Origin: Candidatus Zixiibacteriota bacterium
Lineage (GTDB): Bacteria; Zixibacteria; MSB-5A5; GN15; FEB-12
DNA length: 64,000 nucleotides
Reading direction: 5' to 3'
Assembly (NCBI GenBank): GCA_040753875.1
Contig: JBFMDV010000005.1
Location: 62,001-126,000 of the forward strand
Part shown: positions 1-64,000 of the stretch, piece after piece
Layout: each line of letters starts with the position of its first letter
Numbering within the stretch: position 1 is the first letter of the stretch
Position numbers and translations under genes: made by a program
Notes under the pieces: generated by a model
What the model saw: the letters and a program-made list of their open reading frames with translations, nothing else
Database searches by the model: none
What the model was told of the DNA's origin: nothing

Positions 1-606
1 GACTGTCCCCTGCACGCTTTGGCGGACCCGTTCCGGGGCGAAAAAAAGCAGTTTGGCGATGACCTTACCTGAAGCTGCCGGTCGCAGGGCGAGAATGATG
101 ACGAAGATCACGCCGACCAGGGCAATGAGGACCGCCAGGAGTGTCCCCTGTTTCATGTCGTCATGCAGCGCCATATGTGACGACGCCACCACCGCGCCGA
201 AAATGAAGAGCAGCACCACCAGATCGAACACCATCCGCTCGATGAAAATGGTCCCCAGCGAGGCCGACTTGGTAACCCCGGGGTCTTGATAGGAGAGCGA
301 ATAGGCACGCACGAATTCGCCGAGACGAAGCGGCAAGACGTTATTGGCCATGAAGCCAATGCAAGTGGCAGCAAGCAGCTTGGGATAGGTGACGGCCTTG
401 ATCGGGGCGAGCATGAACCGCCAGCGATAGGCACGCTGGTGCATGGCAAAGACGACAAAAAACAGATTCGGCAGCAACCACCAGTAGTTTGCCTCCTTGA
501 GGGCGGTCACAAGCTCCGAGAAATCGACATTTCGGAACAGCGCCCACAACAACACCAGTGAAATGCCCACGCCGACCACAAGATAGAGGAGGCGCTTCTG
601 CTGCAT
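1..606 (-). CDS. UPF0104 / lysylphosphatidylglycerol synthase-type membrane protein (partial, C-terminus outside window)
   Basis: The frame is open from the ATG at 606 through the window edge and gives 202 residues. It has a TM segment at residues 6-22, a second around 40-50, and the family hallmark around residues 74-95 (GFMANNVLPLRLGEFVRAY). This matches the flippase-like UPF0104/LPG-synthase transmembrane family, which often accompanies envelope glycosyltransferases. An in-frame GTG at 612 overlaps the stop of the upstream glycosyltransferase gene (GTGA) and is an alternative start. Position as last visible gene of a three-gene envelope-glycan operon supports a role in lipid-linked glycan synthesis or transport. 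The substrate cannot be told. Confidence 0.85.
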   Translation of the reverse strand, partial: MQQKRLLYLVVGVGISLVLLWALFRNVDFSELVTALKEANYWWLLPNLFFVVFAMHQRAYRWRFMLAPIKAVTYPKLLAATCIGFMANNVLPLRLGEFVRAYSLSYQDPGVTKSASLGTIFIERMVFDLVVLLFIFGAVVASSHMALHDDMKQGTLLAVLIALVGVIFVIILALRPAASGKVIAKLLFFAPERVRQSVQGTV

Positions 607-608
607 CG

Positions 609-1724
609 TCACAATGGTCTCTCCGCTACCTGTTTCAACAGTTCATCGAATTTGCGCGCGGCAACATCCCAATTAAACCGTTCGGCCCAGGAGAGCGCCC
701 CCTGCTCCAGTTGCATTCGCAGTTGCTCGTCTTTGAGAATCCGCAGCAATTTGTCCGCCAGTTCGGCCAGGTTGCCGTGTTCGTACAAGAACCCGGACTG
801 ACGATCGCGGACCGAGTCGCGCAGACCAGGGGCGTTGGCAGCCACGACAGTTGTGCCCACCGAGTTCGCCTCGATATTTGTCAGTCCCCATCCTTCCTTG
901 AGCGAGGGGAGCACTGCCACATGAGCGCGGCGCATTCGCATCACTTTGTCCGCCTGCGGCACAAAACCGGTGAATTCCACGCTATTGGCAAGGCCGAGTT
1001 TGCCGGCCAGTTCCCGCAAGTACGGCAGATAGTCTCCGTCGCCAACGATCATCAGGCGCGCGTCGGGCAGCTCTTCAATAACGCGCTGGAACGCCAGTAT
1101 CAAATGATGAATGCACTTGTACTTCTTGATCCTCCCCAGGTACAGGACAGTCGGTCGATCGTACTTGGTTACCGAGGGATCATGGGCGTAGAGTCTCCGG
1201 TCGATCCCGCAATGGATGATCGAGACATCACTGCGTGGGATCCCTCGGGCGACGATATCGTCGGCGGTAGATTCGGAAATGACGTTAAACGCCCTTCCCC
1301 GGTACACCGACACGAGCGGTCGCTCGGCCAGGTAGATGTAACTGCCGAGAAGAAAATTGATCTCTTGAAACACGGTGGTGGCGAACAAATGCGGTATCAC
1401 AACTAACGTCTTCAGGTTCAAATAGAGCGGCGTGTAGAAAGGGATCTTGTTGATATCTTCGATCAAAAGGTCAAACGGCCGGCTGCGTGCCAGCCGCCTC
1501 AGATGTAACGGCGCGATCAGGTTGAAATCGTACCGGTTACCGCGCCGGATGATCTTCACGCCCTCGACTGTTTCCTCGGGGAGACCGCCGGGGAAATTGG
1601 AGCAAAATAGAGTCACGTCGTGGCCATAGGTCACCAGACGCCGCAGCAGTTCTTCAAGGTGCACTTCCGCGCCGCCGGCGAACGGATTCTTGAGGTCGTT
1701 CCAGTTGAGAGCCAGTAGTTTCAT
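609..1724 (-). CDS. Glycosyltransferase family 4 (GT-B fold)
   Basis: The product has 371 residues and a typical two-Rossmann-lobe GT-B layout. The N-terminal lobe begins MKLLALNWND and contains the acceptor-side GGAEVHLEELLRRL motif near residue 17. The C-terminal lobe contains LYLGRIKKYK and the nucleotide-sugar EGWGLTNIEAN motif, whose E-x7-E pattern is typical of GT4 retaining enzymes. No signal peptide or TM segment is seen, so it should act at the cytoplasmic face of the membrane. Its start overlaps the stop of the DUF2723 gene by 4 nt, and its stop abuts the UPF0104 gene. The sugar donor and acceptor are unknown. Confidence 0.9.
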   Translation of the reverse strand: MKLLALNWNDLKNPFAGGAEVHLEELLRRLVTYGHDVTLFCSNFPGGLPEETVEGVKIIRRGNRYDFNLIAPLHLRRLARSRPFDLLIEDINKIPFYTPLYLNLKTLVVIPHLFATTVFQEINFLLGSYIYLAERPLVSVYRGRAFNVISESTADDIVARGIPRSDVSIIHCGIDRRLYAHDPSVTKYDRPTVLYLGRIKKYKCIHHLILAFQRVIEELPDARLMIVGDGDYLPYLRELAGKLGLANSVEFTGFVPQADKVMRMRRAHVAVLPSLKEGWGLTNIEANSVGTTVVAANAPGLRDSVRDRQSGFLYEHGNLAELADKLLRILKDEQLRMQLEQGALSWAERFNWDVAARKFDELLKQVAERPL

Positions 1725-4700
1725 TTGGGCTGAGCTGACGGAGTTGGGGCGGCGCCGCTCATCTGTTTGACGAGGTCGTCACGCAGACGGCGGACATCCT
1801 GGTCCGATGGATCCGAGTTGAGCCACATATCCAGAAGTGTCTTTAGACTCGGGTATTGATTGGTTTCCACATACAGTCGTGCGAGTTCCTCGAAAGCCGG
1901 GCGGTAGGTCGGGTTCTGCGTCAACACCTGGGTCAGCAACTGCTCTGCCTCCAGAGGTGCGCCAGCTTTCCGCTTGATCCGTGCCAACATAGTGCTAAGC
2001 CACTTGCGGTCCCCTTCGGTAGTTCGGTCCATGAGATCGGCCAGCGGACCGGCTTTCCCCTGCTCGGCATATACGGTGGCCAGGAAGTTGATCAGATCGC
2101 CCGAATATGGGATGGCCGCCAGCGCGTAGGCAGCCAGCCGCTCGGCATCGTCAAAACGCCTCGCCCGCCGAAGCGTGTCACCGACCACCACAAAACTCTG
2201 GCCGTAATTGACTGACAGTCGCAGCATGTTCTCGTCTTTATACAGGTTGGGGTCGTTCAAACCGCCCAACCGAAACCGCTCCGGATTCATGAGGAACTCC
2301 ATGGACTCGTCCGTCGCCACATCGCGCCCGTCGGCAGTTTCCTTCCACCGCCATTTCATCCCCACCAACCGCAGGTGCGCATCGGCTGACTCGCCGCGGT
2401 GCTTACGGCTGTCTGCCGGTACGGTCACCGAGAAATTTATGGGACGCTTTGCGCGATTATTGTCGATGACGGCATCGACCAGTTGGTCCGATATCTGGAA
2501 AACTCTTCCATCCTCAGTTCGGTATGGTTCGATGGCGTCGATCTGGCGGTCGCTCATACCGAGGTCTACCTCCATGTAATCTCGCACCTGCTTCTGATAC
2601 CATTTCATGCCCGACAGAGACAGGTTGACCACCCGTACGTCCTTGCGGATACGGTGCGCCTCCTGCAACGCCCATAGGGGAAACGTGTCGTTATCGCCGT
2701 AGGTGAAGAACACCGCGTTGGTATCCGCGCTCTGGAGAAGATTCCAGGCGTAATTGAAGGCGATCCGGTTCTGTGAGCGGTCACTCTCATGATAGTTGCG
2801 TGCCAGCGCATACACAGGCAAGAGGAAAAGTACCAGGCTCGCAGCGATAACCGGGCGGCGAAGATTGAGCGACAATTTGGCGACCGAATCGCGGATGTAC
2901 TGGATGGTGGAGGTAATGCCGAGGCCGATCGCAAGTCCAAAAAGCAAGAACGCCGGGGTCCAGAAATAATCGCGATCACGTACTTCGATATAGTCCTGAC
3001 CAGTGACCGGATTCTGTCGGGTCCCGTCCGCAAAGTTCATATACAAGACCAGACCGACCGAACAGACCAGTACCAGCACAGCGAAACCAAGCCCAAGTTG
3101 CGAACGAATACGAATCGCCTCCCAGAGACCGAACAGTCCCAATACGAATGCGACAAAAAAGCGCGGGCCATTCAGTCCGTATTGCTCATTGAAGAATCCC
3201 CAGAACCCCATCCGTCGATAATTACCGAATTGGTTTTCCCATTCTCCACGGCGGGTGAACATGCGGGAGGTCATAGACTCGGCCCCGTATTGCTTTCGTT
3301 CGAGGAAATTGACGAAGGACGCAACATTCTGTGACGGATTGTTTTCGTTGATATACGGGTGCTCCGCCGACCGAATCGGAATATACAGATGGACCGAGAA
3401 TCCCAGCCAGGCAGCTACGACTATCAAGAGCGCAGTTTTCCACGAACCGTCTCGAAATGCTTTCGCGGCCAGCAGAATTACGCCGACGGCTGCCAGCGAG
3501 CCGTACCAGAATGGCCGCTGGCCAATCGCTATTAACGCAACGCCTGCAAGAGCGACCAATATTAGCCATCGAACATACTGTCGCACTGCCAAAGCGAGAA
3601 CCAGAGTTAACAGAATTGACACGACGCCGAATGCGGTATACCCGCGGACACCAAGCAGCAGAACGCCGGCCATGAGGCCGGTGCCGATGCCAAAAAGCGC
3701 TACGACAAGCAGTGACAGCGGTTCGGGTTGGCGAGACTTCGCGCGTGACAAATACCGTCCCAGAAGGACAATTGAGTACAACACCAGTCCGGCCAGGCCG
3801 ATCAGACCAATAATCGAGGCGACCGGATTCGCAGTTTCAAGCGGTGCACTCATGCCGCTCATGGCGCGCCGGGCAGCGGCAAAGAGGAACTGATACACCG
3901 GCAGCATCGCCACCAGAAACCCGCCTCCCACAACCAGGGCAGCCTTGGGTACTTGTTCCAATGAGAAGACATAGAACAGGAACAAAACGAACGCGACGAT
4001 GACCGGAACATAGTACCCAACTTCGTGGGGCCGCGAAGACAGAGCGAATATCAGGTACAGCTCGAAAAACAAATAGATGGCCGTAACGAACCATACCCAT
4101 ACCGGACTCTCTTTGCGCAGGATAAAGAAAAGAGCACAAAACGGCAGGATCAGAAGCGTAGTCTGGTGTGCGCCGATCCCCAGAAACGCGATGTACAGAA
4201 CGGCGAGCATGATCCGGTCGGCAGCCGACGACCGTGGTGTCTCGTGATAAATAAGTGTCAGCCAGAACGCTCCCATAAACATCGCCATGGATAATCCATA
4301 CACTTCGGCTTCGACGGCATTTCCCCATCCTGTCCGACCGAGTGCCAGAAAGAGCGCACCAGCCGCGGCGCCGGCATAGATCATGAAACGAGATAACGTA
4401 GAGTTGTCCGAGGCGAACCAGGGGCGCATGATACGGACCCCCGACAGATATCCAAACAGCGCCGCCAGCGTGGAACAGATGACGGACACGAAATTGATCC
4501 GCGCCGACGCGTCAGCGAAAAAAGGGAGCATCGCGAACAGGCGTCCGACCAGCACGAACAACGGTGTGCCGGGCGGGTGCGGGATGCCGAGAATGTGACT
4601 GACCGCTATGAACTCACCGCAATCCCAGAACGTCACAGTGGCCGCCATCGTGGACAGATAGACGAGAAACACCGTCACCGAAACGCCGGCGGCCACAAGC

Positions 4701-4741
4701 GCATTGGTCCGGTCCAGATCCTTCAGCCAGTCCCTTAACAT
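1721..4741 (-). CDS. DUF2723 multi-pass membrane protein with C-terminal TPR region
   Basis: I chose the ATG at 4741 (1006 residues), which begins MLRDWLKDLDR directly before the first TM helix; a longer frame runs to 4822. The signature TFWDCGEFIAVSHILGIPHP just after TM1 is diagnostic of DUF2723, a GT-C-like family related to protein O-mannosyltransferases. About a dozen hydrophobic helices cover the first 600 residues. A soluble region follows with GDNDTFPLWALQEAHRIRKD, and then TPR-like helices to the end. A TATATT hexamer only 10 nt before this ATG, and no clear Shine-Dalgarno, leave open a leaderless start or a start further downstream. It is transcribed ahead of the GT4 and UPF0104 genes and probably glycosylates a lipid or protein at the membrane. 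Confidence 0.85.
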   Translation of the reverse strand: MLRDWLKDLDRTNALVAAGVSVTVFLVYLSTMAATVTFWDCGEFIAVSHILGIPHPPGTPLFVLVGRLFAMLPFFADASARINFVSVICSTLAALFGYLSGVRIMRPWFASDNSTLSRFMIYAGAAAGALFLALGRTGWGNAVEAEVYGLSMAMFMGAFWLTLIYHETPRSSAADRIMLAVLYIAFLGIGAHQTTLLILPFCALFFILRKESPVWVWFVTAIYLFFELYLIFALSSRPHEVGYYVPVIVAFVLFLFYVFSLEQVPKAALVVGGGFLVAMLPVYQFLFAAARRAMSGMSAPLETANPVASIIGLIGLAGLVLYSIVLLGRYLSRAKSRQPEPLSLLVVALFGIGTGLMAGVLLLGVRGYTAFGVVSILLTLVLALAVRQYVRWLILVALAGVALIAIGQRPFWYGSLAAVGVILLAAKAFRDGSWKTALLIVVAAWLGFSVHLYIPIRSAEHPYINENNPSQNVASFVNFLERKQYGAESMTSRMFTRRGEWENQFGNYRRMGFWGFFNEQYGLNGPRFFVAFVLGLFGLWEAIRIRSQLGLGFAVLVLVCSVGLVLYMNFADGTRQNPVTGQDYIEVRDRDYFWTPAFLLFGLAIGLGITSTIQYIRDSVAKLSLNLRRPVIAASLVLFLLPVYALARNYHESDRSQNRIAFNYAWNLLQSADTNAVFFTYGDNDTFPLWALQEAHRIRKDVRVVNLSLSGMKWYQKQVRDYMEVDLGMSDRQIDAIEPYRTEDGRVFQISDQLVDAVIDNNRAKRPINFSVTVPADSRKHRGESADAHLRLVGMKWRWKETADGRDVATDESMEFLMNPERFRLGGLNDPNLYKDENMLRLSVNYGQSFVVVGDTLRRARRFDDAERLAAYALAAIPYSGDLINFLATVYAEQGKAGPLADLMDRTTEGDRKWLSTMLARIKRKAGAPLEAEQLLTQVLTQNPTYRPAFEELARLYVETNQYPSLKTLLDMWLNSDPSDQDVRRLRDDLVKQMSGAAPTPSAQPK

Positions 4742-4865
4742 AAAGGCAGCTAATATAATGCCCCGAGACCGGATGTCCAGTTTGATTCTGCGCCTGTTAC
4801 TGAGAGATCGGCATCGCGCCAAGCCAGAAAGCCGAAACCACCTCGAAATGAAGTGCCCCCAAAAA

Positions 4866-5297
4866 TCACTTTGAGTGCGGCGTTTTCTCCATCCCCTTCA
4901 CAAAGCTGTCAAGAATACCGTTGATGAAAGATGACGATTCACTGGTGGAAAACTTCTTGGCCAGTTCTATCGCTTCGTTGAGCACCACTTTCACGGGAGA
5001 GTCAGGCATCTCCTTGAGTTCCACGAGAGCCATGCGGAGGATATTGCGGTCCAGGTCGGCAATCCGGTCTATAGCCCAGTTTTTCGCCAGTGCCTGGATC
5101 TGTTCGTCGGCCCACTGCTTGTCGCGGCACGTAAGCAGAAAGAGCGATTGGGCGAACTTCTGGTGTCGGGCAGCCAGCTTGTCGTCGGTGACAACCCTGT
5201 CGAGAACGGTGCTCTGATCAAGTTCCTGAACCTCACAGGCATAAAGCCCCTGAAGCACCAGTTCGCGGGCGCGGCGGCGCGGTGTGGTATCCGCCAT
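4866..5297 (-). CDS. nusB: Transcription antitermination factor NusB
   Basis: The product has 143 residues, normal for NusB. It starts with the family N-terminus (TPRRRARELVLQGLYACEVQ) and ends with NEAIELAKKFSTSESSSFINGILD, the most conserved C-terminal helix. NusB with NusE (S10) binds boxA RNA in rRNA antitermination complexes. The start lies 3 nt after the ribH stop, so nusB is the last gene of the riboflavin operon, an arrangement common in bacteria. Confidence 0.97.
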   Translation of the reverse strand: MADTTPRRRARELVLQGLYACEVQELDQSTVLDRVVTDDKLAARHQKFAQSLFLLTCRDKQWADEQIQALAKNWAIDRIADLDRNILRMALVELKEMPDSPVKVVLNEAIELAKKFSTSESSSFINGILDSFVKGMEKTPHSK

Positions 5298-5300
5298 GTG

Positions 5301-5771
5301 CTAGCCCAACACCCGATACAGATTGACCATCTCTATCGCCGTCATGGCGGCATCCCAGCCTTTGTTACCGGCTTTCGTCCCCGACCGCTCAATCGCCTGC
5401 TCCAGATTGTCAGCCGTGATTATTCCATACACGACAGGAATATTCGCCTCCATACCAAGACGCGCAATCCCTTTCGACGCCTCTGCCGCTATATAGTCGA
5501 AGTGCGGTGTGTCGCCACGAATCACGGCGCCGACGCAGAGAACGGCATCGTAGTTGCCGCTCTTGACCATTCTCGATGCCGCAAACGGTATCTCGAACGA
5601 GCCGGGAACATGAACAATGGTAATCTGCTTGTCGTCGGCGCCGTGACGGATCAGGCAATCGAGCGCTCCTTCAACCAATTTATCAGTAAAGAAATTGTTG
5701 AAGCGGCTCGCCACCAGGCCAAAGCGAAACCCCTTCGCTTCCAGCTTGCCTTCAATTCGCTTCACGTTCAC
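5301..5771 (-). CDS. ribH: 6,7-dimethyl-8-ribityllumazine synthase
   Basis: The product has 156 residues, the usual length of the lumazine synthase subunit. It condenses 5-amino-6-ribitylaminouracil with 3,4-dihydroxy-2-butanone 4-phosphate. Visible motifs are [32 protein letters not shown], the phosphate-binding [17 protein letters not shown] and the C-terminal [18 protein letters not shown]. The start is a GTG that overlaps the ribBA stop (GTGA) and follows a good Shine-Dalgarno (GGAGGTTCACA). Confidence 0.97.
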
Positions 5772-7000
5772 TGTGAACCTCCAGTCTCTCCAAGGGACAG
5801 CATATGGCCGAGCTTGTCCCGCTTAGTCTCAAGATAACGATGGTTGTATTTCGAGGGCTCCACCTGAAGCGGAACACGCTCCGTAATTTCCAGTCCATAC
5901 CCGGTCAATCCGATCACCTTGCGCGGGTTGTTGGTCAACAAGCGAATCGATGTCAAACCCAGATCGACGAGTATCTGCGCTCCGATGCCGTAATCACGCA
6001 GGTCGGCGTCGAAACCAAGCTCTTCATTCGCCTGTACCGTATCCCGGCCGGCATCCTGGAGTTTATAGGCGAGAATCTTGTTGGCCAGTCCGATGCCTCT
6101 TCCCTCCTGGCGCATATAGAGCACGACGCCGCACCCTTCGGCCTCCACCATTTGCATTGCTCTGTGCAACTGTGGGCCGCAGTCACACCGGTACGACCCG
6201 AACACGTCGCCGGTCAGACAGCTCGAGTGAACCCGGACCAGCACGTTTTTCCTGCAGGCAATATCCCCTCTGGTGAGCGCCAGATGGTGGTGATCATCGA
6301 TATCAGACTGATACAGATGCAGCTTGAACGTCCCATGCTCGGTGGGAAAATCGACCGATGTCACTCGGGTGACCAGTTTTTCGGTTTGGTGACGGTAAGC
6401 GATCAGGTCTCGTACGGTAATGAATCTCAGATCGAACTCTTTGGCTATCTGGGCCAGGCGGGGCACCCGCGCCATGGTGCCGTCATCATCCATGATCTCG
6501 CAGAGCACTCCGACCGGTTTCAAACCGGCGAGACGAGCCAGATCGACTGCGGCCTCGGTGTGCCCGGCGCGCGAAAGCACACCCCCTTTGAGAGCCTTGA
6601 TGGGAAAGACGTGTCCAGGGCGACCCAGGTCCTCCGGCTGCGTGTGGTCGTCCGCAAGCGCCTTAATAGTTACCGCCCGGTCGTGCGCCGATATGCCGGT
6701 CGTGGTGCCGCGCAAGGCATCGACCGAAACCGTGAACCGTGTCCCGAGCTTGGCGGTGTTCTTCTCCACCATGGGGTGAAGCCCCAGATTCTCGATCCGC
6801 TCCTCGGTCATCGGCACGCAGATGAGTCCGCGCCCGTGACGCGCCAGGAAATTGACCGATTCCGACGTGACTTTCTCGGCGGCCATGATCAGGTCCCCTT
6901 CGTTCTCGCGGTCTTCATCATCGACCACCACGACGAATTTGCCCCGACGGATATCTTCGATCGCCTCGGGCACGCTGTTGAACTGAATCGTACCCGCCAT
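5768..7000 (-). CDS. ribBA: Bifunctional DHBP synthase / GTP cyclohydrolase II
   Basis: I chose the ATG at 7000 (410 residues), preceded by GGGTGGTGAT. The frame extends to 7051, but that part overlaps ribE. Residues 1-200 are DHBP synthase, with the acidic [14 protein letters not shown] loop and [14 protein letters not shown]. Residues 205-400 are GTP cyclohydrolase II, with the zinc cysteines in [19 protein letters not shown] and the RQEGRGIGL loop. The protein starts both branches of riboflavin synthesis, from ribulose 5-phosphate and from GTP. Both active sites look intact. Confidence 0.97.
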
Positions 7001-7001
7001 A

Positions 7002-7637
7002 TCACCACCCACTTTCGCGCAGCTTTTCAAGTGTAATCGCGTTATGCTCATATGAACTACTCAACCGTGAAACATATTTGCCAATGATATCAAATTCCAA
7101 GTTGACCCGGTCCCCCCTCGAAAGAACTCCCAGTGTGGTTGCCTTAAGTGTATGCGGTATGAGGTTCACGCTCATTCCGCCCGACCAGGCCTCGTTGACC
7201 GTCAGCGACACGCCATGAATGGCGATGGAGCCTTTGGCGACGAGATAGCGGTCGAATTCCGACCGGTAACCGATCTTCAGTTCCAGCGATTCACCGATCG
7301 GGAGGATTGACACGATTGTCCCGCAATCATCAATGTGACCAGTTACCAAATGTCCACCCATCCGGCTATCGGCGCGGAGCGCCCGTTCGAGATTCAATCG
7401 TGTTCCGGCTCGATAATCCCCGGCCACCGTCCGTGCAAGCGTCTCCTGCGACGCTTCGACTTCGAAACTGTCTCTATCGAACGAAACAACGGTGAGACAG
7501 GCGCCATCGCAACAGATCGATTCGCCGATCCTCATGTCCTGTTCTACAAGACGCGAAGCGATAGACAGCACGCGATAATTTCCGTGTGGTCGAACCGACA
7601 CTACCGTTCCGATATCTTCAACAATGCCCGTGAACAT
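7002..7637 (-). CDS. ribE: Riboflavin synthase, alpha chain
   Basis: I chose the ATG at 7637, which gives the canonical N-terminus [12 protein letters not shown] and 211 residues; the open frame to 7685 runs into ribD. Two lumazine-binding barrels are visible. The first has [14 protein letters not shown] and the second has [15 protein letters not shown], the usual internal duplication. The enzyme dismutates two lumazine molecules to riboflavin. Only 1 nt separates its start from the ribD stop. Confidence 0.96.
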
Positions 7638-7638
7638 A

Positions 7639-8742
7639 CTATCTCTTTGTACTGGGGTATCCCACGAACAGATAATCTTTTCCACAAGGCAGGAACTCGT
7701 ACTTGTCGAATTTCACAGACTTCGACAGGGTCGTCACGGACAGGTTTCCAACCGAACTTACGCCCTCGCCGATCACCATCGGCGCCAACACGACAATGTA
7801 TTTGTCTACCAACCCTGCCTTTAGAAACGAGGTGGCCAGTTTTCCGCCCCCCTCGACCAGCAACGAGCGAAAACCGAATTGCCGGGCCTTAGTGACCAGA
7901 TCGCCGAGGTCGAGCAGTCCATGTGTGTTCGTCGTGATCTCCCACAGTATTGGGCTGTGCCTTCTTCGTGTCGTGCCAAATCGCGACAATGATCGGCGGC
8001 TCGATGCCACGATGGTCTTCAAGTCTCCGTCCTTTTCCAGCAATTGGCAATGGCGAGGGAAACTCATGCTGCGCGTCACGACGATCCGGTACGGATTCGC
8101 GCCGGCCACATGACGAACGGTCAGGGCCGGATTGTCGGCGATAACCGTCCCCATACCGACCACGACGGCGTCGGCTTCGGCCCGCAGTCGGTGCGCGAAC
8201 ACCAGGGCATCATGTCCCGAGATCCATTTTGAGTCACCGGTCGCGGTGGCGATGCGCCCGTCGATGGATTGCGCCGTCTTGAGCACGACAAACGGGCGGT
8301 GTTTGGTATGGTAACAGAAGTACGCCTCGTTCAGCGTCCTCGCCTCATGGCCGAGTAATCCTTTTTCAACGATGACACCCGCCCGCCGCAATACCGTCGC
8401 CCCCTGGCCGTCGACGCGCGGGTCAGGGTCGTTGGTGGCGTAGACCACGCGAGATATCCCGGATTCGATGATAGCCTGTGTGCACGGTCCGGTGCGGCCG
8501 GTATGGCAGCAGGGCTCAAGACTGACCACAAGTGTGGATCCCCAGGCGAGATGTCCGGCACGTTTTAAGGCGACGATTTCGGCATGATCGGCGCCGGCAC
8601 GCCGGTGGTACCCCTCGGCGATTATCCGCCCGCGCTTGACCACCACGGCCCCTACCATCGGATTCGGCGATGTGTTGCCTCGTCCGCGTGCGGCGAGCGT
8701 CAGGGCCCGCTCCATGAACTGAGTGAATTGTCGGTCCACCAT
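7639..8742 (-). CDS. ribD: Bifunctional diaminohydroxyphosphoribosylaminopyrimidine deaminase / reductase
   Basis: The product has 367 residues. The N-terminal deaminase (about 1-145) has the zinc ligands in HAEIVAL and PCCHTGRTGPC. The C-terminal reductase (about 150-365) has the GDSKWISGHDALVFAHRLRAEADAV-type substrate site and LLVEGGGKLATSFL. It is the first gene after the FMN riboswitch. Its ATG lies 7 nt after a GGGG Shine-Dalgarno that forms part of the 3' arm of the expression-platform hairpin, so both transcription and translation may respond to FMN. Confidence 0.97.
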   Translation of the reverse strand: MVDRQFTQFMERALTLAARGRGNTSPNPMVGAVVVKRGRIIAEGYHRRAGADHAEIVALKRAGHLAWGSTLVVSLEPCCHTGRTGPCTQAIIESGISRVVYATNDPDPRVDGQGATVLRRAGVIVEKGLLGHEARTLNEAYFCYHTKHRPFVVLKTAQSIDGRIATATGDSKWISGHDALVFAHRLRAEADAVVVGMGTVIADNPALTVRHVAGANPYRIVVTRSMSFPRHCQLLEKDGDLKTIVASSRRSLSRFGTTRRRHSPILWEITTNTHGLLDLGDLVTKARQFGFRSLLVEGGGKLATSFLKAGLVDKYIVVLAPMVIGEGVSSVGNLSVTTLSKSVKFDKYEFLPCGKDYLFVGYPSTKR

Positions 8743-8767
8743 AAAAATACCCCAAAGAGCTTCGGGG
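8743..8767 (-). terminator. FMN riboswitch expression platform: hairpin plus U-tract at the ribD start
   Basis: On the minus strand CCCCGAA and TTTGGGG (8761-8767 and 8750-8756) pair around a 4-nt loop, followed by TATTTTT directly before the ribD ATG. The short U-run suits an intrinsic terminator. The 3' arm also holds the only candidate ribD ribosome-binding site, so the hairpin could block translation as well. Confidence 0.7.
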
Positions 8768-8805
8768 CAAACGGACAGACCGATAGTGAGACGAACTCCT
8801 ATCTT

Positions 8806-8922
8806 GGTTTTCTACCATCCGGACTTTAACCGTCGGCGCCTGAATTGCACAGGCTCAACCAGCTTTTGGCCGGGTCGCGGGCTGTACCGCCGATCGAGGA
8901 ATTGCACCTCGCCCCGAAAACC
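8806..8922 (-). promoter_or_regulatory. FMN riboswitch (RFN element) aptamer
   Basis: Read on the minus strand, the leader has the RFN landmarks in order. They are TTCGGGGCGAGGTG, a first ATTCC arm, GATCGGCGGTA, GCCCGCGACCCGGCC, GCCTGTGCAATTCAGG, CGCCGACGGT and AGTCCGGATGGTAGA. P1 closes with GGTTTTC (8922-8916) against GAAAACC (8812-8806). The element sits between a TTGCCT/TATATT promoter and ribD. By established family behaviour FMN binding turns the operon off. Confidence 0.96.
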
Positions 8923-8936
8923 GCTTTGTGAGCGTT

Positions 8937-8964
8937 AATATATGGGGTGGCACAGAAAAGGCAA
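8937..8964 (-). promoter_or_regulatory. Predicted vegetative promoter of the rib operon
   Basis: On the minus strand there is a -35 TTGCCT at 8964-8959, a 16-bp spacer and a -10 TATATT at 8942-8937. Transcription would begin just before P1 of the riboswitch. The -35 lies directly next to the stop codon of the upstream histidine kinase gene. Confidence 0.6.
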
Positions 8965-11124
8965 TCAGATATTTTGTGACTCGAGTTCCCTGCTCCGCTC
9001 GTGGGTCAGCTCGTACACAAGGGCCTTTACGTCTTTCAGATGGAACGGCTTGGGGACTACAGCCTTAACTCCCTTGTGGGCTATCTCTTCCTCGTTTAAT
9101 TGAGTGCCCCAGCCGGTAATCATCGCGATCGGCATCTTGGGGTGAGCCTGGTGAGCCGCCCCGGCTAGCTCCAGACCGGACATGCCGGGCATGCCAAGGT
9201 CGGTAATCAGAATATCGTATTTCTCCCCCTTGAGTTGTTTGAGGGCCGAATACCCGTCGGCGCACCCAACCGTGGTGTGCCCCTCAAGGTCCAGCATGTC
9301 GGCCAGGATACCGCGGATCTGCTCGTCATCATCCACCACCAGCACGCGGAGCGGTCTGGTAATGCGGGTTTTACTGGTACTGTCGGATACCGCATCGGCG
9401 GCGCCTGTTTTCTGCAGCGTGATCCGGAAAACGGATCCAACGCCGGCGTCGGAATCAACCGTCACTTTGCCGCCCCAGCGAGTGATAACGCCATGGACAA
9501 TAGCCAATCCCAGCCCGGCGCCGCGGATACTCTTGGTCGTAAAGAACGGGTAGAATATCTTACTGCGGATACCGTCCGGTACCCCCGGTCCGGCATCGAT
9601 GACCGACAAATGAAACACGCGATCATTCTCGGTCAGGGTGACGCGAACGGACGATTGGTCGGGCGCGAATTCGACGGCATTCTGAACCAGCTTATCAAGA
9701 ACGGTCGTGAGATCCTCGCTCGAACCATCGACACGCGCCTCGGCCGTCTCGATGGAACAGGTCACTGTGACCCGTTTGCCAAGCGCGAGATCGCTCCAGA
9801 CGTGGTCGTGACAGTCGAAGTACCCTCGCACACAAGAGACCAGGTCGATCGTGTCGAGCTTGCGTGCCTTCACCGACGTGCTGAACTGCTGCAGTCGGGA
9901 AATCGTGGTCGCGGCTTCGAGTGCCGTCGCCTCGATCTTTCCGAGGGAATCGACGGTGGCCTCGTCGGGACATTTCATTTTCAGCAGCTGCAACCGGCCC
10001 ACAATGCTTCCGATCACGTTATTCAAATCGTGAGCGATCCCCGAGCTCATGTCGGCCAGGGTGGCCATGGTTTCCGCGTCAGCCAGACGTACCGAAGTCT
10101 CCTTAATACGTTCGTTGTGCTTGCGAAGCCCCCGTACCAACAGCGCGTTATTGATGATGGAACGGCAGAACATCCGGACCAGACTGATGAGTTCGATCTC
10201 CGCTTCGGCAAACGAGATCTCGTCATCGCGCACGAACGCGGCGCCATATTGATACTGCTCATCGCCGTACAGCTCGATCGCCATCACTTCGCGGCGGTAC
10301 TTATTGAACCGGTGGCTGAGATCGTGCCAGCCTCGTGTCGTGACTTTGCGTTTTCGCAGACCTTCAAGGAGCGCTTTGCACTCGTCCTGAAGATCGTCGT
10401 ACAGGTCTTTCGGCAACGGCGATCCGCCGATCGGGTCGGTGGTGGTGTACTGGCCGGTGACTATGTCGCGGGTGACGAGAAGGATTGATGCCCCCGGCAG
10501 CACTGTACGCACCGTTCGCAGCATGCGCACGACCAGCTCGGACACCTTGTATTCGTCGAGCGGCAGATCGAACAGACTGATCAACGCCGACAGCCGAAGG
10601 GAGAAGTTGTCGGACACATGGATCTCCTCGATCAGTGCCATCCAGCCCAGTAAGACTTCCGAAAGCGGCGTGATGATATAGCTGACGTTGGTCAGGTTGT
10701 TCTCCGGACGAGTCTTCCAGTAAGCCACGATGACGGCGCGAAGATTTCCGCCCACGTAGATCGGGTATTGAAAGCGGGTGACGAGCCCGTTGGCCACGGC
10801 GAAGCGGTCCGTCTCGTCGGCGGCGCCCGATCGATCGTTCAGATGGAAGATGCCGCGCCGTGATGCCTTCCGGGCACCGGTCGCGCCCTGATACGCCGAT
10901 TCGAGCTCCCGCAGCTCAGCCACACCGCGGTCGTCCCATCCCTGAAAAGCAGCCGGCACCAGGTCTTCGCTGTCGGAGCGGCGGTAGAAAATGGCGGCAA
11001 AGTCGCACGAAAACAGCTTGAGAAGCAGCTTGGCGACCGTGTCGATCTGTCCCACAATCCTATTGATGCGCGTGCTTTGACGCACGTGGAAATACTGATG
11101 AATCAACTCCGATGAGCTTGCCAT
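8965..11124 (-). CDS. Cytoplasmic GAF hybrid sensor histidine kinase with C-terminal receiver
   Basis: The product has 719 residues and no TM segment. Residues 1-340 hold two GAF-like regions. A HisKA helix follows with the phospho-acceptor His in SGIAHDLNNVIGSIVG. The HATPase_c domain has an N-box (LVQNAVEFAP), G1 (DAGPGVPDGIRSKIFYPFFTTK) and G2 (GAGLGLAIVHGVI). The last 120 residues are a receiver (VLVVDDDEQIRGIL) whose acceptor Asp is in ILITDLGMPGMSG. There is no output DNA-binding domain. It is the last gene of a three-gene sensory operon, 8 nt after the preceding gene, and the only member with a complete kinase core. The signal is unknown. Confidence 0.9.
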   Translation of the reverse strand: MASSSELIHQYFHVRQSTRINRIVGQIDTVAKLLLKLFSCDFAAIFYRRSDSEDLVPAAFQGWDDRGVAELRELESAYQGATGARKASRRGIFHLNDRSGAADETDRFAVANGLVTRFQYPIYVGGNLRAVIVAYWKTRPENNLTNVSYIITPLSEVLLGWMALIEEIHVSDNFSLRLSALISLFDLPLDEYKVSELVVRMLRTVRTVLPGASILLVTRDIVTGQYTTTDPIGGSPLPKDLYDDLQDECKALLEGLRKRKVTTRGWHDLSHRFNKYRREVMAIELYGDEQYQYGAAFVRDDEISFAEAEIELISLVRMFCRSIINNALLVRGLRKHNERIKETSVRLADAETMATLADMSSGIAHDLNNVIGSIVGRLQLLKMKCPDEATVDSLGKIEATALEAATTISRLQQFSTSVKARKLDTIDLVSCVRGYFDCHDHVWSDLALGKRVTVTCSIETAEARVDGSSEDLTTVLDKLVQNAVEFAPDQSSVRVTLTENDRVFHLSVIDAGPGVPDGIRSKIFYPFFTTKSIRGAGLGLAIVHGVITRWGGKVTVDSDAGVGSVFRITLQKTGAADAVSDSTSKTRITRPLRVLVVDDDEQIRGILADMLDLEGHTTVGCADGYSALKQLKGEKYDILITDLGMPGMSGLELAGAAHQAHPKMPIAMITGWGTQLNEEEIAHKGVKAVVPKPFHLKDVKALVYELTHERSRELESQNI

Positions 11125-11132
11125 GCGTTACC

Positions 11133-13280
11133 TCATACGATTCCCCGGGCGGTCGTCATAGGTGTCGGTGTCGAAGAATGTCGTGGAGCACCACAGTCTA
11201 TACACAGTTCATAGGTGTCATCGTCAACAACGTGCACGTAACATGTCGCCAGGCCGCTCACGTAGCCATCCTGGCCGTTGCTGTTCGGCGCGGGCTCGTA
11301 TCCGTGCAGCACACCGGCGCCGAATTCTGTCAGACTGATATCGCCAATCAGGGCGCGATCAAACAAAATGGTCAACCGGCATTGATCATCTTCCGAACGC
11401 ATCGACACCCCGACCGTCCCCGAGCAGACAGCGCTGCCGAGCACCGATGTCACCAGTGGCAGGAGGAAATCGTAGATGGCCGCGCTGCCTATCGCTATAG
11501 CTTCATCGGGTACCTCATCCGAGTGCACCGACACGCTGATGTTCTTTGTGTCTCTGATCTGACGGATGGTCCCTTCAAATAATAGCGGCAACAGTCGAAT
11601 GAAAGCTGATGCATCGCCAATAGTCATGTTTGTCGGCTCGGCGCACGCGCAGATCTGCCCTATCCCTTCGACATGTTTCCATACGGCATCCATAGCGTCA
11701 CGCATACGGGCCGTACGCAATTCGTGGTCACCGGTCGAAATATCCTTCCCGCTCTGACTCAACAGTTCAAGTTGTCCGTCCGCCACTGAAATAGCGCTGT
11801 TGAGCCCGTGGAGTGTTGCCAGAGAGAGCTTCTGTACAGTCTCCAGTCGTCGGAGCAGCGGTTCGATCTGCGGCCCGGTTGTTCGTGTCGAGGATGGGAT
11901 CTCCCCACGGGTGACCGCGTTCAGCAGTTTGCCATGCAGGCGAATGTAGTCAGCAACACACTGCAGAAACGGCAGCATTGAGCTCAGGTAGTCACCCTGT
12001 ACCGGGCTTCCGAAAACAACCATGCCGCTTTCCACGCCGGCATCTCCCAAGGGCAAGTACATCTCGGCACGGACGTTTCGGACGTAGAGCTCCTTGGCGG
12101 TCTTCTGATCCAGGTCCGACAGGCCGATCTCCTTAACGACGAACGGCCGACCCGCAGCCAACGTTTCGACCGCTTGCGACGGGATCGCAACGCCCTCAGC
12201 GACCCCTACGGAGGCGGGCCGACCAGGTTGGATGACGATCTCACGATAGCGCTCCCGTGTCGAATCGACACCAAGGTCTATAGCCACACGCGTCAGTGCG
12301 ATCTGTTGGGACAACACGTCGAACAGCTCCTTCAGGTCTTCGTTGAACTGCCGTTCCGTAGCGGCGCTGGTACCCAAACGACCGAAATGACGGGTCATTT
12401 CGGCGCAGGTCGTGAACTGGCTGACATGCAGACGCGACAGCAGACGAAGTATTTCGCCGAGGCGACATACGGAGGCATCCAGCAGGTTACCCGGCCCGGC
12501 TATCACAAGAAGCTGCTTTTGCGGCTCGCAGACGACCCCAGGGTGCATGAAGAGGAAATCGGGCGGGGCAGTCAGGAACATGGGATGGTCGGGCAGGATT
12601 TCCGCCGGAATCAATCGGTTCGCCAGGCCAATATCATTCTCCCAGGGAGCGGCAACCTCGAAAGGGATCTCGCGGGCCAAGCGATGGCACCGCTCGAGAC
12701 TGCCCACGGTAAGGCGTTGCACATAAACTCCCTGTGCTTCCACATACACACCGGCGTAACTATTGGTCCAGATATGCGACATCCAGGCCAGTGTCCTGCG
12801 GACGAAGCTGTCGACGCTGTTGTCGCGGTGAAAGAGACGGCTCACGAATTCTGACGCGATCTCTGTCCGGAACACCGCGTTGGCGTTATATTTGACGGCA
12901 AGACCGGCGCAGAGCTTCTGTAACTCCTGTGCCGGCACATCCTGTCCTGCGTTGACGGTCAGAATTGCGGCAACACGATGGTCTGTCAGAAGCGGGATAA
13001 GCTGGTACTGTTCACTTTCCACAGGATTGCCGACGGCTGTCGACACGTCGATCTCGGACTCGAACGGTTCCACTGAGCGGCGCATGGTGTTGAGGTGCAG
13101 ACGGGGCACATAGAGCCAGGAATCCTCGAACTGTTCGCCCCGGCCATCCCCCACCCGTGCAAACAGCTGCGGCACACCATGGGTGGCGTACAAGCGGACA
13201 CCGAGACTGGTCGCCTGGCAAGCCAGCGCGGCCCAATCGACACCCGTTTGCCGAGTCGACGTGTTCAGCGGTTCGATCAT
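11133..13280 (-). CDS. GAF-containing protein with degenerate histidine-kinase core
   Basis: The product has 715 residues and no TM segment. I see two GAF-like alpha/beta regions, about 1-130 and 300-450. The second contains AAGRPFVVKEIGLSDLDQ and AEMYLPLGDAGVESGMVVFG. A helical segment near residue 490 (LATLHGLNSAISVADGQLELL) aligns by eye with the H-box of the neighbouring kinase, including the His. The C-terminal 200 residues have the length of an ATPase domain but no recognisable N, G1 or G2 boxes. This suggests a pseudokinase or adaptor that could pair with the downstream hybrid kinase. Its start overlaps the stop of the upstream membrane GAF gene by 4 nt (ATGA). The fold assignment is inference. 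Confidence 0.6.
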   Translation of the reverse strand: MIEPLNTSTRQTGVDWAALACQATSLGVRLYATHGVPQLFARVGDGRGEQFEDSWLYVPRLHLNTMRRSVEPFESEIDVSTAVGNPVESEQYQLIPLLTDHRVAAILTVNAGQDVPAQELQKLCAGLAVKYNANAVFRTEIASEFVSRLFHRDNSVDSFVRRTLAWMSHIWTNSYAGVYVEAQGVYVQRLTVGSLERCHRLAREIPFEVAAPWENDIGLANRLIPAEILPDHPMFLTAPPDFLFMHPGVVCEPQKQLLVIAGPGNLLDASVCRLGEILRLLSRLHVSQFTTCAEMTRHFGRLGTSAATERQFNEDLKELFDVLSQQIALTRVAIDLGVDSTRERYREIVIQPGRPASVGVAEGVAIPSQAVETLAAGRPFVVKEIGLSDLDQKTAKELYVRNVRAEMYLPLGDAGVESGMVVFGSPVQGDYLSSMLPFLQCVADYIRLHGKLLNAVTRGEIPSSTRTTGPQIEPLLRRLETVQKLSLATLHGLNSAISVADGQLELLSQSGKDISTGDHELRTARMRDAMDAVWKHVEGIGQICACAEPTNMTIGDASAFIRLLPLLFEGTIRQIRDTKNISVSVHSDEVPDEAIAIGSAAIYDFLLPLVTSVLGSAVCSGTVGVSMRSEDDQCRLTILFDRALIGDISLTEFGAGVLHGYEPAPNSNGQDGYVSGLATCYVHVVDDDTYELCIDCGAPRHSSTPTPMTTARGIV

Positions 13281-14704
13281 AGCGACGCGTCCTCGAAGAA
13301 TAACGGTTCTTTGTAACGCTCACCCGGAACCACAAGGGCCGACCTGGACGCGACGTCAGCATCGCGCAGAATTGCACCCTCCCGTTCAACTGAGAGACGA
13401 ATGGACAACCGCGAGCCGAGGGTAGCGAGTTTGGCGGCTTGTTGCCGAAACCGAAGACGCAACCGTCGCTCGTGATCCCGGCGGAGAAGCTCCGCGAAGA
13501 TGTCGGCGGCCACGCGCAGCAGACCCAGATCAACATGGCTGACCGACCGCGTAGCAGCCGGTGCGAATGAAAGCACTGCCCCGGAGCCGTGACGAGCGAT
13601 CACCGGCACCTGCGGCGATATCGATTGACCCAATGATTGAGACCTTCCGGCCGGCATCCGGAGGACGTCGCCGATACTATCGGGCAGGGTCGTGATCGAT
13701 CTGTTTTCAATCAGCGGGTTTTCGCTCGGTCCCCAGGTGTATCGACGAATTCTGCCGGCCCGGCGGTTGACCATCGTCAGTGTCACCAGGTCGCAGTGAA
13801 GTTTGCGCCTCAGGGCAATAGCCAGCCGGGACAGTTTGGCAGTCAGGTCCCCTCGCGCTGAGAGCAACCCACGCAGTTCCGCGCGGAGTTTAGCGCATTC
13901 GTGAAAGTAACGGCATTTGCGAGCGTCGAGATCGTGGTGGATCGATCGGGCCAGTACATCTGCAGCGAGTCTCAGGTCCAGCGACGTTGATTCATCGACG
14001 GCAGATTCGCCCGCCCAGACTAACATGAAAGCTACGGGTTTCCGCTCGATGAGCAACGGTACCACCAGCGAAGGCTTCCCCAGACGCGGATTGAGGTTGT
14101 CGAAAGGTGACACCGTGTGTGCAACAGATCCCGATTGGACGCGTGCCCAGGCGGCGCGGTCGAACCGGACGGCCGTTTGTACGAAGCGAAAATCGGCCCA
14201 CGGGCTGGCGGTCGTCAGGTGCAAGACGTTGCGGCGAGCTGACAGCCGATAGATGGCTCCATATGGAAGCTGAAAACCCTCTGCGATATACCCGAGCGCC
14301 CGTTCGAGCAGATGTTCGGGGCGCGTCTCAACACCGACAAGCTGCACGAGCTTCTTCAGTGTCTCAAGCCGTCGAATGGTGACGCGATCGCGTTCATTAC
14401 GCGCTCTTCTGTGTTGTAACCAGATCGAAATGCCAGTGGACACACACACGGTCCCAAGGATCGTCCCAACCCACACCAGTACGCGATGAAATAACGGGTC
14501 GGACAAGAACGGCACTTCGTTCAGATAGCCATACTCAAAGTAGAGCTTCAGTAGTGAGGTAAGCGCCAGAATGCTGATGCCTGCGGCGACATACCGGAAA
14601 GCTTCTCTTTGTTCGCGCCAAATGTCAGCGCGAAGTCGGCTGAGCATGATGAGCGCGACCACAAAGAAAAGCGGCACGAGTAGTTCGGTTGGCAGCCTGA
14701 GCAT
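13277..14704 (-). CDS. Membrane-anchored tandem GAF sensor protein
   Basis: The product has 475 residues. Three hydrophobic segments, near residues 5-20, 38-55 and 72-95, are followed by a coiled coil (RRARNERDRVTIRRLETLKKL). Two GAF-like regions follow, about 115-255 and 275-430; the first contains HLLERALGYIAEGFQLPYGAIYRL. There is no catalytic domain. It is the first gene of the sensory operon and overlaps the next gene by 4 nt. A GGAAC sequence 5 nt before the ATG is the likely Shine-Dalgarno. It probably provides the membrane tether for the set. The exact GAF boundaries need a profile search. Confidence 0.65.
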   Translation of the reverse strand: MLRLPTELLVPLFFVVALIMLSRLRADIWREQREAFRYVAAGISILALTSLLKLYFEYGYLNEVPFLSDPLFHRVLVWVGTILGTVCVSTGISIWLQHRRARNERDRVTIRRLETLKKLVQLVGVETRPEHLLERALGYIAEGFQLPYGAIYRLSARRNVLHLTTASPWADFRFVQTAVRFDRAAWARVQSGSVAHTVSPFDNLNPRLGKPSLVVPLLIERKPVAFMLVWAGESAVDESTSLDLRLAADVLARSIHHDLDARKCRYFHECAKLRAELRGLLSARGDLTAKLSRLAIALRRKLHCDLVTLTMVNRRAGRIRRYTWGPSENPLIENRSITTLPDSIGDVLRMPAGRSQSLGQSISPQVPVIARHGSGAVLSFAPAATRSVSHVDLGLLRVAADIFAELLRRDHERRLRLRFRQQAAKLATLGSRLSIRLSVEREGAILRDADVASRSALVVPGERYKEPLFFEDASL

Positions 14705-14880
14705 AAGACGTTCCGCAACGCTAAGTCGTTATCGTTTTATTGATTATCGGCAATTGGTCGCCGCAGTTTAGGTGGGCGACGTAAGATGCGGTGAGTGAAT
14801 CTCAACGCATGGACGACTGGCGAAAGTGGATTCGGTCCCCCACGGCCGGTTCAACCTGCCAGAACAACGTCACTGTGAAA

Positions 14881-15525
14881 TCACTTGAATAGCGAACCGG
14901 CGGTGGCACGCTGGAAGTTCTTAAAGTGTACTTTAGATACTTGCTCTAACACATTGGTGCCGTGCATCTTAACAAACTCGCGGCCCGCCTTGTCGACGAT
15001 ACCGGAGGCTCCCCTGGGGAGTTCCATGCCAAATTGCTTCGACAGACGATCCATCTCCCGCAGAAAACGTGCTCTGGCCAGAATGGAGGCTGCGGCCACT
15101 TGAAGGATCGACTCTCCGCGAACAATCTGTGAAAGCGAAATCGAACAGCCAATCCGCGCCAGCGCCGATTCGACAAGCTCGGGCTTTCCGAATTTGTCCG
15201 AGATGGCACGGTCCGCGCGGGTAATCTTGAGAACTGCTGCTATCGCGTCGGCGTGTCCTTGTGCCAACAGCTTGTTGAGATTCTTGATCTCGCGATACGT
15301 CCGATTGTACCGCTCCGGCGAGATGACAATGACTGCATGCTGAAACTGTGCACGGAGTTCCTCATCCACACGGAGGAGTTTCTGGTTGCTGACCAGCTTG
15401 GAGTCACGAGCTCCCAGTGCTCGCAGTTGAGCGCTCGACTCATCGTCTGCGACCAGCGCTGCGATCACCAGGGGACCGAAGAAGTCTCCCTTGCCGGATT
15501 CATCGACACCAACTATGACCGGCAA
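14881..15525 (-). CDS. Ribonuclease HIII-like enzyme lacking the N-terminal substrate-binding domain
   Basis: The product has 214 residues. The N-terminus carries GVDESGKGDFFGPLVIAA, which is the RNase HIII form (DExGKGDFFGP) rather than the RNase HII form (DEAGRGxLAGP). Further acidic positions are in LGARDSKLVSNQKL and in the catalytic core around AAASILARARFLREM. RNase HIII proteins are usually about 300 residues, with a TBP-like N-terminal domain before this motif. Here the motif starts at residue 6, so that domain is absent. It should cleave RNA in RNA/DNA hybrids. It lies 12 nt after efp and is probably cotranscribed. Confidence 0.85.
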   Translation of the reverse strand: MPVIVGVDESGKGDFFGPLVIAALVADDESSAQLRALGARDSKLVSNQKLLRVDEELRAQFQHAVIVISPERYNRTYREIKNLNKLLAQGHADAIAAVLKITRADRAISDKFGKPELVESALARIGCSISLSQIVRGESILQVAAASILARARFLREMDRLSKQFGMELPRGASGIVDKAGREFVKMHGTNVLEQVSKVHFKNFQRATAGSLFK

Positions 15526-15537
15526 TGTGCCCCGCCG

Positions 15538-16098
15538 TCAGTTGGCTCGTTCCAGATATTCACCGGTGCGCGTGTCTACCTTCACCTTGTCCCCCTCCTT
15601 GACGAACGGCGGGACACGGACCTCGATGCCGGTCTGGAGCTTGGCCGGTTTGGTCACGTTTGTCACCGTGTCCCCGCGTACTACCGGCTCCGTTTCGGTG
15701 ACTTCCAAAATGACGGAGGCCGGCAGGTCGACAGAGATCGCCTGATTGTCCAGAAACAGCACCTGGTATTCATGGTTCTCCAGCAAATACCATCTGGCAT
15801 CCCCCAGACTTTCCACCGGGACCGAGAGTTGATCGAAGTTCTGGACATCCATAAACGTGAACTCGCCGCTGTTCTCATACAGGTACTGCATCCGTCGGTT
15901 CTCCAGATCGGGCGGTTTGAAGCTGTCGTTGGACGAGAACACCTTCTCGACAACCGCACCTGTCTTGATATGCTTGAGCTTGGTGCGAATATTGGCGCGA
16001 CCGCGCCCCATCTTGAAATGCTGATACTCGACTACATAGTACGGCTGGTCATCCACCACGATCGGCAGTCCCCGCCGAAAATCGGACACAGTATACAT
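15538..16098 (-). CDS. efp: Translation elongation factor P
   Basis: The product has 186 residues in three beta-barrel domains, the normal length. EF-P relieves ribosome stalling at polyproline. The domain I loop reads HFKMGRGRANIRTK, so the residue at the usual modification site is Arg32, not Lys. This is the same type of loop as in Thermus. The C-terminus has VRGDTVTNVTKPAKLQTG and VKVDTRTGEYLERA, both highly conserved. A strong Shine-Dalgarno (GGAGGT) precedes the ATG. No modification gene is visible in this window. Confidence 0.97.
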   Translation of the reverse strand: MYTVSDFRRGLPIVVDDQPYYVVEYQHFKMGRGRANIRTKLKHIKTGAVVEKVFSSNDSFKPPDLENRRMQYLYENSGEFTFMDVQNFDQLSVPVESLGDARWYLLENHEYQVLFLDNQAISVDLPASVILEVTETEPVVRGDTVTNVTKPAKLQTGIEVRVPPFVKEGDKVKVDTRTGEYLERAN

Positions 16099-16161
16099 CA
16101 GACCTCCTGCAAAAAAGCGGGGTCAATATAATCGAAATACGCCGATTGAAAAGGAGGATTT

Positions 16162-17994
16162 CTACGTCGTTCGGATCTGGGGGCGGATGTCCGGCACTGA
16201 AAGGCCGATGGGAACATGGATGGTGAAAACCGAACCTTGGCCCGCGGTTGACTGGACCGTAATTCGGCCCCCGTGAAGGTCTACCATCCGACACGCCAGC
16301 GGCAGTCCCAGACCGGTCCCGGAAGGGCGCGAGGAATAGAACGGCGTAAAGATCGACTCAAGATGCTCAGCGTCAATACCGTCAGCCTCGTCAATGACAT
16401 GGATGACAAACTCGCTTCCACACATAGCGGCTCTGACCGTGACCGTACCGGAACGTGGTGCATAGGCTCTGGCGGCGTTGTCAATCAGATTGCAGACGGC
16501 CTGTTTGAACAACAGTGGGTCAAGCGCCATCTCCAATTCGGTCGTGCAATCAAGGTGGAACTGGAGCGCGCGATACTCCTCGCGCAGCCGAAAGGAGTCC
16601 ACGATCTCGGCAAGGAATTGGTCGATCCTGACTAATCCAAAATTAGGCGTTATCGGTCGGGCAAATGTCAGAAACCGCTCGATCAGCAGCTCGGCTTGAC
16701 GGGTTTCGTCGCTGATCGATTCGACGGCGCTGTCGATCTCTTCACCTTTCGCCGCCTTTCGCCGAGCCAGCGTGCTGTATCCGGCAATGGCGCCCAGCGA
16801 GTTTCGCAGCTGGTGAGCGATCCCACCAGCCATCTCACCAAGAGCTACCAGACGGCTCCGCTGCTCCAGTTCGGCGCGCAACTGTCTGAGTTCACTCAGG
16901 TCGTTGACAATCAATGATAACCCGACCAGTTCACCGTCTGAGTTTCTGACAAACGACGTTGTTATCCCCAACGTCTGCTTCCGTCCGCCGACGGCTGAGA
17001 CGGTGTATTCGCGATATGAACTTCCCGCATGGGCATCCAGCATCTTGTGAACGTCGCCGGCCGGCATCGGATATCCGCCCAGCAATTCGGAAATAGCAAT
17101 GCCGCGGCTGACCTCCGGCGTTACGCCAAGTATCCGGCCGGCGGCGCTGTTGACCTCCAGCACTCGTCCTGTCATATCCATGGTGACGATGCCGGTGTCG
17201 ACCGACGCCAGCAGATACTGATTGAACTGCTCCAGCGATTCGGCGCGGTTTTGCAGCTCGCGATTAAGCCTGAGCAGTTCATTCTCTTTGTCGCGCAATT
17301 CCGAGATGACACGGCGGTATTCCGCTGCAACCTCATCACCAGTCTCGACCTCGGCGCCAGACCGTCCGGCGAGCTGCGCTTCCTTTCTTATCTTGCGGAT
17401 GGGTGCAAAGATCTTGCGTGAAAGCGCCAGGTACATGACGATCACCACCACCAGCGACGCCACACTGATCATGAATATCAACCGCGATGCATCGTCCAAG
17501 AGTGCCAGTTCAGAGACGTTGGTCGACAGGATCAGAAGATTCTGACCCTTCCCGTTGGGAATAGGCGACACGAAGAAATACTCGTTCCCTTCGGCCCGCG
17601 TCAGCTTTTTGAAATCGGCGGCAAGAAGTCGCTCCGCCATCCTGGGGAGGCTTCCCACAGGCAGGTCGCGTGCGATCGAGACAAACCATCGGCGCCGGGT
17701 TTCTGGCGAGTTGTCGTCAGGCCCCGATGCCACCAGTGTGACTCCGCTCAGTCCGTATTGAGCGCGGAATTCCCGCCGCTGGACCTCCGATAGCTGCTGC
17801 TGGCTGTTTCCTTCAACTACGCGAGTTATGGCCAGTGAGGCTTTCTGCAGGTGCGAGGTAATATCCTCGATCTGCCATGTCCGCGCCCGAAAGATAGTGT
17901 AGTTCGAAACCACGTTCAAGGTCAGCAGGACGCAGATGATCAGCAGGAGGCCGAGATGCACCTCGGTCTCGTATTTATGCAGACGTTTTGCCAT
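16162..17994 (-). CDS. PAS-containing membrane sensor histidine kinase (NtrB-like)
   Basis: The product has 610 residues. TM1 is at about 13-33 and TM2 at about 170-192, enclosing a periplasmic sensor domain of about 135 residues. A HAMP-like linker and coiled coil follow. A PAS domain (LASVDTGIVTMDMTGRVLEV) comes near residue 265. HisKA has its His in EMAGGIAHQLRNSLGAIAGY. HATPase_c has DNAARAY, DEADGIDAEHLESIFTPFYSSRPSGTGLGL. This layout is typical of kinases that pair with sigma-54-dependent regulators. No regulator gene is adjacent. The only one in the window is the NtrC-family gene at 28449-29807, and pairing with it is a guess. Confidence 0.92.
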   Translation of the reverse strand: MAKRLHKYETEVHLGLLLIICVLLTLNVVSNYTIFRARTWQIEDITSHLQKASLAITRVVEGNSQQQLSEVQRREFRAQYGLSGVTLVASGPDDNSPETRRRWFVSIARDLPVGSLPRMAERLLAADFKKLTRAEGNEYFFVSPIPNGKGQNLLILSTNVSELALLDDASRLIFMISVASLVVVIVMYLALSRKIFAPIRKIRKEAQLAGRSGAEVETGDEVAAEYRRVISELRDKENELLRLNRELQNRAESLEQFNQYLLASVDTGIVTMDMTGRVLEVNSAAGRILGVTPEVSRGIAISELLGGYPMPAGDVHKMLDAHAGSSYREYTVSAVGGRKQTLGITTSFVRNSDGELVGLSLIVNDLSELRQLRAELEQRSRLVALGEMAGGIAHQLRNSLGAIAGYSTLARRKAAKGEEIDSAVESISDETRQAELLIERFLTFARPITPNFGLVRIDQFLAEIVDSFRLREEYRALQFHLDCTTELEMALDPLLFKQAVCNLIDNAARAYAPRSGTVTVRAAMCGSEFVIHVIDEADGIDAEHLESIFTPFYSSRPSGTGLGLPLACRMVDLHGGRITVQSTAGQGSVFTIHVPIGLSVPDIRPQIRTT

Positions 17995-18043
17995 ACTCCT
18001 TACTCAATCATCGGAAGGAGCCGCACAAAACTGCACGGAAGTA

Positions 18044-18826
18044 TCAGGGGATGGCCAGGAGCGTATGGACGTAAAACCCGAGCAGACGATCACCGTAGAG
18101 CACCGCCAGCATGGCGGCCAGCGCCAGAAACGGGCCGAAGGGGATCACACGATGGCGGCGCAGTTTCTCGGAAACGCTCATGGCCCCCAGCGCAACCAAC
18201 AACCCGATCACCGAGGAGACGAAGAACACGAGCAAAATCTTCTGCCATCCGAGGAAGGCTCCAAGCATGGCTGCCATCTTGATGTCACCGCCCCCCATCG
18301 ATTCCTTCTTGAACAGCCAGTCTCCCAGCATGGCGATCAGGTAGAGCGCCCCGCCCCCCACGACCATCCCGATCGCGGCATTCAAAAAACCGATGCCGCC
18401 CGGCCACGCGGAAGATGACAGACCAACGACGATACCGGGGAGGCTGAGAACATCGGGAATGATCTTGAATTCAAGATCGATAAAGAATATGGCTATCAAG
18501 ACGGATGACAAGAAGGCGTAAGCAGGCAATTGGGCACTGAAACCCAGTTGCCAGAGGAAATAGATATACGCAGCGGCATTGAGGGATTCGACAACCGGAT
18601 ACCGCCACGAGATCGGCATGTGGCAGAAAGCGCATTTGCCTCGAAGCACTGCGAAACTCACGAGCGGAATGTTATGGTACCATTTCAACGGTGTCGAGCA
18701 ATGCGGACAGGCGGATCGCTCCAGTAAGAACTTGATCTTCCTGGGCAGACGGTAAATGACCACGTTGAGGAACGAGCCGATCGCCAGACCCAGTAAGCCA
18801 ACCCAGATGTACGTGATCAGAGTCAT
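18044..18826 (-). CDS. pilD: Type IV prepilin peptidase / leader peptidase
   Basis: The product has 260 residues and about seven hydrophobic helices. It starts with GSFLNVVIYRLPR and has the zinc-type CPHC...CAFC pairs of the methyltransferase domain around residues 40-68. The two catalytic aspartates are in FIDLEFKIIPDVLSLPG and GGGDIKMAAMLGAFLGW. It cleaves and N-methylates type IV pilin or type II pseudopilin precursors at the inner membrane. No pilin genes are in the window. It lies 30 nt after rsmE, perhaps in the same transcript. Confidence 0.95.
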   Translation of the reverse strand: MTLITYIWVGLLGLAIGSFLNVVIYRLPRKIKFLLERSACPHCSTPLKWYHNIPLVSFAVLRGKCAFCHMPISWRYPVVESLNAAAYIYFLWQLGFSAQLPAYAFLSSVLIAIFFIDLEFKIIPDVLSLPGIVVGLSSSAWPGGIGFLNAAIGMVVGGGALYLIAMLGDWLFKKESMGGGDIKMAAMLGAFLGWQKILLVFFVSSVIGLLVALGAMSVSEKLRRHRVIPFGPFLALAAMLAVLYGDRLLGFYVHTLLAIP

Positions 18827-18856
18827 TGTACTGCTATGTATCGGACAATTCGCATG

Positions 18857-19603
18857 TCAACTTAGCTCTCCAAGCATCTGGAGCACCAGCGCGACGCAGA
18901 CCGGTCCTGCCGTTTCGGTGCGGAGTACCCTGCTTCCCAGGGTCACCGTGACGAATCCCGCCTCGACAGCCCAGCGGACCTCGTCGGCACTGAAACCGCT
19001 TTCGGGTCCGATCAGAATAGATACGCGGCGAACCTCGCCAGTCCGGGTTACGCGAGACAGCGGTGTCGCCGAGGGGTCAGGTACAAAGATCAGGTTGAGA
19101 CTACCGCCGTCAGTTTCCCGAAGGTACTGCTTGAGTCTGGTGGGAGTGGAGATTACTGGGCGGTACGACCGTCGGCACTGTTTGATGGCTGCGAGGGCCA
19201 CTTTTTCAAGCCGTGTAACTCGAGTATTCGCCTTGGAGGCAACATCCAGGCGGACTTTGGACTTGTCTGTGATGATGGGCACGAATCGGGACACCCCTAA
19301 CTCCGTCCCTTTCTCAACAACCTCATCGAACTTGGACCCGGTCGATAACCCGGCCGCAAGCGTGACCTTGACCATCGGCTCGCCGAAATTCCGTATTTCG
19401 GAATGCACTCTCACGGACAGATGACGGCCACCGGACAGAATGATCTCCCCAACTCCGGCTCTCCCCAGTCCGTCTATCACCGTTACCAGAGCGCCTGCCC
19501 TGAGCCGCAACACCGTCTGGGCGTGGTGTGCCTCAGGGGCCGGCAATTCGATTGTCCCCCCGTCCCATCGCTCAGGCGGTGCGTAGAAAACCGGCGATTC
19601 CAT
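18857..19603 (-). CDS. rsmE: 16S rRNA (uracil-1498-N3)-methyltransferase
   Basis: The product has 248 residues and a SPOUT-class fold. The N-terminal PUA-like part has HHAQTVLRLRAGALVTVIDG. The knotted SAM site is built from SILIGPESGFSADEV and FVTVTLGSRVLRTETAG. The start lies 3 nt after the prmA stop. The order dnaJ-prmA-rsmE behind the heat-shock genes is widespread. Confidence 0.96.
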   Translation of the reverse strand: MESPVFYAPPERWDGGTIELPAPEAHHAQTVLRLRAGALVTVIDGLGRAGVGEIILSGGRHLSVRVHSEIRNFGEPMVKVTLAAGLSTGSKFDEVVEKGTELGVSRFVPIITDKSKVRLDVASKANTRVTRLEKVALAAIKQCRRSYRPVISTPTRLKQYLRETDGGSLNLIFVPDPSATPLSRVTRTGEVRRVSILIGPESGFSADEVRWAVEAGFVTVTLGSRVLRTETAGPVCVALVLQMLGELS

Positions 19604-19606
19604 CGC

Positions 19607-20485
19607 TCAACTCTTTCGTACCGTGTAGGTCAACCATTTGTTATCGGTTAGGATCGTGAATTCGGACTGGTGGAGATCTCGCAGCGCCGCCGCGACCTCT
19701 TCTTCATCTTGCTGCAGCAGTCCGGAGAGCACGAGAAATCCGGCCGGCCGGGTCAATTCGAACATGCGCGGCAGCATTGGAAGTATAGTGCTCTTGATGA
19801 TATTCGCGCAGACGAAATCGTACGGATCATCCCGTTCGCATTTTTCGATCGAACCGAAGAGTATCTCGTGAGGTGTCGACACGGAATTGAGCGCAAAATT
19901 CTCGCGGGCGTTATGTACCGCCGTCAGGTCATAGTCGATCGCTTTGACGTAGCCGGCTCCCATTTTCGAAGCCAGAATTGACAGGATCCCGGAACCGGTC
20001 CCCAAGTCGAGAAATCTCATGCCCGGCGCAAAGTTCTCGCGCAGAACCACAAGGCAGCTTCGTGTCGTTTCGTGGCTTCCGGTCCCGAACGCCATTTTCG
20101 GTTCGATGATGATGTCATATTTCGCGTCGGCAACGACAGGCTGCCAGGTAGGTCGCACCACAACGTCACCTGCAATTCGAACCGCTTGAATGGATGCCTT
20201 GTAGTGTTCCACCCATTCGACATTCTTTACCAGCTTTTGACGAAACGGCGGAATGGCCGAGGCCGGGAGGATCTGCTCTAAATATCCGCGAAGCGCTGTC
20301 AGGTAGACTTCTTCTTTGTCCTGAGGGATATAAAAGAGGACTCCGACTTCGGGCGAATCCTCCTCTTCTTCGAGAACCATGCCGTTCGTGATGTTGTCTA
20401 CGATGAAATTGCAGACGGCATCGGTCTGCTCTTTCGGCACCGCTACCCTCACTTCAAGGTAGTTCTCCGGTTCGCGCTCAGGCAC
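19607..20485 (-). CDS. prmA: Ribosomal protein L11 methyltransferase
   Basis: The product has 292 residues from a GTG start 2 nt after the dnaJ stop. The N-terminal L11-recognition domain precedes a class I SAM methyltransferase with KMAFGTGSHETTRSCL, the glycine-rich LDLGTGSGILSILA and the post-I CANIIKSTILPML motif (family NPxx/NILA-type position). It trimethylates L11 at several amino groups. Context between dnaJ and rsmE is the common one. Confidence 0.95.
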   Translation of the reverse strand: MPEREPENYLEVRVAVPKEQTDAVCNFIVDNITNGMVLEEEEDSPEVGVLFYIPQDKEEVYLTALRGYLEQILPASAIPPFRQKLVKNVEWVEHYKASIQAVRIAGDVVVRPTWQPVVADAKYDIIIEPKMAFGTGSHETTRSCLVVLRENFAPGMRFLDLGTGSGILSILASKMGAGYVKAIDYDLTAVHNARENFALNSVSTPHEILFGSIEKCERDDPYDFVCANIIKSTILPMLPRMFELTRPAGFLVLSGLLQQDEEEVAAALRDLHQSEFTILTDNKWLTYTVRKS

Positions 20486-20487
20486 GA

Positions 20488-21651
20488 TCAGACTCCGAGC
20501 GTCTCGCGAAGGCGCTCCAGAAACGACTTGTCCGCGCGCGGTGGTTTGAACGACTCCGAACGTGACAATGTTTCCAGCAGGTTCTTGTCATTAGCGCTCA
20601 GCTTCGTCGGTACCCAGACCAGCACTTGTACCAGTTGGTCACCGCGACCGGTTCGGTTCAGATGCGGGATTCCTTTCCCTCGCATCTTCAGCAGCTTGCC
20701 GGACTGAGTGCCGGCCGGAATTGACACCATGTCATCCCCATTGAGGGTAGGAACTGCCACCTGTCCACCCAAGGCGGCCACCACAAACGAGATAGGGAGT
20801 TCGTAGACAATGTTATCACCGTGACGGGTGAACAGCGGATGTTCCTCCTCCTCGAAAACCGCCACCAGGTCGCCTGGTTCGCCGTTTCGCGGAGCGGCGT
20901 TTCCCATGTTCTCAATAGTCATGTAATTGCCGCTGGTAACGCCCGGGGGAATCTTGATCGTCACCCTCGAGGATCCGCTCATTCGTCCCTCACCACCACA
21001 GCTCCGACACGGGTCGGAGATCACTTCCCCTTTGCCGCGACACATGTTGCAGGTAGTGACCTGCTGCACGGTCCCCAGGAATGTCCGGCTGATCGTGCGG
21101 ACTTGCCCGTTCCCTTTGCACTGCGGGCACGTCTTTCGCGATGAACCGGCGGCCACACCGGAGCCGGCGCAGGTGTCACACCGGATCATACGATTGACCT
21201 TCACGGTCTTCTCGATGCCATCGGCTATCTCATTCAGGGTGAGCTTGATGCGTATGCGAAGATCTTCACCACGTTCCGCGCGACGGCCGCGTCGTGAACC
21301 CTGCCCCATATCGAAAAAATCCTCGAAGATCGAACCACCACCGAAATCGCGCATGAAAGCACGCAGCGCGTCGCTCAGGTCGAACCCCTCGTATCCGCCG
21401 TAACCGCCGCCGAAACCTGCTCCCTGACCCACCCCGGCGTGGCCAAACTGATCGTACATTTGGCGTTTCTGGGGGTCTTTGAGAACCTCGTACGCCTCGG
21501 TGGCTTCTTTGAATTTCTCCTCGGCCTCTTTATTTCCCGGATTACGGTCCGGATGATATTCCATGGCCTTCTTCCGATATGCGCTCTTTATGGAAGCCTC
21601 ATCGGATGCTCGTTCAACGCCCAATATGTCGTAGTAGTCTCGCTTGGCCAT
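20488..21651 (-). CDS. dnaJ: Chaperone protein DnaJ (class A Hsp40)
   Basis: The product has 387 residues. The J-domain has the HPD triad in YHPDRNPGNKEAEEK, followed by a Gly/Phe-rich linker (VGQGAGFGGGYGGYEGF). Four CxxCxGxG zinc repeats are intact: CDTCAGSG, CPQCKGNG, CNMCRGKG and CRSCGGEG. Two C-terminal substrate-binding barrels and a dimerisation end follow. It stimulates DnaK ATPase and delivers clients. It lies 5 nt after dnaK. Confidence 0.98.
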   Translation of the reverse strand: MAKRDYYDILGVERASDEASIKSAYRKKAMEYHPDRNPGNKEAEEKFKEATEAYEVLKDPQKRQMYDQFGHAGVGQGAGFGGGYGGYEGFDLSDALRAFMRDFGGGSIFEDFFDMGQGSRRGRRAERGEDLRIRIKLTLNEIADGIEKTVKVNRMIRCDTCAGSGVAAGSSRKTCPQCKGNGQVRTISRTFLGTVQQVTTCNMCRGKGEVISDPCRSCGGEGRMSGSSRVTIKIPPGVTSGNYMTIENMGNAAPRNGEPGDLVAVFEEEEHPLFTRHGDNIVYELPISFVVAALGGQVAVPTLNGDDMVSIPAGTQSGKLLKMRGKGIPHLNRTGRGDQLVQVLVWVPTKLSANDKNLLETLSRSESFKPPRADKSFLERLRETLGV

Positions 21652-21656
21652 GGTGG

Positions 21657-23594
21657 CTACTTTTTGTCGTCGTCGACCACCTCAAAGTCGGCATCGACCG
21701 CACCGCTCCCCTTGTCATCACCTCCAGCTGCCTTCTCACCGGCGTGCGGGCCGCCAGTTCCGGTTTCAGCTCCGGGCTTTGCTCCGGCGCTCTGCTGAGC
21801 CGCCTTGTACATCTCCTCGGCGAGTTTGTGTGAAGCAGAGGTCAGTTTGTCTCGGGCACTGGTGATGGCTTCAAGCGATTCCCCTCCTATAGCGGTGCGC
21901 AGGTCCGTTATCGCCTGCTCGATATTCTTCTTGTCGCTATCCGAGACCTTGTCGCCGTTCTCCTTGACGGTCTTCTCGACGCTGTAAATGAGCTGGTCCG
22001 CTTCGTTGCGCGCCTGGATCAGGTCTGCCTTCTTCTTGTCTTCGTCAGCGAATTTCTCGGCGTCCTTCACCATCCGCTGAATCTCACCTTCCGACAGACC
22101 CGACGAAACCTCAATCCTGATCGACTGCTCTTTACCTGTGGCCATGTCTTTGGCGCTGACATGGACGATGCCGTTGGCGTCGATGTCGAATGTTACTTCG
22201 ATCTGTGGCATGCCGCGCGGCGCCGGAGGGATGCCGACCAGGTCGAACCGTCCAAGCGTGCGGTTATCCACGGCCATCCGACGTTCCCCCTGCAGCACAT
22301 GGATCGACACGGCCGTCTGGCTGTCGGCAGCAGTCGAGAATATCTGTGATTTCTTGGTCGGGATAGTCGTGTTGCGCTCGATCAAGGTAGTCATCACGCC
22401 GCCGAGCGTTTCGATGCCAAGCGACAGCGGCGTAACATCGAGCAGCACGATGTCCTTCATGTCACCGGAGAGAACGCCTCCCTGGATGGCAGCACCGACA
22501 GCCACAACTTCGTCGGGGTTTACTCCCTTATGTGGCTCCTTGCCGAACAACTCCCGGACCGTCTCGACGATCTTGGGCACGCGCGTCATGCCGCCGACCA
22601 GCACCACCTCATCGATATCGGAAAACGAAAGCCTGGCGTCGGACACGGCCGCCTTGCACGGACCGATAGTCCGCTGCACCAAGTGCTCCGTCAACTGTTC
22701 CAGTTTCGCGCGGGTAAGCATCAGGTCCAGATGCTTGGGGCCGGATTGATCGGCCGTAATGAACGGCAGATTGACGTTTGTTTGCATGGTCGACGAGAGT
22801 TCGATCTTGGCTTTCTCAGCCGCTTCCTTCAGGCGCTGAAGCGCCATGCGGTCTTTGCGCAGATCGATCCCCTGCGACTTCCTGAACTCATCAGCCATCC
22901 AGTCGATTATGCACTGGTCAAAATCATCGCCGCCAAGGTGCGTATCGCCGTTGGTCGAGCGGACCTCGAAAACACCATCCCCGATTTCGAGGATCGAGAT
23001 GTCGAACGTCCCGCCGCCGAGATCGTACACGGCGATCTTCTCGTTTTTCTTCTTGTCCAGACCATATGCCAGCGAGGCCGCTGTAGGCTCGTTGATGATT
23101 CGAAGGACATCGAGCCCGGCGATCCGCCCGGCATCTTTGGTCGCCTGACGTTGCGAGTCATTGAAATAGGCCGGGACAGTTATCACCGCCTGTGTGACCT
23201 CATACCCAAGGTAGTTCTCTGCCGCTTTCTTGAGGTATTGCAGTATCATCGCGGAGACTTCCGGCGGCGTCAGCTTCTTCCCCTGCACTTCCACCAGTAC
23301 GTTGCCGCTGACGTCCTCGCCCACTCGGTACGGCACCAGCTTCTCCTCGGCGGCCACCTCGTTGTGACGGCGTCCCATGAAACGCTTGATCGAGAAGATC
23401 GTGTTCTCGGAATTGGTCACTGCCTGGCGTTTGGCCGCGGCGCCAACTATTCGCTCGCCGTCTTTCGTGAAGGCCACCACCGATGGAGTGGTGCGAGCCC
23501 CCTCCTGGTTGGGAATGACTACCGGATCCTTCCCCTCCAGCACCGCCACACATGAATTGGTGGTACCAAGATCAATGCCGATTATTTTGCCCAT
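21657..23594 (-). CDS. dnaK: Chaperone protein DnaK (Hsp70)
   Basis: The product has 645 residues. The ATPase domain begins [20 protein letters not shown] and includes [29 protein letters not shown] and the phosphate 2 motif [13 protein letters not shown]. The substrate-binding domain has [17 protein letters not shown]. The lid ends in a Gly-rich linker and the acidic tail VDDDKK, near the EEVD-like end of bacterial DnaK. A long open frame on the opposite strand (22530-23555) is the well-known antisense shadow of dnaK. Confidence 0.99.
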
Positions 23595-23648
23595 ACTGTA
23601 TCTCCTTTTCCTTGCTTTACCGTGCGCCGTCGGGGCGGCCTGAGGCGG

Positions 23649-24263
23649 TCACGACGATTTCCCCTTGCTGACCCCCACTTTACTGTGGCGCAGGACTCGG
23701 TCGGCCTGTCGATACCCCCTGGCCATCTCCATCGCCACTGTTCCCTCCTCATATGTAGTTGATTCAACCTGCAACATGGCATCGTGCAGCGCCGGGTCAA
23801 ACTTCTGGCCGATCGCTTCGATCGGAACCACATCATACCGCTTGAGCAGCGCTCCCAGTTGATTGTAGATGAGTTCCATCCCTTTTTGCAGACTGTCGGC
23901 ATCAGTTTTCTCATTGATGTGTGAGAGTGCACGCTCGAAGTTGTCCATCACCTCGAGCAGTTCACCGAGCAGCCGGTCGTTGGCGGCCCTGATCTGCTCG
24001 TCGGCCTGCCGAAGAGTCCGTTTGCGATAATTCTCGTACTCGGCCGCCGTGCGCAGAAGCCGGTCCTCAAGTTCCGCCACCCGCGACTGCAACTGCTCTT
24101 CGGGCGTAAGCTCCGCCTCTTCCACCGTCGGCGCTTCTGTTGCCGATGAAAAATCCTGGTCTTTCTCGATCGCATCCGGAGGCGGAGTCTTCTCGCCAGA
24201 CGCTGCGGCGGCCTCGCTGGTTTCGATTTCGATACGGTCTTTGGTGTCTTTGTCTTCCGTCAT
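23649..24263 (-). CDS. grpE: Nucleotide exchange factor GrpE
   Basis: I chose the ATG at 24263 (204 residues), 4 nt after the hrcA stop with GCAGGG upstream. The in-frame ATG at 24287 lies inside hrcA. An acidic disordered N-terminus (about 1-60) leads into the long coiled coil (LTPEEQLQSRVAELEDRLLRTAAEYENYRKRT). The C-terminal beta domain ends in VATVAMEMARGYRQADRVLRHSKVGVSKG in essence. It is the DnaK co-factor and probably a thermosensor. Confidence 0.95.
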   Translation of the reverse strand: MTEDKDTKDRIEIETSEAAAASGEKTPPPDAIEKDQDFSSATEAPTVEEAELTPEEQLQSRVAELEDRLLRTAAEYENYRKRTLRQADEQIRAANDRLLGELLEVMDNFERALSHINEKTDADSLQKGMELIYNQLGALLKRYDVVPIEAIGQKFDPALHDAMLQVESTTYEEGTVAMEMARGYRQADRVLRHSKVGVSKGKSS

Positions 24264-24267
24264 ATTG

Positions 24268-25317
24268 CTATATACCCTGCTTTTCATTCAGACCCGAGAG
24301 CACTTCAGTGATCGAACGGGCCGTGTATTCCACCACTGATACCAGCTTGTCGTAGGCCATGCGGGTGGGACCGATAATGCCGATCGTTCCGGTGATATTC
24401 CCTATCCGATAAGTCGAGGTCACGACCGAGCAGTTGAGAATCTCACGGATGCGGTTTTCACGGCCGATGGTTATGACCAGTCCCTCTTCATGCGCCTGCG
24501 TGAGGAAATCCGAAAGTAACTTGCCGTCTTCCAGCAGTTTCATAAGTCGCGACAGTCTGTCCCGGTCGGCAAACTCCGGCTTGGCCAGCAACTGATCGGT
24601 ACCGGAGATGCGAATATCACCGGCCCGGTCCTCGGTCCAGATCTTCTCTTTGGAATCGACGATCAACTTAAGCAGTCGGGCGTGGCCCGTGACCGCCGCC
24701 ATGCGTTGAGAGATAGTATCCCGAATGCACGCCAACGTAAGCCCGGCCAGCCGCTCGTTCAGCAGCGATTCAACCTCGGTCAACGAGGTATCCGCCACCG
24801 AGACCTCGATCTCCAGAATAACCGATCGAGCCAAACCGGACCCGACAACTACGACCGCCATGATGCGGCTGTCGGCAATCGGGATGAGACGGATCGATTG
24901 CAGTTTACCTTCTTCAAATTTGGGTGCAATCGTGACACCAAGCTGACTGGTGATATCGCTGAGGAGTTTGGCGGTCTGACCGAGTATCTCATTGATACTT
25001 CGTCCCTCCTTGAGCATCGTCTGACGGATCGCCTGTTCTTCAGCCGCCGTCAGCTTCTGTGGCTTTAACAGATAATCGACATACACCCGGTAGCCGATAT
25101 CCGTGGGGACGCGTCCGGCCGATGTGTGAGGTTGTTCCACCAGACCCAGCTCCTCCAGGTCCTGGAGCGTATTACGAATAGTCGCCGAGGATAGTCCCAT
25201 CTGAAACTTATTCGCAATGACACGGGAACCAACGGGGTCGGCCGACGCGATGTAGTAGTTTATCAGGTTTGCCAGGACCCGTTTTTCCCGTTCGGACAGG
25301 TTTTCGAACGCCGTCAT
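24268..25317 (-). CDS. hrcA: Heat-inducible transcription repressor HrcA
   Basis: I chose the ATG at 25317 (349 residues), giving MTAFENLSEREKRVLANLINYYIASADPVGS, the family N-terminal winged helix. GLSSATIRNTLQDLEELGLVEQPHTSAGRVPTDIGYR-type residues identify HrcA. The C-terminal effector region ends IGIIGPTRMAYDKLVSVVEYTA. HrcA represses the chaperone operon through CIRCE operators. A canonical CIRCE (TTAGCACTC-N9-GAGTGCTAA) is not seen upstream, but a different inverted repeat is. Confidence 0.96.
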   Translation of the reverse strand: MTAFENLSEREKRVLANLINYYIASADPVGSRVIANKFQMGLSSATIRNTLQDLEELGLVEQPHTSAGRVPTDIGYRVYVDYLLKPQKLTAAEEQAIRQTMLKEGRSINEILGQTAKLLSDITSQLGVTIAPKFEEGKLQSIRLIPIADSRIMAVVVVGSGLARSVILEIEVSVADTSLTEVESLLNERLAGLTLACIRDTISQRMAAVTGHARLLKLIVDSKEKIWTEDRAGDIRISGTDQLLAKPEFADRDRLSRLMKLLEDGKLLSDFLTQAHEEGLVITIGRENRIREILNCSVVTSTYRIGNITGTIGIIGPTRMAYDKLVSVVEYTARSITEVLSGLNEKQGI

Positions 25318-25333
25318 ACTCTTGTTCCATTCA

Positions 25334-25365
25334 TGCCAACTGCCTTTTTGGCAGTCATGATGGCA
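25334..25365. promoter_or_regulatory. Inverted repeat in the hrcA leader (candidate heat-shock operator)
   Basis: ACTGCC and GGCAGT (25339-25344 and 25350-25355) flank a 5-nt loop. An outer TGCCA/TGGCA pair (25334-25338 and 25361-25365) extends it with a 5-nt bulge. It sits between the predicted -10 and the hrcA ATG, where a repressor site would act. It does not match CIRCE, so the assignment is tentative. Confidence 0.35.
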
Positions 25366-25375
25366 GCAGGAAATA

Positions 25376-25403
25376 AATCTATCGCTTTTATAACGAGAGT
25401 CAA
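25376..25403 (-). promoter_or_regulatory. Predicted promoter of the hrcA-grpE-dnaK-dnaJ operon
   Basis: On the minus strand there is a -35 TTGACT at 25403-25398, a 16-bp spacer and a -10 TAGATT at 25381-25376. It is 59 nt from the hrcA ATG and has the inverted repeat directly downstream. Confidence 0.5.
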
Positions 25404-25432
25404 GAGGAATTGGTTCTAAACGACATGTACGC

Positions 25433-25464
25433 AAAAAGAAAGGCCGCTGTTCTGATAGCGGCCT
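25433..25464 (-). terminator. Rho-independent terminator of the small secreted-protein gene
   Basis: AGGCCGCT and AGCGGCCT form an 8-bp stem with an 8-nt loop (25441-25464), followed on the minus strand by TTCTTTTT. It ends the 28282-to-25489 transcript and separates it from the heat-shock promoter. Confidence 0.85.
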
Positions 25465-25488
25465 GATACGTTTCTTGGCGTCACACGA

Positions 25489-25752
25489 CTACTTATCTGG
25501 TTTTTTCTTGTCCTTCTCCAGACGATCATCGATGCCGTTGTTATTGGCATCGACGAACTTGTCGTATTTTTTCTCTTCCCCTTGTTTCGGCTCCTTTTTA
25601 GGCGGCTCCTGCACCTTCGCCGGAGCTTTCGGCGCAGGTTTAGGTTGAACTTTGGCCGGCTGTTCTTTCTGCTTCTTTTCGACCGCGATCGTTGACAATG
25701 GAAGGGCAATCAACACCGCAGCCAACAGCACTGATTCAAGCAGTTTCTTCAT
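25489..25752 (-). CDS. Small secreted Lys/Pro-rich protein with a calcium-loop-like motif
   Basis: The product has 87 residues. A signal peptide covers about residues 1-23 (KKLLESVLLAAVLIALPLSTIAVE). The middle is a Lys/Pro/Ala-rich, probably extended stretch. Near the C-terminus DANNNGIDDRLEKD resembles the DxNxNGIxD loop of thrombospondin type 3 repeats. It is followed by a strong terminator and preceded by the DUF4384 gene 59 nt away, so it probably closes that surface-protein operon. I do not recognise a named family. Confidence 0.7.
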   Translation of the reverse strand: MKKLLESVLLAAVLIALPLSTIAVEKKQKEQPAKVQPKPAPKAPAKVQEPPKKEPKQGEEKKYDKFVDANNNGIDDRLEKDKKKPDK

Positions 25753-25811
25753 AGTACCACTCTCAGCTTTCTGTACGGTAGGGACGTCCTCGCTGTCCGG
25801 TCAAGACAAAA

Positions 25812-27395
25812 CTACCGCTTCTCCTTGCCGCCACCGCCTCCTGAGGGTTTCGAATGTCCGCTCTGTCCGCCCTGCTTGCCACTGCTGTGAGACTGGCCGC
25901 TGCCACTCCCACCGGATGGCGATACCCGGCGCCCTTCAAGCTTCCGGCCGCTTGATTCACTCTTCGACCCTTCATTCCCTCCGCTCTGCTGCGGATGGCT
26001 CACCTGCCGCTTTTCGACCTGCTGCTCCCGCTTGCGGCTGGTCGATCCGGAGTTCCCCTCAGACTGAGTCTCGATTCGCTTATTCCTAAGGCGGCTCCGC
26101 TCGCTGCTGGACGAGCCGGCGTCGCTGGAACCCTGGTTCTTCACCGAGCGGCGTTCAAACGTGTTGTCTCTCGACCGATCGGTGCTCTGCGACTCGGACG
26201 AACCGCCCGTACGAACTGATCGTCGCGAAAGCTCCTGCGAACCCTTGCGATCATCGAAACCGCCGGTGGTCTCAAGGCCTCGTGAGGACTGTCTAACGCT
26301 CGTCGAGCCGCGAGCATATTTCTTTGGCAGACTGATATCGCCACCTGCGAACTCGCCGACAGTCGTCTTGCTTCGCGAGATCGTGCCGCTGGCTCCACCA
26401 CCTTGCCCATCAACCCGGGCTGAAAGTTTACCAATGGTCTCTTTATAGTGCGGGTACCCGTTGCGCACTGGATCGCGATACCCCACCTGTCGCACTTCTT
26501 TGAATTTGGAGACAACCGTCGAACTGGTACGAATGACCCGGTGGTCCAGCACGACGGTGTTGTAGCGGCTGATGTGTACGTCGCGTTCCCAGCAGTACCC
26601 CCACGGGTCGTAGATCGTGAAGGTGTGCCATCCGACCAGGATACGTGGGATGTATAGAGGCGCAATACCCCAATATATCCCGTTGACATATACTGAGCCG
26701 CCCCACGGATAATCGATATACAGATTGCCGTAGAGCGACCAGCTCGGGTAGGTCGGATAATAGATCGGCCGGAAGTATGTCGGCTCCCACTCACGAATAA
26801 ACAGCACCGCCCGGTCATAGGCGAACCGCTGGCCGCCATAGCGGACGAAATACCGATTGTTCAAGTAATCCATGTAGTCGTCGCGATCGTCCTCGTCAGC
26901 CACCAGACCCGAGTTACCGTACCAGTTGGGAATCGGGAATCGTTCGCGTGACGCGATCACCTGGACATATTCTCGCCCCGAAGGTCCGTTGACCACGAGA
27001 TCGTAATCGTCGTTCGGACCCGGCAGCGTATAGGTTTGATCTCCGAGCACGAAGTTGTCCTCGGCGCGATTCGACGGGAACAGGAGATTCACCCGGCCGC
27101 GGCTGTCGATCGAGTATATCGCCACGAACGCATCGCGGTTTGCCCGGAAGTGGATCCTGACGTTGTCTCCTTCATAATAGTCGCCGTCGGACTGGTCTGT
27201 CCAGACCTCGACATCCAGATAGCGGTCGATCCGGGCGCGCTCGCGAGCTTCATCCTGCTGATAGGAGTCGTCGCGGTAGTCATCGCTGCGCTGATCCTCG
27301 TCGTAATCCCGCTGGATATTCTGCGCCGTCGCAGGCACAGCGGCCAGAGCCAGCAGTGCGGCTCCAACCATCAGAAGGTACCATTTGCGTAACAT
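25812..27395 (-). CDS. Secreted DUF4384-type protein with disordered Ser/Arg/Gly-rich tail
   Basis: The product has 527 residues with a signal peptide (LLMVGAALLALAAVPATAQ). Residues 55-150 fit the DUF4384 beta fold (VEVWTDQSDGDYYEGDNVRIHFRANRDAFVAIYSID and VNLLFPSN). Residues 210-300 are Tyr/Trp-rich and contain a PEGA-like stretch (VYVNGIYWGIAPLYI, VGWHTFTIYDPWGY). From about 320 to the end the sequence is low complexity, rich in Ser, Arg, Gly and Gln, and ends in GGGGKEKR. That tail should be disordered and positively charged. It lies 20 nt after the lipoprotein gene and is probably on the cell surface or in the periplasm. Confidence 0.75.
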   Translation of the reverse strand: MLRKWYLLMVGAALLALAAVPATAQNIQRDYDEDQRSDDYRDDSYQQDEARERARIDRYLDVEVWTDQSDGDYYEGDNVRIHFRANRDAFVAIYSIDSRGRVNLLFPSNRAEDNFVLGDQTYTLPGPNDDYDLVVNGPSGREYVQVIASRERFPIPNWYGNSGLVADEDDRDDYMDYLNNRYFVRYGGQRFAYDRAVLFIREWEPTYFRPIYYPTYPSWSLYGNLYIDYPWGGSVYVNGIYWGIAPLYIPRILVGWHTFTIYDPWGYCWERDVHISRYNTVVLDHRVIRTSSTVVSKFKEVRQVGYRDPVRNGYPHYKETIGKLSARVDGQGGGASGTISRSKTTVGEFAGGDISLPKKYARGSTSVRQSSRGLETTGGFDDRKGSQELSRRSVRTGGSSESQSTDRSRDNTFERRSVKNQGSSDAGSSSSERSRLRNKRIETQSEGNSGSTSRKREQQVEKRQVSHPQQSGGNEGSKSESSGRKLEGRRVSPSGGSGSGQSHSSGKQGGQSGHSKPSGGGGGKEKR

Positions 27396-27415
27396 ATCAT
27401 GCCATCCTTTCGGCT

Positions 27416-28282
27416 TTATCGCGTCGAGCTTTCGCTCGTAGTTTGATGTCGCAAGTAACCCCGACCATGCACCGGTTTCTGTTCGCCCGGGAACGGCGCC
27501 ACCAGCTCGCGGTTATCTACTGCGGTCTGGTACGCCCATTGGCAATTAACAGCGCCGGACGATGTCTGAATCGCAACCACCCGCAGCTTCGCATAGTGCG
27601 AATCGCGCGTCCACACCACGTAGGTATGACCTGGGATCAGTTCAATGAAACCGAGATCAGACCAACCATTAGCGGGTGAATATCCAATCTCATCGAAATC
27701 ACTGGTGTATCCCATGTCCTGTATGTCAGTCTGGATATCTCGCGCGTTGAGATAGTATGTCCCCTGGAAGATGTCTATGAAGATGTCGGCGGCGGGACTG
27801 GTATCCGGAACTTGGGCGTGCGCTGCGAAACTGAATCCGGACAAACTCTGCTCTACGGTGTTCGGGAACAGGACTGTCTCCCCCTCCGGTCGCGGCGTAT
27901 CGAATACCTCTTCGGCGGAGAGATCGGACTCGTGGCCGGCATCATCGACAGCAGTGACTGCATAATAGTAGGTTGTGCCGTTGGTCAGAGGAGCATCGAT
28001 AAACTCGTAGATCAGAAGATCAAGATTGGGATTCGGGTCGGCAGCCACGGTACCGATCTGCGTGTAATCTGTCGTGGCCTGTAGCGAACGATATACGCGA
28101 TACTCTCGTATGTCGCTCTCGTACACGCCGTTGAAATAGACATAGACAGCCTGGTCGCCGGTAACGCTGTAAACCCCCTGCGGCGTGGCCGGGACCGGGT
28201 CAAATATCTGATTGTTGTCATCGCAACCCACCAAGCCAACCAAGCCTAGGGCGGAAGCAAGTATTGTCTGAAATCGGTTCAT
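27416..28282 (-). CDS. Lipoprotein with fibronectin type III-like domain
   Basis: The product has 288 residues. The N-terminus has a lipobox (GLVGLVGC) at about residue 20, followed by DDNN. Residues 30-130 look like an FnIII domain (REYRVYRSLQ and NGTTYYYAVTAVDDAGHESDLS). The C-terminal 150 residues have no family I know. It is the first gene of a short operon. Upstream lie a sigma-54-like promoter and an NtrC-like dyad, and the gene before it encodes an NtrC-family regulator. Confidence 0.75.
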   Translation of the reverse strand: MNRFQTILASALGLVGLVGCDDNNQIFDPVPATPQGVYSVTGDQAVYVYFNGVYESDIREYRVYRSLQATTDYTQIGTVAADPNPNLDLLIYEFIDAPLTNGTTYYYAVTAVDDAGHESDLSAEEVFDTPRPEGETVLFPNTVEQSLSGFSFAAHAQVPDTSPAADIFIDIFQGTYYLNARDIQTDIQDMGYTSDFDEIGYSPANGWSDLGFIELIPGHTYVVWTRDSHYAKLRVVAIQTSSGAVNCQWAYQTAVDNRELVAPFPGEQKPVHGRGYLRHQTTSESSTR

Positions 28283-28323
28283 GTTCGTCTCCTGTACTTT
28301 TCGTCTATCTCGACACAGAGTTA

Positions 28324-28339
28324 TACAACTGCCATGCCA
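28324..28339 (-). promoter_or_regulatory. Candidate sigma-54 (-24/-12) promoter
   Basis: The minus strand reads TGGCATG-GCAG-TTGTA. The consensus is TGGCACG-N4-TTGCA/T, so the GG of the -24 element and the spacing match exactly while the -12 element has GT for GC. It lies 42 nt before the lipoprotein ATG. Confidence 0.45.
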
Positions 28340-28405
28340 ACATGCATAACTACTTATATTTCAATAAATTAAGATGCCGAAAGACAATACCAAACCGCGT
28401 CCTGC

Positions 28406-28440
28406 GCACAATAATTGTGCACGGAACGGCTGATGTGCAC
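28406..28440. promoter_or_regulatory. Candidate enhancer site: NtrC-like dyad and repeated GTGCAC
   Basis: A perfect 15-bp dyad, GCAC-N7-GTGC (28406-28420), has the spacing of the known NtrC site (TGCACY-N5-GGTGCA). A GTGCAC overlaps its right arm (28417-28422), and a second GTGCAC occurs at 28435-28440, 18 bp away. The sites lie about 80-115 bp upstream of the sigma-54-like promoter and just past the regulator gene's stop codon. Confidence 0.5.
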
Positions 28441-28448
28441 GAAAAATG

Positions 28449-29807
28449 TCAGCGGAGTTTCTGCGGGCTCAACTGGTATTCTTTGATCTTGCTACGGAGG
28501 GTGTTGCGATGGATTCCGAGGCGCTCGGCACAGAGTCCCAGATTCCAGTCAAGTTGATCGAGACAAAACTGGATGTGTTCGCGTTCAATTTCACCGAGCG
28601 GGCGGACCTCACGAGGCTGAACACCCGTTCGCGCCGGTGCGAGACCGGTGAGGTCATTTTTGTCTATTGCAGAGTCGGTGCTTAATACCACGGCTCGCTC
28701 AATCACGTTTTCCAGTTCCCGCACATTGCCGGGCCAGGAATATGCGGCCAGCGCCGCCGCCGCGTCCGGCGTGATAGAATCGATCTGCTTGCCGAGTCGC
28801 CGCGAGAATTTCTCCAGGAACTTGTGTGCAAGAAGAAGGGTATCGCCCGGTCGTTCGGCCAGTGACGGGAGTTGAATTCTCACGACATTGAGGCGATAAA
28901 AGAGGTCCTCGCGAAACGCCAGCTCCCTCACCATGTTGTCCAGATCGCGATTGGTAGCAGCGATGATGCGGATATCAAGCGATATCTCCTTCACGGAGCC
29001 GAGCCGCTGGATATGCCGGTCCTCAAGCACACGCAGAAGTTTGACCTGCATGCTCTGGGGCATTTCACCAATCTCGTCAAGAAACAAAGTGCCGCCGTCA
29101 GCCAGTTCGAACCGCCCCTGCTTTGGTTTGTCCGCTCCCGTGAACGCCCCTTTCTCGTAGCCGAAAAGTTCGGCTTCGAGCAGTGTCTCCGGAAACGCCG
29201 CGCAATTGATAGCTACCAGCCGTTTGTCGGACCGTGGGGACAGCGCATGGATAACGCGCGCCACCAGTTCCTTGCCGGTTCCGGAGGCACCGGTCACCAA
29301 TACCGTTGCTTCACGCGGTGCAACCAGTTTTATGAGCTCCCGGACTTTGTTGATGGCCTGCGACTCGCCGAGCAGTTCAGAAGCGGGGAACACGTCGGCG
29401 ATCCGATCCTGCATAATCTGGTTATCTACGACCAGGCGGTTCTGTGCGGTCGCTTTCTCGAGTTTCACCAGCAGTTCATTGAGATCCTCGACCGGCTTAG
29501 TGAGATAATCGTAGGCACCGGCTCGCATAGCGGCGACGGCCGTCTCAACCGAGCCAAACGCGGTCAGCACGATGACTTGAATGAGCGGATTGAGTTCGCG
29601 AAGCCGCGCGAGCAATTCGAGACCGGTCATACCGGGCATTTTCATATCGATGAGTGCCACCGGAGCGAACACGCCGGGATAGCGTTCGAGCGCCTCTTCC
29701 CCGCTTCCCGCCTGGGTAATCTCGTAACCCGAACGCGAGAGAAAACCGGCCAGCAGTTGTCGCTGGTCAGACTCATCATCAACCATGAGCAGGCGGGTGG
29801 CAGCCAT
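28449..29807 (-). CDS. NtrC-family sigma-54-dependent response regulator
   Basis: I chose the ATG at 29807 (452 residues) because the receiver begins right after it (RLLMVDDESDQRQLL); in-frame TTG/GTG codons lie upstream to 29843. The receiver Asp is in VALIDMKMPGMTG. The AAA+ domain has Walker A GASGTGKE, an intact GAFTGA loop for sigma-54 contact, Walker B TLFLDEIGEM and the R-finger region. A Fis-type HTH (WNLGLCAERLGIHRNTLRSKIKEY) ends the protein. It should bind enhancer DNA and activate sigma-54 promoters. No kinase is adjacent. Confidence 0.95.
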   Translation of the reverse strand: MAATRLLMVDDESDQRQLLAGFLSRSGYEITQAGSGEEALERYPGVFAPVALIDMKMPGMTGLELLARLRELNPLIQVIVLTAFGSVETAVAAMRAGAYDYLTKPVEDLNELLVKLEKATAQNRLVVDNQIMQDRIADVFPASELLGESQAINKVRELIKLVAPREATVLVTGASGTGKELVARVIHALSPRSDKRLVAINCAAFPETLLEAELFGYEKGAFTGADKPKQGRFELADGGTLFLDEIGEMPQSMQVKLLRVLEDRHIQRLGSVKEISLDIRIIAATNRDLDNMVRELAFREDLFYRLNVVRIQLPSLAERPGDTLLLAHKFLEKFSRRLGKQIDSITPDAAAALAAYSWPGNVRELENVIERAVVLSTDSAIDKNDLTGLAPARTGVQPREVRPLGEIEREHIQFCLDQLDWNLGLCAERLGIHRNTLRSKIKEYQLSPQKLR

Positions 29808-29843
29808 GTTCTGAAACGTAATGTCCCCATTCACCGCGGGCAA

Positions 29844-29878
29844 CTCAAAATCAAAGGCCCATCGTTACCGATGGGCCT
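29844..29878 (-). terminator. Rho-independent terminator of the beta-barrel gene
   Basis: AGGCCCATCG and CGATGGGCCT form a perfect 10-bp stem around TTAC/GTAA (29855-29878). On the minus strand it is followed by TTGATTTTGAG. It lies 25 nt after the beta-barrel gene stop. Confidence 0.85.
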
Positions 29879-29903
29879 CACAATTTATGGTGTTCGTGAA
29901 TTG

Positions 29904-30560
29904 CTATTGGCCTGAGCCAAAGAACACGTTGATACCGGCACGCACTTCAAGCGCACTGCTCGATTCACCGAAGACGTATCTCGTGCCGCCCCATGTCTTG
30001 CTCACATCCTTGGTGAAGCCGTGTTGGAATTCGGCCTCGGCGAATAAGCCGCCGTAGTCCGATGTATAGTAGAACACGCCGGCACCGAGCCCTGCGGCGA
30101 CACCGGGCTTATAGGACAACTGGCGAAACTTGCCGACCCCTTGATCGACAACGAAGGTGGCAAATTTGGGAAAATCAAGCCCGGCGTACACCTTGACATA
30201 GGGGACCCAGTTGGATTCGCCAAAGAAATAGCGTTTCAAATACAGTTTGGGCGTGTACAGACGGTGTTTTATGTCCAGTGATGCCGTATTGGACTCAATG
30301 TCGAACTCATTGAACGAGAAGCCGAGTCCCAGCACCATCTCGCGGGTAAGAAAATAGCCGACCTCGAAACCGACATTCCAGCCAACCTTGGCGCCGAGAG
30401 AATCGTTCCAACTGGTGATGCCGCCTACCGGGACCCCAAGTCCGCCGCGGATACCCACCTCCAGTGCATCTTTCTCTTCCGCCGCCTGCTCCTGCGCCAC
30501 CACCAACATGGGAACGGCCATCACCAGAGCTATTGTCAGGAAGGTTGACAGTCGTTTCAT
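29904..30560 (-). CDS. Outer-membrane beta-barrel protein
   Basis: I chose the ATG at 30560 (218 residues), with Shine-Dalgarno GAGGAGG; the frame extends to 30599 without a ribosome site. A signal peptide (RLSTFLTIALVMAVPMLVVAQEQ) is followed by alternating-hydrophobicity strands such as KVGWNVGFEVGYFLTREMVLGLGFSFNEF. It ends with an aromatic-containing strand (RAGINVFFGSGQ), as in small OmpX/OmpW-like eight-stranded barrels. It has its own promoter and terminator. The role is unknown. Confidence 0.75.
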   Translation of the reverse strand: MKRLSTFLTIALVMAVPMLVVAQEQAAEEKDALEVGIRGGLGVPVGGITSWNDSLGAKVGWNVGFEVGYFLTREMVLGLGFSFNEFDIESNTASLDIKHRLYTPKLYLKRYFFGESNWVPYVKVYAGLDFPKFATFVVDQGVGKFRQLSYKPGVAAGLGAGVFYYTSDYGGLFAEAEFQHGFTKDVSKTWGGTRYVFGESSSALEVRAGINVFFGSGQ

Positions 30561-30660
30561 CACCGCCTCCTCAGGAATATGTCCAAACCACACTATCATT
30601 CAATCCGATTCCGGGCCGCGAGCGCAATGAATCGCCGCCCCGTACCGAAAACAGGGGGTC

Positions 30661-30690
30661 AAGATACGAACCCCTTTGACGCCTTGTCAA
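30661..30690 (-). promoter_or_regulatory. Predicted vegetative promoter of the beta-barrel gene
   Basis: On the minus strand there is a consensus -35 TTGACA (30690-30685), an 18-bp spacer and a -10 TATCTT (30666-30661). It lies just after the terminator of the M14 peptidase gene. Confidence 0.55.
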
Positions 30691-30713
30691 CAGATTATGT
30701 GCAATCGTGTCCG

Positions 30714-30748
30714 AACGAAAAAGCCGGCCCACACAGGGGCCGGCTTTT
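30714..30748 (-). terminator. Rho-independent terminator of the M14 carboxypeptidase gene
   Basis: A 12-bp perfect stem (30719-30730 with 30737-30748, core GCCGGCCC/GGGCCGGC) has a 6-nt loop. It is flanked by A/T runs on both sides, so it can work in both directions. Confidence 0.9.
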
Positions 30749-30774
30749 GTGCTTGTGGACAGATCTCGCCACTA

Positions 30775-32940
30775 TTACGGACAGACCGGCAGCGGCGCGC
30801 CGAAGAAGAGATAATCGATCAGCGCCTGCAGATCGCTGATATCGACCGCGCTGTCGCAATTGAGATCACCAAGTTGCCACGGGTCAGGGCCGATGCCACC
30901 GAAAAACAGATAATCGACCATACCGCTGAGGTCGCCGATATCAACCGTGCCGTCGTTGTTGAAATCACCCGCAACGAGCTGGTCGTACACGGAGGTGGCA
31001 ACCAGATTGCCGAGCCGTCCCTCCTGACCCTGAGCATCGGTTGCGCGAGCCCGATACCAGTAAGTTCCTGGCGTCCTATTAGTGAATGCGTATGATGTGT
31101 CGATGATCGTCCCGCCGATCTGCGTCGAGCCGGCGAACATATCCACGTTGCCGATATCATCGAGCCAGACGCCGAGGCCGAGAGTGTATGAATCCGTGAA
31201 ATACGACAAGCGTATAATGACCTGCTGACCCGCGTATGCCGACAGGTCATACGCCACCCGCACCCAAGTGCCGGAACTTCCGGTAATACCGTTTCCAAGA
31301 TTCTGATTGTTCGGATCGGAGTTGGTGGTGAGGTCGTTGGCCAGATTCGCAAACTGGTAGCCACCGTCGGTCGACACTTGTGCGTAGAAGTAGTCCCAAT
31401 CCTGCTCGATATCATACCAAATCCAGAAGCGCAAGGAATCCCCCGACGTGACCAGATACGGCGTCCGCGAGACCAGCCAGTGATTGGCACGGTTGGCGCT
31501 CTGGCTGCCCCACGACCAGGTGCCGGCATGTTTGCGCACGGTGGAACGGATCATCCTGGCTGCGTCCCAATAGCCGTGGTCCACTTCCGCATCATCAGTA
31601 ACCGTCTGCTTGCCGGTGAGCTCGTAGAGACGATAGGATACCGGCGTGTTGATCGAATCATCGACATGCCAGTGCACCGAGTACGACGGACCGGAGGAAT
31701 CCGGCACCGCGAGAATTGGCTCAGTCGGCGGTGCAATGACATAGGGGTTGTCCGCAATCCTGGCCAGGAACAACTGCGGGTCGATGTTCTCGGCTTCCAG
31801 CACCGGGATTCGCGAAGGGGGCGGCCAGAAACCGTCGCTCGGTCCGCCGATCTCGGTCGTCAACGAGATGATGCGAGGTTTGGAGATAGTATCTCCCCAC
31901 ATCCAGTCATCGGCCGCACCGTTCGTCGGGTACAGCACCCAACTCACTTGCGGCGTGTAGCCGTTAAACTGCGTCATCGAGTCCCCCAGGTTGTTGAAGA
32001 AATCGTCGCGATGCGTGTAGATACGGTCGTAGCCGAACGGCCAGAGCACCAGATTGGAATAGGTGTGAATATTGTGGCATATGACGAACTGGCGGGCATT
32101 TACAAAATCGCGGATGTTTTGTGTTTCGGGTTCGGAGAATGGGCCGGTGCCTCGGTACGTTTCCGATGCAGGCAGCGAAGACGAGCCGAGGTCATCGAAA
32201 CCCCATTGGGCGGAAAAATTACGATTCAGGTCTATCCCATAGTCGCCGCCGACAACACGACGGTTCTTCCGCCACATGCCGCCTCCGGTTGGATCGGTGA
32301 CCTCATTGTAGTAATAGCCATCGGGATTGGTGACGGGGAGGAAATAGAACTCCCTGTTGTCGACAAGATCCGTGATCCCCTGGTCCACGCCGTAATTTGA
32401 CAATAGGTAATCGATAAACGTCAGTAAGGCAGCAGCACCGGCGGGCTCCCGGGCATGGATAAGCGAGTTGTAAAAAAGTTCGGGTTCGTTCTCGTCGACA
32501 GCAGGGTTATCGGAGACTTTGATCACCCACATCTGCCGACCTTCGATCGTCGTGCCGATAGAGAATTTTTGAGTGCAAAGATTGGGATAGACGGTAGCCA
32601 GCGTGTCGAGATACGCCTCGATCTCCGAGAGCGTCCGGAAACCGCCGTAGTCGACGGTCGGTTCGTAACGCGAAGCATAAAACGCCGCCATGTCCGCCTG
32701 AACGACATCGTAAGAAATGCCGAGAAAGCGGAGCTTATCCAGGTCCCCCGGCTTGGCCAGTATCTCGAATTGGTCCCCGTCGGCTTCGAGAATGTCAAGC
32801 CCTAGGCTGATCATGTCCAGATACTGTGCCTTGGTCATCTGGTGAACCTTGATCTGGGAGACCGGCTCCGCCGCCGCCCGCGCCGTTTGAACGCACGCCA
32901 GCGCGCTGAGGCACGAAAGGAGAATTGCCTGACGAATCAT
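30775..32940 (-). CDS. Secreted M14 zinc carboxypeptidase with C-terminal dockerin-like repeats
   Basis: The product has 721 residues. A signal peptide covers 1-23. The M14 domain (about 95-400) has zinc ligands H162 and E165 in IHAREPAG, the later His in HNIHTYSNLVLWPFGY, substrate residues in DLNRNFSAQWG and the catalytic Glu in LTTEIGGPSDGF. A beta-rich region with a MAM/jelly-roll character follows. The last 65 residues contain two dockerin-like calcium repeats, GDFNNDGTVDIGDLSGMVDYLFFGG and a partial copy (GDLNCDSAVDISDLQALIDYLFFG). It is probably an extracellular peptidase held to a surface partner. Confidence 0.9.
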   Translation of the reverse strand: MIRQAILLSCLSALACVQTARAAAEPVSQIKVHQMTKAQYLDMISLGLDILEADGDQFEILAKPGDLDKLRFLGISYDVVQADMAAFYASRYEPTVDYGGFRTLSEIEAYLDTLATVYPNLCTQKFSIGTTIEGRQMWVIKVSDNPAVDENEPELFYNSLIHAREPAGAAALLTFIDYLLSNYGVDQGITDLVDNREFYFLPVTNPDGYYYNEVTDPTGGGMWRKNRRVVGGDYGIDLNRNFSAQWGFDDLGSSSLPASETYRGTGPFSEPETQNIRDFVNARQFVICHNIHTYSNLVLWPFGYDRIYTHRDDFFNNLGDSMTQFNGYTPQVSWVLYPTNGAADDWMWGDTISKPRIISLTTEIGGPSDGFWPPPSRIPVLEAENIDPQLFLARIADNPYVIAPPTEPILAVPDSSGPSYSVHWHVDDSINTPVSYRLYELTGKQTVTDDAEVDHGYWDAARMIRSTVRKHAGTWSWGSQSANRANHWLVSRTPYLVTSGDSLRFWIWYDIEQDWDYFYAQVSTDGGYQFANLANDLTTNSDPNNQNLGNGITGSSGTWVRVAYDLSAYAGQQVIIRLSYFTDSYTLGLGVWLDDIGNVDMFAGSTQIGGTIIDTSYAFTNRTPGTYWYRARATDAQGQEGRLGNLVATSVYDQLVAGDFNNDGTVDIGDLSGMVDYLFFGGIGPDPWQLGDLNCDSAVDISDLQALIDYLFFGAPLPVCP

Positions 32941-32969
32941 AGTGTAGCGAACTCCCTGTTGCGTGGATT

Positions 32970-32985
32970 ACCGGGGCGCCCCGGT
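32970..32985. repeat. Perfect 16-bp GC palindrome in the M14 peptidase leader
   Basis: ACCGGGGCGCCCCGGT reads the same on both strands and lies 30-45 nt before the peptidase ATG. It could be an operator or a small leader hairpin; nothing else supports either. Confidence 0.4.
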
Positions 32986-33091
32986 CCGGAGCCGCCCGCC
33001 GTTGTTAGAGCAAGTATTGGCAACAAGATAAGCCAATTGTCCGATTTGGCAACGGGAAACCGCCGGATCAATGCCAGCATTCAAAAAACTG

Positions 33092-33119
33092 TTGAAATTC
33101 AGGACGCAGGCGGTATACT
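33092..33119 (+). promoter_or_regulatory. Predicted vegetative promoter of purD-purE
   Basis: There is a -35 TTGAAA at 33092-33097, a 16-bp spacer and a -10 TATACT at 33114-33119, 30 nt before the purD ATG. An AGGTAG ribosome site follows. No guanine riboswitch or other aptamer is seen in the 209-nt divergent gap 32941-33149. Confidence 0.65.
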
Positions 33120-33149
33120 TATTGATTCAACCGTGTAACAGGTAGTTGG

Positions 33150-34433
33150 ATGAATATATTGGTGATCGGCTCTGGCGGCCGCGAACATGCCATAATCTGG
33201 AAGCTCCGCCAGTCCAAGAAAGTCGACAAAGTCTTCTGCATCCCCGGCAACGGCGGCATTTCGCTTCTGGCCAAGTGCGTCAACATGAAGCTGGAGTCTA
33301 ACCGGGCGCTGGCCGATTTTGCCCTGCGGAACAAGATCGATCTCACGGTCGTCGGCCCCGAACAACCGCTCGCGCAGGGAATAGTTGATGAATTCCAGAG
33401 GCGAAAACTCCGCATATTCGGACCCGACAAGCGTGCCTCGCAGCTCGAAGCAAGCAAGATCCGCGCGAAGGAGTTCATGCAGAAATACCACGTCCCGACA
33501 GCGCCGTTCCGCACGTTCCAGATGGCGGCAGAAGCGATTGGGTTCTGCAAATCCGTGGAGTATCCGGTGGTCATCAAAGCGGATGGTCTTGCCGCCGGAA
33601 AAGGTGTTACGGTTGCCAAGTCCCTTGATGAGGCAGTCGCGGCGATCGAAGCCATGATGCTCAAGCGGATCTATGGCAAGGCCGGGGACCGGATCATTGT
33701 AGAGTCGTTTCTCAGCGGACAGGAAGTATCGATCATGGCGGTGACCGACGGCAAGGTGGTCATACCGCTCCTCCCCAGCCAGGACCACAAGCAGGCGCTT
33801 GAGGGGGACAAAGGGCCGAACACCGGCGGTATGGGGGCGTATTGTCCGACGGATTTCGTTACACCGGAGATCCTGGAGCAGATTGAAGAACATGTGCTGA
33901 CTCCAACGATCGCCGGCCTGCGAAGCGAAGAGATCAACTATGCCGGGGTGCTATACGCCGGACTAATGCTGACCGAAAATGGACCAAAGGTGCTGGAATT
34001 TAACTGCCGGTTCGGCGATCCGGAAACCCAGGCGGTATTGCCGTTGTTAAAAACAGACTTGGTGGACTTGATGATGGCGGTGGTGGAACGGAAGCTCGGG
34101 AATTTCGGCAGGCTGGACTGGCGCAAGGGTGCGGCCGCGTGCGTGATCATGGCATCGAAGGGATACCCCGGCCAGTATTCCACCGGCATGGCGATAAACG
34201 GCCTGCAGAATACCAAGGACAACGGTGTCTTTGTCTTTCACGCGGGTACGCGACGAGACGGCAGCAACTGGCTCACCGCGGGCGGAAGAGTGCTTGGCGT
34301 GGTGGGCGTGGATACTGAGTTAAAGGGGTCGTTGGACCGAGCCTACGCAGCGGTCAAAAAGATCAGGTTCGACGGGGCCACGTATCGCCGGGACATTGGG
34401 TTCAGGGTCCTGCAGGCCAAGCCGCAAGCATGA
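33150..34433 (+). CDS. purD: Phosphoribosylamine-glycine ligase
   Basis: The product has 427 residues, the normal length. It joins glycine to phosphoribosylamine with ATP. Visible motifs are the N-terminal MNILVIGSGGREHAIIWKL, the PGNGG loop, the ATP-grasp lysine region VVIKADGLAAGKGVTVAKS, and EFNCRFGDPETQAVLPLL with the Mg-binding Glu and Asn. It is the first gene of the only plus-strand unit in the window and lies 6 nt before purE. Confidence 0.98.
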   Translation: MNILVIGSGGREHAIIWKLRQSKKVDKVFCIPGNGGISLLAKCVNMKLESNRALADFALRNKIDLTVVGPEQPLAQGIVDEFQRRKLRIFGPDKRASQLEASKIRAKEFMQKYHVPTAPFRTFQMAAEAIGFCKSVEYPVVIKADGLAAGKGVTVAKSLDEAVAAIEAMMLKRIYGKAGDRIIVESFLSGQEVSIMAVTDGKVVIPLLPSQDHKQALEGDKGPNTGGMGAYCPTDFVTPEILEQIEEHVLTPTIAGLRSEEINYAGVLYAGLMLTENGPKVLEFNCRFGDPETQAVLPLLKTDLVDLMMAVVERKLGNFGRLDWRKGAAACVIMASKGYPGQYSTGMAINGLQNTKDNGVFVFHAGTRRDGSNWLTAGGRVLGVVGVDTELKGSLDRAYAAVKKIRFDGATYRRDIGFRVLQAKPQA

Positions 34434-34439
34434 GGTAAA

Positions 34440-34886
34440 ATGCCTAAGGTACTCATTTTGCTTGGTTCCAAGAGTGATCTCGAATATGCCGAGAAGTGCC
34501 GCGAGCAGCTTGGGGCCTTCCAAATCGAGGGGGATATCGAGATCTCGTCAGCCCATCGTCACCCCGAGAAAACTGCCGATCTGACCGCAAACGCACAGCA
34601 GCGTGGTTACGAAATTATTATAGCCATGGCCGGTTTGTCGGCGGCACTGCCCGGCGTGGCGGCGTCGCATTCAAACCTGCCGGTCATCGGGGTGCCGCTG
34701 CCGGCGGCTCTTGATGGTCTTGACAGTCTGCTTTCGGTAGTGCAAATGCCGCCCGGAATCCCGGTAGCCGCCGTCGCCATAGGACTCCCCGGGGCGCGCA
34801 ACGCGGCGGTGCTTGCGGCCAGAATCCTGGCCCTCAAGTACCCGCAGATAGCCAAGACGTTGGCTGAGTTCAGGCAAGCGCTGTAA
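34440..34886 (+). CDS. purE: N5-carboxyaminoimidazole ribonucleotide mutase
   Basis: The product has 148 residues. The phosphate-binding LLGSKSDLEYAEKC, the SAHRHPEKTADL loop and the MAGLSAALPGVAASHSNLPVIGVP region mark PurE. Class I and class II PurE are hard to separate by eye; the SAHRHPE form with a short subunit is compatible with class I, which needs PurK. PurK is not in this window. Confidence 0.95.
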   Translation: MPKVLILLGSKSDLEYAEKCREQLGAFQIEGDIEISSAHRHPEKTADLTANAQQRGYEIIIAMAGLSAALPGVAASHSNLPVIGVPLPAALDGLDSLLSVVQMPPGIPVAAVAIGLPGARNAAVLAARILALKYPQIAKTLAEFRQAL

Positions 34887-34955
34887 AGCGCCGGGACCCA
34901 AATGGAAACAAGAAGTGTATCAGATATCAGGAACTATTGGAAAGGAGAGAACTAC

Positions 34956-35858
34956 ATGGCAAAACAGTCGACGATGAGAGCCTTGCCTGTACTGCTGGCG
35001 CTGGGGTTGGTGGCTTGGGGATTGCTTCCAGGGGTTGCATCAGCGGATGAGAAAGCGAAAGAGTTATACAACCAGGGCGTCACCGCCATGCAGGCCGGAA
35101 AGCTCGATGATGCCGTACTGGCGTTCAAGGGCGCTATTGCGTCCGACGGCAACTATTTCGACGCCTACCTGAACCTCGGCGCCGTGTATTTCCAGAAAAA
35201 GCAGTACGATGATGCGGCCAAGATGCTTCAGTCGGCCACGGAGAAAAACCCCAAGAGTATCGAGGCTTTCTCCAGCCTGGGACGGGTCCAGTACGTGCTG
35301 AATCGCTTTGTGGAGGCGCAGATGGCGTACAAATCGGCGCTCGCGCTTGACCCCAAGAACGCATCACTCTACAAGGAACTGGCCAAGGTCTGTTTGAAGC
35401 AGGGGAACAGCACGGAGTTGGTGGCAACGATACAGAAATGCCACGAGCTTGGCGGCGCTGATGAGCAGACGTACTTCTGGCTGGGCAAAGGCCTTGAAAA
35501 AGAGGACAAGACTACCGAAGCCCTGGCTGCCTATCATAAATCGATCAAGTTAAAGGCGAAGAACTATGAGGCCCAATTTGCTGTGGGCAAGATCTATCTC
35601 GGGCAGGAGAATTACGACGGCGCCGCCAAGGCATTCAGGTCGGCCCTGACCGCCGATCCGAAAGGGTTCCGCGCTGCCTACAATTACGCAGTCGCGATGG
35701 AATCGAAGGACCAGGAGGCCACTGATCAGAATATCGCCAACTGGAAAGAATTCGTCCGCATCGCGCAGGGGAACCCCAAGGCAAACGGAGACGTGCAGGT
35801 TGCCAAGCAGCACATCAAAGAGCTTGAAGACGCCAAAAAGGCGAAACAGGGTTTGTAG
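34956..35858 (+). CDS. Secreted or periplasmic TPR protein
   Basis: I chose the ATG at 34956 (300 residues), preceded by AAAGGAGAGA; the frame is open from 34902. A signal peptide ends near ASADEKAKE (about residue 30). Seven or more TPR-like repeats follow (YNQGVTAMQAGKLDDAVLAFKGAIASDGNYFDAYLNLGAVYFQKKQYDDAAKML). It is probably a protein-interaction scaffold in the envelope. It follows purE by 69 nt and shares the terminator at 35883, but its function need not be linked to purines. Confidence 0.85.
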   Translation: MAKQSTMRALPVLLALGLVAWGLLPGVASADEKAKELYNQGVTAMQAGKLDDAVLAFKGAIASDGNYFDAYLNLGAVYFQKKQYDDAAKMLQSATEKNPKSIEAFSSLGRVQYVLNRFVEAQMAYKSALALDPKNASLYKELAKVCLKQGNSTELVATIQKCHELGGADEQTYFWLGKGLEKEDKTTEALAAYHKSIKLKAKNYEAQFAVGKIYLGQENYDGAAKAFRSALTADPKGFRAAYNYAVAMESKDQEATDQNIANWKEFVRIAQGNPKANGDVQVAKQHIKELEDAKKAKQGL

Positions 35859-35882
35859 ACGGTAGAAGCTGCTGTTGATTTG

Positions 35883-35908
35883 AGACCCTCTCGCCTGCGA
35901 GAGGGTCT
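35883..35908. terminator. Bidirectional hairpin terminator between convergent genes
   Basis: A 12-bp stem (AGACCCTCTCGC with GCGAGAGGGTCT) and a 2-nt loop lie 25 nt after the TPR stop and 55 nt after the stop of the convergent gene at 35963. U-tracts are weak on both sides, so efficiency is uncertain. Confidence 0.7.
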
Positions 35909-35962
35909 TGTGCTATCAGGTGCCCGAATTCACGGGCAGTGCCGCCCCGGAAATCACCACGC

Positions 35963-37210
35963 TTACTTGCGCGTAAACTCCACGCGGGAAAACTCGTCCC
36001 AATCCACTTCCACCTCACGTCCCTTTGGTGAAGTGGTTATGAATATCCCCTTGTTGTCCTCGTCGACATCATTGGAGCCCCGCAACACGAAGGTGCGACC
36101 ATCCCAGGTCGTCACCTTGCTGGCACGGAAGGATTGTTTGGAGATCTCTTTTATGAGGCCGAATTCAATGTCGAACTCGCAGTTCCGATAGGCGCCATCA
36201 AGAAATTCCCAGGTGGACTCTTCATCGTTGTCCCATCGGATCGTTCCGGTGTAGCTGTCTCCATCCTCTGTGTACACGGTGCCGGACAGCGGCCGCCCAC
36301 CGTCGAAGTCGGCGTATGTGAGTGGCTGCGGCGCCTGGCTGAACACGAGTTTATCGAAATCATCCCACTCGATCTGAACCTGCCCAAATCCGGGATCCGC
36401 CACCAGGATACCGCGGTTGCTCTCATCGACATCATTGCTCCCACGCAGGACCAACTCCTCGCCTGACTTGAGCGCCACGCTTGCCGCGCTTGCGCTATAG
36501 CGCGCAATTGAGGCGATCCGATCAAACTTGACCTTGCGATCCCGATCTTTCTGTTCTCCCTCAAGGAGATCATTGGTGAACACTTCGTCGATGTCCCAGC
36601 ACACGAACCCGGTATACTCATCCCCACGTCGGGTCGTCACAGTTCCATAAAGTCTCTCACCGAACACCGAGGCCTCGCCGGTCTTCGCCGGCTCCAGATC
36701 GACCCGTTCTATATCGTCCCAGGCGAGCTCGGTCTCCCCTTGCTTTTCATCTTCGATGATTATCTCCCTTATGTCCGACCCGATATCAGTGGAGCCCTCC
36801 GACAGCGTGACCGTCTGACCGGATTTGAGTTCGATGATTGCCTCGTCATCCCCGTCAACTTCCAGACTCTTGATATGTCCAAACCGAATCCCGGATGAGG
36901 CCGAGCCCGACCACGAGAAATCTCCGTCAGACTCACCGATCTTTATACCGAACACCTCTATTCGGGTGGTTCGCTTGGATCGACGGCTGCGGCTTGACCT
37001 GTCCCGATCCTCGTCCGACAGCTCTTTGGTTCCATTGAGGATATCGCACCAGTTTGTCTCATTCTTGTCCCACCGGATAAGGCCGCGGTAGACGTCACCG
37101 TCGGTCGTGGTGATCCGGCCATAGATTCGTCCGCTGTTGTCTTCTGCCAATACCGCTCCCCCGACCGCCAGCAGTCCCGCCAGCGCGATCAGCCCTGCTC
37201 TACGCACCAT
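35963..37210 (-). CDS. Secreted protein of three tandem beta-rich repeats
   Basis: I chose the ATG at 37210 (415 residues), with Shine-Dalgarno TGGAGGATCT. A signal peptide covers 1-22. Three homologous units span residues 28-173, 186-291 and 306-412. Each opens with a G-x-(V/I)-x-T-x-x-GD-x-Y-x-G-x-(I/V)-x-W-D motif. Each closes with a GSNDVDE-type turn and an acidic E-x-D-W-D-(D/E) strand. The first unit has an inserted Arg/Ser/Asp-rich stretch at about 62-82. The repeats look like small barrels that could bind calcium through their acidic loops, but I do not recognise the family. Confidence 0.65.
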   Translation of the reverse strand: MVRRAGLIALAGLLAVGGAVLAEDNSGRIYGRITTTDGDVYRGLIRWDKNETNWCDILNGTKELSDEDRDRSSRSRRSKRTTRIEVFGIKIGESDGDFSWSGSASSGIRFGHIKSLEVDGDDEAIIELKSGQTVTLSEGSTDIGSDIREIIIEDEKQGETELAWDDIERVDLEPAKTGEASVFGERLYGTVTTRRGDEYTGFVCWDIDEVFTNDLLEGEQKDRDRKVKFDRIASIARYSASAASVALKSGEELVLRGSNDVDESNRGILVADPGFGQVQIEWDDFDKLVFSQAPQPLTYADFDGGRPLSGTVYTEDGDSYTGTIRWDNDEESTWEFLDGAYRNCEFDIEFGLIKEISKQSFRASKVTTWDGRTFVLRGSNDVDEDNKGIFITTSPKGREVEVDWDEFSRVEFTRK

Positions 37211-37323
37211 AGATCCTCCATCGTGAAGCAATAACTTCTTATAGAGGGAGTTTACGTGGAATCAGGGAAAAGGTTGTGTGGGACCCGAGGTCTGATGCCG
37301 GCGGAATGATCCCGGCTGCAGGC

Positions 37324-39585
37324 CTACTTGATCAGGACCATTTTCCGGACAAGTGACACATCGGCGGCTTCAAGACGGTAGAAATAGATACCCGATGTCA
37401 GCAGACGCCCGGCCGCCGACTCGCCGCTCCAGGATGCCCGGTACTGCCCGGCTGCCTGCGTGCCAACTGCCAGCGTGGCGACCCGCTGCCCCAGTATGTT
37501 GAAGATCTCGAGCGTCACACTGCTGCGTCGTGGCAGGCTATATTGGATAACGGTTGAAGAATTGAACGGGTTGGGGTAATTCTGCCCAAGGGTGTATTCC
37601 TGGGGTAATCCTGTTTCTGTGGGGTCATCGGCGGAGGTCGGCAGGGAGACCGTGACCGTCCCGCGCTCAAACCAAGGAACGAGCGACTGCCCCTCGGCCG
37701 TTATGATTTCAAGATGACCGGTGCCAATGGATGTAGTATCGATCGGGCTGACACCAACCAATTGGCCGGCAGTGAAGAACAGTTCCCCAAGCACATGTGT
37801 ACCGACGGACAAAGCCGTACCGTTGGCGAACATTCGAATGATCGCCTGCCCAGGGACCGTGTCGGGCAGCCATTCCATGAGCGCAGTGGCAGGCATACTG
37901 GTATCGAATTGGATTGAGTCCACGCTGATCACTGTGCTGTCCCATTTCAGCGGCAGTACAATGGACTGAATGCTGGTGACAAGCGTCAGTGTAATCGGAA
38001 CAGAGCGGACCGTGCCAGGCCGCACTTCCGCGGAAGTGATGGCGATGCTGTTCTGTAGCGGACTCTCCGAGGATACTTCAAGTCGGACCGGCACGGCTTG
38101 CGATGAATCAGCGCGATCAGTATCGATAAGTGTGATATCAGCAATATATGTTCCTTCGGCCATCGACTGGTCGACCACGGAAACTGTGAGCGTGTCGGGC
38201 GTCGCGCCGCTCGTCGGAGAGACACTCAACCAGGAGGCTGCGGCAGTGACTTGAAAATGCAGCGAGTTGTATCCGCCATGGTTCAAGGCCACGCGCGCCG
38301 ATGTCGGCAGAGCTCCTCCCGGCGACATACGGAACGCCAGCGATGCCGGTGCGGCGATCAGACGAGGTGTATTGTAGGTGGTGATGGAAGCGAAAATGTC
38401 GTATTGTCCCGAACGCCGGTCCGTCCAGACGGCATACCGATAGCGACCATCGAGCGCGACATCCGGCTGGAGTTGCGCGCTGTCTCCTGAGCTGTTGGCA
38501 CGGAAATTCGTCTCCCGCACAACTCCGTCGACATCGATCATCTGCCCCACTATATCCCACGAACTGGAGGTGGAATCGGCCCACAGGATCGCGACGTTTC
38601 CCATCCGGTCGGCTGCGATCGACGGGTCCCGTTGCGGACGGGCATTGACATCAAAGTTGACCTTCCTGTCGGAGTAAAGAGGCGTCAGGATAGTATCGTA
38701 TTTTCGCGCGTAGATGTCGGGATTAGCCGGATACACACCGTTGCGCCAGTCGGTCCAGACCATCGTGAAATGCCCCATGGCGTCAGCCGCTACATCTGGA
38801 AACGCCTGCCGGGCATTGGTGCCATCGGAACTGACGCGGATATTAGGACCAAAGCGCGTACCGGATGAATCAAAACGCTGCGCGTAGATGTCGTCATTGC
38901 CAGAGCGGTTGTCGTACCAGGTCACCACGAACCATCCGTCCGGCGACACGGCGACACGCGGCGCATGTTGCTGAGCGGTGGCCAGGTCATCGTTGACACG
39001 GAAATTGACTCCCAGCAGGGCGCCATTCGCGGAAATGCGTTGTCCGTAGATATCCCAATTGCGATTACGATAATCCGCCCACACCACCACCCCATCACCC
39101 CACGGTGCCAAAGCGATATCCGGATTCTCCTTGAGGGAGTCGGGCAATTCGAGTGTCAGTCGGGCATTGGTACTCAGGAATGCCGCATTGGTGTCAAAGC
39201 GTTGACTTAGTATCTCTGGATCAAATGGGTACGTGCCATATCTATAGTCCTGCCAGACGGTCGTGTAATGGCCCGCGTAATCGACGCCCACAGCCGGACC
39301 CGCCTGGTGTGCTGATGTCGTATCGTCGTTTACTCGCTGATTCTGCCCTATGGCCGCGCCGACTGAGCTGAATCTCTGGTAGTAAATGTCGCTGTTACCG
39401 TTGCGAGCGTCAGACCAAACGACGATGAAGCAGTTCGATGAAACCGCCACGCGGGGCTGTGTCTGCTCAGCGACCGTGCCATCGTCATTCACCATGAAAT
39501 CGGTCCGGTCGGCACGTGCGGTCTTCGCTGCAACGGCGAAGGCAAAGCATACCAGCGCAGTCGGTATGAGAAGAGCGTGTTTCAC
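37324..39585 (-). CDS. Secreted repeat protein with BACON-like and cohesin-like domains and a Por-type sorting tail
   Basis: I chose the GTG at 39585 (753 residues), which starts an ideal signal peptide (VKHALLIPTALVCFAFAVAAKTARA). The frame runs to an ATG at 39636, but that lies inside a terminator-like hairpin. Residues 25-390 hold about seven repeats with W-x-D-x-R-x-G-x-x-D-I-Y-x-Q-R-F, probably a beta-propeller. A BACON-like domain (ASWLSVSPTSGATPDTLTVSV) follows. A cohesin-like domain (PGTVRSVPITLTLVTSIQSI) follows that. The end is a classic sorting tail with YTLGQNYPNPFNSSTVIQYS and SGIYFYRLEA. It is probably surface displayed. Confidence 0.8.
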   Translation of the reverse strand: MKHALLIPTALVCFAFAVAAKTARADRTDFMVNDDGTVAEQTQPRVAVSSNCFIVVWSDARNGNSDIYYQRFSSVGAAIGQNQRVNDDTTSAHQAGPAVGVDYAGHYTTVWQDYRYGTYPFDPEILSQRFDTNAAFLSTNARLTLELPDSLKENPDIALAPWGDGVVVWADYRNRNWDIYGQRISANGALLGVNFRVNDDLATAQQHAPRVAVSPDGWFVVTWYDNRSGNDDIYAQRFDSSGTRFGPNIRVSSDGTNARQAFPDVAADAMGHFTMVWTDWRNGVYPANPDIYARKYDTILTPLYSDRKVNFDVNARPQRDPSIAADRMGNVAILWADSTSSSWDIVGQMIDVDGVVRETNFRANSSGDSAQLQPDVALDGRYRYAVWTDRRSGQYDIFASITTYNTPRLIAAPASLAFRMSPGGALPTSARVALNHGGYNSLHFQVTAAASWLSVSPTSGATPDTLTVSVVDQSMAEGTYIADITLIDTDRADSSQAVPVRLEVSSESPLQNSIAITSAEVRPGTVRSVPITLTLVTSIQSIVLPLKWDSTVISVDSIQFDTSMPATALMEWLPDTVPGQAIIRMFANGTALSVGTHVLGELFFTAGQLVGVSPIDTTSIGTGHLEIITAEGQSLVPWFERGTVTVSLPTSADDPTETGLPQEYTLGQNYPNPFNSSTVIQYSLPRRSSVTLEIFNILGQRVATLAVGTQAAGQYRASWSGESAAGRLLTSGIYFYRLEAADVSLVRKMVLIK

Positions 39586-39602
39586 CGCCAAACGCCATGG
39601 CA

Positions 39603-39634
39603 ATAAGAATGCCTGCCGGTGAAGGCAGGCATTC
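39603..39634 (-). terminator. Hairpin terminator downstream of the HU/bS22-like unit
   Basis: GAATGCCTGCC and GGCAGGCATTC form an 11-bp perfect stem (39607-39634) with a 6-nt loop. On the minus strand it is followed by TTATTG. It lies 144 nt after the bS22-like stop and 18 nt before the GTG of the next gene. Confidence 0.65.
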
Positions 39635-39777
39635 ATAACATTTCCGCTGTGAGAAGCGCTTGCAGGCTAAAAGGATACATCGTCGCGGCGTCTGGCGGTT
39701 TCACGCGAGAACCGGACTGAAGCGGTCACACAGGGAAGGATTTCACCGTGCGGTTGGGCCCGCTGTTCCTACAGGGC

Positions 39778-39873
39778 TTAGCGTACTTTCTTTTTATGAC
39801 GGTCAGCGCGTCTACGTTTCTTGCGCTTGTGCGTGTTGATTTTGTGGCGCTTACGTTTCCTACCGCAGGGCAT
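39778..39873 (-). CDS. 31-residue AURKAIP1/COX24-type ribosomal protein (bS22-like)
   Basis: An ATG at 39873 with a strong Shine-Dalgarno (GATGGAGGATTG) opens a 31-residue frame ending in TAA. It begins MPCGRKRKRHKINTHKRKK and ends HKKKVR. Twenty of the 31 residues are Lys or Arg. The KRKRHKxxTHKRKKR core is the hallmark of the AURKAIP1/COX24 family, which includes mitochondrial mS38 and mycobacterial bS22 of the small ribosomal subunit. It lies 23 nt after the HU gene. Automatic callers often miss it because of its size. Confidence 0.85.
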   Translation of the reverse strand: MPCGRKRKRHKINTHKRKKRRRADRHKKKVR

Positions 39874-39896
39874 CAATCCTCCATCTTAGACAAATG

Positions 39897-40181
39897 TTAC
39901 AGCGAAAGTTTGGTGATCATGTTCTTGAACTCATTGGACGGCTTGAACACCGGCACTTTGCGATCCGGCACCGGCACCACATCCCCCGTGCGGGGATTGC
40001 GAGCCTTCCGAGCCTTACGCAGCTTGATTTTGAATGTGCCAAAGCCACGTATCTCGATATTGTGTCCGTTCTCGACGGCCTTCTTCACCGTGTCCAGAAA
40101 AGAGTCCACAACAACGGCTACGTCCGTTCGTGTCAGGCCGGTTTTCTCGGCCACCTTCTCGACCAGGTCCGCTTTCGTCAC
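39897..40181 (-). CDS. hup: HU/IHF family DNA-binding protein
   Basis: I chose the GTG at 40181 (94 residues), directly after AGGGAGGTCGCA; a TTG at 40199 is in frame but has no ribosome site. The protein starts VTKADLVEKVAEKTGLTRTDVA, has the saddle motif IEIRGFGTFKIKLRKARKARNPRTGD and the arm residues VPDRKVPVFKPSNEFKN. It bends and packages DNA. The 187-nt region upstream (40200-40386) contains runs of T/A around 40325-40375 but no gene. Confidence 0.95.
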   Translation of the reverse strand: MTKADLVEKVAEKTGLTRTDVAVVVDSFLDTVKKAVENGHNIEIRGFGTFKIKLRKARKARNPRTGDVVPVPDRKVPVFKPSNEFKNMITKLSL

Positions 40182-40386
40182 TGCGACCTCCCTCGACAAT
40201 CGAGTCTATACTGCATTAGTTTCTTTGTCCACAACTCCGGCTGAATCCACTGCCTCACGGTCATCCATTTCATGCCCATAAGCTTTTGGGGCAGTGCAGG
40301 ATACTCTATGTCGCCGGCAAAGGAAAACAAAAACTTTTCGGCTGTCCAGCGATTTTTTGAAAAAAGCGACAAAAAAGCGGGCTAAC

Positions 40387-41292
40387 TCACTGATACAGGT
40401 ACAGTAGCTGAGGACCGGAGAACGCCTGATCGATCTGACCATTCACTTTGCCGGCCATCTGACCCATAAGGTCAAAAAGGGAAATCTTTTCCCGCTTGTA
40501 GGGCCGAACCACGTTCGGTTCTCCCTGGATATCCGCCAGCTCAGCCGCAACTTCTATGGCCTGCTGCAAGCCACCCAAGGTATCCACGAGGCCGAGATTA
40601 TAGGCTTGCAGACCGGTGAATATTGATCCATCGGCCAACGGATATATCTCCTCTTTCTCTTTCTGGCGTCCAGCCGCCACTACCTCGACAAACTGCTCGT
40701 AGGTATTGCTCACTACCGCCTGGAGCATCTGCTGCTCCTTCTCGGTCATCGGGCGGGCGTATGAGCCAACATCTTTGAGCTCGCCGGACTTGATGGTCTC
40801 TGTGCCCACCCCAACCTTGTCGAGAAGTCCCTTGAGGGTATGGAACTGGAAGATGACTCCAATTGAACCGGTGATGGTGCCGGGGTTGGCGATCACGCGG
40901 TCGGCAGCACAGGCGACATAATAGCCGCCGGAGGCTGCCACCGACGCCATCGCCGCCACAACCGGCTTCTCCTTCTTCGCCCTGATAATGGCATCGTATA
41001 GCTCCTGCGATGGCGCTACGACGCCTCCGGGTGAGTCGATGTGTACGATAATCGCTTTGATCGAGCCGCTCTTGGCCCAACGATCGAGCTGCCGTATGAC
41101 CGGACGGGCGCTTTGTTCGTCGATAATGCCGAACATCTCGACAATACCCACCTCCCCGCCGCTCAGACCGGTAAACTCGAGTTCATCGGTTTGCGAGAGC
41201 ATCCCGATCACCATGAAAGCAAACACTGCCAGCGCCATGAGAAACGCCGCAGCAATAATGATTCCGATAACGACGTCGCGCGTCCGTGCCAT
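40387..41292 (-). CDS. sppA: Signal peptide peptidase SppA (short form)
   Basis: The product has 301 residues, the short (about 36 kDa) form. One N-terminal TM segment (about 10-30) anchors it. The S49 catalytic Ser lies in ASVAASGGYYVACAADRVIANPGTITGSIGV, and the general base Lys is in SGELKDVGSYARPMTEKE. It degrades cleaved signal peptides in the membrane. It lies 12 nt after the MltD-like gene, so the two are probably cotranscribed. Confidence 0.95.
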   Translation of the reverse strand: MARTRDVVIGIIIAAAFLMALAVFAFMVIGMLSQTDELEFTGLSGGEVGIVEMFGIIDEQSARPVIRQLDRWAKSGSIKAIIVHIDSPGGVVAPSQELYDAIIRAKKEKPVVAAMASVAASGGYYVACAADRVIANPGTITGSIGVIFQFHTLKGLLDKVGVGTETIKSGELKDVGSYARPMTEKEQQMLQAVVSNTYEQFVEVVAAGRQKEKEEIYPLADGSIFTGLQAYNLGLVDTLGGLQQAIEVAAELADIQGEPNVVRPYKREKISLFDLMGQMAGKVNGQIDQAFSGPQLLYLYQ

Positions 41293-41304
41293 CTTACTCC
41301 GTCC

Positions 41305-43488
41305 TCAGTCAACTGCTATTTTGATCCGGTCGCCGATCTTAAGCTGGTGCGGGTCATCGAGGCTGTTCAGCGCCAGTATCTTGTCAATGGTGGTCCGGTA
41401 CTTCTGGGCGATTCGCGTCAGCGTGTCGCCGTATTTCACCCGATACACCACGTATTCGCCTGAGGCCTGCTCGCCGGGAACGATCAGTTCCTGGCCGGCG
41501 TGAATCCGGCTCGAATTGCTCAGACCGTTCATCCGCCGGATCCATTCGACCGATGTACCGTACAGCCGCGCGATACCCCAGATGCTGTCGCCCGAGCGTA
41601 CCGTATGGACGGACACTTTGGCGGCCGTACTTGCAGGAGCGGACGAGCGCGACTTCCCAGCGTCCGTCTTTGAAGTCGAAGTGGGCGGGGTGTTCATAGC
41701 GCTGGCCGGAATCTGGAGTTTCTGACCGATGCGCAGGCGGGCTCGCTTGTCCATGTTGTTGACCCGCCGGAGTTCGTCTACTGTCACGCCAAGACCACGG
41801 GCTATATCCCACATCGTGTCCCCTTCGCGGACAGTATACACACTCCCGGAAACGTCAGTGGGCTTGATCGCTCTCTTGACGCTTTTTTTCGCCGGCGACG
41901 GTGTACTCGTTGAGGCGTGGTCAGCCGGTATCGGAATGATCAGGTCTCGCCCGGCCTTTAGTTTCGTGCCCTTGGGCAGATTGTTCGCCTCAAGTATGGC
42001 GTACTGAGACACGCCGTATTTGCTCGCGATCGAGGCGATCGATTCGCGCTTACGAACTTTGTGATGTGCGAACGCCGCCTCCTTGGGAGACTCGAGCTGC
42101 TCGTACACGGCCCAGAAACTCTGCTTGAGCCCCTGCGGGATTTTCAGGGCGTAGTTCTTGTCGTTCGGCGGCGTGTAGATGCGAAGCAGTTCGGGATTCA
42201 GGGTTTTCAAGGTGTCCACGCTGCAGCCAACGCGCGAAGCCACGTCGCGCAGATCCAGGCACCTATCGATGACGACCTCATCCCAGTACACCGCCGGCTC
42301 GAACAACACGTCGCCAAAACCGAACTTGGCCGGTTCCTTGGCGATAATGGTAGCGGCATAGATCAGCGGCACATAGTCCATCGTCTGACGGCGGAGGCGG
42401 AGTTTCCAGAAATCATCGGTCCGCTGGCTTTTCATCGTCCGCTCGACCCGTCCCGGCCCGCCGTTATAGGCCGCCATCGCGAGGTCCCATTTGCCGAACT
42501 TGTCGTAGAGATCTTTGAGGAAACGGGCCGCCGCGCGAGTCGATTTCACCGGGTCCTTCCGTTCATCTATCCACCAATTTCGTTCCAGTCCATACAGTTT
42601 TCCGGTGCTCGCGATGAACTGCCAGAGACCGACCGCGCGGGCCCACGAATACGCGTGGGGGTTGTACCCCGATTCGACCAACGACAGATACACGAGATCC
42701 TGCGGCAGGCCGTACTCGGCGAGGACTTTGCTGAACAGGTGATTGTATTTCCTTGACCGACTCAGGTACCGACGGAACGCGTCGTTGGCAACCGTCTGGA
42801 AATACACGATCGAACTGCGCACCCTGTCATTCATCACCACCGGCAGGTCGTAGGAAGCCGGTCCCCCCTCACGCTTGAACACCACCATGGAATCGTGCTC
42901 GAGTTTCGACTCCAGGTCACCAAACCGCTCGATAATAGCCGATGGCGCCGCGTCTTCTCCAAGGCGGCCAAGTGACCGGAGAGCAACACGGTAATCGGCG
43001 ACAATGTTGTCGAGCAGAGTATTATATTTCACCGCCTCGGGAGTGAGCGTGGAGTCGGTCTGGACATCGAGACCGGCGAGCACTTTCAATGCGCGTTCGA
43101 AATAATACTGCGCCTCCTCCCAACCTCCTTCGCGGTTGGCGATCCCCCCCATGGCATAATATTCTTCGGCCATGGCGAACATGCGCCAGAGGGAATCGTT
43201 GCCATTCGATTCGCTGTCGCTGGGCCATTCCGGATCCAGTATTAACTGCTCAAGAAGCTCGTCGTCCAGAATCGATTCCGAATCCGCCGGTAGAGCAGCA
43301 AATTTGTCAATGTCGGTATTAGAACCGTCTGAAGTGTCTGGCGCCAGGCTGTCGTGGTGATCGGCCCGATATTCGCCATCGAGCCCACTATTCTTCATCC
43401 CTTTAGAGCCGCCGCAACCGGCGAGAAGCAGCGCAACGCCAGCCAGAGACAAAAGGACCCATGTCGCAAATTCAAATCGTCTTTTCAT
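41305..43488 (-). CDS. MltD-like membrane-bound lytic transglycosylase with LysM repeats
   Basis: I chose the ATG at 43488 (727 residues); a GTG two codons earlier is possible. A lipobox (VALLLAGC) lies near residue 23. The SLT domain (about 245-380) has the catalytic Glu in LVESGYNPHAYSWARAVGLWQFIASTGKLYGL and the AYNGGPGRV motif. At least three LysM modules follow (HKVRKRESIASIASKYGVS, YTVREGDTMWDIARGLGV, HTVRSGDSIWGIARLYGT), and a fourth ends the protein (YRVKYGDTLTRIAQKYRT). It cleaves peptidoglycan strands in the envelope. Confidence 0.93.
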   Translation of the reverse strand: MKRRFEFATWVLLSLAGVALLLAGCGGSKGMKNSGLDGEYRADHHDSLAPDTSDGSNTDIDKFAALPADSESILDDELLEQLILDPEWPSDSESNGNDSLWRMFAMAEEYYAMGGIANREGGWEEAQYYFERALKVLAGLDVQTDSTLTPEAVKYNTLLDNIVADYRVALRSLGRLGEDAAPSAIIERFGDLESKLEHDSMVVFKREGGPASYDLPVVMNDRVRSSIVYFQTVANDAFRRYLSRSRKYNHLFSKVLAEYGLPQDLVYLSLVESGYNPHAYSWARAVGLWQFIASTGKLYGLERNWWIDERKDPVKSTRAAARFLKDLYDKFGKWDLAMAAYNGGPGRVERTMKSQRTDDFWKLRLRRQTMDYVPLIYAATIIAKEPAKFGFGDVLFEPAVYWDEVVIDRCLDLRDVASRVGCSVDTLKTLNPELLRIYTPPNDKNYALKIPQGLKQSFWAVYEQLESPKEAAFAHHKVRKRESIASIASKYGVSQYAILEANNLPKGTKLKAGRDLIIPIPADHASTSTPSPAKKSVKRAIKPTDVSGSVYTVREGDTMWDIARGLGVTVDELRRVNNMDKRARLRIGQKLQIPASAMNTPPTSTSKTDAGKSRSSAPASTAAKVSVHTVRSGDSIWGIARLYGTSVEWIRRMNGLSNSSRIHAGQELIVPGEQASGEYVVYRVKYGDTLTRIAQKYRTTIDKILALNSLDDPHQLKIGDRIKIAVD

Positions 43489-43583
43489 ACGCACAGTGCC
43501 GCCATTGAATCGGTCAATGGGGTTTTCTCCATTTATCGGTTATACGCGGCACAACCTTTATAGCGCCACGGCTAAGCCCTTGC

Positions 43584-43613
43584 TATATAACGGGTACTGT
43601 AAAATAGTGTCAA
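43584..43613 (-). promoter_or_regulatory. Predicted promoter of the MltD-like/sppA unit
   Basis: On the minus strand there is a consensus -35 TTGACA (43613-43608) that overlaps the miaA stop codon, an 18-bp spacer and a -10 TATATA (43589-43584). Confidence 0.55.
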
Positions 43614-44551
43614 GTTTTTTCCCTTTCGGACCAGAGAGTGGTCAATCGTCCTGCAACGGCGTCCATCAGTAGCCCTGGTTCACCGAAATACAGGCAGCCT
43701 GTTTGTTTGCGGAACCAGGTCATCTGTCGTTTGGCATATCTCCGGGTATACTGCTTCATCAAACTCACTGCCTCGTCAATAGTGAGACGCCCATCGAGGA
43801 AATCCAGGAGTTCATCGTAACCGATAATATTGGACCGTCTGATTGCGTCCTTCATGCCTTGCAACACCAAACGCTCGAGTTCGTTCAATAGTCCCGACGC
43901 CATCATCTGGTCTACCCGCCGGTCTATGATGTCGTACAAGTGTTGGCGAGGGGGCAGCAGACAAAAATATTCGTAGGTATACTTTGGATGACGATGGTTC
44001 GACGAAGTTCGCAGTTGTGACTTGGTCAGTCCGGTGAGTTCGAAAATCTCCAGTGCCCGCAAGACACGAACAGTGTTGTTGGCGTGAACCAGTGCCGCTT
44101 CAAGTGGGTCGATCTGCCGCAGTCGGGCGTGCATCTTCTCCGCACCGACCCGAGCCAGATCTTTTTCCAATTGCTCGCGAACGGGCATGTCGTCTTGTTC
44201 AATTTCGATCACCCCTTCCGTGAGCGCTCGAAGGTACAGGCCGGTTCCGCCGACTACAATCGGCAAACGCTGTCGCGCGCGTATATCGCCGATCGCCGCT
44301 TCGGCATCGACTATGAACCTGTAGGCGTTGTACCGCTCTCCTGGCTCCACCAGATCAAGCAGGTGAAAACGGACGCGCAGCTGCTCTTCGATCGTAGGTT
44401 TGGCGGTGCCGATATCCAGGTGCTTGATTATCTGGCGTGAGTCGGCCGAGACGATCTCAAGCGGAAACTGGTTGGCCAAGACAACTGCGACGGCGGTCTT
44501 GCCGGACCCGGTAGGTCCGCAAATGATCGGTATGGGCGGGAAATCAGGCAC
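43610..44551 (-). CDS. miaA: tRNA dimethylallyltransferase
   Basis: I chose the GTG at 44551 (313 residues), which overlaps the mutL stop by 8 nt and puts the P-loop (PIPIICGPTGSGKTAVAV) at the usual position. The open frame to 44674 lies inside mutL. Further motifs are VSADSRQIIKHLDIGTAKP, VVGGTGLYLRAL and TRRYAKRQMTWFRKQ. It adds the isopentenyl group to A37 of tRNAs reading U-starting codons. The order mutS-mutL-miaA is widespread. Confidence 0.95.
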   Translation of the reverse strand: MPDFPPIPIICGPTGSGKTAVAVVLANQFPLEIVSADSRQIIKHLDIGTAKPTIEEQLRVRFHLLDLVEPGERYNAYRFIVDAEAAIGDIRARQRLPIVVGGTGLYLRALTEGVIEIEQDDMPVREQLEKDLARVGAEKMHARLRQIDPLEAALVHANNTVRVLRALEIFELTGLTKSQLRTSSNHRHPKYTYEYFCLLPPRQHLYDIIDRRVDQMMASGLLNELERLVLQGMKDAIRRSNIIGYDELLDFLDGRLTIDEAVSLMKQYTRRYAKRQMTWFRKQTGCLYFGEPGLLMDAVAGRLTTLWSEREKT

Positions 44552-46382
44552 GGCCAAACTGCCGGTCGAGTTCCGAGCGGGACAACTTGACGAAGGTCGG
44601 GCGGCCGTGTGGACACGAATATCTGTTCTCACACGTAAGCAACTGGTCAAGGAGCACCACGGCCTCCTGGTCACTCAGTCGGTCTCCGGCCATGACCGCA
44701 GCACGGCAGGCTATCGACTGGGCCATTCCCTTTTTCAGATCCTGCCCGGACCTTCGCATGGAGACCAGGTCATCAATCACCTTGAGTAGCATGCGCTCCG
44801 GGGACTTTCGCGACAAAACCGACGGGATAGCCTCGATCTGCACCATCCGACCGCCGAACTCCTCAACGGAGAAACCGGACCGGCTCAGCAGTTCTCGTAC
44901 TTCGCCAAAGACCCCGAACTGTTCCGGATTCAATTCGAGCTGCACCGGCAACAACAGTTGCTGACCGACCATCGCCTGGCGATCGATCCTTCGCAGCGTA
45001 TCCTCGTACAGAACCCGCTCGTGCGCCGTGTGCTGATCGACGATATAGAGGTCATCTCCGGCCTGCAGCAACAAATACAGATCGGCAAAACGCCCCACTA
45101 ATCTGACACCGGCCGTGGGCCCGCTCGGTCTGGCAGCGTCCGGCGCGGGCGGCTTGGGCGTCGATTGCTCGATGATCTCTCCGGTATGCGTATCGACATG
45201 CACGATGGACGGCAGGCTAAGGCTCGTGGCTGTTGTCGGGCGGCGGAAAAGTTCGTTGAGCTGTTCCTGGCTTGAGATCGGGTGTGAGCCGATGCCCGGG
45301 ATCACCGTCGGTCTGTTCTGCTCCAAGTGTCCGGACGGCGCATGCGAACGGGTTGCGAACATCGGGATGATCCCGTCCTGCGCCAGAGCCTTCTTAACAC
45401 TCTCCATGATAGCGGCATAGAGTTCCCGCTCTCTGGCGAGCCGCACCTCGGTCTTAGCCGGATGGACATTAACATCGACCTCGGTTGGTTCGACTGACAG
45501 AAGCAGAGCGCCCACCGGGTAGAGGCCTCGCGGCAATAACTCGCCATAACCGGCACTGATGGCATGCGACAGAGTGGGGGATTGAATGAATCGACCGTTT
45601 ATGAAGAGGTAGTGGCCCCAGCGATTGTTCGTCGCCGTGTCCGGCGTGCCCACAAACCCCGCGATTCTCACAGCCTCAGTCGCGCCGTCAACCTTGACGA
45701 TCTTGCTCTTGAGACTTAACACACCAGACACGCGTGAAGCGAGATCTTGCGACGGAGGCAGGGCAAAAATAGTGCGGCCGTTCAGCGAATAGGAGAAGCC
45801 GATATCGGGCCGCCCGAGCGCGAGCGCGGTGGCTACGCGCGAGATATGGCGTGCCTCAGTGGTTTCCGCTTTGAGAAACTTGCGCCGCGCCGGCGTATTG
45901 TAGAAGATATTTTCGACTTCGACCGTAGTGCCGGGCGGGCAGGACACCGGCTGGTGCGACTCAAGCACGCCCCCTTCATAGACAATCTCCGCGGCCGACG
46001 ATGCCTCGGGCGTCCGCGACACCATCCGCATGCGGCTGACAGAGGCAATCGATGGGAGCGCCTCGCCTCGGAAACCATACGACACGATCCGATCAAGATC
46101 GGAGAAGTTGGAGATTTTGGAGGTTGCATGCCGCGAAAAGGCGATTTCGATCTGGTCATCCGGAATCCCCCAGCCGTTATCGACGATCTTGATCAGCCGG
46201 GTGCCGGATTTGTCTATGATGATATCGATCCGCGTGGCGCCGGCATCGATCGCGTTTTCGACAAGCTCCTTGACCACCGCCGCCGGGCGTTCCACCACCT
46301 CACCGGCGGCGATCTTATTGATCAGGCGTTCCGGTAGCGGACGAATCGGTGTGCGGACCCGCTGGGCTCCAGTGCTGCTCAC
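44544..46382 (-). CDS. mutL: DNA mismatch repair protein MutL (endonuclease type)
   Basis: The product has 612 residues from a GTG that overlaps the mutS stop (GTGA). The GHKL ATPase has VVERPAAVVKELVENAIDAGAT, DNGWGIP and SYGFRGEALPSIASVS. The C-terminal domain has a DQH-x3-E-x4-E metal site at residues 449-460 (DQHTAHERVLYE; Thr for the usual Ala). It also has ACRAAVMAGDRL, CPHGRPTFVKLS and a final QFGR. These are the residues of MutL endonucleases in bacteria without MutH, so it should nick DNA itself. Confidence 0.96.
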   Translation of the reverse strand: MSSTGAQRVRTPIRPLPERLINKIAAGEVVERPAAVVKELVENAIDAGATRIDIIIDKSGTRLIKIVDNGWGIPDDQIEIAFSRHATSKISNFSDLDRIVSYGFRGEALPSIASVSRMRMVSRTPEASSAAEIVYEGGVLESHQPVSCPPGTTVEVENIFYNTPARRKFLKAETTEARHISRVATALALGRPDIGFSYSLNGRTIFALPPSQDLASRVSGVLSLKSKIVKVDGATEAVRIAGFVGTPDTATNNRWGHYLFINGRFIQSPTLSHAISAGYGELLPRGLYPVGALLLSVEPTEVDVNVHPAKTEVRLARERELYAAIMESVKKALAQDGIIPMFATRSHAPSGHLEQNRPTVIPGIGSHPISSQEQLNELFRRPTTATSLSLPSIVHVDTHTGEIIEQSTPKPPAPDAARPSGPTAGVRLVGRFADLYLLLQAGDDLYIVDQHTAHERVLYEDTLRRIDRQAMVGQQLLLPVQLELNPEQFGVFGEVRELLSRSGFSVEEFGGRMVQIEAIPSVLSRKSPERMLLKVIDDLVSMRRSGQDLKKGMAQSIACRAAVMAGDRLSDQEAVVLLDQLLTCENRYSCPHGRPTFVKLSRSELDRQFGRA

Positions 46383-48988
46383 AAGAGACGCTCCTTCAAT
46401 CGCCTGAGCAGGTCAAACGCCTGCACCGGGCTGAGTTGGTCAAGATCAAGTTCCGCGATATTTTTCTCCACCTCGCTCATGCGCGGCTCGAACAACGTTG
46501 TTTGGATCTTCTCCTTGTACAGCCCCTTCCCCAGCTCGCTCTGGGTGAACTTACCGGACTCCAGCAGCCTGAGAATCTGCTTCGCCCGATTGATCGCGGG
46601 ACGCGGCAACCCCGCCAGCTTGGCGACTTCGATACCGTAAGAATCATCACACCCGCCCGGGATAATCTTGTGAAGAAATACCACCTTGTCTTCCCACTTC
46701 TTCACGCTGACCTGAAAGTTGTGGACTGTCGGATATATCTCCGCCAGGCCGGTCAGTTCGTGGTAATGCGTCGCAAACACGGTCCGGGCTTTGGCATGCT
46801 CGTTGAGATGTTCGACCACGGACCACGCCACCGAAAGACCGTCAAACGTGGACGTCCCCCGGCCAACTTCATCAAGCAGAATCAGCGAGTGCTCGGTGGC
46901 GTTATTGATGATGTTCGCCGTTTCCACCATCTCGACAAGAAAGGTGGATTGACCGCGGGCCAGATTGTCGAGTGCGCCGACGCGGGTGAAGACTCGATCG
47001 ACCAGCCCGAGCTCCATGGTGTCGGCGGGAACGTAGGAGCCGATCTGCGCCAGAATCACGATCAACCCGATCTGTCTCAAATAGGTTGACTTCCCGGACA
47101 TGTTCGGTCCGGTCAGGATGAGCATGCGGTTGGTGTCGGTGGCAAGGGCGATATCGTTCGCTACGAACGAGCCGGGTGGCAGCACCGCTTCGATAACCGG
47201 GTGTCGGCCGTTCACAATGGTAAGCCGCGTGTCATCGAACAACGTGGGACAGCAATACCCTCGATTGATCGCCAGTTCGGCCAGCGCGGAGACAAGATCT
47301 ATCTCGGCCAAAAGCTCTGCCGTGAGGATCAGATCAACGATACCGCGATTCAGGAAGTCGATCAATTCCTGAAACAATTCCCCTTCCAGGCGGTTGATCT
47401 TCTCCTCGGCGGCCAGGATCAACTCTTCCTTCTCTTTGAGCTCCGGCGTGATATACCGTTCGGCGTTGACCAGTGTCTGTTTGCGGATGTACTCGTTGGG
47501 CACATTGCCGCTGTTGGTACGGGTGACCTCGATGTAATAGCCGAACACCTGATTGAACCCGACTTTCAGGGTTGCAATACCGGTCCGTTCTCGTTCTGAC
47601 TTTTGCAGAGAACCGATATAGAGCCGCGCCTCTCGGATTGAGTCATTCAGCTGATCCAGCTTGTCGGAGAACCCCGGTCGGATCATGCCCCCTTTATTCA
47701 CAGCCACCGGCGGATCATCGACGAGAGCGCGACCGATCCGTTCGATGACAGCTTCCAGATCCGGAAGCTTGCCACCGATATCGGCCAAATGCCGGCTGCG
47801 AGCATCGGCCAGAATCTGCTTGATCGTGCGTGCCGTCGTGAGCGCGTCGCGAACGGCAACCATCTGTCGGGGATTGAGCCGGCCGATGCCGAGTCGGCCG
47901 TTCAGTTTCTCCAGATCGGGAAGCTGTTTTGTCTTTTCTCTGATACTGCCGCAGAGATCGCGATTTTTGACCAGCTCCGTGACTCCGGACAGGCGGGTTT
48001 CGATACGTTGCCTGGTGCGGAAAGGCCGAAGCAGATTCTGTCGAAGGCGTCGCGCACCCGCTGCGGTGTGGCTGAAATTGACAACTGAAAGAAGCGTGTT
48101 ACTGTCGCCGCCATCGGTCAGGTTTCTTACCAGTTCAAGATTGCGGACCGAACTGTAATCGAGCGTCATAAACTCGGCTTCCTCGAACCGGTTCAATCGC
48201 GTCAGGTGCCCCAGCTTCTCGCGGTGGTTTTCTTTGAGGTATCTGACGATCGCACCAGCTGCAGTCAGGGCGAGATGACAATGGTCCACACCAAAGGAAT
48301 CGAGTGTCGCAGTCCCGAACTGATTATTCAGGTCCCGCCGCGCAGTCGCCAGATCGAAATTCCAATCCTCATACGTGGTCAGCATCGGCGAGTCTTTGGC
48401 CACGCCGATCATTGTTGCAACATGCTCACGACCCAATTCCGAGGGAAAGAGCAATTCCGATGGTTCCGCCACACGCAATCGCTCGACCATATCAGGCAGC
48501 GGTCCCTCATCGATCTGAAACGCGCCGGTACTCAAGTCCAGTGTGGCAATGCCGAGCTTTCTGTCCGTTGATGCAAACAGCGCCGCCAGACACAGCGGCT
48601 GAGAGGCTGGATCGGGAAGGTCGATCGTAGCCGTGCCGGGGGTCACGATCTCGACAATCTCCCGCTTGACGATCCCCTTGGCCGTTTTCGGGTCTTCAAC
48701 CTGCTCGACCACCACAACTTTCTCCCCTTTGGCCAGAAGCCGGGCCAGATACCGATCGACGGCGTGATAGGGAACGCCCGCCAGCGGGATCCGCTCGGAA
48801 TTGCCGTGCGCGCGGGACGTGAGAGCTATGCCAAGAATCGGCGCCGCCTTGACGGCGTCGTCGCCGAACATCTCATAAAAATCCCCCATGCGAAACAGGA
48901 GGATCTTGTCGGGGTGTTGTTGTTTGACGGCGTGGTACTGGCGCATCAAGGGAGTCAAGGAGTTCTGTTGGTCCCCCTGAGCGCTCAT
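46379..48988 (-). CDS. mutS: DNA mismatch repair protein MutS
   Basis: The product has 869 residues. The mismatch-recognition domain has FRMGDFYEMFGDDAVKAAPILGIALTSRAH, containing the F-x-E wedge. The core and clamp domains follow. The ATPase has Walker A GPNMSGKSTYLRQIG, DNLARGQSTFLVEM and LILLDEVGRGTSTFDGLSVAW. A C-terminal dimerisation helix ends the protein. Stop and start overlaps couple it to the SPOR gene upstream and mutL downstream. Confidence 0.98.
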   Translation of the reverse strand: MSAQGDQQNSLTPLMRQYHAVKQQHPDKILLFRMGDFYEMFGDDAVKAAPILGIALTSRAHGNSERIPLAGVPYHAVDRYLARLLAKGEKVVVVEQVEDPKTAKGIVKREIVEIVTPGTATIDLPDPASQPLCLAALFASTDRKLGIATLDLSTGAFQIDEGPLPDMVERLRVAEPSELLFPSELGREHVATMIGVAKDSPMLTTYEDWNFDLATARRDLNNQFGTATLDSFGVDHCHLALTAAGAIVRYLKENHREKLGHLTRLNRFEEAEFMTLDYSSVRNLELVRNLTDGGDSNTLLSVVNFSHTAAGARRLRQNLLRPFRTRQRIETRLSGVTELVKNRDLCGSIREKTKQLPDLEKLNGRLGIGRLNPRQMVAVRDALTTARTIKQILADARSRHLADIGGKLPDLEAVIERIGRALVDDPPVAVNKGGMIRPGFSDKLDQLNDSIREARLYIGSLQKSERERTGIATLKVGFNQVFGYYIEVTRTNSGNVPNEYIRKQTLVNAERYITPELKEKEELILAAEEKINRLEGELFQELIDFLNRGIVDLILTAELLAEIDLVSALAELAINRGYCCPTLFDDTRLTIVNGRHPVIEAVLPPGSFVANDIALATDTNRMLILTGPNMSGKSTYLRQIGLIVILAQIGSYVPADTMELGLVDRVFTRVGALDNLARGQSTFLVEMVETANIINNATEHSLILLDEVGRGTSTFDGLSVAWSVVEHLNEHAKARTVFATHYHELTGLAEIYPTVHNFQVSVKKWEDKVVFLHKIIPGGCDDSYGIEVAKLAGLPRPAINRAKQILRLLESGKFTQSELGKGLYKEKIQTTLFEPRMSEVEKNIAELDLDQLSPVQAFDLLRRLKERLL

Positions 48989-50007
48989 CGCGCCACCACC
49001 TGAAAGGTCTCATCGAAGGACTTCTCCAGTCTTTCTTTGAGCTGACCGGCGGACTCAAACGTTCCAAATCGGCCTACATAGACGATGTGATACGTCTTTC
49101 CCGAGATGGTCTTGACGACCACCGAAACCTGCTTATCGAACTCCTTGAGGCGGGCGGCAAAACTCTGCGCGTTGTCGGGCGACGAAAACACGCCTGCCTT
49201 GACACTGTAGTAGGTGCCGGTAACCACTTCGGCGCGGGTCTGATCACGCTGCGCGGGCGGGAGTTTGCCGATCTGTTCCTCCAACAGATCGATGCCGATA
49301 GCGTTGGGAAACTCGTCGCGGAGGAGATTGTAGTTCAGCACGGCCTCGTCAGTGCGCTTCTGCTCTGCCGCAACTGTTGCCAGGGCAAACAGCGCTAGAG
49401 GCACTCCGGGACCGGACCGCTCCTGAGACAGTTTCTTGAGCATATTCAGATTACCGATTGTCTTGTCGTTGGCCTGCATGATGCGCGCCTTATCGATGAG
49501 CCCCCATTGACGATCATCGCCGTCCTTATACGCCAGAAGATAGCGGTCGATCTCCTTAAGCGCCGCGTCGTAGTTCCGGCTCTGTTCGTCGACGGCAACA
49601 GCATAGCGGAGCAGCACGGCACGATATTTGCTGGCCGGAAACCGAGTAACATATTCGCCGACCACTCTGATGACCTGCTGCGGGTCCTGCTTGATAAAGT
49701 AGTACTGCGCCAGACCGAGGTAAATCTCTTCTTGATAGCGCGGGTTGGCCGAGGCATCCAGCGCCGCCTGCATCGTGCGGGCGGCGTCGGCACCGTTCTT
49801 TTCGAGCAGACTCTGGCAAAAAAGCAGATTGCCGTCCCGGGTGGCAGCGCTCGTCACGGCCGACAGTGAGTCGGCCGCTTCGGCCAGGTGCCCCCTCCTG
49901 ATCAATGAATAGGGATCGTCCCCGAGGAGACTGGGAGTCGCCAGCGCGGCGAAAAGGCTCGCCCAAGCCAGCGCGCGTGCCACGATGATCACCCGCGTCG
50001 TCACCAT
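48985..50007 (-). CDS. SPOR-domain protein with TPR-like helices
   Basis: The product has 340 residues. An N-terminal hydrophobic stretch (about 8-29) looks like a signal peptide. TPR-like repeats cover 35-240 (YLGLAQYYFIKQDPQQVIRVVGEYVTRFPASKYR). The last 75 residues are a SPOR domain (GTYYSVKAGVFSSPDNAQSFAARLKEFDKQVSV and YHIVYVGRFGTFESAGQL), which binds denuded peptidoglycan at division sites. It overlaps the mutS start by 4 nt and lies 9 nt after the LapB-like gene. Confidence 0.88.
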   Translation of the reverse strand: MVTTRVIIVARALAWASLFAALATPSLLGDDPYSLIRRGHLAEAADSLSAVTSAATRDGNLLFCQSLLEKNGADAARTMQAALDASANPRYQEEIYLGLAQYYFIKQDPQQVIRVVGEYVTRFPASKYRAVLLRYAVAVDEQSRNYDAALKEIDRYLLAYKDGDDRQWGLIDKARIMQANDKTIGNLNMLKKLSQERSGPGVPLALFALATVAAEQKRTDEAVLNYNLLRDEFPNAIGIDLLEEQIGKLPPAQRDQTRAEVVTGTYYSVKAGVFSSPDNAQSFAARLKEFDKQVSVVVKTISGKTYHIVYVGRFGTFESAGQLKERLEKSFDETFQVVAR

Positions 50008-50016
50008 ATGCCAGGG

Positions 50017-51120
50017 TCAGCGACCGGGTGTGGTTACGGTCTGCGGTCGAGTGTGAGATGTGCCTTTGAGCTTCTCCCGGCGCCGGTCAAGGTTACGCCG
50101 CAACTCCATCAGCTTGGGATGATTCCCCTGCTCCAGATAGATGCGCACCAGGTCCAGCACCGCCACCGGGTCATCGGGCTGATCATCGAGGATTTGTTCG
50201 AGCGCCTCCCCGGCCGATTCCAGATCCCCTTTTTTCTGGTAAAACTCGGCCAGCGCGCGACGCGCTTCGAGGTTTTTCGGCGAGTGTTCGAGTATGGTCT
50301 GGCATATCTCCACAATATCCCCGAACCGCCCAAGGGCAAAGAGCGTATTCTTGAGTCGGTCGATAACCAGGTGCGCCTGTTCCGGCACGGCACTGATCAA
50401 CTTCATCCAGAAATTGACCGCATCCTCAAATCGCTCTTCTTCGTAGTACGAATCACCCACGGCCAGGTAGGCGGTCACACAGGTCGGATCCAGGCCGATC
50501 GCTTCCCGGTACACGACACGGGATTTGTGATACTCCCGCTTCTTGAACAGCTGGTCAGCTTGCTGGCACTTGTACCGGGCCAACGGTTTCTTGGATTTGT
50601 TCGATTCGAGCTTCAGAAGTTGTGCCGCCGACTCGTACGCCTCCTCCCAGAGCTGCATTTTCTCTTCCATCTTCAACCGCTGTGTGAACGCCCAATGGTT
50701 GTCAGGGTCGAGCGATACCAGTTCTTTCAGCGCTGCCTGGGCTGTTTGCGTCTCGTTCAACGCGATATAATCCGACGCCAACTGCTGCAGGATGGATATT
50801 TTCTCGGTTTTGGAGAGCCCAAATCGGAGCGTGAGGTCCTTGTGTACCTGCAGGGCCCGGTCGGGACGGTTATGCTCCCGGAGGATCTGCCCTAATCGAA
50901 GGTACGCATCGATATTGCTCGTGTCCTCGGCCACCACCTGACGCAGCTTGGTGAAAGCCGCCTCATGTTTGCCGTCGAGCAAATTCCGCAACGACTCCAG
51001 GTACAGTGACTGATCCCGCGTTACCGACTTCTTGTAATACCGCTCGTACAGCAGATAGAAAGCGGTGGCGCCGGCGACCACGACGATAAGCAACAGCAGC
51101 GATTCGGCCACGATCATCAC
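50017..51120 (-). CDS. LapB-like membrane-anchored TPR protein without rubredoxin domain
   Basis: The product has 367 residues. One N-terminal TM segment (about 4-24) is followed by a cytoplasmic TPR superhelix. The early stretch YLESLRNLLDGKHEAAFTKLRQVVAEDTSNIDAYLRLGQILRE strongly resembles LapB (YciM). LapB ends with a rubredoxin-type CxxCG...CPxC zinc site. Here only isolated cysteines occur and the protein ends in a basic, Thr/Pro-containing tail. It overlaps the lapA-like gene by 4 nt, the same order as lapA-lapB in proteobacteria, where LapB controls LpxC turnover. Confidence 0.8.
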   Translation of the reverse strand: MMIVAESLLLLIVVVAGATAFYLLYERYYKKSVTRDQSLYLESLRNLLDGKHEAAFTKLRQVVAEDTSNIDAYLRLGQILREHNRPDRALQVHKDLTLRFGLSKTEKISILQQLASDYIALNETQTAQAALKELVSLDPDNHWAFTQRLKMEEKMQLWEEAYESAAQLLKLESNKSKKPLARYKCQQADQLFKKREYHKSRVVYREAIGLDPTCVTAYLAVGDSYYEEERFEDAVNFWMKLISAVPEQAHLVIDRLKNTLFALGRFGDIVEICQTILEHSPKNLEARRALAEFYQKKGDLESAGEALEQILDDQPDDPVAVLDLVRIYLEQGNHPKLMELRRNLDRRREKLKGTSHTRPQTVTTPGR

Positions 51121-51482
51121 TCCATGAACGGTGACTTGGTTTCGACTATCCGGCTGTCCGCGCCGCGAAGCAACTCGACGGACTCTTCGATCGGGCGGTT
51201 CCGCAGAATGGCCACTTCACTCTCGAGCGCCCGGATCCGCTTGCGTGCGGCGTGACCGTCGACGGTCTGCTTGACGTACATGGTGATGAACAGCAGCAAC
51301 GACAAGAGGACGCCGGCCACGAACGACCAGAATACGACCGTCACCAGCGGGACATCGACGTAATTCGGGAAAAACGGCTGCAAATAGACATCCACCTTCT
51401 GATCGGGGCCGAAATTATTATACGCGAAAGCCACCATCAGAATGATGATGACGACGATCAACACTGCACGTAAGACCCACAT
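51117..51482 (-). CDS. lapA: LapA-domain membrane protein (DUF1049)
   Basis: The product has 121 residues and two TM helices. The first (about 5-23) ends in AYNNFGP and the second (about 48-70) has VPLVTVVFWSFVAGVLLSLLLF, the pattern of LapA/YciS. A coiled coil follows (HAARKRIRALESEVAILRNRP). It is the first gene of a lapA-lapB-SPOR-mutS-mutL-miaA run and has a clear promoter and a GGAGG ribosome site. Confidence 0.85.
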   Translation of the reverse strand: MWVLRAVLIVVIIILMVAFAYNNFGPDQKVDVYLQPFFPNYVDVPLVTVVFWSFVAGVLLSLLLFITMYVKQTVDGHAARKRIRALESEVAILRNRPIEESVELLRGADSRIVETKSPFME

Positions 51483-51519
51483 AGCGCCTCCTGTAAGCTG
51501 CCGTCAGGAACGTGCCGCC

Positions 51520-51548
51520 AGTATACGGCTGGAGTGGTCGGTGGTCAA
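51520..51548 (-). promoter_or_regulatory. Predicted vegetative promoter of the lapA-miaA operon
   Basis: On the minus strand there is a -35 TTGACC (51548-51543), a 17-bp spacer and a -10 TATACT (51525-51520), 38 nt before the lapA ATG. Confidence 0.7.
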
Positions 51549-51574
51549 TCTCATTTGCGCCCGGGCCCTCAAGC

Positions 51575-52240
51575 TCACTCCGTCGGTTTTGGCCACGAGA
51601 GGGAATTCACGATTCCCAGGGCATCCTTCATGACATCATTATAGAAATCGTCTTCACACATAAGATGAAAGAGCAGGATCGTGTTACCTTTCTTGGTGGT
51701 AATAACAGCACCACCGTACGCTCCGGACTCGCGAACACCGCCGACATCGGAAGTCGAGGTCGAGATGTCTTTGACGTACTTGACAGTTCCCTCCCAGACG
51801 ACCGCCGCTTCCCCTGCTACCTGGGTGAATTTCCTGTTGCGCGGAATGATATCATTCAAATTAAGGAATTCAAATTCTTTCAGGATTTCTTTCTTCTGCT
51901 TCGACTTACAGGTCTGACTCAGTAGTGAATCCAGCATGGCCGCAGCTCCCAGCGTGCTCGTGTCGGCAAACACCGCGATCCGCGGGATGACCGTATAATC
52001 GGGCGCGTTTTGGTATCGGGGTGGTATGCCGTAATTCCGTTGCACCAGTGCCAGCCGAAGGTTGTCCTCATCTTTGCTGATGATAGCCTTCCAGTTTTCG
52101 GACATTTTCAGTTCAAAACCGTATTTACTGTCCCGGTACACGCCCTCCTGGATGGTCCCGGCTGAGGGTTTCTTCCGAGCCGCATCAGCCGATGGCATCG
52201 CCGCGAGCACCGCAAGCAGCATCAATATAGATCGTCTCAT
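51575..52240 (-). CDS. Secreted protein of unknown function
   Basis: I chose the ATG at 52240 (221 residues), preceded by GAGGAGAG; the frame is open to 52306. A signal peptide (RRSILMLLAVLAAMPSADA) leads into a single alpha/beta domain. The start of that domain, YRDSKYGFELKMSENWKAII, resembles PsbP-like/DUF1795 proteins that begin with a (Y)GF-x-(L/I)-x-x-P-x-x-W strand. Two cysteines are present in the mature part. A possible TTGACG/TATGAA promoter lies at about 52286-52314. No specific role can be given. Confidence 0.6.
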   Translation of the reverse strand: MRRSILMLLAVLAAMPSADAARKKPSAGTIQEGVYRDSKYGFELKMSENWKAIISKDEDNLRLALVQRNYGIPPRYQNAPDYTVIPRIAVFADTSTLGAAAMLDSLLSQTCKSKQKKEILKEFEFLNLNDIIPRNRKFTQVAGEAAVVWEGTVKYVKDISTSTSDVGGVRESGAYGGAVITTKKGNTILLFHLMCEDDFYNDVMKDALGIVNSLSWPKPTE

Positions 52241-52383
52241 CGTGTGTCTCTCCTCGTTTGGCGTATCCAGTACCGTAAGTTCATACCTTATACACGGATT
52301 CGTCAAGTGTTTATTCGGCTTTCACGGTCGGCGGACCCGAGTCCAATAGGGAGCGGCGGGCGAATAGCGCACGCTGACGGCGG

Positions 52384-53241
52384 CTACTCGAACCCGATCC
52401 GTTTGCGACTGATGGTGCCGAGGTAATCGGAGATCGTCGTGAACTCGAATTCGCTTAGCAACCGCTCCACTTTGCGGGCAAGTATGGCGGTGGAACCGTA
52501 AGTGCGAAAACGCTGCACCGGACTCAGTCCTTCAACCCGGGGCGGTTCCGGGTCCAGTTCCCATGGATGAATGTAGACCATGGCCGGCAGCTTCTGCTTG
52601 TTAAGATTGTGGATCATCCACCGGGAATACCAGTACGGTGAGTGCCGCAGGTATCCACCGCCGGCCAAGGGAAGATTGCGACCGAATATGCGGAAGGTCG
52701 AGTTGGGGATCTCCCAGAGTGTCAAACCGTCGTCAAAGGTCATCTTGAATGGCTCCCGAGGCCCGTGCGGCATGCCGTAGATATCATGCTTGATGGGGAA
52801 GATCGACGAGTCGTAGGCGAACCCCAACTCGGCGAGGACCTTGAACGCCCAAGCCGACTGCGGTCCCATCGACCAACTGGGTGCCCGGTACCCACGCGGG
52901 CGGAACCCTACGGCCCCGAATATCGCGTTGGCAGCCCGGTAGGTGTCCTGCCGGAATTCCTCCGGCGACAATTTGTCAACTCGGCAATGGCGATAGCTGT
53001 GGCAGGCAATTTCATGCCCGTGGTCGACGATCTCTTGTATCAGCTCCGGATGTTGCTCGGCCACATAGCCAAGCACGAACCAGGTAGCCTGCACCCGTTT
53101 GTGTTCAAACAGCGCCAGCAACCGGCGGCTGTTGCCGACTACCGTCGAAGGGAGCTCGGGCCACTGGTCGTATTCGTGGCGTCCGGAAAGTGCCTCCACA
53201 ACAAACCATTCTTCGAGATCAACAGTAAGGAGATTCAGCAT
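52384..53241 (-). CDS. Polysaccharide deacetylase (NodB fold, DUF3473 type)
   Basis: I chose the ATG at 53241 (285 residues), with AGGTG upstream. The metal-site motifs are LLTVDLEEWF, the HSYRH (H-x3-H) pair in EIACHSYRHCRV, and GYRAPSWSM. The C-terminal HPWELDPEPPR block is DUF3473, seen in deacetylases of exosortase/XrtA-type exopolysaccharide loci. No signal peptide is present. It is the last gene of the exopolysaccharide set. Confidence 0.9.
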   Translation of the reverse strand: MLNLLTVDLEEWFVVEALSGRHEYDQWPELPSTVVGNSRRLLALFEHKRVQATWFVLGYVAEQHPELIQEIVDHGHEIACHSYRHCRVDKLSPEEFRQDTYRAANAIFGAVGFRPRGYRAPSWSMGPQSAWAFKVLAELGFAYDSSIFPIKHDIYGMPHGPREPFKMTFDDGLTLWEIPNSTFRIFGRNLPLAGGGYLRHSPYWYSRWMIHNLNKQKLPAMVYIHPWELDPEPPRVEGLSPVQRFRTYGSTAILARKVERLLSEFEFTTISDYLGTISRKRIGFE

Positions 53242-53286
53242 GACGATCACCTGGCCAGAACTGTTCGCGACCGACGGTGCGGATGA

Positions 53287-54084
53287 TCAGGGAGTGACTT
53301 TCTTCTTCTCGTCAGGCGGAGCCGCCTTGCGAGATTCGGAACCGTTGTGATTCCTGGAGTTGTTCCTGACGCCGGACTTTCCGCCGCCCGGAGCCTTCTG
53401 CCCGTAATCATAACCATAGTACCCCTGATCGTAGTAGTACGGCAGGCTGTTCTCGGCGTTATTCAAGACGATTCCCAGCACCCGGTTGGTAGCAGCTCCC
53501 ATGATCTCCTTGGCGCGGTGAACAACATCCCGCTGGGTGGAACCGGCCCGAACCACTATCAGAACACCATCCATTTCCGGAGCCAGCAGCATCGGGTCAG
53601 ACACCGGAATAATGGGCGCGGAGTCAACGACAATGAGGTCGTAGTAGAACTTCATTTCTGCAATCAGGCGACCGATCGCCGGGGCGTCAAACACTTCGGC
53701 CGGATGCGCCACCACCTTGCCGGCCGTCACCAGGTCAAGCTTATCAAGGCTGGTCTTTTTGACCACACTCTTTCCTGCAGCCCCTTCAGCCAGGACATCA
53801 ACCAGTCCCAACTCCCGCGGCATGACGAACAGCTTGTGGAGACTGGGTCGCCTAAGGTCGCTGTCGACCAGCAGCGTGCGCAGACCCTTTTTGGCTGCAG
53901 TAACCGCCAGAAACGCGCACACGGTCGATTTGCCTTCAGACAACATGGCCGAGGTTACCAGCACTGATTTCAATTCATGATCGTGCAAAGGATTCTGCAG
54001 CGTGTTCAGAAGCCGTCGAAATTCAGTCGCCAGAGCGCTTTCGAGACTGAAGAAATCGATGATAGAGATCGTATGATGGGCCAT
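53287..54084 (-). CDS. CpsD/CapB-type polysaccharide tyrosine kinase-like ATPase
   Basis: I chose the ATG at 54084 (265 residues), which overlaps the TPR stop by 1 nt. Walker A is TSAMLSEGKST, Walker A' is TLLVDSDLRRPSLHKLF and Walker B is YDLIVVDSAPIIPVSDP, the BY-kinase set. The C-terminal region has a tyrosine cluster (PYYYDQGYYGYDYG) followed by a basic, disordered tail. In this family such a cluster is autophosphorylated and controls polymerisation and export of polysaccharide. The membrane activator (Wzz-like chain-length protein) is not encoded next to it. Confidence 0.9.
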   Translation of the reverse strand: MAHHTISIIDFFSLESALATEFRRLLNTLQNPLHDHELKSVLVTSAMLSEGKSTVCAFLAVTAAKKGLRTLLVDSDLRRPSLHKLFVMPRELGLVDVLAEGAAGKSVVKKTSLDKLDLVTAGKVVAHPAEVFDAPAIGRLIAEMKFYYDLIVVDSAPIIPVSDPMLLAPEMDGVLIVVRAGSTQRDVVHRAKEIMGAATNRVLGIVLNNAENSLPYYYDQGYYGYDYGQKAPGGGKSGVRNNSRNHNGSESRKAAPPDEKKKVTP

Positions 54085-55208
54085 CAGCTCGACTTCTCCG
54101 AGATGGTACTGACCGTGGCACACAAGTGGCCGTAGAGTGCCTGGGCCTGCTCGAGGGCGGTCTGAAGGTTTGCAAGCGAAGGGTTGATATCGGCGGCTTG
54201 CTTATACTGCTCGACGCCCTTCTGCCAGGCGATCCGGCCCTGCTCGAGGTAGCATTGGGCGAGCTCCGCCTGAAGGTCCACATACGCCGGGTTCTTCCTG
54301 ATCTCCTGGGTCAGAAATTCGATGCGGTCCGTCACGGCTTTTTCCGAAGCCCACTCCGGGAACAGGATCAACTTCATATGGAAGCCCGCGAATTCCTGTC
54401 GGTGGTGCTCCTTTTTCGTTTCTCTGATGGACTTGAATGTGTGCAACGCCCGATTGAGATCACCGTCTTTCAGCGCCGCCAGACCTTCGTCAAGCGATTG
54501 CCCCTGATAGGCGGTGTTGATGAGTGACGCTTTGTAGAAGCAGTCGGTCATACGTGCGATCCGGTCCTGGGTCTGTTCCCGATCGGGGAACGCCTGGGCG
54601 TTGAGCAACTGAGCCAGCCCGAGATTGAAATAGGCATCGGCATAATACAGATTGATGCTGATCGCCTCCTCGAATTCCATGATCGCCTTATGACAGGCGC
54701 CATCGGCCAGAAAAGACTCGCCGAGATTATTATGGTAGTCTGCATATCGCGGGCGTTTCGCCACCGCAGCCTGCGCCGCAAGTATCGCCGTACGGACATT
54801 CCCGAGAGCCAGCTCGGTGAGAGCCAGTTGATTGAGCGCCTGGTGATGGTTGGGGTCGATCGACGTCGCAGCCCGAAACAGCTCGCGTGCTTCTTGATAG
54901 AACCCCTTATAATAAAACGCCGTGCCGAGGTGATGCATCGTCTCGGCCTCGCCGGACTCCAGAACCCGCCGGTACGACTGCAGAAGTGTTTCGATCTCTT
55001 TTTTCTTTTCTTCGTGCGACGCCTTCACCAGCGACAGCACTTCCTGCGGTCGGATGTCATCCGGATGGGGACAATTGGTGGTTTCAGTGAGGATGCCGTC
55101 CACGAAAATGGTCGTGGCCACGAGCCCCAGGTTGGCATCATTGGCCGTCTGGATCAGGTATTCTTTGTCCTTCTCGCGAAGTTTACTGCTCAGTCGATAG
55201 GTTTCCAT
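54084..55208 (-). CDS. TPR protein of the exopolysaccharide cluster
   Basis: I chose the ATG at 55208 (374 residues); an in-frame GTG lies at 55220. No signal peptide is seen. An N-terminal beta-rich part of about 50 residues (LGLVATTIFVDGILTETTNCPHP) is followed by TPR repeats in 90-200 (METMHHLGTAFYYKGFYQEARELFRAATSIDPNHHQALNQLALTE, in part) and further helices to the end. It is probably a cytoplasmic scaffold for the neighbouring kinase, with which it is translationally coupled. The N-terminal part resembles nothing I can name. Confidence 0.8.
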   Translation of the reverse strand: METYRLSSKLREKDKEYLIQTANDANLGLVATTIFVDGILTETTNCPHPDDIRPQEVLSLVKASHEEKKKEIETLLQSYRRVLESGEAETMHHLGTAFYYKGFYQEARELFRAATSIDPNHHQALNQLALTELALGNVRTAILAAQAAVAKRPRYADYHNNLGESFLADGACHKAIMEFEEAISINLYYADAYFNLGLAQLLNAQAFPDREQTQDRIARMTDCFYKASLINTAYQGQSLDEGLAALKDGDLNRALHTFKSIRETKKEHHRQEFAGFHMKLILFPEWASEKAVTDRIEFLTQEIRKNPAYVDLQAELAQCYLEQGRIAWQKGVEQYKQAADINPSLANLQTALEQAQALYGHLCATVSTISEKSS

Positions 55209-55279
55209 ACTGCCATTCACTCATCGGCATCCCCGAGGATTTCCACACATTCGAGGCGTTTGAATCCGCGCTGCTCCTC

Positions 55280-56281
55280 TCAGCGGACGTTGACGGTCGT
55301 GCCGCGGTCGTTTTGACCAAGTCGGTCTATCAACAGGATGACCGTGGTGGTCGTGGTGGCCAGGGTCGCCAGCGTCTGCACGTCGAGCCGCAGCCCCAAA
55401 AACCCACCACGTTTGGCCGGCACGATAAACGCGTCCTCTTTACGCATGGTATAGCGGGCAGGTTTCCCTGATTTTGAATACTTCTCCAGATCGTACTGAA
55501 ACGATTGGCTATAGAAGTTGTTGTCCTTCGTCAATACTCTTACGCGCTTCAAATCGGCATCGGCGCGTTCGCCACCCGCTGCGGCGATGACTTCGGCAAT
55601 ATCCATATTCTGCTGGAACTCGATCGGACCGGGACGATTCACCGCTCCGTAGACGAATACGACACTACGGCGTTCCTGGCTCTGGGCGAGGTCAGGCGAC
55701 GTCAGCCCTCCTGGCGTCCGCGGTATCTCGATCGTGTCCTGGCGGCGGATCTTCGGCAGTTTCCCGACCTGGCCGGACGCGATCGCAGCGCTGACATTCA
55801 CGACCTCGACTTTGCCCGCATCCTCGCCTCCCCTGATGATGGCAACTCGTGACAGGTCTCCGGTCTCCGAAGCCCCACCGGCTTCGTTGATGATCGTCCA
55901 CAAGTCAGGTATTTCTTCAAAGGTCCGCTTGCCGGGAGTGCGGGCCTGCCCGGTGACGAAAACGTAGTTGTGGTTATACTCAGTGACTCGCACAACAGCC
56001 TGCGAGATATTGGAATTAAGACGGGAGATCTGCCGCACGATGTCGTTTTGCAACTCGACTGTCGTCTTGCCAGCGGCATCGATCTGTCCAATGATATCGA
56101 GTGTGATCTTGCCGTCCTGCCCCACGCGAACGGTCTTGTTAAGGCGATTGTCCTGCCAAAACGTTACTTCCAGAGCATCTTCGGCGCCGATCTTGTATTC
56201 GGCGGCCCGCAGCGACATGCCCAGGCACAGGGCCGCCGCGGTCACCAACAACACCGAACGCGCAAACTCCATGTACCTCAT
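55280..56281 (-). CDS. Wza-like polysaccharide export protein
   Basis: I chose the ATG at 56281 (333 residues), 6 nt after GAGGAT; the next ATG (56272) is also usable. A signal peptide (FARSVLLVTAAALCLGMSLRAAE) is followed by the poly-export domain (YKIGAEDALEVTFWQDNRLNKTVRVGQDGKITL). Two SLBB-like beta-grasp domains follow (VFVTGQARTPGKRTFEEIPDLWTIINEAGG and VFVYGAVNRPGPIEFQQNMDIAEVIAAAGG). A hydrophobic Thr-rich C-terminal segment (LATLATTTTTVILLI) could be the membrane-spanning end. It lacks a lipobox Cys. Confidence 0.92.
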   Translation of the reverse strand: MRYMEFARSVLLVTAAALCLGMSLRAAEYKIGAEDALEVTFWQDNRLNKTVRVGQDGKITLDIIGQIDAAGKTTVELQNDIVRQISRLNSNISQAVVRVTEYNHNYVFVTGQARTPGKRTFEEIPDLWTIINEAGGASETGDLSRVAIIRGGEDAGKVEVVNVSAAIASGQVGKLPKIRRQDTIEIPRTPGGLTSPDLAQSQERRSVVFVYGAVNRPGPIEFQQNMDIAEVIAAAGGERADADLKRVRVLTKDNNFYSQSFQYDLEKYSKSGKPARYTMRKEDAFIVPAKRGGFLGLRLDVQTLATLATTTTTVILLIDRLGQNDRGTTVNVR

Positions 56282-56343
56282 ACGTATCCTCGTTTTCGAA
56301 AGTCTCCTCAATCGGCCGTCCATGCCCACACATTGGGCACGGC

Positions 56344-56373
56344 AATATAGCCCGTTTCGCTTCATCCTGTAAA
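56344..56373 (-). promoter_or_regulatory. Predicted promoter of the exopolysaccharide operon
   Basis: On the minus strand there is a -35 TTTACA (56373-56368), an 18-bp spacer and a -10 TATATT (56349-56344), 63 nt before the Wza-like ATG. Confidence 0.55.
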
Positions 56374-56405
56374 GCTTAAAACAGACGTGCACCCGGTGGT
56401 TCCAG

Positions 56406-58064
56406 TTACCTCTCGGTCTGGAGAGCCTGGCTATAAAGGACGCAGGCGTTCCGGCCCATGTCCTTCGCCCGTAACAGAGCCATGTCGGCCATGAAAATGA
56501 GCTTCTCCGTATCGGAAGCGTGGTCAGGAAAGGTCGCTCCCCCTTGCGAAATAGTGAAGTTCATTTCGAGGTCCGCTTCGGGAACGATGAATCGCGAACC
56601 TGCGATCTTAATCTGGAGGCGCTGCATGAACCGCTCGCAAGTGGCGCCATCGGCTTCCGGCATGATCACACAGAACTCGTCGCCACCGTACCGGGCGATA
56701 ATGTCGATCGCGCGGATCGACGTGCGTAGTATCTGACCCATCCGCCTAAGTACGGTGTCACCCGCCTGATGGCCAAATCGGTCGTTTATCCCTTTCAAGT
56801 CGTCCATATCGAAGATTATCAGCGCCAGCGACCGGTGATACCTTCGGGCGCGGTCGATCTCCTCGGACAATCGCTTGCAGAAATAGCGTTGATTCGCCAG
56901 TCCGGTCAGGTTGTCGGTGTACGACAGCGCTTCGACCTGCTCGAACTGTTCCGCGTTGTCGTACAACTCCTGGGTGGGGTGCTGCAGTGCCGCCAGCAGT
57001 CGTCCCAATTCGGCCGCAGGGCGCTCGCCGCTCAGCGCCAACAAGCCGGATCGGCGGGGCGATAATGGAAATCGCGTGAGAAACTTGATACCGGCTTCAC
57101 GCATTTGCCGCGGCCACGGCGAGCTTTCGTGATCGGATATCAGCGTATCGATTTCGGCCACCCCCTCCTGTCCAATCCGGCTCAGCAATTCGCTGAACCA
57201 GCGCCGTTCAGGTGCGGCCATCTTTGCAGGAAGGCCGCTCGATATCAGTTGCACCGCAGACTGATCATCCTTCGGCTCGTAGCAATACACCAGGCGGCTC
57301 AAGCCGAGTTCCTGCTGCACGGATTCCATGAGCCTGGGGACCAGACTCTCGGAATTGCGATGTCGCACCAGGCGGAGAATCGACGTAGACATGCGCTTGC
57401 TATCGGCGGTGGGCACGGCAGTGCGCTGCACCTCATCGGTCATCTTCTGGAGGAGCTTCTCGTAGCGGGTCTCGTGCCACTTGATGTGATACGCCGCCGA
57501 CAACGACTGCGCCAGCCCGGCCACCAGCAACGCGAATGTCGGCGTGATAGTGCCGAGCGAGTTCTTGACGAAATACACTCCATACAGGTTGTCCCGCCAG
57601 AAAATCGGAAAGAAGGTGTCCAGTTCGTATTCCTTCAGACGACTGGCCAGCAGGTCGGGGAGCTCTGCGCTGAGCGATGTTACTGAACGAGGGGCGAAGC
57701 TGTCACGCACACGCTCGACTATGGCCGGCGAAAATCGCATGCGGAAGTCGATCCGATTAAACCTCCGGATGCCGTGATAGTAGTTCAATTCAAGGAATCC
57801 GCGCTGCTTGCGAAGGAAGACTATGCGTTCGCATGCAAAGGTGGATTTCAGGAGTTCCGATACTTTGCCGGCAACCACCTGGATCGTACCTTCAACGCTG
57901 TTGGTACGCAAAAAATCGATGAATTGGGCGACATCCATCCGTTCGATAGCGGACTGTCGCTGTTTCTCGGCGCGGATTCGGGTGAAAAGCAGAAACGACA
58001 GCACCACCACCAGGATGCCCAGTAGGATGATAAGGGCCAATTGGGTGTCGAGTGCCAAGTCCAT
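56406..58064 (-). CDS. Membrane-anchored diguanylate cyclase (GAF-GGDEF)
   Basis: I chose the ATG at 58064 (552 residues), about 10 nt after GGAGAG. One TM segment (about 8-28) is followed by two GAF-like regions (about 45-180 and 215-370). The GGDEF domain (about 385-550) has NRFGHQAGDTVLRRMGQ-type Mg residues in DDLKGINDRFGHQAGD and an intact active site, RYGGDEFCVIMPEADG. No RxxD inhibitory site precedes it at the usual place (the five residues before are IIARY). It should make cyclic di-GMP. Its place just upstream of the export genes suggests control of polysaccharide output. Confidence 0.93.
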   Translation of the reverse strand: MDLALDTQLALIILLGILVVVLSFLLFTRIRAEKQRQSAIERMDVAQFIDFLRTNSVEGTIQVVAGKVSELLKSTFACERIVFLRKQRGFLELNYYHGIRRFNRIDFRMRFSPAIVERVRDSFAPRSVTSLSAELPDLLASRLKEYELDTFFPIFWRDNLYGVYFVKNSLGTITPTFALLVAGLAQSLSAAYHIKWHETRYEKLLQKMTDEVQRTAVPTADSKRMSTSILRLVRHRNSESLVPRLMESVQQELGLSRLVYCYEPKDDQSAVQLISSGLPAKMAAPERRWFSELLSRIGQEGVAEIDTLISDHESSPWPRQMREAGIKFLTRFPLSPRRSGLLALSGERPAAELGRLLAALQHPTQELYDNAEQFEQVEALSYTDNLTGLANQRYFCKRLSEEIDRARRYHRSLALIIFDMDDLKGINDRFGHQAGDTVLRRMGQILRTSIRAIDIIARYGGDEFCVIMPEADGATCERFMQRLQIKIAGSRFIVPEADLEMNFTISQGGATFPDHASDTEKLIFMADMALLRAKDMGRNACVLYSQALQTER

Positions 58065-58093
58065 CAGAGTGATCACTCTCCGACTCTACAAGT

Positions 58094-58121
58094 AATATAC
58101 CGGCTCGGTGCACGCTGTCAA
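58094..58121 (-). promoter_or_regulatory. Predicted vegetative promoter of the diguanylate cyclase gene
   Basis: On the minus strand there is a consensus -35 TTGACA (58121-58116), a 16-bp spacer and a -10 TATATT (58099-58094), 29 nt before the ATG. Confidence 0.7.
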
Positions 58122-58140
58122 TCTAAAATTCGACAAGGAC

Positions 58141-58389
58141 TTACACCCGGCGACGGGCATAGCGAAAACGGGAACGTTTGAGCAGCAACTTGTGCCGTCG
58201 CAAGACGCCAAAGATGCGCCACCAGCTCACCAGTGGCGCATTCGGCGCCCGATTCAGCTCACGACGAAGGTCGGCGATTGTGGCAAAGGGATCCTGCCGG
58301 ACTAAGCGAAGAACGCGAGTATCCAGATCGGATGTGGCCGGTTCGGCCATATCGTCGAAAAAGGAGACGCTCGCCTCATGGTGCGGCAA
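58141..58389 (-). CDS. Small basic hypothetical protein with helix-turn-helix-like pattern
   Basis: The frame gives 82 residues from a TTG at 58389, or 69 from the ATG at 58350; neither start has a strong ribosome site. The sequence TRVLRLVRQDPFATIADLRRELNRAP has the pattern of a winged-helix/HTH segment. The C-terminus is very basic (RRHKLLLKRSRFRYARRR). This would suit a nucleic-acid-binding protein. It lies 38 nt after the STAS gene and may be cotranscribed with it. I do not recognise the family. Confidence 0.5.
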   Translation of the reverse strand: MPHHEASVSFFDDMAEPATSDLDTRVLRLVRQDPFATIADLRRELNRAPNAPLVSWWRIFGVLRRHKLLLKRSRFRYARRRV

Positions 58390-58427
58390 GCTCGCCTGAC
58401 TGAGCGTCTCAATAACGGTCAGCCGAG

Positions 58428-58823
58428 TTACTTCCCGGCTTTTTTTTTTGGTTCTTCGTGGGGAGCAGTGAAATCAAACGTCGTGCGCGCCTCATCCATG
58501 CTTGGGTAAGCATGCAGGACATTGTCGAATTCGAGCAGCTCGTATATCTCCCGCACGTTGGGGATCATACCTGCCAGCTTGATGTCACCGCCGCGAGACC
58601 GTACGTCCTTGATGTGTGAAATGAATATCCCCCATCCGGCCGAGGAGATATAGTCAACACCCGCCAGATCGAGAATGAGGCGATAGCGCCCCCGCTTGAG
58701 GAGCGAGTCTATGACTTCCTCAAGTTCCCCTGCCGTCAGCGTGTCGATGACGCCATCTACTCTGATCTCTGAGACAGCTCGTTCCGGTCCGCTCTCCGAC
58801 AACGAAATGCTGATAGACTCCAT
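58428..58823 (-). CDS. STAS-domain anti-sigma factor antagonist (SpoIIAA/RsbV-like)
   Basis: The product has 131 residues. The STAS fold has VDGVIDTLTAGELEEVIDSLL, LILDLAGVDYISSAGWGIFISHI and GGDIKLAGMIPNVREIYELLEFDNVL. The phosphorylatable Ser is expected in DYISSAGWG. In partner switching the unphosphorylated form binds an anti-sigma kinase. The gene follows an RsbW-RsbU-type fusion by 132 nt. Ten consecutive A residues encode the KKK near the C-terminus (58440-58449). Confidence 0.93.
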   Translation of the reverse strand: MESISISLSESGPERAVSEIRVDGVIDTLTAGELEEVIDSLLKRGRYRLILDLAGVDYISSAGWGIFISHIKDVRSRGGDIKLAGMIPNVREIYELLEFDNVLHAYPSMDEARTTFDFTAPHEEPKKKAGK

Positions 58824-58955
58824 CGCCCGCTATTCGCTTTCCGCCCGTAATTTCACCCGCCCAATCAACCACAACCCTGCCATGGCCGCAAGCAAAATCG
58901 TGTGGTGCAGGCTCGTGGATCAGGAGTGAGCAATGGAGGGGTAATGAGTCACTGG

Positions 58956-60923
58956 TCAGTCCGACTGGCGGACAGCCTGAGCCATAATGAACGTGATGTC
59001 ATCGGCCTGTTTGACGAATCCGGAAAAGGAATCGAGCTCGTTCACCAGTTCCGCCGACAGCCACCCAAGGCTGGGCGGGTGCCCGTTGCGCAAGTGATCG
59101 GCCATGAAACGTGCCAGGCGGTCGAAGCCGTATTGATGATGTTCGTTGTCGGTGGCTTCGGTGACACCATCAGTGTAGATGAAGAACAGGTCGCCAGGTG
59201 CGAGATCAAGTGACAACTCTTCGAGTCCCTCGGAGAACCCCTTGCCCAAAGTAACATCAACGCCCAACGGCATGCCACCCGGATTGACCCGGATCAGTTC
59301 GCGGCTGGAAGCACGATAAAAAAGCATCGGCGTATGCCCCGCGGAGACAACATGGATGCGCCGGTGGCGGGCATCGTACAACACCATTAGGACCGTGATG
59401 AACATTCCAGGCGGGACGTTTTTCACGAGGTAATCATTGACCGACAGCATTGTCTGGCGGACCGACACGGCGTTTTTGGCCTGGATCTGAATGACCGTGC
59501 GGAGCATTGACATGACTAGCGAAGCCGGCACCCCTTTCCCGGAAACGTCTGCGACCACCAGACAGTATCGATCCTCGCCGATGGCGAACACGTCGTACAG
59601 GTCTCCGCCCACCATTGAGGCGGCGCGATAAAACGTCTCGATCTCCATGCCGGGGAGCTGTGGCAACTGCTGCGGGAGAAGTGTCTTCTGGATCTGTGAG
59701 GCGACCTCGATCTCTTTGGCCATCTTCTCCCGTTCGATAACATTGCGACGGTCCCGGCTCAGCCGGGTCATCATGTCGTTCAGAGCGCGACTGATCTCGA
59801 AGAACTCGTCGGCTCCCTCCAACGGCAGTTCGGTTTCAAGATCACCCGATGAGAACCGGCGCACGCGCTCGGTGATTTTGGCGATCGGCTTGACGAAGTA
59901 GTTAGAAAGCAGGTATATCCCGCAAATACCGATAAAGAGCAGCCCGGCGGTCACCACCAGCGTTTTGCGCCTGGCATCGGCAAGCAAGGTGTGCATCTGT
60001 TGTGACGAGTACGTGACATGAACGAGACCGAGCGTCCGTTCACCCGTCTTGATCGGCAGCGCGACATAGTTCATGCCCGCCCCGCCTGATTCGAAACGGA
60101 CCGGTTCCCCGATCGCATCGGACGCCACTTCCGCCGGTACCCGATACGGTTTGCGGATATTGCGGATGTCCTCGGAATGCGCCATGATGAGTCCGGCGTT
60201 GTCCGTGAGGACGACCTGCCGGAGCATGGGGTTGGACCGTACGTAACTGACGATCAATTCGTCGAACTCGACATCGCTCCGCCGATTCAGAATGTACCCG
60301 GCCGCCTGATCCGCGATGGTTTTGCCGAGCGCCTCGACCGTCTGATCGAGATGAGCATACACTTCCCGGGTGGTGCGGCTGTCGACATAGTAAAAGGCCC
60401 CGGCCACGATCAGGCTGACGATGAAGAAGGTCCAGAACGAGAACTTGACCCGAAGCGTGAACAGGCGCCGGAGAAGCGGCGGCGCCGACGTAAACGGCTT
60501 CTCGATCCGTTTGATCATGCGCAGCTCGTTGTAGCCGCCCGATGAGATATACTCCACGGAATCCATGATCTTCTGGATCATGTAAAAGCCGAGCCCGCCT
60601 TTGCGCCCGGACTCGACCAGCTTGGCGAGGTCGACCCGCCCGCCTCCCTGCGGTTCAAACGATCGGCCGGAATCTATCAGCGAAAACGCGATGAGCCGTT
60701 TGTAAATGACGATCCGAAAACGCAGCAGCCCCTTTTCGTACAGGTAGGCGTGGCGAATGATATTGGTCGCCCCTTCCTCGAGTGCGAGCAGGACTGATGC
60801 CGTATCCTTCTGCGGCATGTTGGCCGCTGTGCAGCTTTCTTTCGCCAGCCGGCGTATCCCCTCCAGATATCTCTCTTCAGCTGGGAATTCGGCGTCGATC
60901 TCTTTGATGGGGCGGTTGAACAT
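58956..60923 (-). CDS. Fusion of RsbW-type ATPase, membrane sensor, HAMP and SpoIIE-type PP2C phosphatase
   Basis: The product has 655 residues. Residues 1-145 are an RsbW/SpoIIAB-like HATPase with N-box ALEEGATNIIRHAY, G1 DSGRSFEPQ and G2 GGLGFYMIQKIMD. TM1 lies at about 160-182 and TM2 at about 315-338, enclosing a periplasmic sensor of about 130 residues. HAMP follows (KPIAKITERVRRFSSGDLE). The PP2C domain has its metal aspartates in SMVGGDLYDVF, VADVSGKGVPASLVMS and FIYTDGVTEATD. One chain thus carries a possible kinase and a phosphatase for a STAS protein, and the gene next to it encodes one. Confidence 0.9.
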   Translation of the reverse strand: MFNRPIKEIDAEFPAEERYLEGIRRLAKESCTAANMPQKDTASVLLALEEGATNIIRHAYLYEKGLLRFRIVIYKRLIAFSLIDSGRSFEPQGGGRVDLAKLVESGRKGGLGFYMIQKIMDSVEYISSGGYNELRMIKRIEKPFTSAPPLLRRLFTLRVKFSFWTFFIVSLIVAGAFYYVDSRTTREVYAHLDQTVEALGKTIADQAAGYILNRRSDVEFDELIVSYVRSNPMLRQVVLTDNAGLIMAHSEDIRNIRKPYRVPAEVASDAIGEPVRFESGGAGMNYVALPIKTGERTLGLVHVTYSSQQMHTLLADARRKTLVVTAGLLFIGICGIYLLSNYFVKPIAKITERVRRFSSGDLETELPLEGADEFFEISRALNDMMTRLSRDRRNVIEREKMAKEIEVASQIQKTLLPQQLPQLPGMEIETFYRAASMVGGDLYDVFAIGEDRYCLVVADVSGKGVPASLVMSMLRTVIQIQAKNAVSVRQTMLSVNDYLVKNVPPGMFITVLMVLYDARHRRIHVVSAGHTPMLFYRASSRELIRVNPGGMPLGVDVTLGKGFSEGLEELSLDLAPGDLFFIYTDGVTEATDNEHHQYGFDRLARFMADHLRNGHPPSLGWLSAELVNELDSFSGFVKQADDITFIMAQAVRQSD

Positions 60924-60983
60924 ACCGGTGAAGGTATCCGAGATTGCCTCAGCTATCGACTAAAAACCGGCCGTATCGATCTT

Positions 60984-62813
60984 TTAGTCGGGTTTCTCTG
61001 CTTTCAAGCGGAGTCTGGCTTGTTCGAGGTTATCCCTGGCGTTGGCGTTGTCAGGATACGCTTCGAGCACCTTCTCCCACGCCTCGATTGCCTGTTCGTA
61101 GTCTCTGTTGCGCATGTGGCGCAAACCATCGAGGTAGAGCGGCCATATCTGTTTGTCGCGCTGGAGATCCTCGAGCGTCGAGGCCTGCCGGGGCTGAGTC
61201 GTGAGTTTGTGCATGTACTCCAAAGCCAGCGGCTCTTCGGGATTAGCCTTGAGCACCGCCTGGAACTGCCTCGTAGCATCATTGAAGCGTCCCTTGTTGT
61301 ACAGGGCGATTCCCAGGTTGAGCTGCTGGGCAACGTCGAGGCTCGAAAGCGCTTTGGCGCGGGCCTGACGCACCTCAGCATTGGTGGAATCAAGCTCAAG
61401 CACGCGAGAGTAGGCGGTGATGGCATCGAGGGTCCTTCCCTGCTCGGATGCTGTCCGCGCCGACTGCAGTGTACGCTCGATTTCGTCGCTCCGTGCGGCT
61501 TGAATCTGCTCCTGAAGGACACTTGCCTCGGCGTTGTTGGGATCGATGTCGAATATCAAGGCCAGCAGGTCGCTGGCCGCGGAATAGTATTTCTTGTCAT
61601 AAAATGCTTTGGCCTGATCGAAATAAGCGGCGATCGATCTCTCCATTTCCGACCGCGCCTGCTGGATCCGCTGCTCTTCCTCGCGCTGCACCCGGAGAGC
61701 ATTGTCGACCGCGGCCACCGTACCGATCACTTCCTGGTTGTTTTCGTCGAACGCCAGAGCGCGCTGAAAATTGGCCAGCGCCGAATCGAGCCGGAACTGG
61801 CGGTAGAATTCATCCCCTTTTCTCTTATAAAACTCAAACTGTCGTTTCCGCTCGTCCTCAAGCAGTCGCGTGCCGCGCTGCGCCTCTTCGGCCGCCCGCC
61901 GGGCCTCCTGCTGAGTCATGGACTCCCCGATCAAGAAGGAGAGAGTGAAACGGTGGCTGTCCTGCAGGTACTTGATCAGCTTGTAGGCGTAATCGATTTT
62001 CACATGCCCTTTGGCCAATCCGGCGCCGAAGGAGAGATTGTCCCTGTCGTAGCCACAGCGCAACGCATAGTTCTCGTAGAATAGTAACTCACCACCGGCG
62101 TGTATTTTGGTCGAGCGATGTTCAACCATTTCCAGATCACAAGTCGCCGTCAATTTCATGGTCCTCGACAGCCCCACGGAGTGCAGCGAGGCGCCGCCCA
62201 CAACCGATAGCGGCACATCTTCAGTCGCCGAATCCAGCATAAGGCGTGGCGGGACCAGATCGTGCATGGCAAGCCCAAACGAGAGGTGATGATGCGGTGC
62301 GATCTTGAAACCAAGATCGCCGCCGATGCCGTAGTCGGAAAACTCACCCAACGACTGATTGACTATTTTCAGGCTCAAACCGACCGAGATGTTCTGTTCG
62401 AGCCGGCGACCGTACGACAGCAGGAACTGCCAGGTGGCATAGTCGAAACGGCCCAGATCGACATAGTTCCGACGGCGAATCAGATCTCCGGTCCCCGCCC
62501 GCATGAAGCCAACGCCGAATCCGGTCCGCTGCGTGACCGGGTAGACCCAGGAGACGGCATCGAAAATGGTCCCCTCAAAAAGTGTCGCATGCATGAGAGA
62601 AACCTGCTGGAAATCGACATCCGGCAATGCCGATGGATTGTAGTAGACAGCCGAGGCGTCGTTGGCCAGCGACGTATAGCCGCCTCCCATTCCAAGCGCC
62701 CGCGAGCCGACGCCAAGCGAGAAAATGCTCTCACGTCCGGCATCATCAGCCATCGCGACAACCGGGACAGCAGAAAGGGCGCACAGCATCAGTAGCCGGT
62801 AGCAGTGATTCAT
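60984..62813 (-). CDS. PorV/PorQ-family outer-membrane protein fused to TPR repeats
   Basis: The product has 609 residues. A signal peptide (NHCYRLLMLCALSAVPVVAMA) is followed by a barrel domain (about 25-300). Its start SIFSLGVGSRALGMGGGYTSLANDASAVYYNPSAL is the hallmark of the PorV/PorQ (UPF0164) family, related to FadL-type barrels. Residues 320-605 are TPR-like and charged (FEFYKRKGDEFYRQFRLDSALANFQRALAFDENNQEV). It overlaps the sorting-tail gene by 4 nt. In FCB bacteria PorV helps deliver sorting-tail proteins, so linkage to such a gene fits. Confidence 0.9.
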   Translation of the reverse strand: MNHCYRLLMLCALSAVPVVAMADDAGRESIFSLGVGSRALGMGGGYTSLANDASAVYYNPSALPDVDFQQVSLMHATLFEGTIFDAVSWVYPVTQRTGFGVGFMRAGTGDLIRRRNYVDLGRFDYATWQFLLSYGRRLEQNISVGLSLKIVNQSLGEFSDYGIGGDLGFKIAPHHHLSFGLAMHDLVPPRLMLDSATEDVPLSVVGGASLHSVGLSRTMKLTATCDLEMVEHRSTKIHAGGELLFYENYALRCGYDRDNLSFGAGLAKGHVKIDYAYKLIKYLQDSHRFTLSFLIGESMTQQEARRAAEEAQRGTRLLEDERKRQFEFYKRKGDEFYRQFRLDSALANFQRALAFDENNQEVIGTVAAVDNALRVQREEEQRIQQARSEMERSIAAYFDQAKAFYDKKYYSAASDLLALIFDIDPNNAEASVLQEQIQAARSDEIERTLQSARTASEQGRTLDAITAYSRVLELDSTNAEVRQARAKALSSLDVAQQLNLGIALYNKGRFNDATRQFQAVLKANPEEPLALEYMHKLTTQPRQASTLEDLQRDKQIWPLYLDGLRHMRNRDYEQAIEAWEKVLEAYPDNANARDNLEQARLRLKAEKPD

Positions 62814-64000
62814 TTGACTACCGCCAGTTTAAGCCTGCTTTCGACGCCGCTTCGAAGCGCCGTCAACGAGACGATATAGACACCGTTCAACACCGCATGT
62901 CCGCTTCCATTTCGACCATCCCATTCAATGACGTGCGTGCCCACACCTGAAGCGCCATTTCCTTCGGGAATGGTGATCTCATATACCTGTTCCCCCTGGA
63001 GACTGAAAACGCGTAGCAAGACACCGGTCGGATCGGTGAGCACATAGCTGAATCGCGCCGGGCCTTCCCGCGGACGGTACGGGTTGTCCTGGACAACGAA
63101 TGAACTGGCAAAGTCCGCCACAGCCGTTGCAAACTGTGCACTTACCAGATCGGGGCCACCGGCAGCTCCCACCACTTTCACCGCGCTGTCCGCACGCGGC
63201 CCCTCGACAAAGCGTATGTCCACCGCTCCGGTATCGAGACGCAGACCGAACCCCCTTGGCGCGAGGGCCAGAATGAACGCGCGCAGATCGAGGGTTGATG
63301 TTTGTTGTTCTGGAATAATGAAGTCGGTGAACGTGAACGTGAGCAGACTATCTTGTGCCGAAGCTGAGGCCACCTTGGTGCCATTGGCGAACAAACCGGA
63401 CAGCGTAGGGTTTACGATCTGTCCGACTTCGACCGGACGCCCCTCGATATCGCTCATGCGAAAGGTAAGCTCATGCACGCGCACCGCCGTGGCCGACGAT
63501 TGTCCCCGGTTGGCCAGATGCAATCTGAGCAGGCGCGTCTCGGCACCTACTATGACGGTTCCCGGCGCTTGGTCCGAGACGGTCAACAGGAGGTCCCCCT
63601 GGGTACTGACCACCATCACCGGCAAATTAAACACTGGACCCTGAAGAGGCGCGGGCTGCAATGTATTCGAATCAAGCGGCTGCTCGATTACGGTGAAATT
63701 GATGGTGGTGGATAGATCCTGAAACGGCGCGTGAAAAATGAAACCAACCGGCTGACGTGCGTCAATCGAGCCTTCCAGCGAATCCGGGGACCCGAGGTCT
63801 GCGCCTCCGGTGGTGAGTCGGTACCGCCCCGGGCTGATACCGGAACGGCCAAAATTGGACAGCGTCACCGTAAGAGAAAAGGTCTCGCCATACGTGAAAT
63901 ACCCGGCGCTGCCGCCGACCACCGTATAGGTCAGCGCCAGCGAAGCTGGTCGCTCGACCGTCATCAACGCCACGTTGTCGACCGGGGGCAGTTGGCTGAC
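62810..64000 (-). CDS. Secreted protein with FlgD-like/Por-type C-terminal domain (partial, N-terminus outside window)
   Basis: The frame is open from the right window edge to the stop overlapping the PorV-like start, giving 396 residues. The visible part contains Ig-like beta repeats (SLTVTLSNFGRSGISPGRYRLT and LLRLHLANRGQSSATAVRVHE). The C-terminal 90 residues are a FlgD-like sorting domain with DNPYRPREGPARFSYVLTD, RVFSLQGEQVYEI, IEWDGRNGSGHAVLNGVYIVSL and a terminal AVVK. The N-terminal GTG at 63973 is only an internal codon. Confidence 0.88.
   Translation of the reverse strand, partial: VSQLPPVDNVALMTVERPASLALTYTVVGGSAGYFTYGETFSLTVTLSNFGRSGISPGRYRLTTGGADLGSPDSLEGSIDARQPVGFIFHAPFQDLSTTINFTVIEQPLDSNTLQPAPLQGPVFNLPVMVVSTQGDLLLTVSDQAPGTVIVGAETRLLRLHLANRGQSSATAVRVHELTFRMSDIEGRPVEVGQIVNPTLSGLFANGTKVASASAQDSLLTFTFTDFIIPEQQTSTLDLRAFILALAPRGFGLRLDTGAVDIRFVEGPRADSAVKVVGAAGGPDLVSAQFATAVADFASSFVVQDNPYRPREGPARFSYVLTDPTGVLLRVFSLQGEQVYEITIPEGNGASGVGTHVIEWDGRNGSGHAVLNGVYIVSLTALRSGVESRLKLAVVK

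Follow-up and report, generated by a model that had tools for sequence, protein, structure and literature searches.

The window analysed here, a stretch of 64,000 nucleotides from a Candidatus Zixiibacteriota bacterium, carries three consecutive genes on the minus strand, the strand of every feature given below: T1 (positions 13277-14704, 475 aa), T2 (11133-13280, 715 aa) and T3 (8965-11124, 719 aa). All three open reading frames were confirmed, with a 4-nt overlap (ATGA) between T1 and T2 and an 8-nt gap between T2 and T3, which bears out the overlapping or nearly touching arrangement described in the first-pass annotation. T1 encodes a membrane-anchored GAF protein, T2 a soluble protein with three GAF-like domains, a DHp hairpin and a degenerate CA domain, and T3 a hybrid histidine kinase. 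Downstream lies an FMN riboswitch (8803-8925; Rfam RF00050, 100.9 bits, E=3.1e-23), the leader of the rib operon. Since the riboswitch opens that operon, the trio operon ends at T3, and the possibility that the three genes form part of the rib operon was rejected. Upstream of the trio are rnhB and efp, together with genes for a kinase resembling AtoS and for a prepilin peptidase. Promoter and terminator scans of the locus gave only background-level signals, and no gene for a cognate response regulator was found next to the trio, which counts against the relay proposed below.

T1 begins with three hydrophobic, probably membrane-spanning segments (residues 4-89; 14438-14695) according to a Kyte-Doolittle scan, followed by a GAF domain (residues 129-229; 14018-14320). 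The window copy gave a single weak GAF match (GAF_3, E=0.0015) below the Pfam cut-off, and GAF models matched 31 of 33 T1 relatives with a best E-value of 7e-23. The relatives comprise three membrane segments and GAF domains, including a third one seen by alignment, and most of them end in a DHp hairpin devoid of histidine; the HisKA profile matched 26 of the 33 and the HATPase profile none. Eleven different residues occupy the histidine position of this hairpin (G, S, N, T, Q, R, W, K, D and P besides His), and histidine itself is found in only one of 29 motif-bearing copies. T1 therefore does not combine the histidine and HATPase domain of a HisKA histidine kinase. The window protein is shorter than most of its orthologues (590-750 aa) and stops inside the third GAF domain, before any DHp hairpin, and the reading of it as a full-length two-GAF protein by design was rejected for this reason. 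Of the earlier description as a membrane protein with two GAF-like regions, the membrane-bound GAF protein stands, while the domain count was read from a truncated copy. Judged by sequence, T1 proteins look like kinase remnants stripped of their kinase parts, the window copy apparently having lost the hairpin as well.

In Pfam, T3 matched HATPase_c at E=1.4e-22, Response_reg at 1e-21 and HisKA at 5.6e-5, with no match to a DNA-binding domain. The phosphoacceptor histidine His365 (10030-10032) is invariant, the HATPase_c domain (residues 469-572; 9409-9720) retains its N, G1, F and G2 boxes intact, and in the receiver (residues 594-702; 9019-9345), which contains D642, beta-4 bears an invariant ITGWG and the switch position, usually Tyr/Phe, is Val/Ile. 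The window protein has the full set of catalytic residues (H365, N482, G1 DAGPG, G2 GAGLGL, D598-D600, D642, T670 and K692), so that the DHp histidine, the N, G1 and G2 boxes and the Asp and Lys of a C-terminal receiver expected of a hybrid histidine kinase are found together. HATPase and receiver profiles were strong in 15/15 relatives. Motifs and profiles thus uphold the earlier prediction of a functional hybrid kinase with a terminal receiver and no DNA-binding output. The GAF assignment is borne out only for the family, as a GAF profile matched five of the 15 relatives but not the window T3. In three relatives (L071, L074 and L075) T3 may be weakening, because the G1 Asp is Asn there. Since other receivers, too, carry TG-aromatic motifs at beta-4, the ITGWG motif is a weak argument by itself. 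Together with the missing Tyr/Phe switch, however, the ITGW(G) sequence makes the T3 receiver resemble intermediary receivers bearing FATGUY/FxSGY motifs, a likeness that is supportive, not diagnostic. The intermediary receiver of CckA, with its FxSGY/FATGUY motif, shows no allosteric response and shuttles phosphate to a phosphotransferase (PMC9981736).

The middle gene product is almost invisible to Pfam, which gave only a weak GAF_2 match (E=0.011); a GAF profile matched two of 12 T2 relatives. Structure prediction was more informative. The AlphaFold model of the T2 core, built with 17 relatives (pLDDT 80.6, pTM 0.79), consists of a DHp helical hairpin (residues 472-545; 11646-11867) and a CA-like alpha/beta domain (residues 554-697; 11190-11621), and the full-length model has, in front of these, three alpha/beta domains that are GAF-like (about residues 16-150, 156-282 and 309-457; 11910-13235 for residues 16-457), assigned from AlphaFold and Foldseek. 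T2 lacks the N, G1 and G2 boxes, the N-box Asn and the G1 Asp both being gone, and AlphaFold and Foldseek agree on a CA-like fold. The helix LATLHGLNSAIS is a true H-box, since its histidine, His491 (11808-11810), aligns with the phosphoacceptor of T3. The first-pass annotation had proposed GAF domains and a kinase core that keeps an H-box-like helix and lacks readable N, G1 and G2 boxes, and both the alignment and the fold comparison agree with it.

In Foldseek the full T2 model retrieved tandem-GAF proteins such as phytochromes and PDE6, and the phytochrome matches of this predicted structure appear to reflect tandem GAF folds. The T2 core retrieved DHp-CA kinases and ChpT, with ChpT 4qpk_B having the top TM-score (0.50/0.59) among the 50 matches listed, where many active kinases occur with similar scores. 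When the T2 core was run as an HMM against PDB sequences, only weak DHp matches emerged (FixL, KdpD and ZraS, E 0.08-0.8), and none of 17 T2 cores matched a Spo0B- or ChpT-type Pfam family. T2 also differs from the ChpT/Spo0B type, which has no sensor domains: most T2 copies carry three GAF-like domains, while four genomes have the core alone.

In about 40 related genomes the trio, or T1 with part of it, occupies the interval from rnhB to ribD, in the recurring order dnaJ-prmA-rsmE-pilD-HK-efp-rnhB-T1-[T2]-[T3]-ribD-ribE-ribBA-ribH-nusB-leuS. As the same chromosomal place recurs in so many genomes, the arrangement is far beyond chance, and the expectation that the three genes would stay together in related genomes was confirmed, alongside loci with T1 alone, T1 and T3, or T1 and a fused kinase. 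T1 is present in most of the order. Strong T2-core matches were confined to 20 of the 54 genomes of the window's own family, the window genome included, with none in other families among 132 genomes of the phylum searched; a contig scan with T2 alone as the query gave no match, T2 being too divergent. The complete T1-T2-T3 arrangement occurs in 18 genomes including that of the window. T1 stands alone at no fewer than 12 loci and is followed directly by T3 in six genomes (G016, G028, G041, G045, G046 and G050), and in the sister family f4 it is followed by one hybrid kinase of 860 aa. Two further loci keep T1 and a bare receiver without a T2 core, an observation that speaks against a relay: one has nothing else (G029), and the other has a core-less T2 (G037). 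One of the 18 complete loci (G042) has in-frame TAA stops inside both T2 and T3 and looks broken or badly assembled.

Wherever contigs permit the check, T2 is accompanied by T3 (18/18 genomes) and a T2 core without T3 was never found. In intact T1-T2-T3 loci neither the T2 nor the T3 core is missing alone. Losses of the GAF module are complementary: a T2 core without GAF domains stands beside a full-length T3 in four genomes (G002, G022, G024 and G030) and a T3 without GAF domains beside a full T2 in three (G012, G034 and G048), so that the loss hits T2 or T3 and never both in one locus. This pattern and the co-occurrence of T2 and T3 fit a shared sensory complex, as the first-pass annotation had suggested, or a relay.

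Although T2 copies share only about 20% identity, the phosphoacceptor histidine is kept in 20 of 21, ranking fifth of 240 core columns by conservation, and the sole exception (His to Asn) is the G042 copy. The position is thus not free to change as it is in DivL-like proteins. T1 provides an internal control, since it belongs to the same operon and has the same DHp position, at which histidine drifts in T1 and is held in T2. The CA-like domain of T2 has in addition conserved motifs of its own (D604..LP and EAICSG). The retained histidine points to a phosphotransferase of the ChpT/Spo0B type fed by the T3 receiver, over a purely structural partner. The earlier label of T2 as a pseudokinase is accordingly right with respect to ATP binding, the ATPase domain being degenerate, but taken as a full description it overlooks the highly conserved phosphoacceptor histidine.

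The origin of T2 is indicated by its end-to-end alignment (659 columns, profile E=2e-40) with a sister-family hybrid kinase of 860 aa, in which the H, N, G1 and G2 boxes are intact by motif. Because the match spans the whole length, T2 is best read as a hybrid kinase minus receiver and ATP binding, on sequence grounds a degenerate counterpart, without REC, of that sister-family kinase. In the core tree T2 sits on a long branch, with these F4 kinases as its nearest neighbours, and T3 falls among other hybrid kinases, this split being weakly supported (84/66) with long branches meeting. The placement speaks against T2 and T3 being recent duplicates, and T3 may be a separate recruit.

We therefore consider a lineage-specific phosphorelay module, with T2 and T3 as a pair, the best reading of the locus. 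That the three genes form one signalling operon around a His-Asp-His relay, with T2 as a ChpT/Spo0B-like phosphotransferase and T1 as a membrane platform, is given a probability of about one half. From domains and folds, motif loss and retention, synteny and the ancestry of T2 we infer the phosphotransfer steps, physical contacts, signal and output regulator of such a relay as follows. T3 would sense through its N-terminal GAF-like region, autophosphorylate on His365 and transfer the phosphoryl group within the same protein to the receiver residue Asp642, from which it would reach His491 of T2. T2, presumably derived from a hybrid kinase by loss of the receiver and of ATP binding, would now act as a GAF-gated histidine phosphotransferase and hand the phosphate to a response regulator encoded elsewhere. 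T1 would be the membrane-anchored GAF platform, and its degenerate DHp hairpin, absent from the window copy, probably docks cytoplasmic partners or dimerises. The genome encodes several hybrid kinases, whereas its Hpt domains number only two, the first in a CheA-like frame of 655 aa and the second fused in a 1329-aa frame, with no free-standing Hpt found; T2 could therefore fill a phosphotransferase role. Against this argument, FCB bacteria commonly lack free Hpt proteins. The more elaborate proposal of a Zixibacteria-specific relay, in which a hybrid kinase was turned in place into the GAF-gated phosphotransferase T2 serving T3, beside a T1 with a His-less docking hairpin, so that three grades of kinase decay are reused, is advanced tentatively, at slightly less than even odds.

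The main rival to the relay is that T2 controls T3 allosterically, much as DivL and RetS act on their partner kinases. As in the DivL-CckA, RetS-GacS and RocA-CovS pairs, T2 would then be a pseudokinase whose DHp or GAF pairing switches T3 between kinase and phosphatase, its histidine idle or only siphoning phosphate. The lost ATP-binding boxes and the constant company of T3 are expected of such a protein, the complementary GAF loss fits a shared heteromer, DivL (4q20) and the RetS-GacS complex (7n0e) are among the Foldseek matches listed for the T2 core, and the regulation of kinases by degenerate kinases is well documented (PMC4211667, PMC12189002, PMC7028121). Allosteric control does not need the histidine, however, and we regard it as possible but rather unlikely given how firmly T2 holds a residue that drifts at the same position in T1.

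The histidine of T2 could also serve trans-phosphorylation in a T2/T3 heterodimer, or a phosphatase role. In the split-kinase form of this idea, the T3 CA domain would phosphorylate His491 in trans within a mixed dimer and T2 would pass the phosphate directly to a receiver, without being a relay intermediate. A kept histidine with lost ATP binding is what it predicts, and the DHp helices of T2 and T3 do align across the H-box, but their DHp-CA cores are far apart, in separate, strongly supported groups, which makes mixed DHp dimers less likely, and the receiver of T3 would need another role; we consider this arrangement improbable. That T1 and T2 are decaying hybrid-kinase relics of little function, with only T3 mattering, would suit the frequent truncation of both proteins, the broken T2 and T3 of G042, the six genomes with T3 and no T2 and the fast T2 branches, but it is very improbable, as the T2 frame has stayed open at its low identity with motifs of its own and His491, and as the T2 core alone was retained in four genomes after GAF loss.

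Dead kinases that act as phosphotransferases are already known from Spo0B, ChpT and PhyT. Here one syntenic locus presents the apparent starting form, a sister-family hybrid kinase intact by motif, along with T2 as the product, intermediates of the core-only, split and deleted kinds and, with T1, a second route of decay, so that genomes reveal in which order parts were lost. The analysis also proposes a relay component for Zixibacteria, a phylum with little signalling work, and cautions against labelling ATP-dead kinases with a kept histidine as inert.

Among open-licence papers we found no description of an operon with this trio. Among its closest counterparts is CckA-ChpT of Caulobacter and Brucella, a hybrid kinase with a TG/SG-aromatic intermediary receiver and a dimeric DHp-His phosphotransferase whose CA-like domain is unable to bind ATP (PMC3433190, PMC9981736). 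The hybrid kinase T3 and the His-keeping, box-less T2 correspond to this pair, and the fold of T2 is similar to that of ChpT (4qpk/4fmt). In contrast to ChpT, T2 bears three GAF-like domains in the majority of genomes, is encoded beside its hybrid kinase and appears to descend from a hybrid kinase native to the lineage; it has no recognisable ChpT sequence signature, and no CtrA/CpdR-like target was identified. Spo0B of the Bacillus sporulation relay is likewise a degenerate kinase with a retained histidine that works as a phosphotransferase, but it is supplied with phosphate by Spo0F, a free receiver, and lacks GAF sensors, and no sequence relation between it and T2 was found. PhyT of the PhyT/PhyP system in the alphaproteobacterial general stress response is a sensor-bearing ex-kinase with a degenerate ATPase and a working histidine that serves as a phosphotransferase (PMC5898713). 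PhyT, however, resides in the membrane, has the DHp motif HRxxN, of HWE/HisKA_2 type, and obtains phosphate from the single-domain receiver SdrG, whereas T2 is soluble, of HisKA type and adjoins a hybrid kinase. DivL, RetS and RocA are kinase relatives that control a partner kinase and are not its equals, and DivL has Tyr at the acceptor position where nearly all T2 copies have His. In the sister family of Zixibacteria, the F4-type GAF-HK-REC kinase (L077, L078, L088 and L089) occupies the same genomic place after T1 and aligns with T2, but its boxes are intact and its receiver is attached, although the receiver looks degenerate in L088 and L089. Hence the trio differs from ChpT, Spo0B and PhyT in its GAF-bearing T2, in the place of T2 beside its own hybrid kinase, in the visible descent of T2 from a hybrid kinase and in the DHp-only T1.

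Two related genomes carry the response receiver of T3, the hybrid histidine kinase of the trio, as a bare domain, which adjoins the membrane-anchored GAF protein T1 in G029 (locus L069, 9320-9757) and a core-less T2, the GAF-like partner protein, in G037 (locus L008, 2804-3262). These receivers were retained after loss of the kinase core. In three further loci (L071, L074 and L075) the Asp of the ATP-binding G1 box is replaced by Asn in T3 kinases that are intact in other respects, a substitution that suggests weakened or altered ATP binding. The sole His-to-Asn change in T2 was found in G042, at a locus (L094) whose T3 and T2 genes are each interrupted by an in-frame TAA stop (6471-6473 and 8548-8550); T1 of this genome alone has His at its own phosphoacceptor (DHp) position. 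The stops and the His loss may reflect either decay or an assembly error.

In the window, the end of the trio operon is marked by an FMN riboswitch (8803-8925, minus strand) preceding ribD-ribE-ribBA-ribH. The minus strand also encodes an M14 zinc carboxypeptidase (30775-32940) that is presumably secreted and carries a dockerin repeat as well as an immune-inhibitor-A-like MAM domain. An AtoS-like kinase (16162-17994, minus strand) adjoins pilD and efp, a position kept in nearly all relatives, and its partner may be the sigma-54 response regulator encoded about 10 kb away (28449-29843, minus strand). Finally, a 655-aa membrane protein (58956-60923, minus strand), composed of an N-terminal, anti-sigma-kinase-like HATPase_c_2 domain followed by a Cache sensor, HAMP and SpoIIE phosphatase, unites the phosphatase of a partner-switching system with its kinase-like domain.
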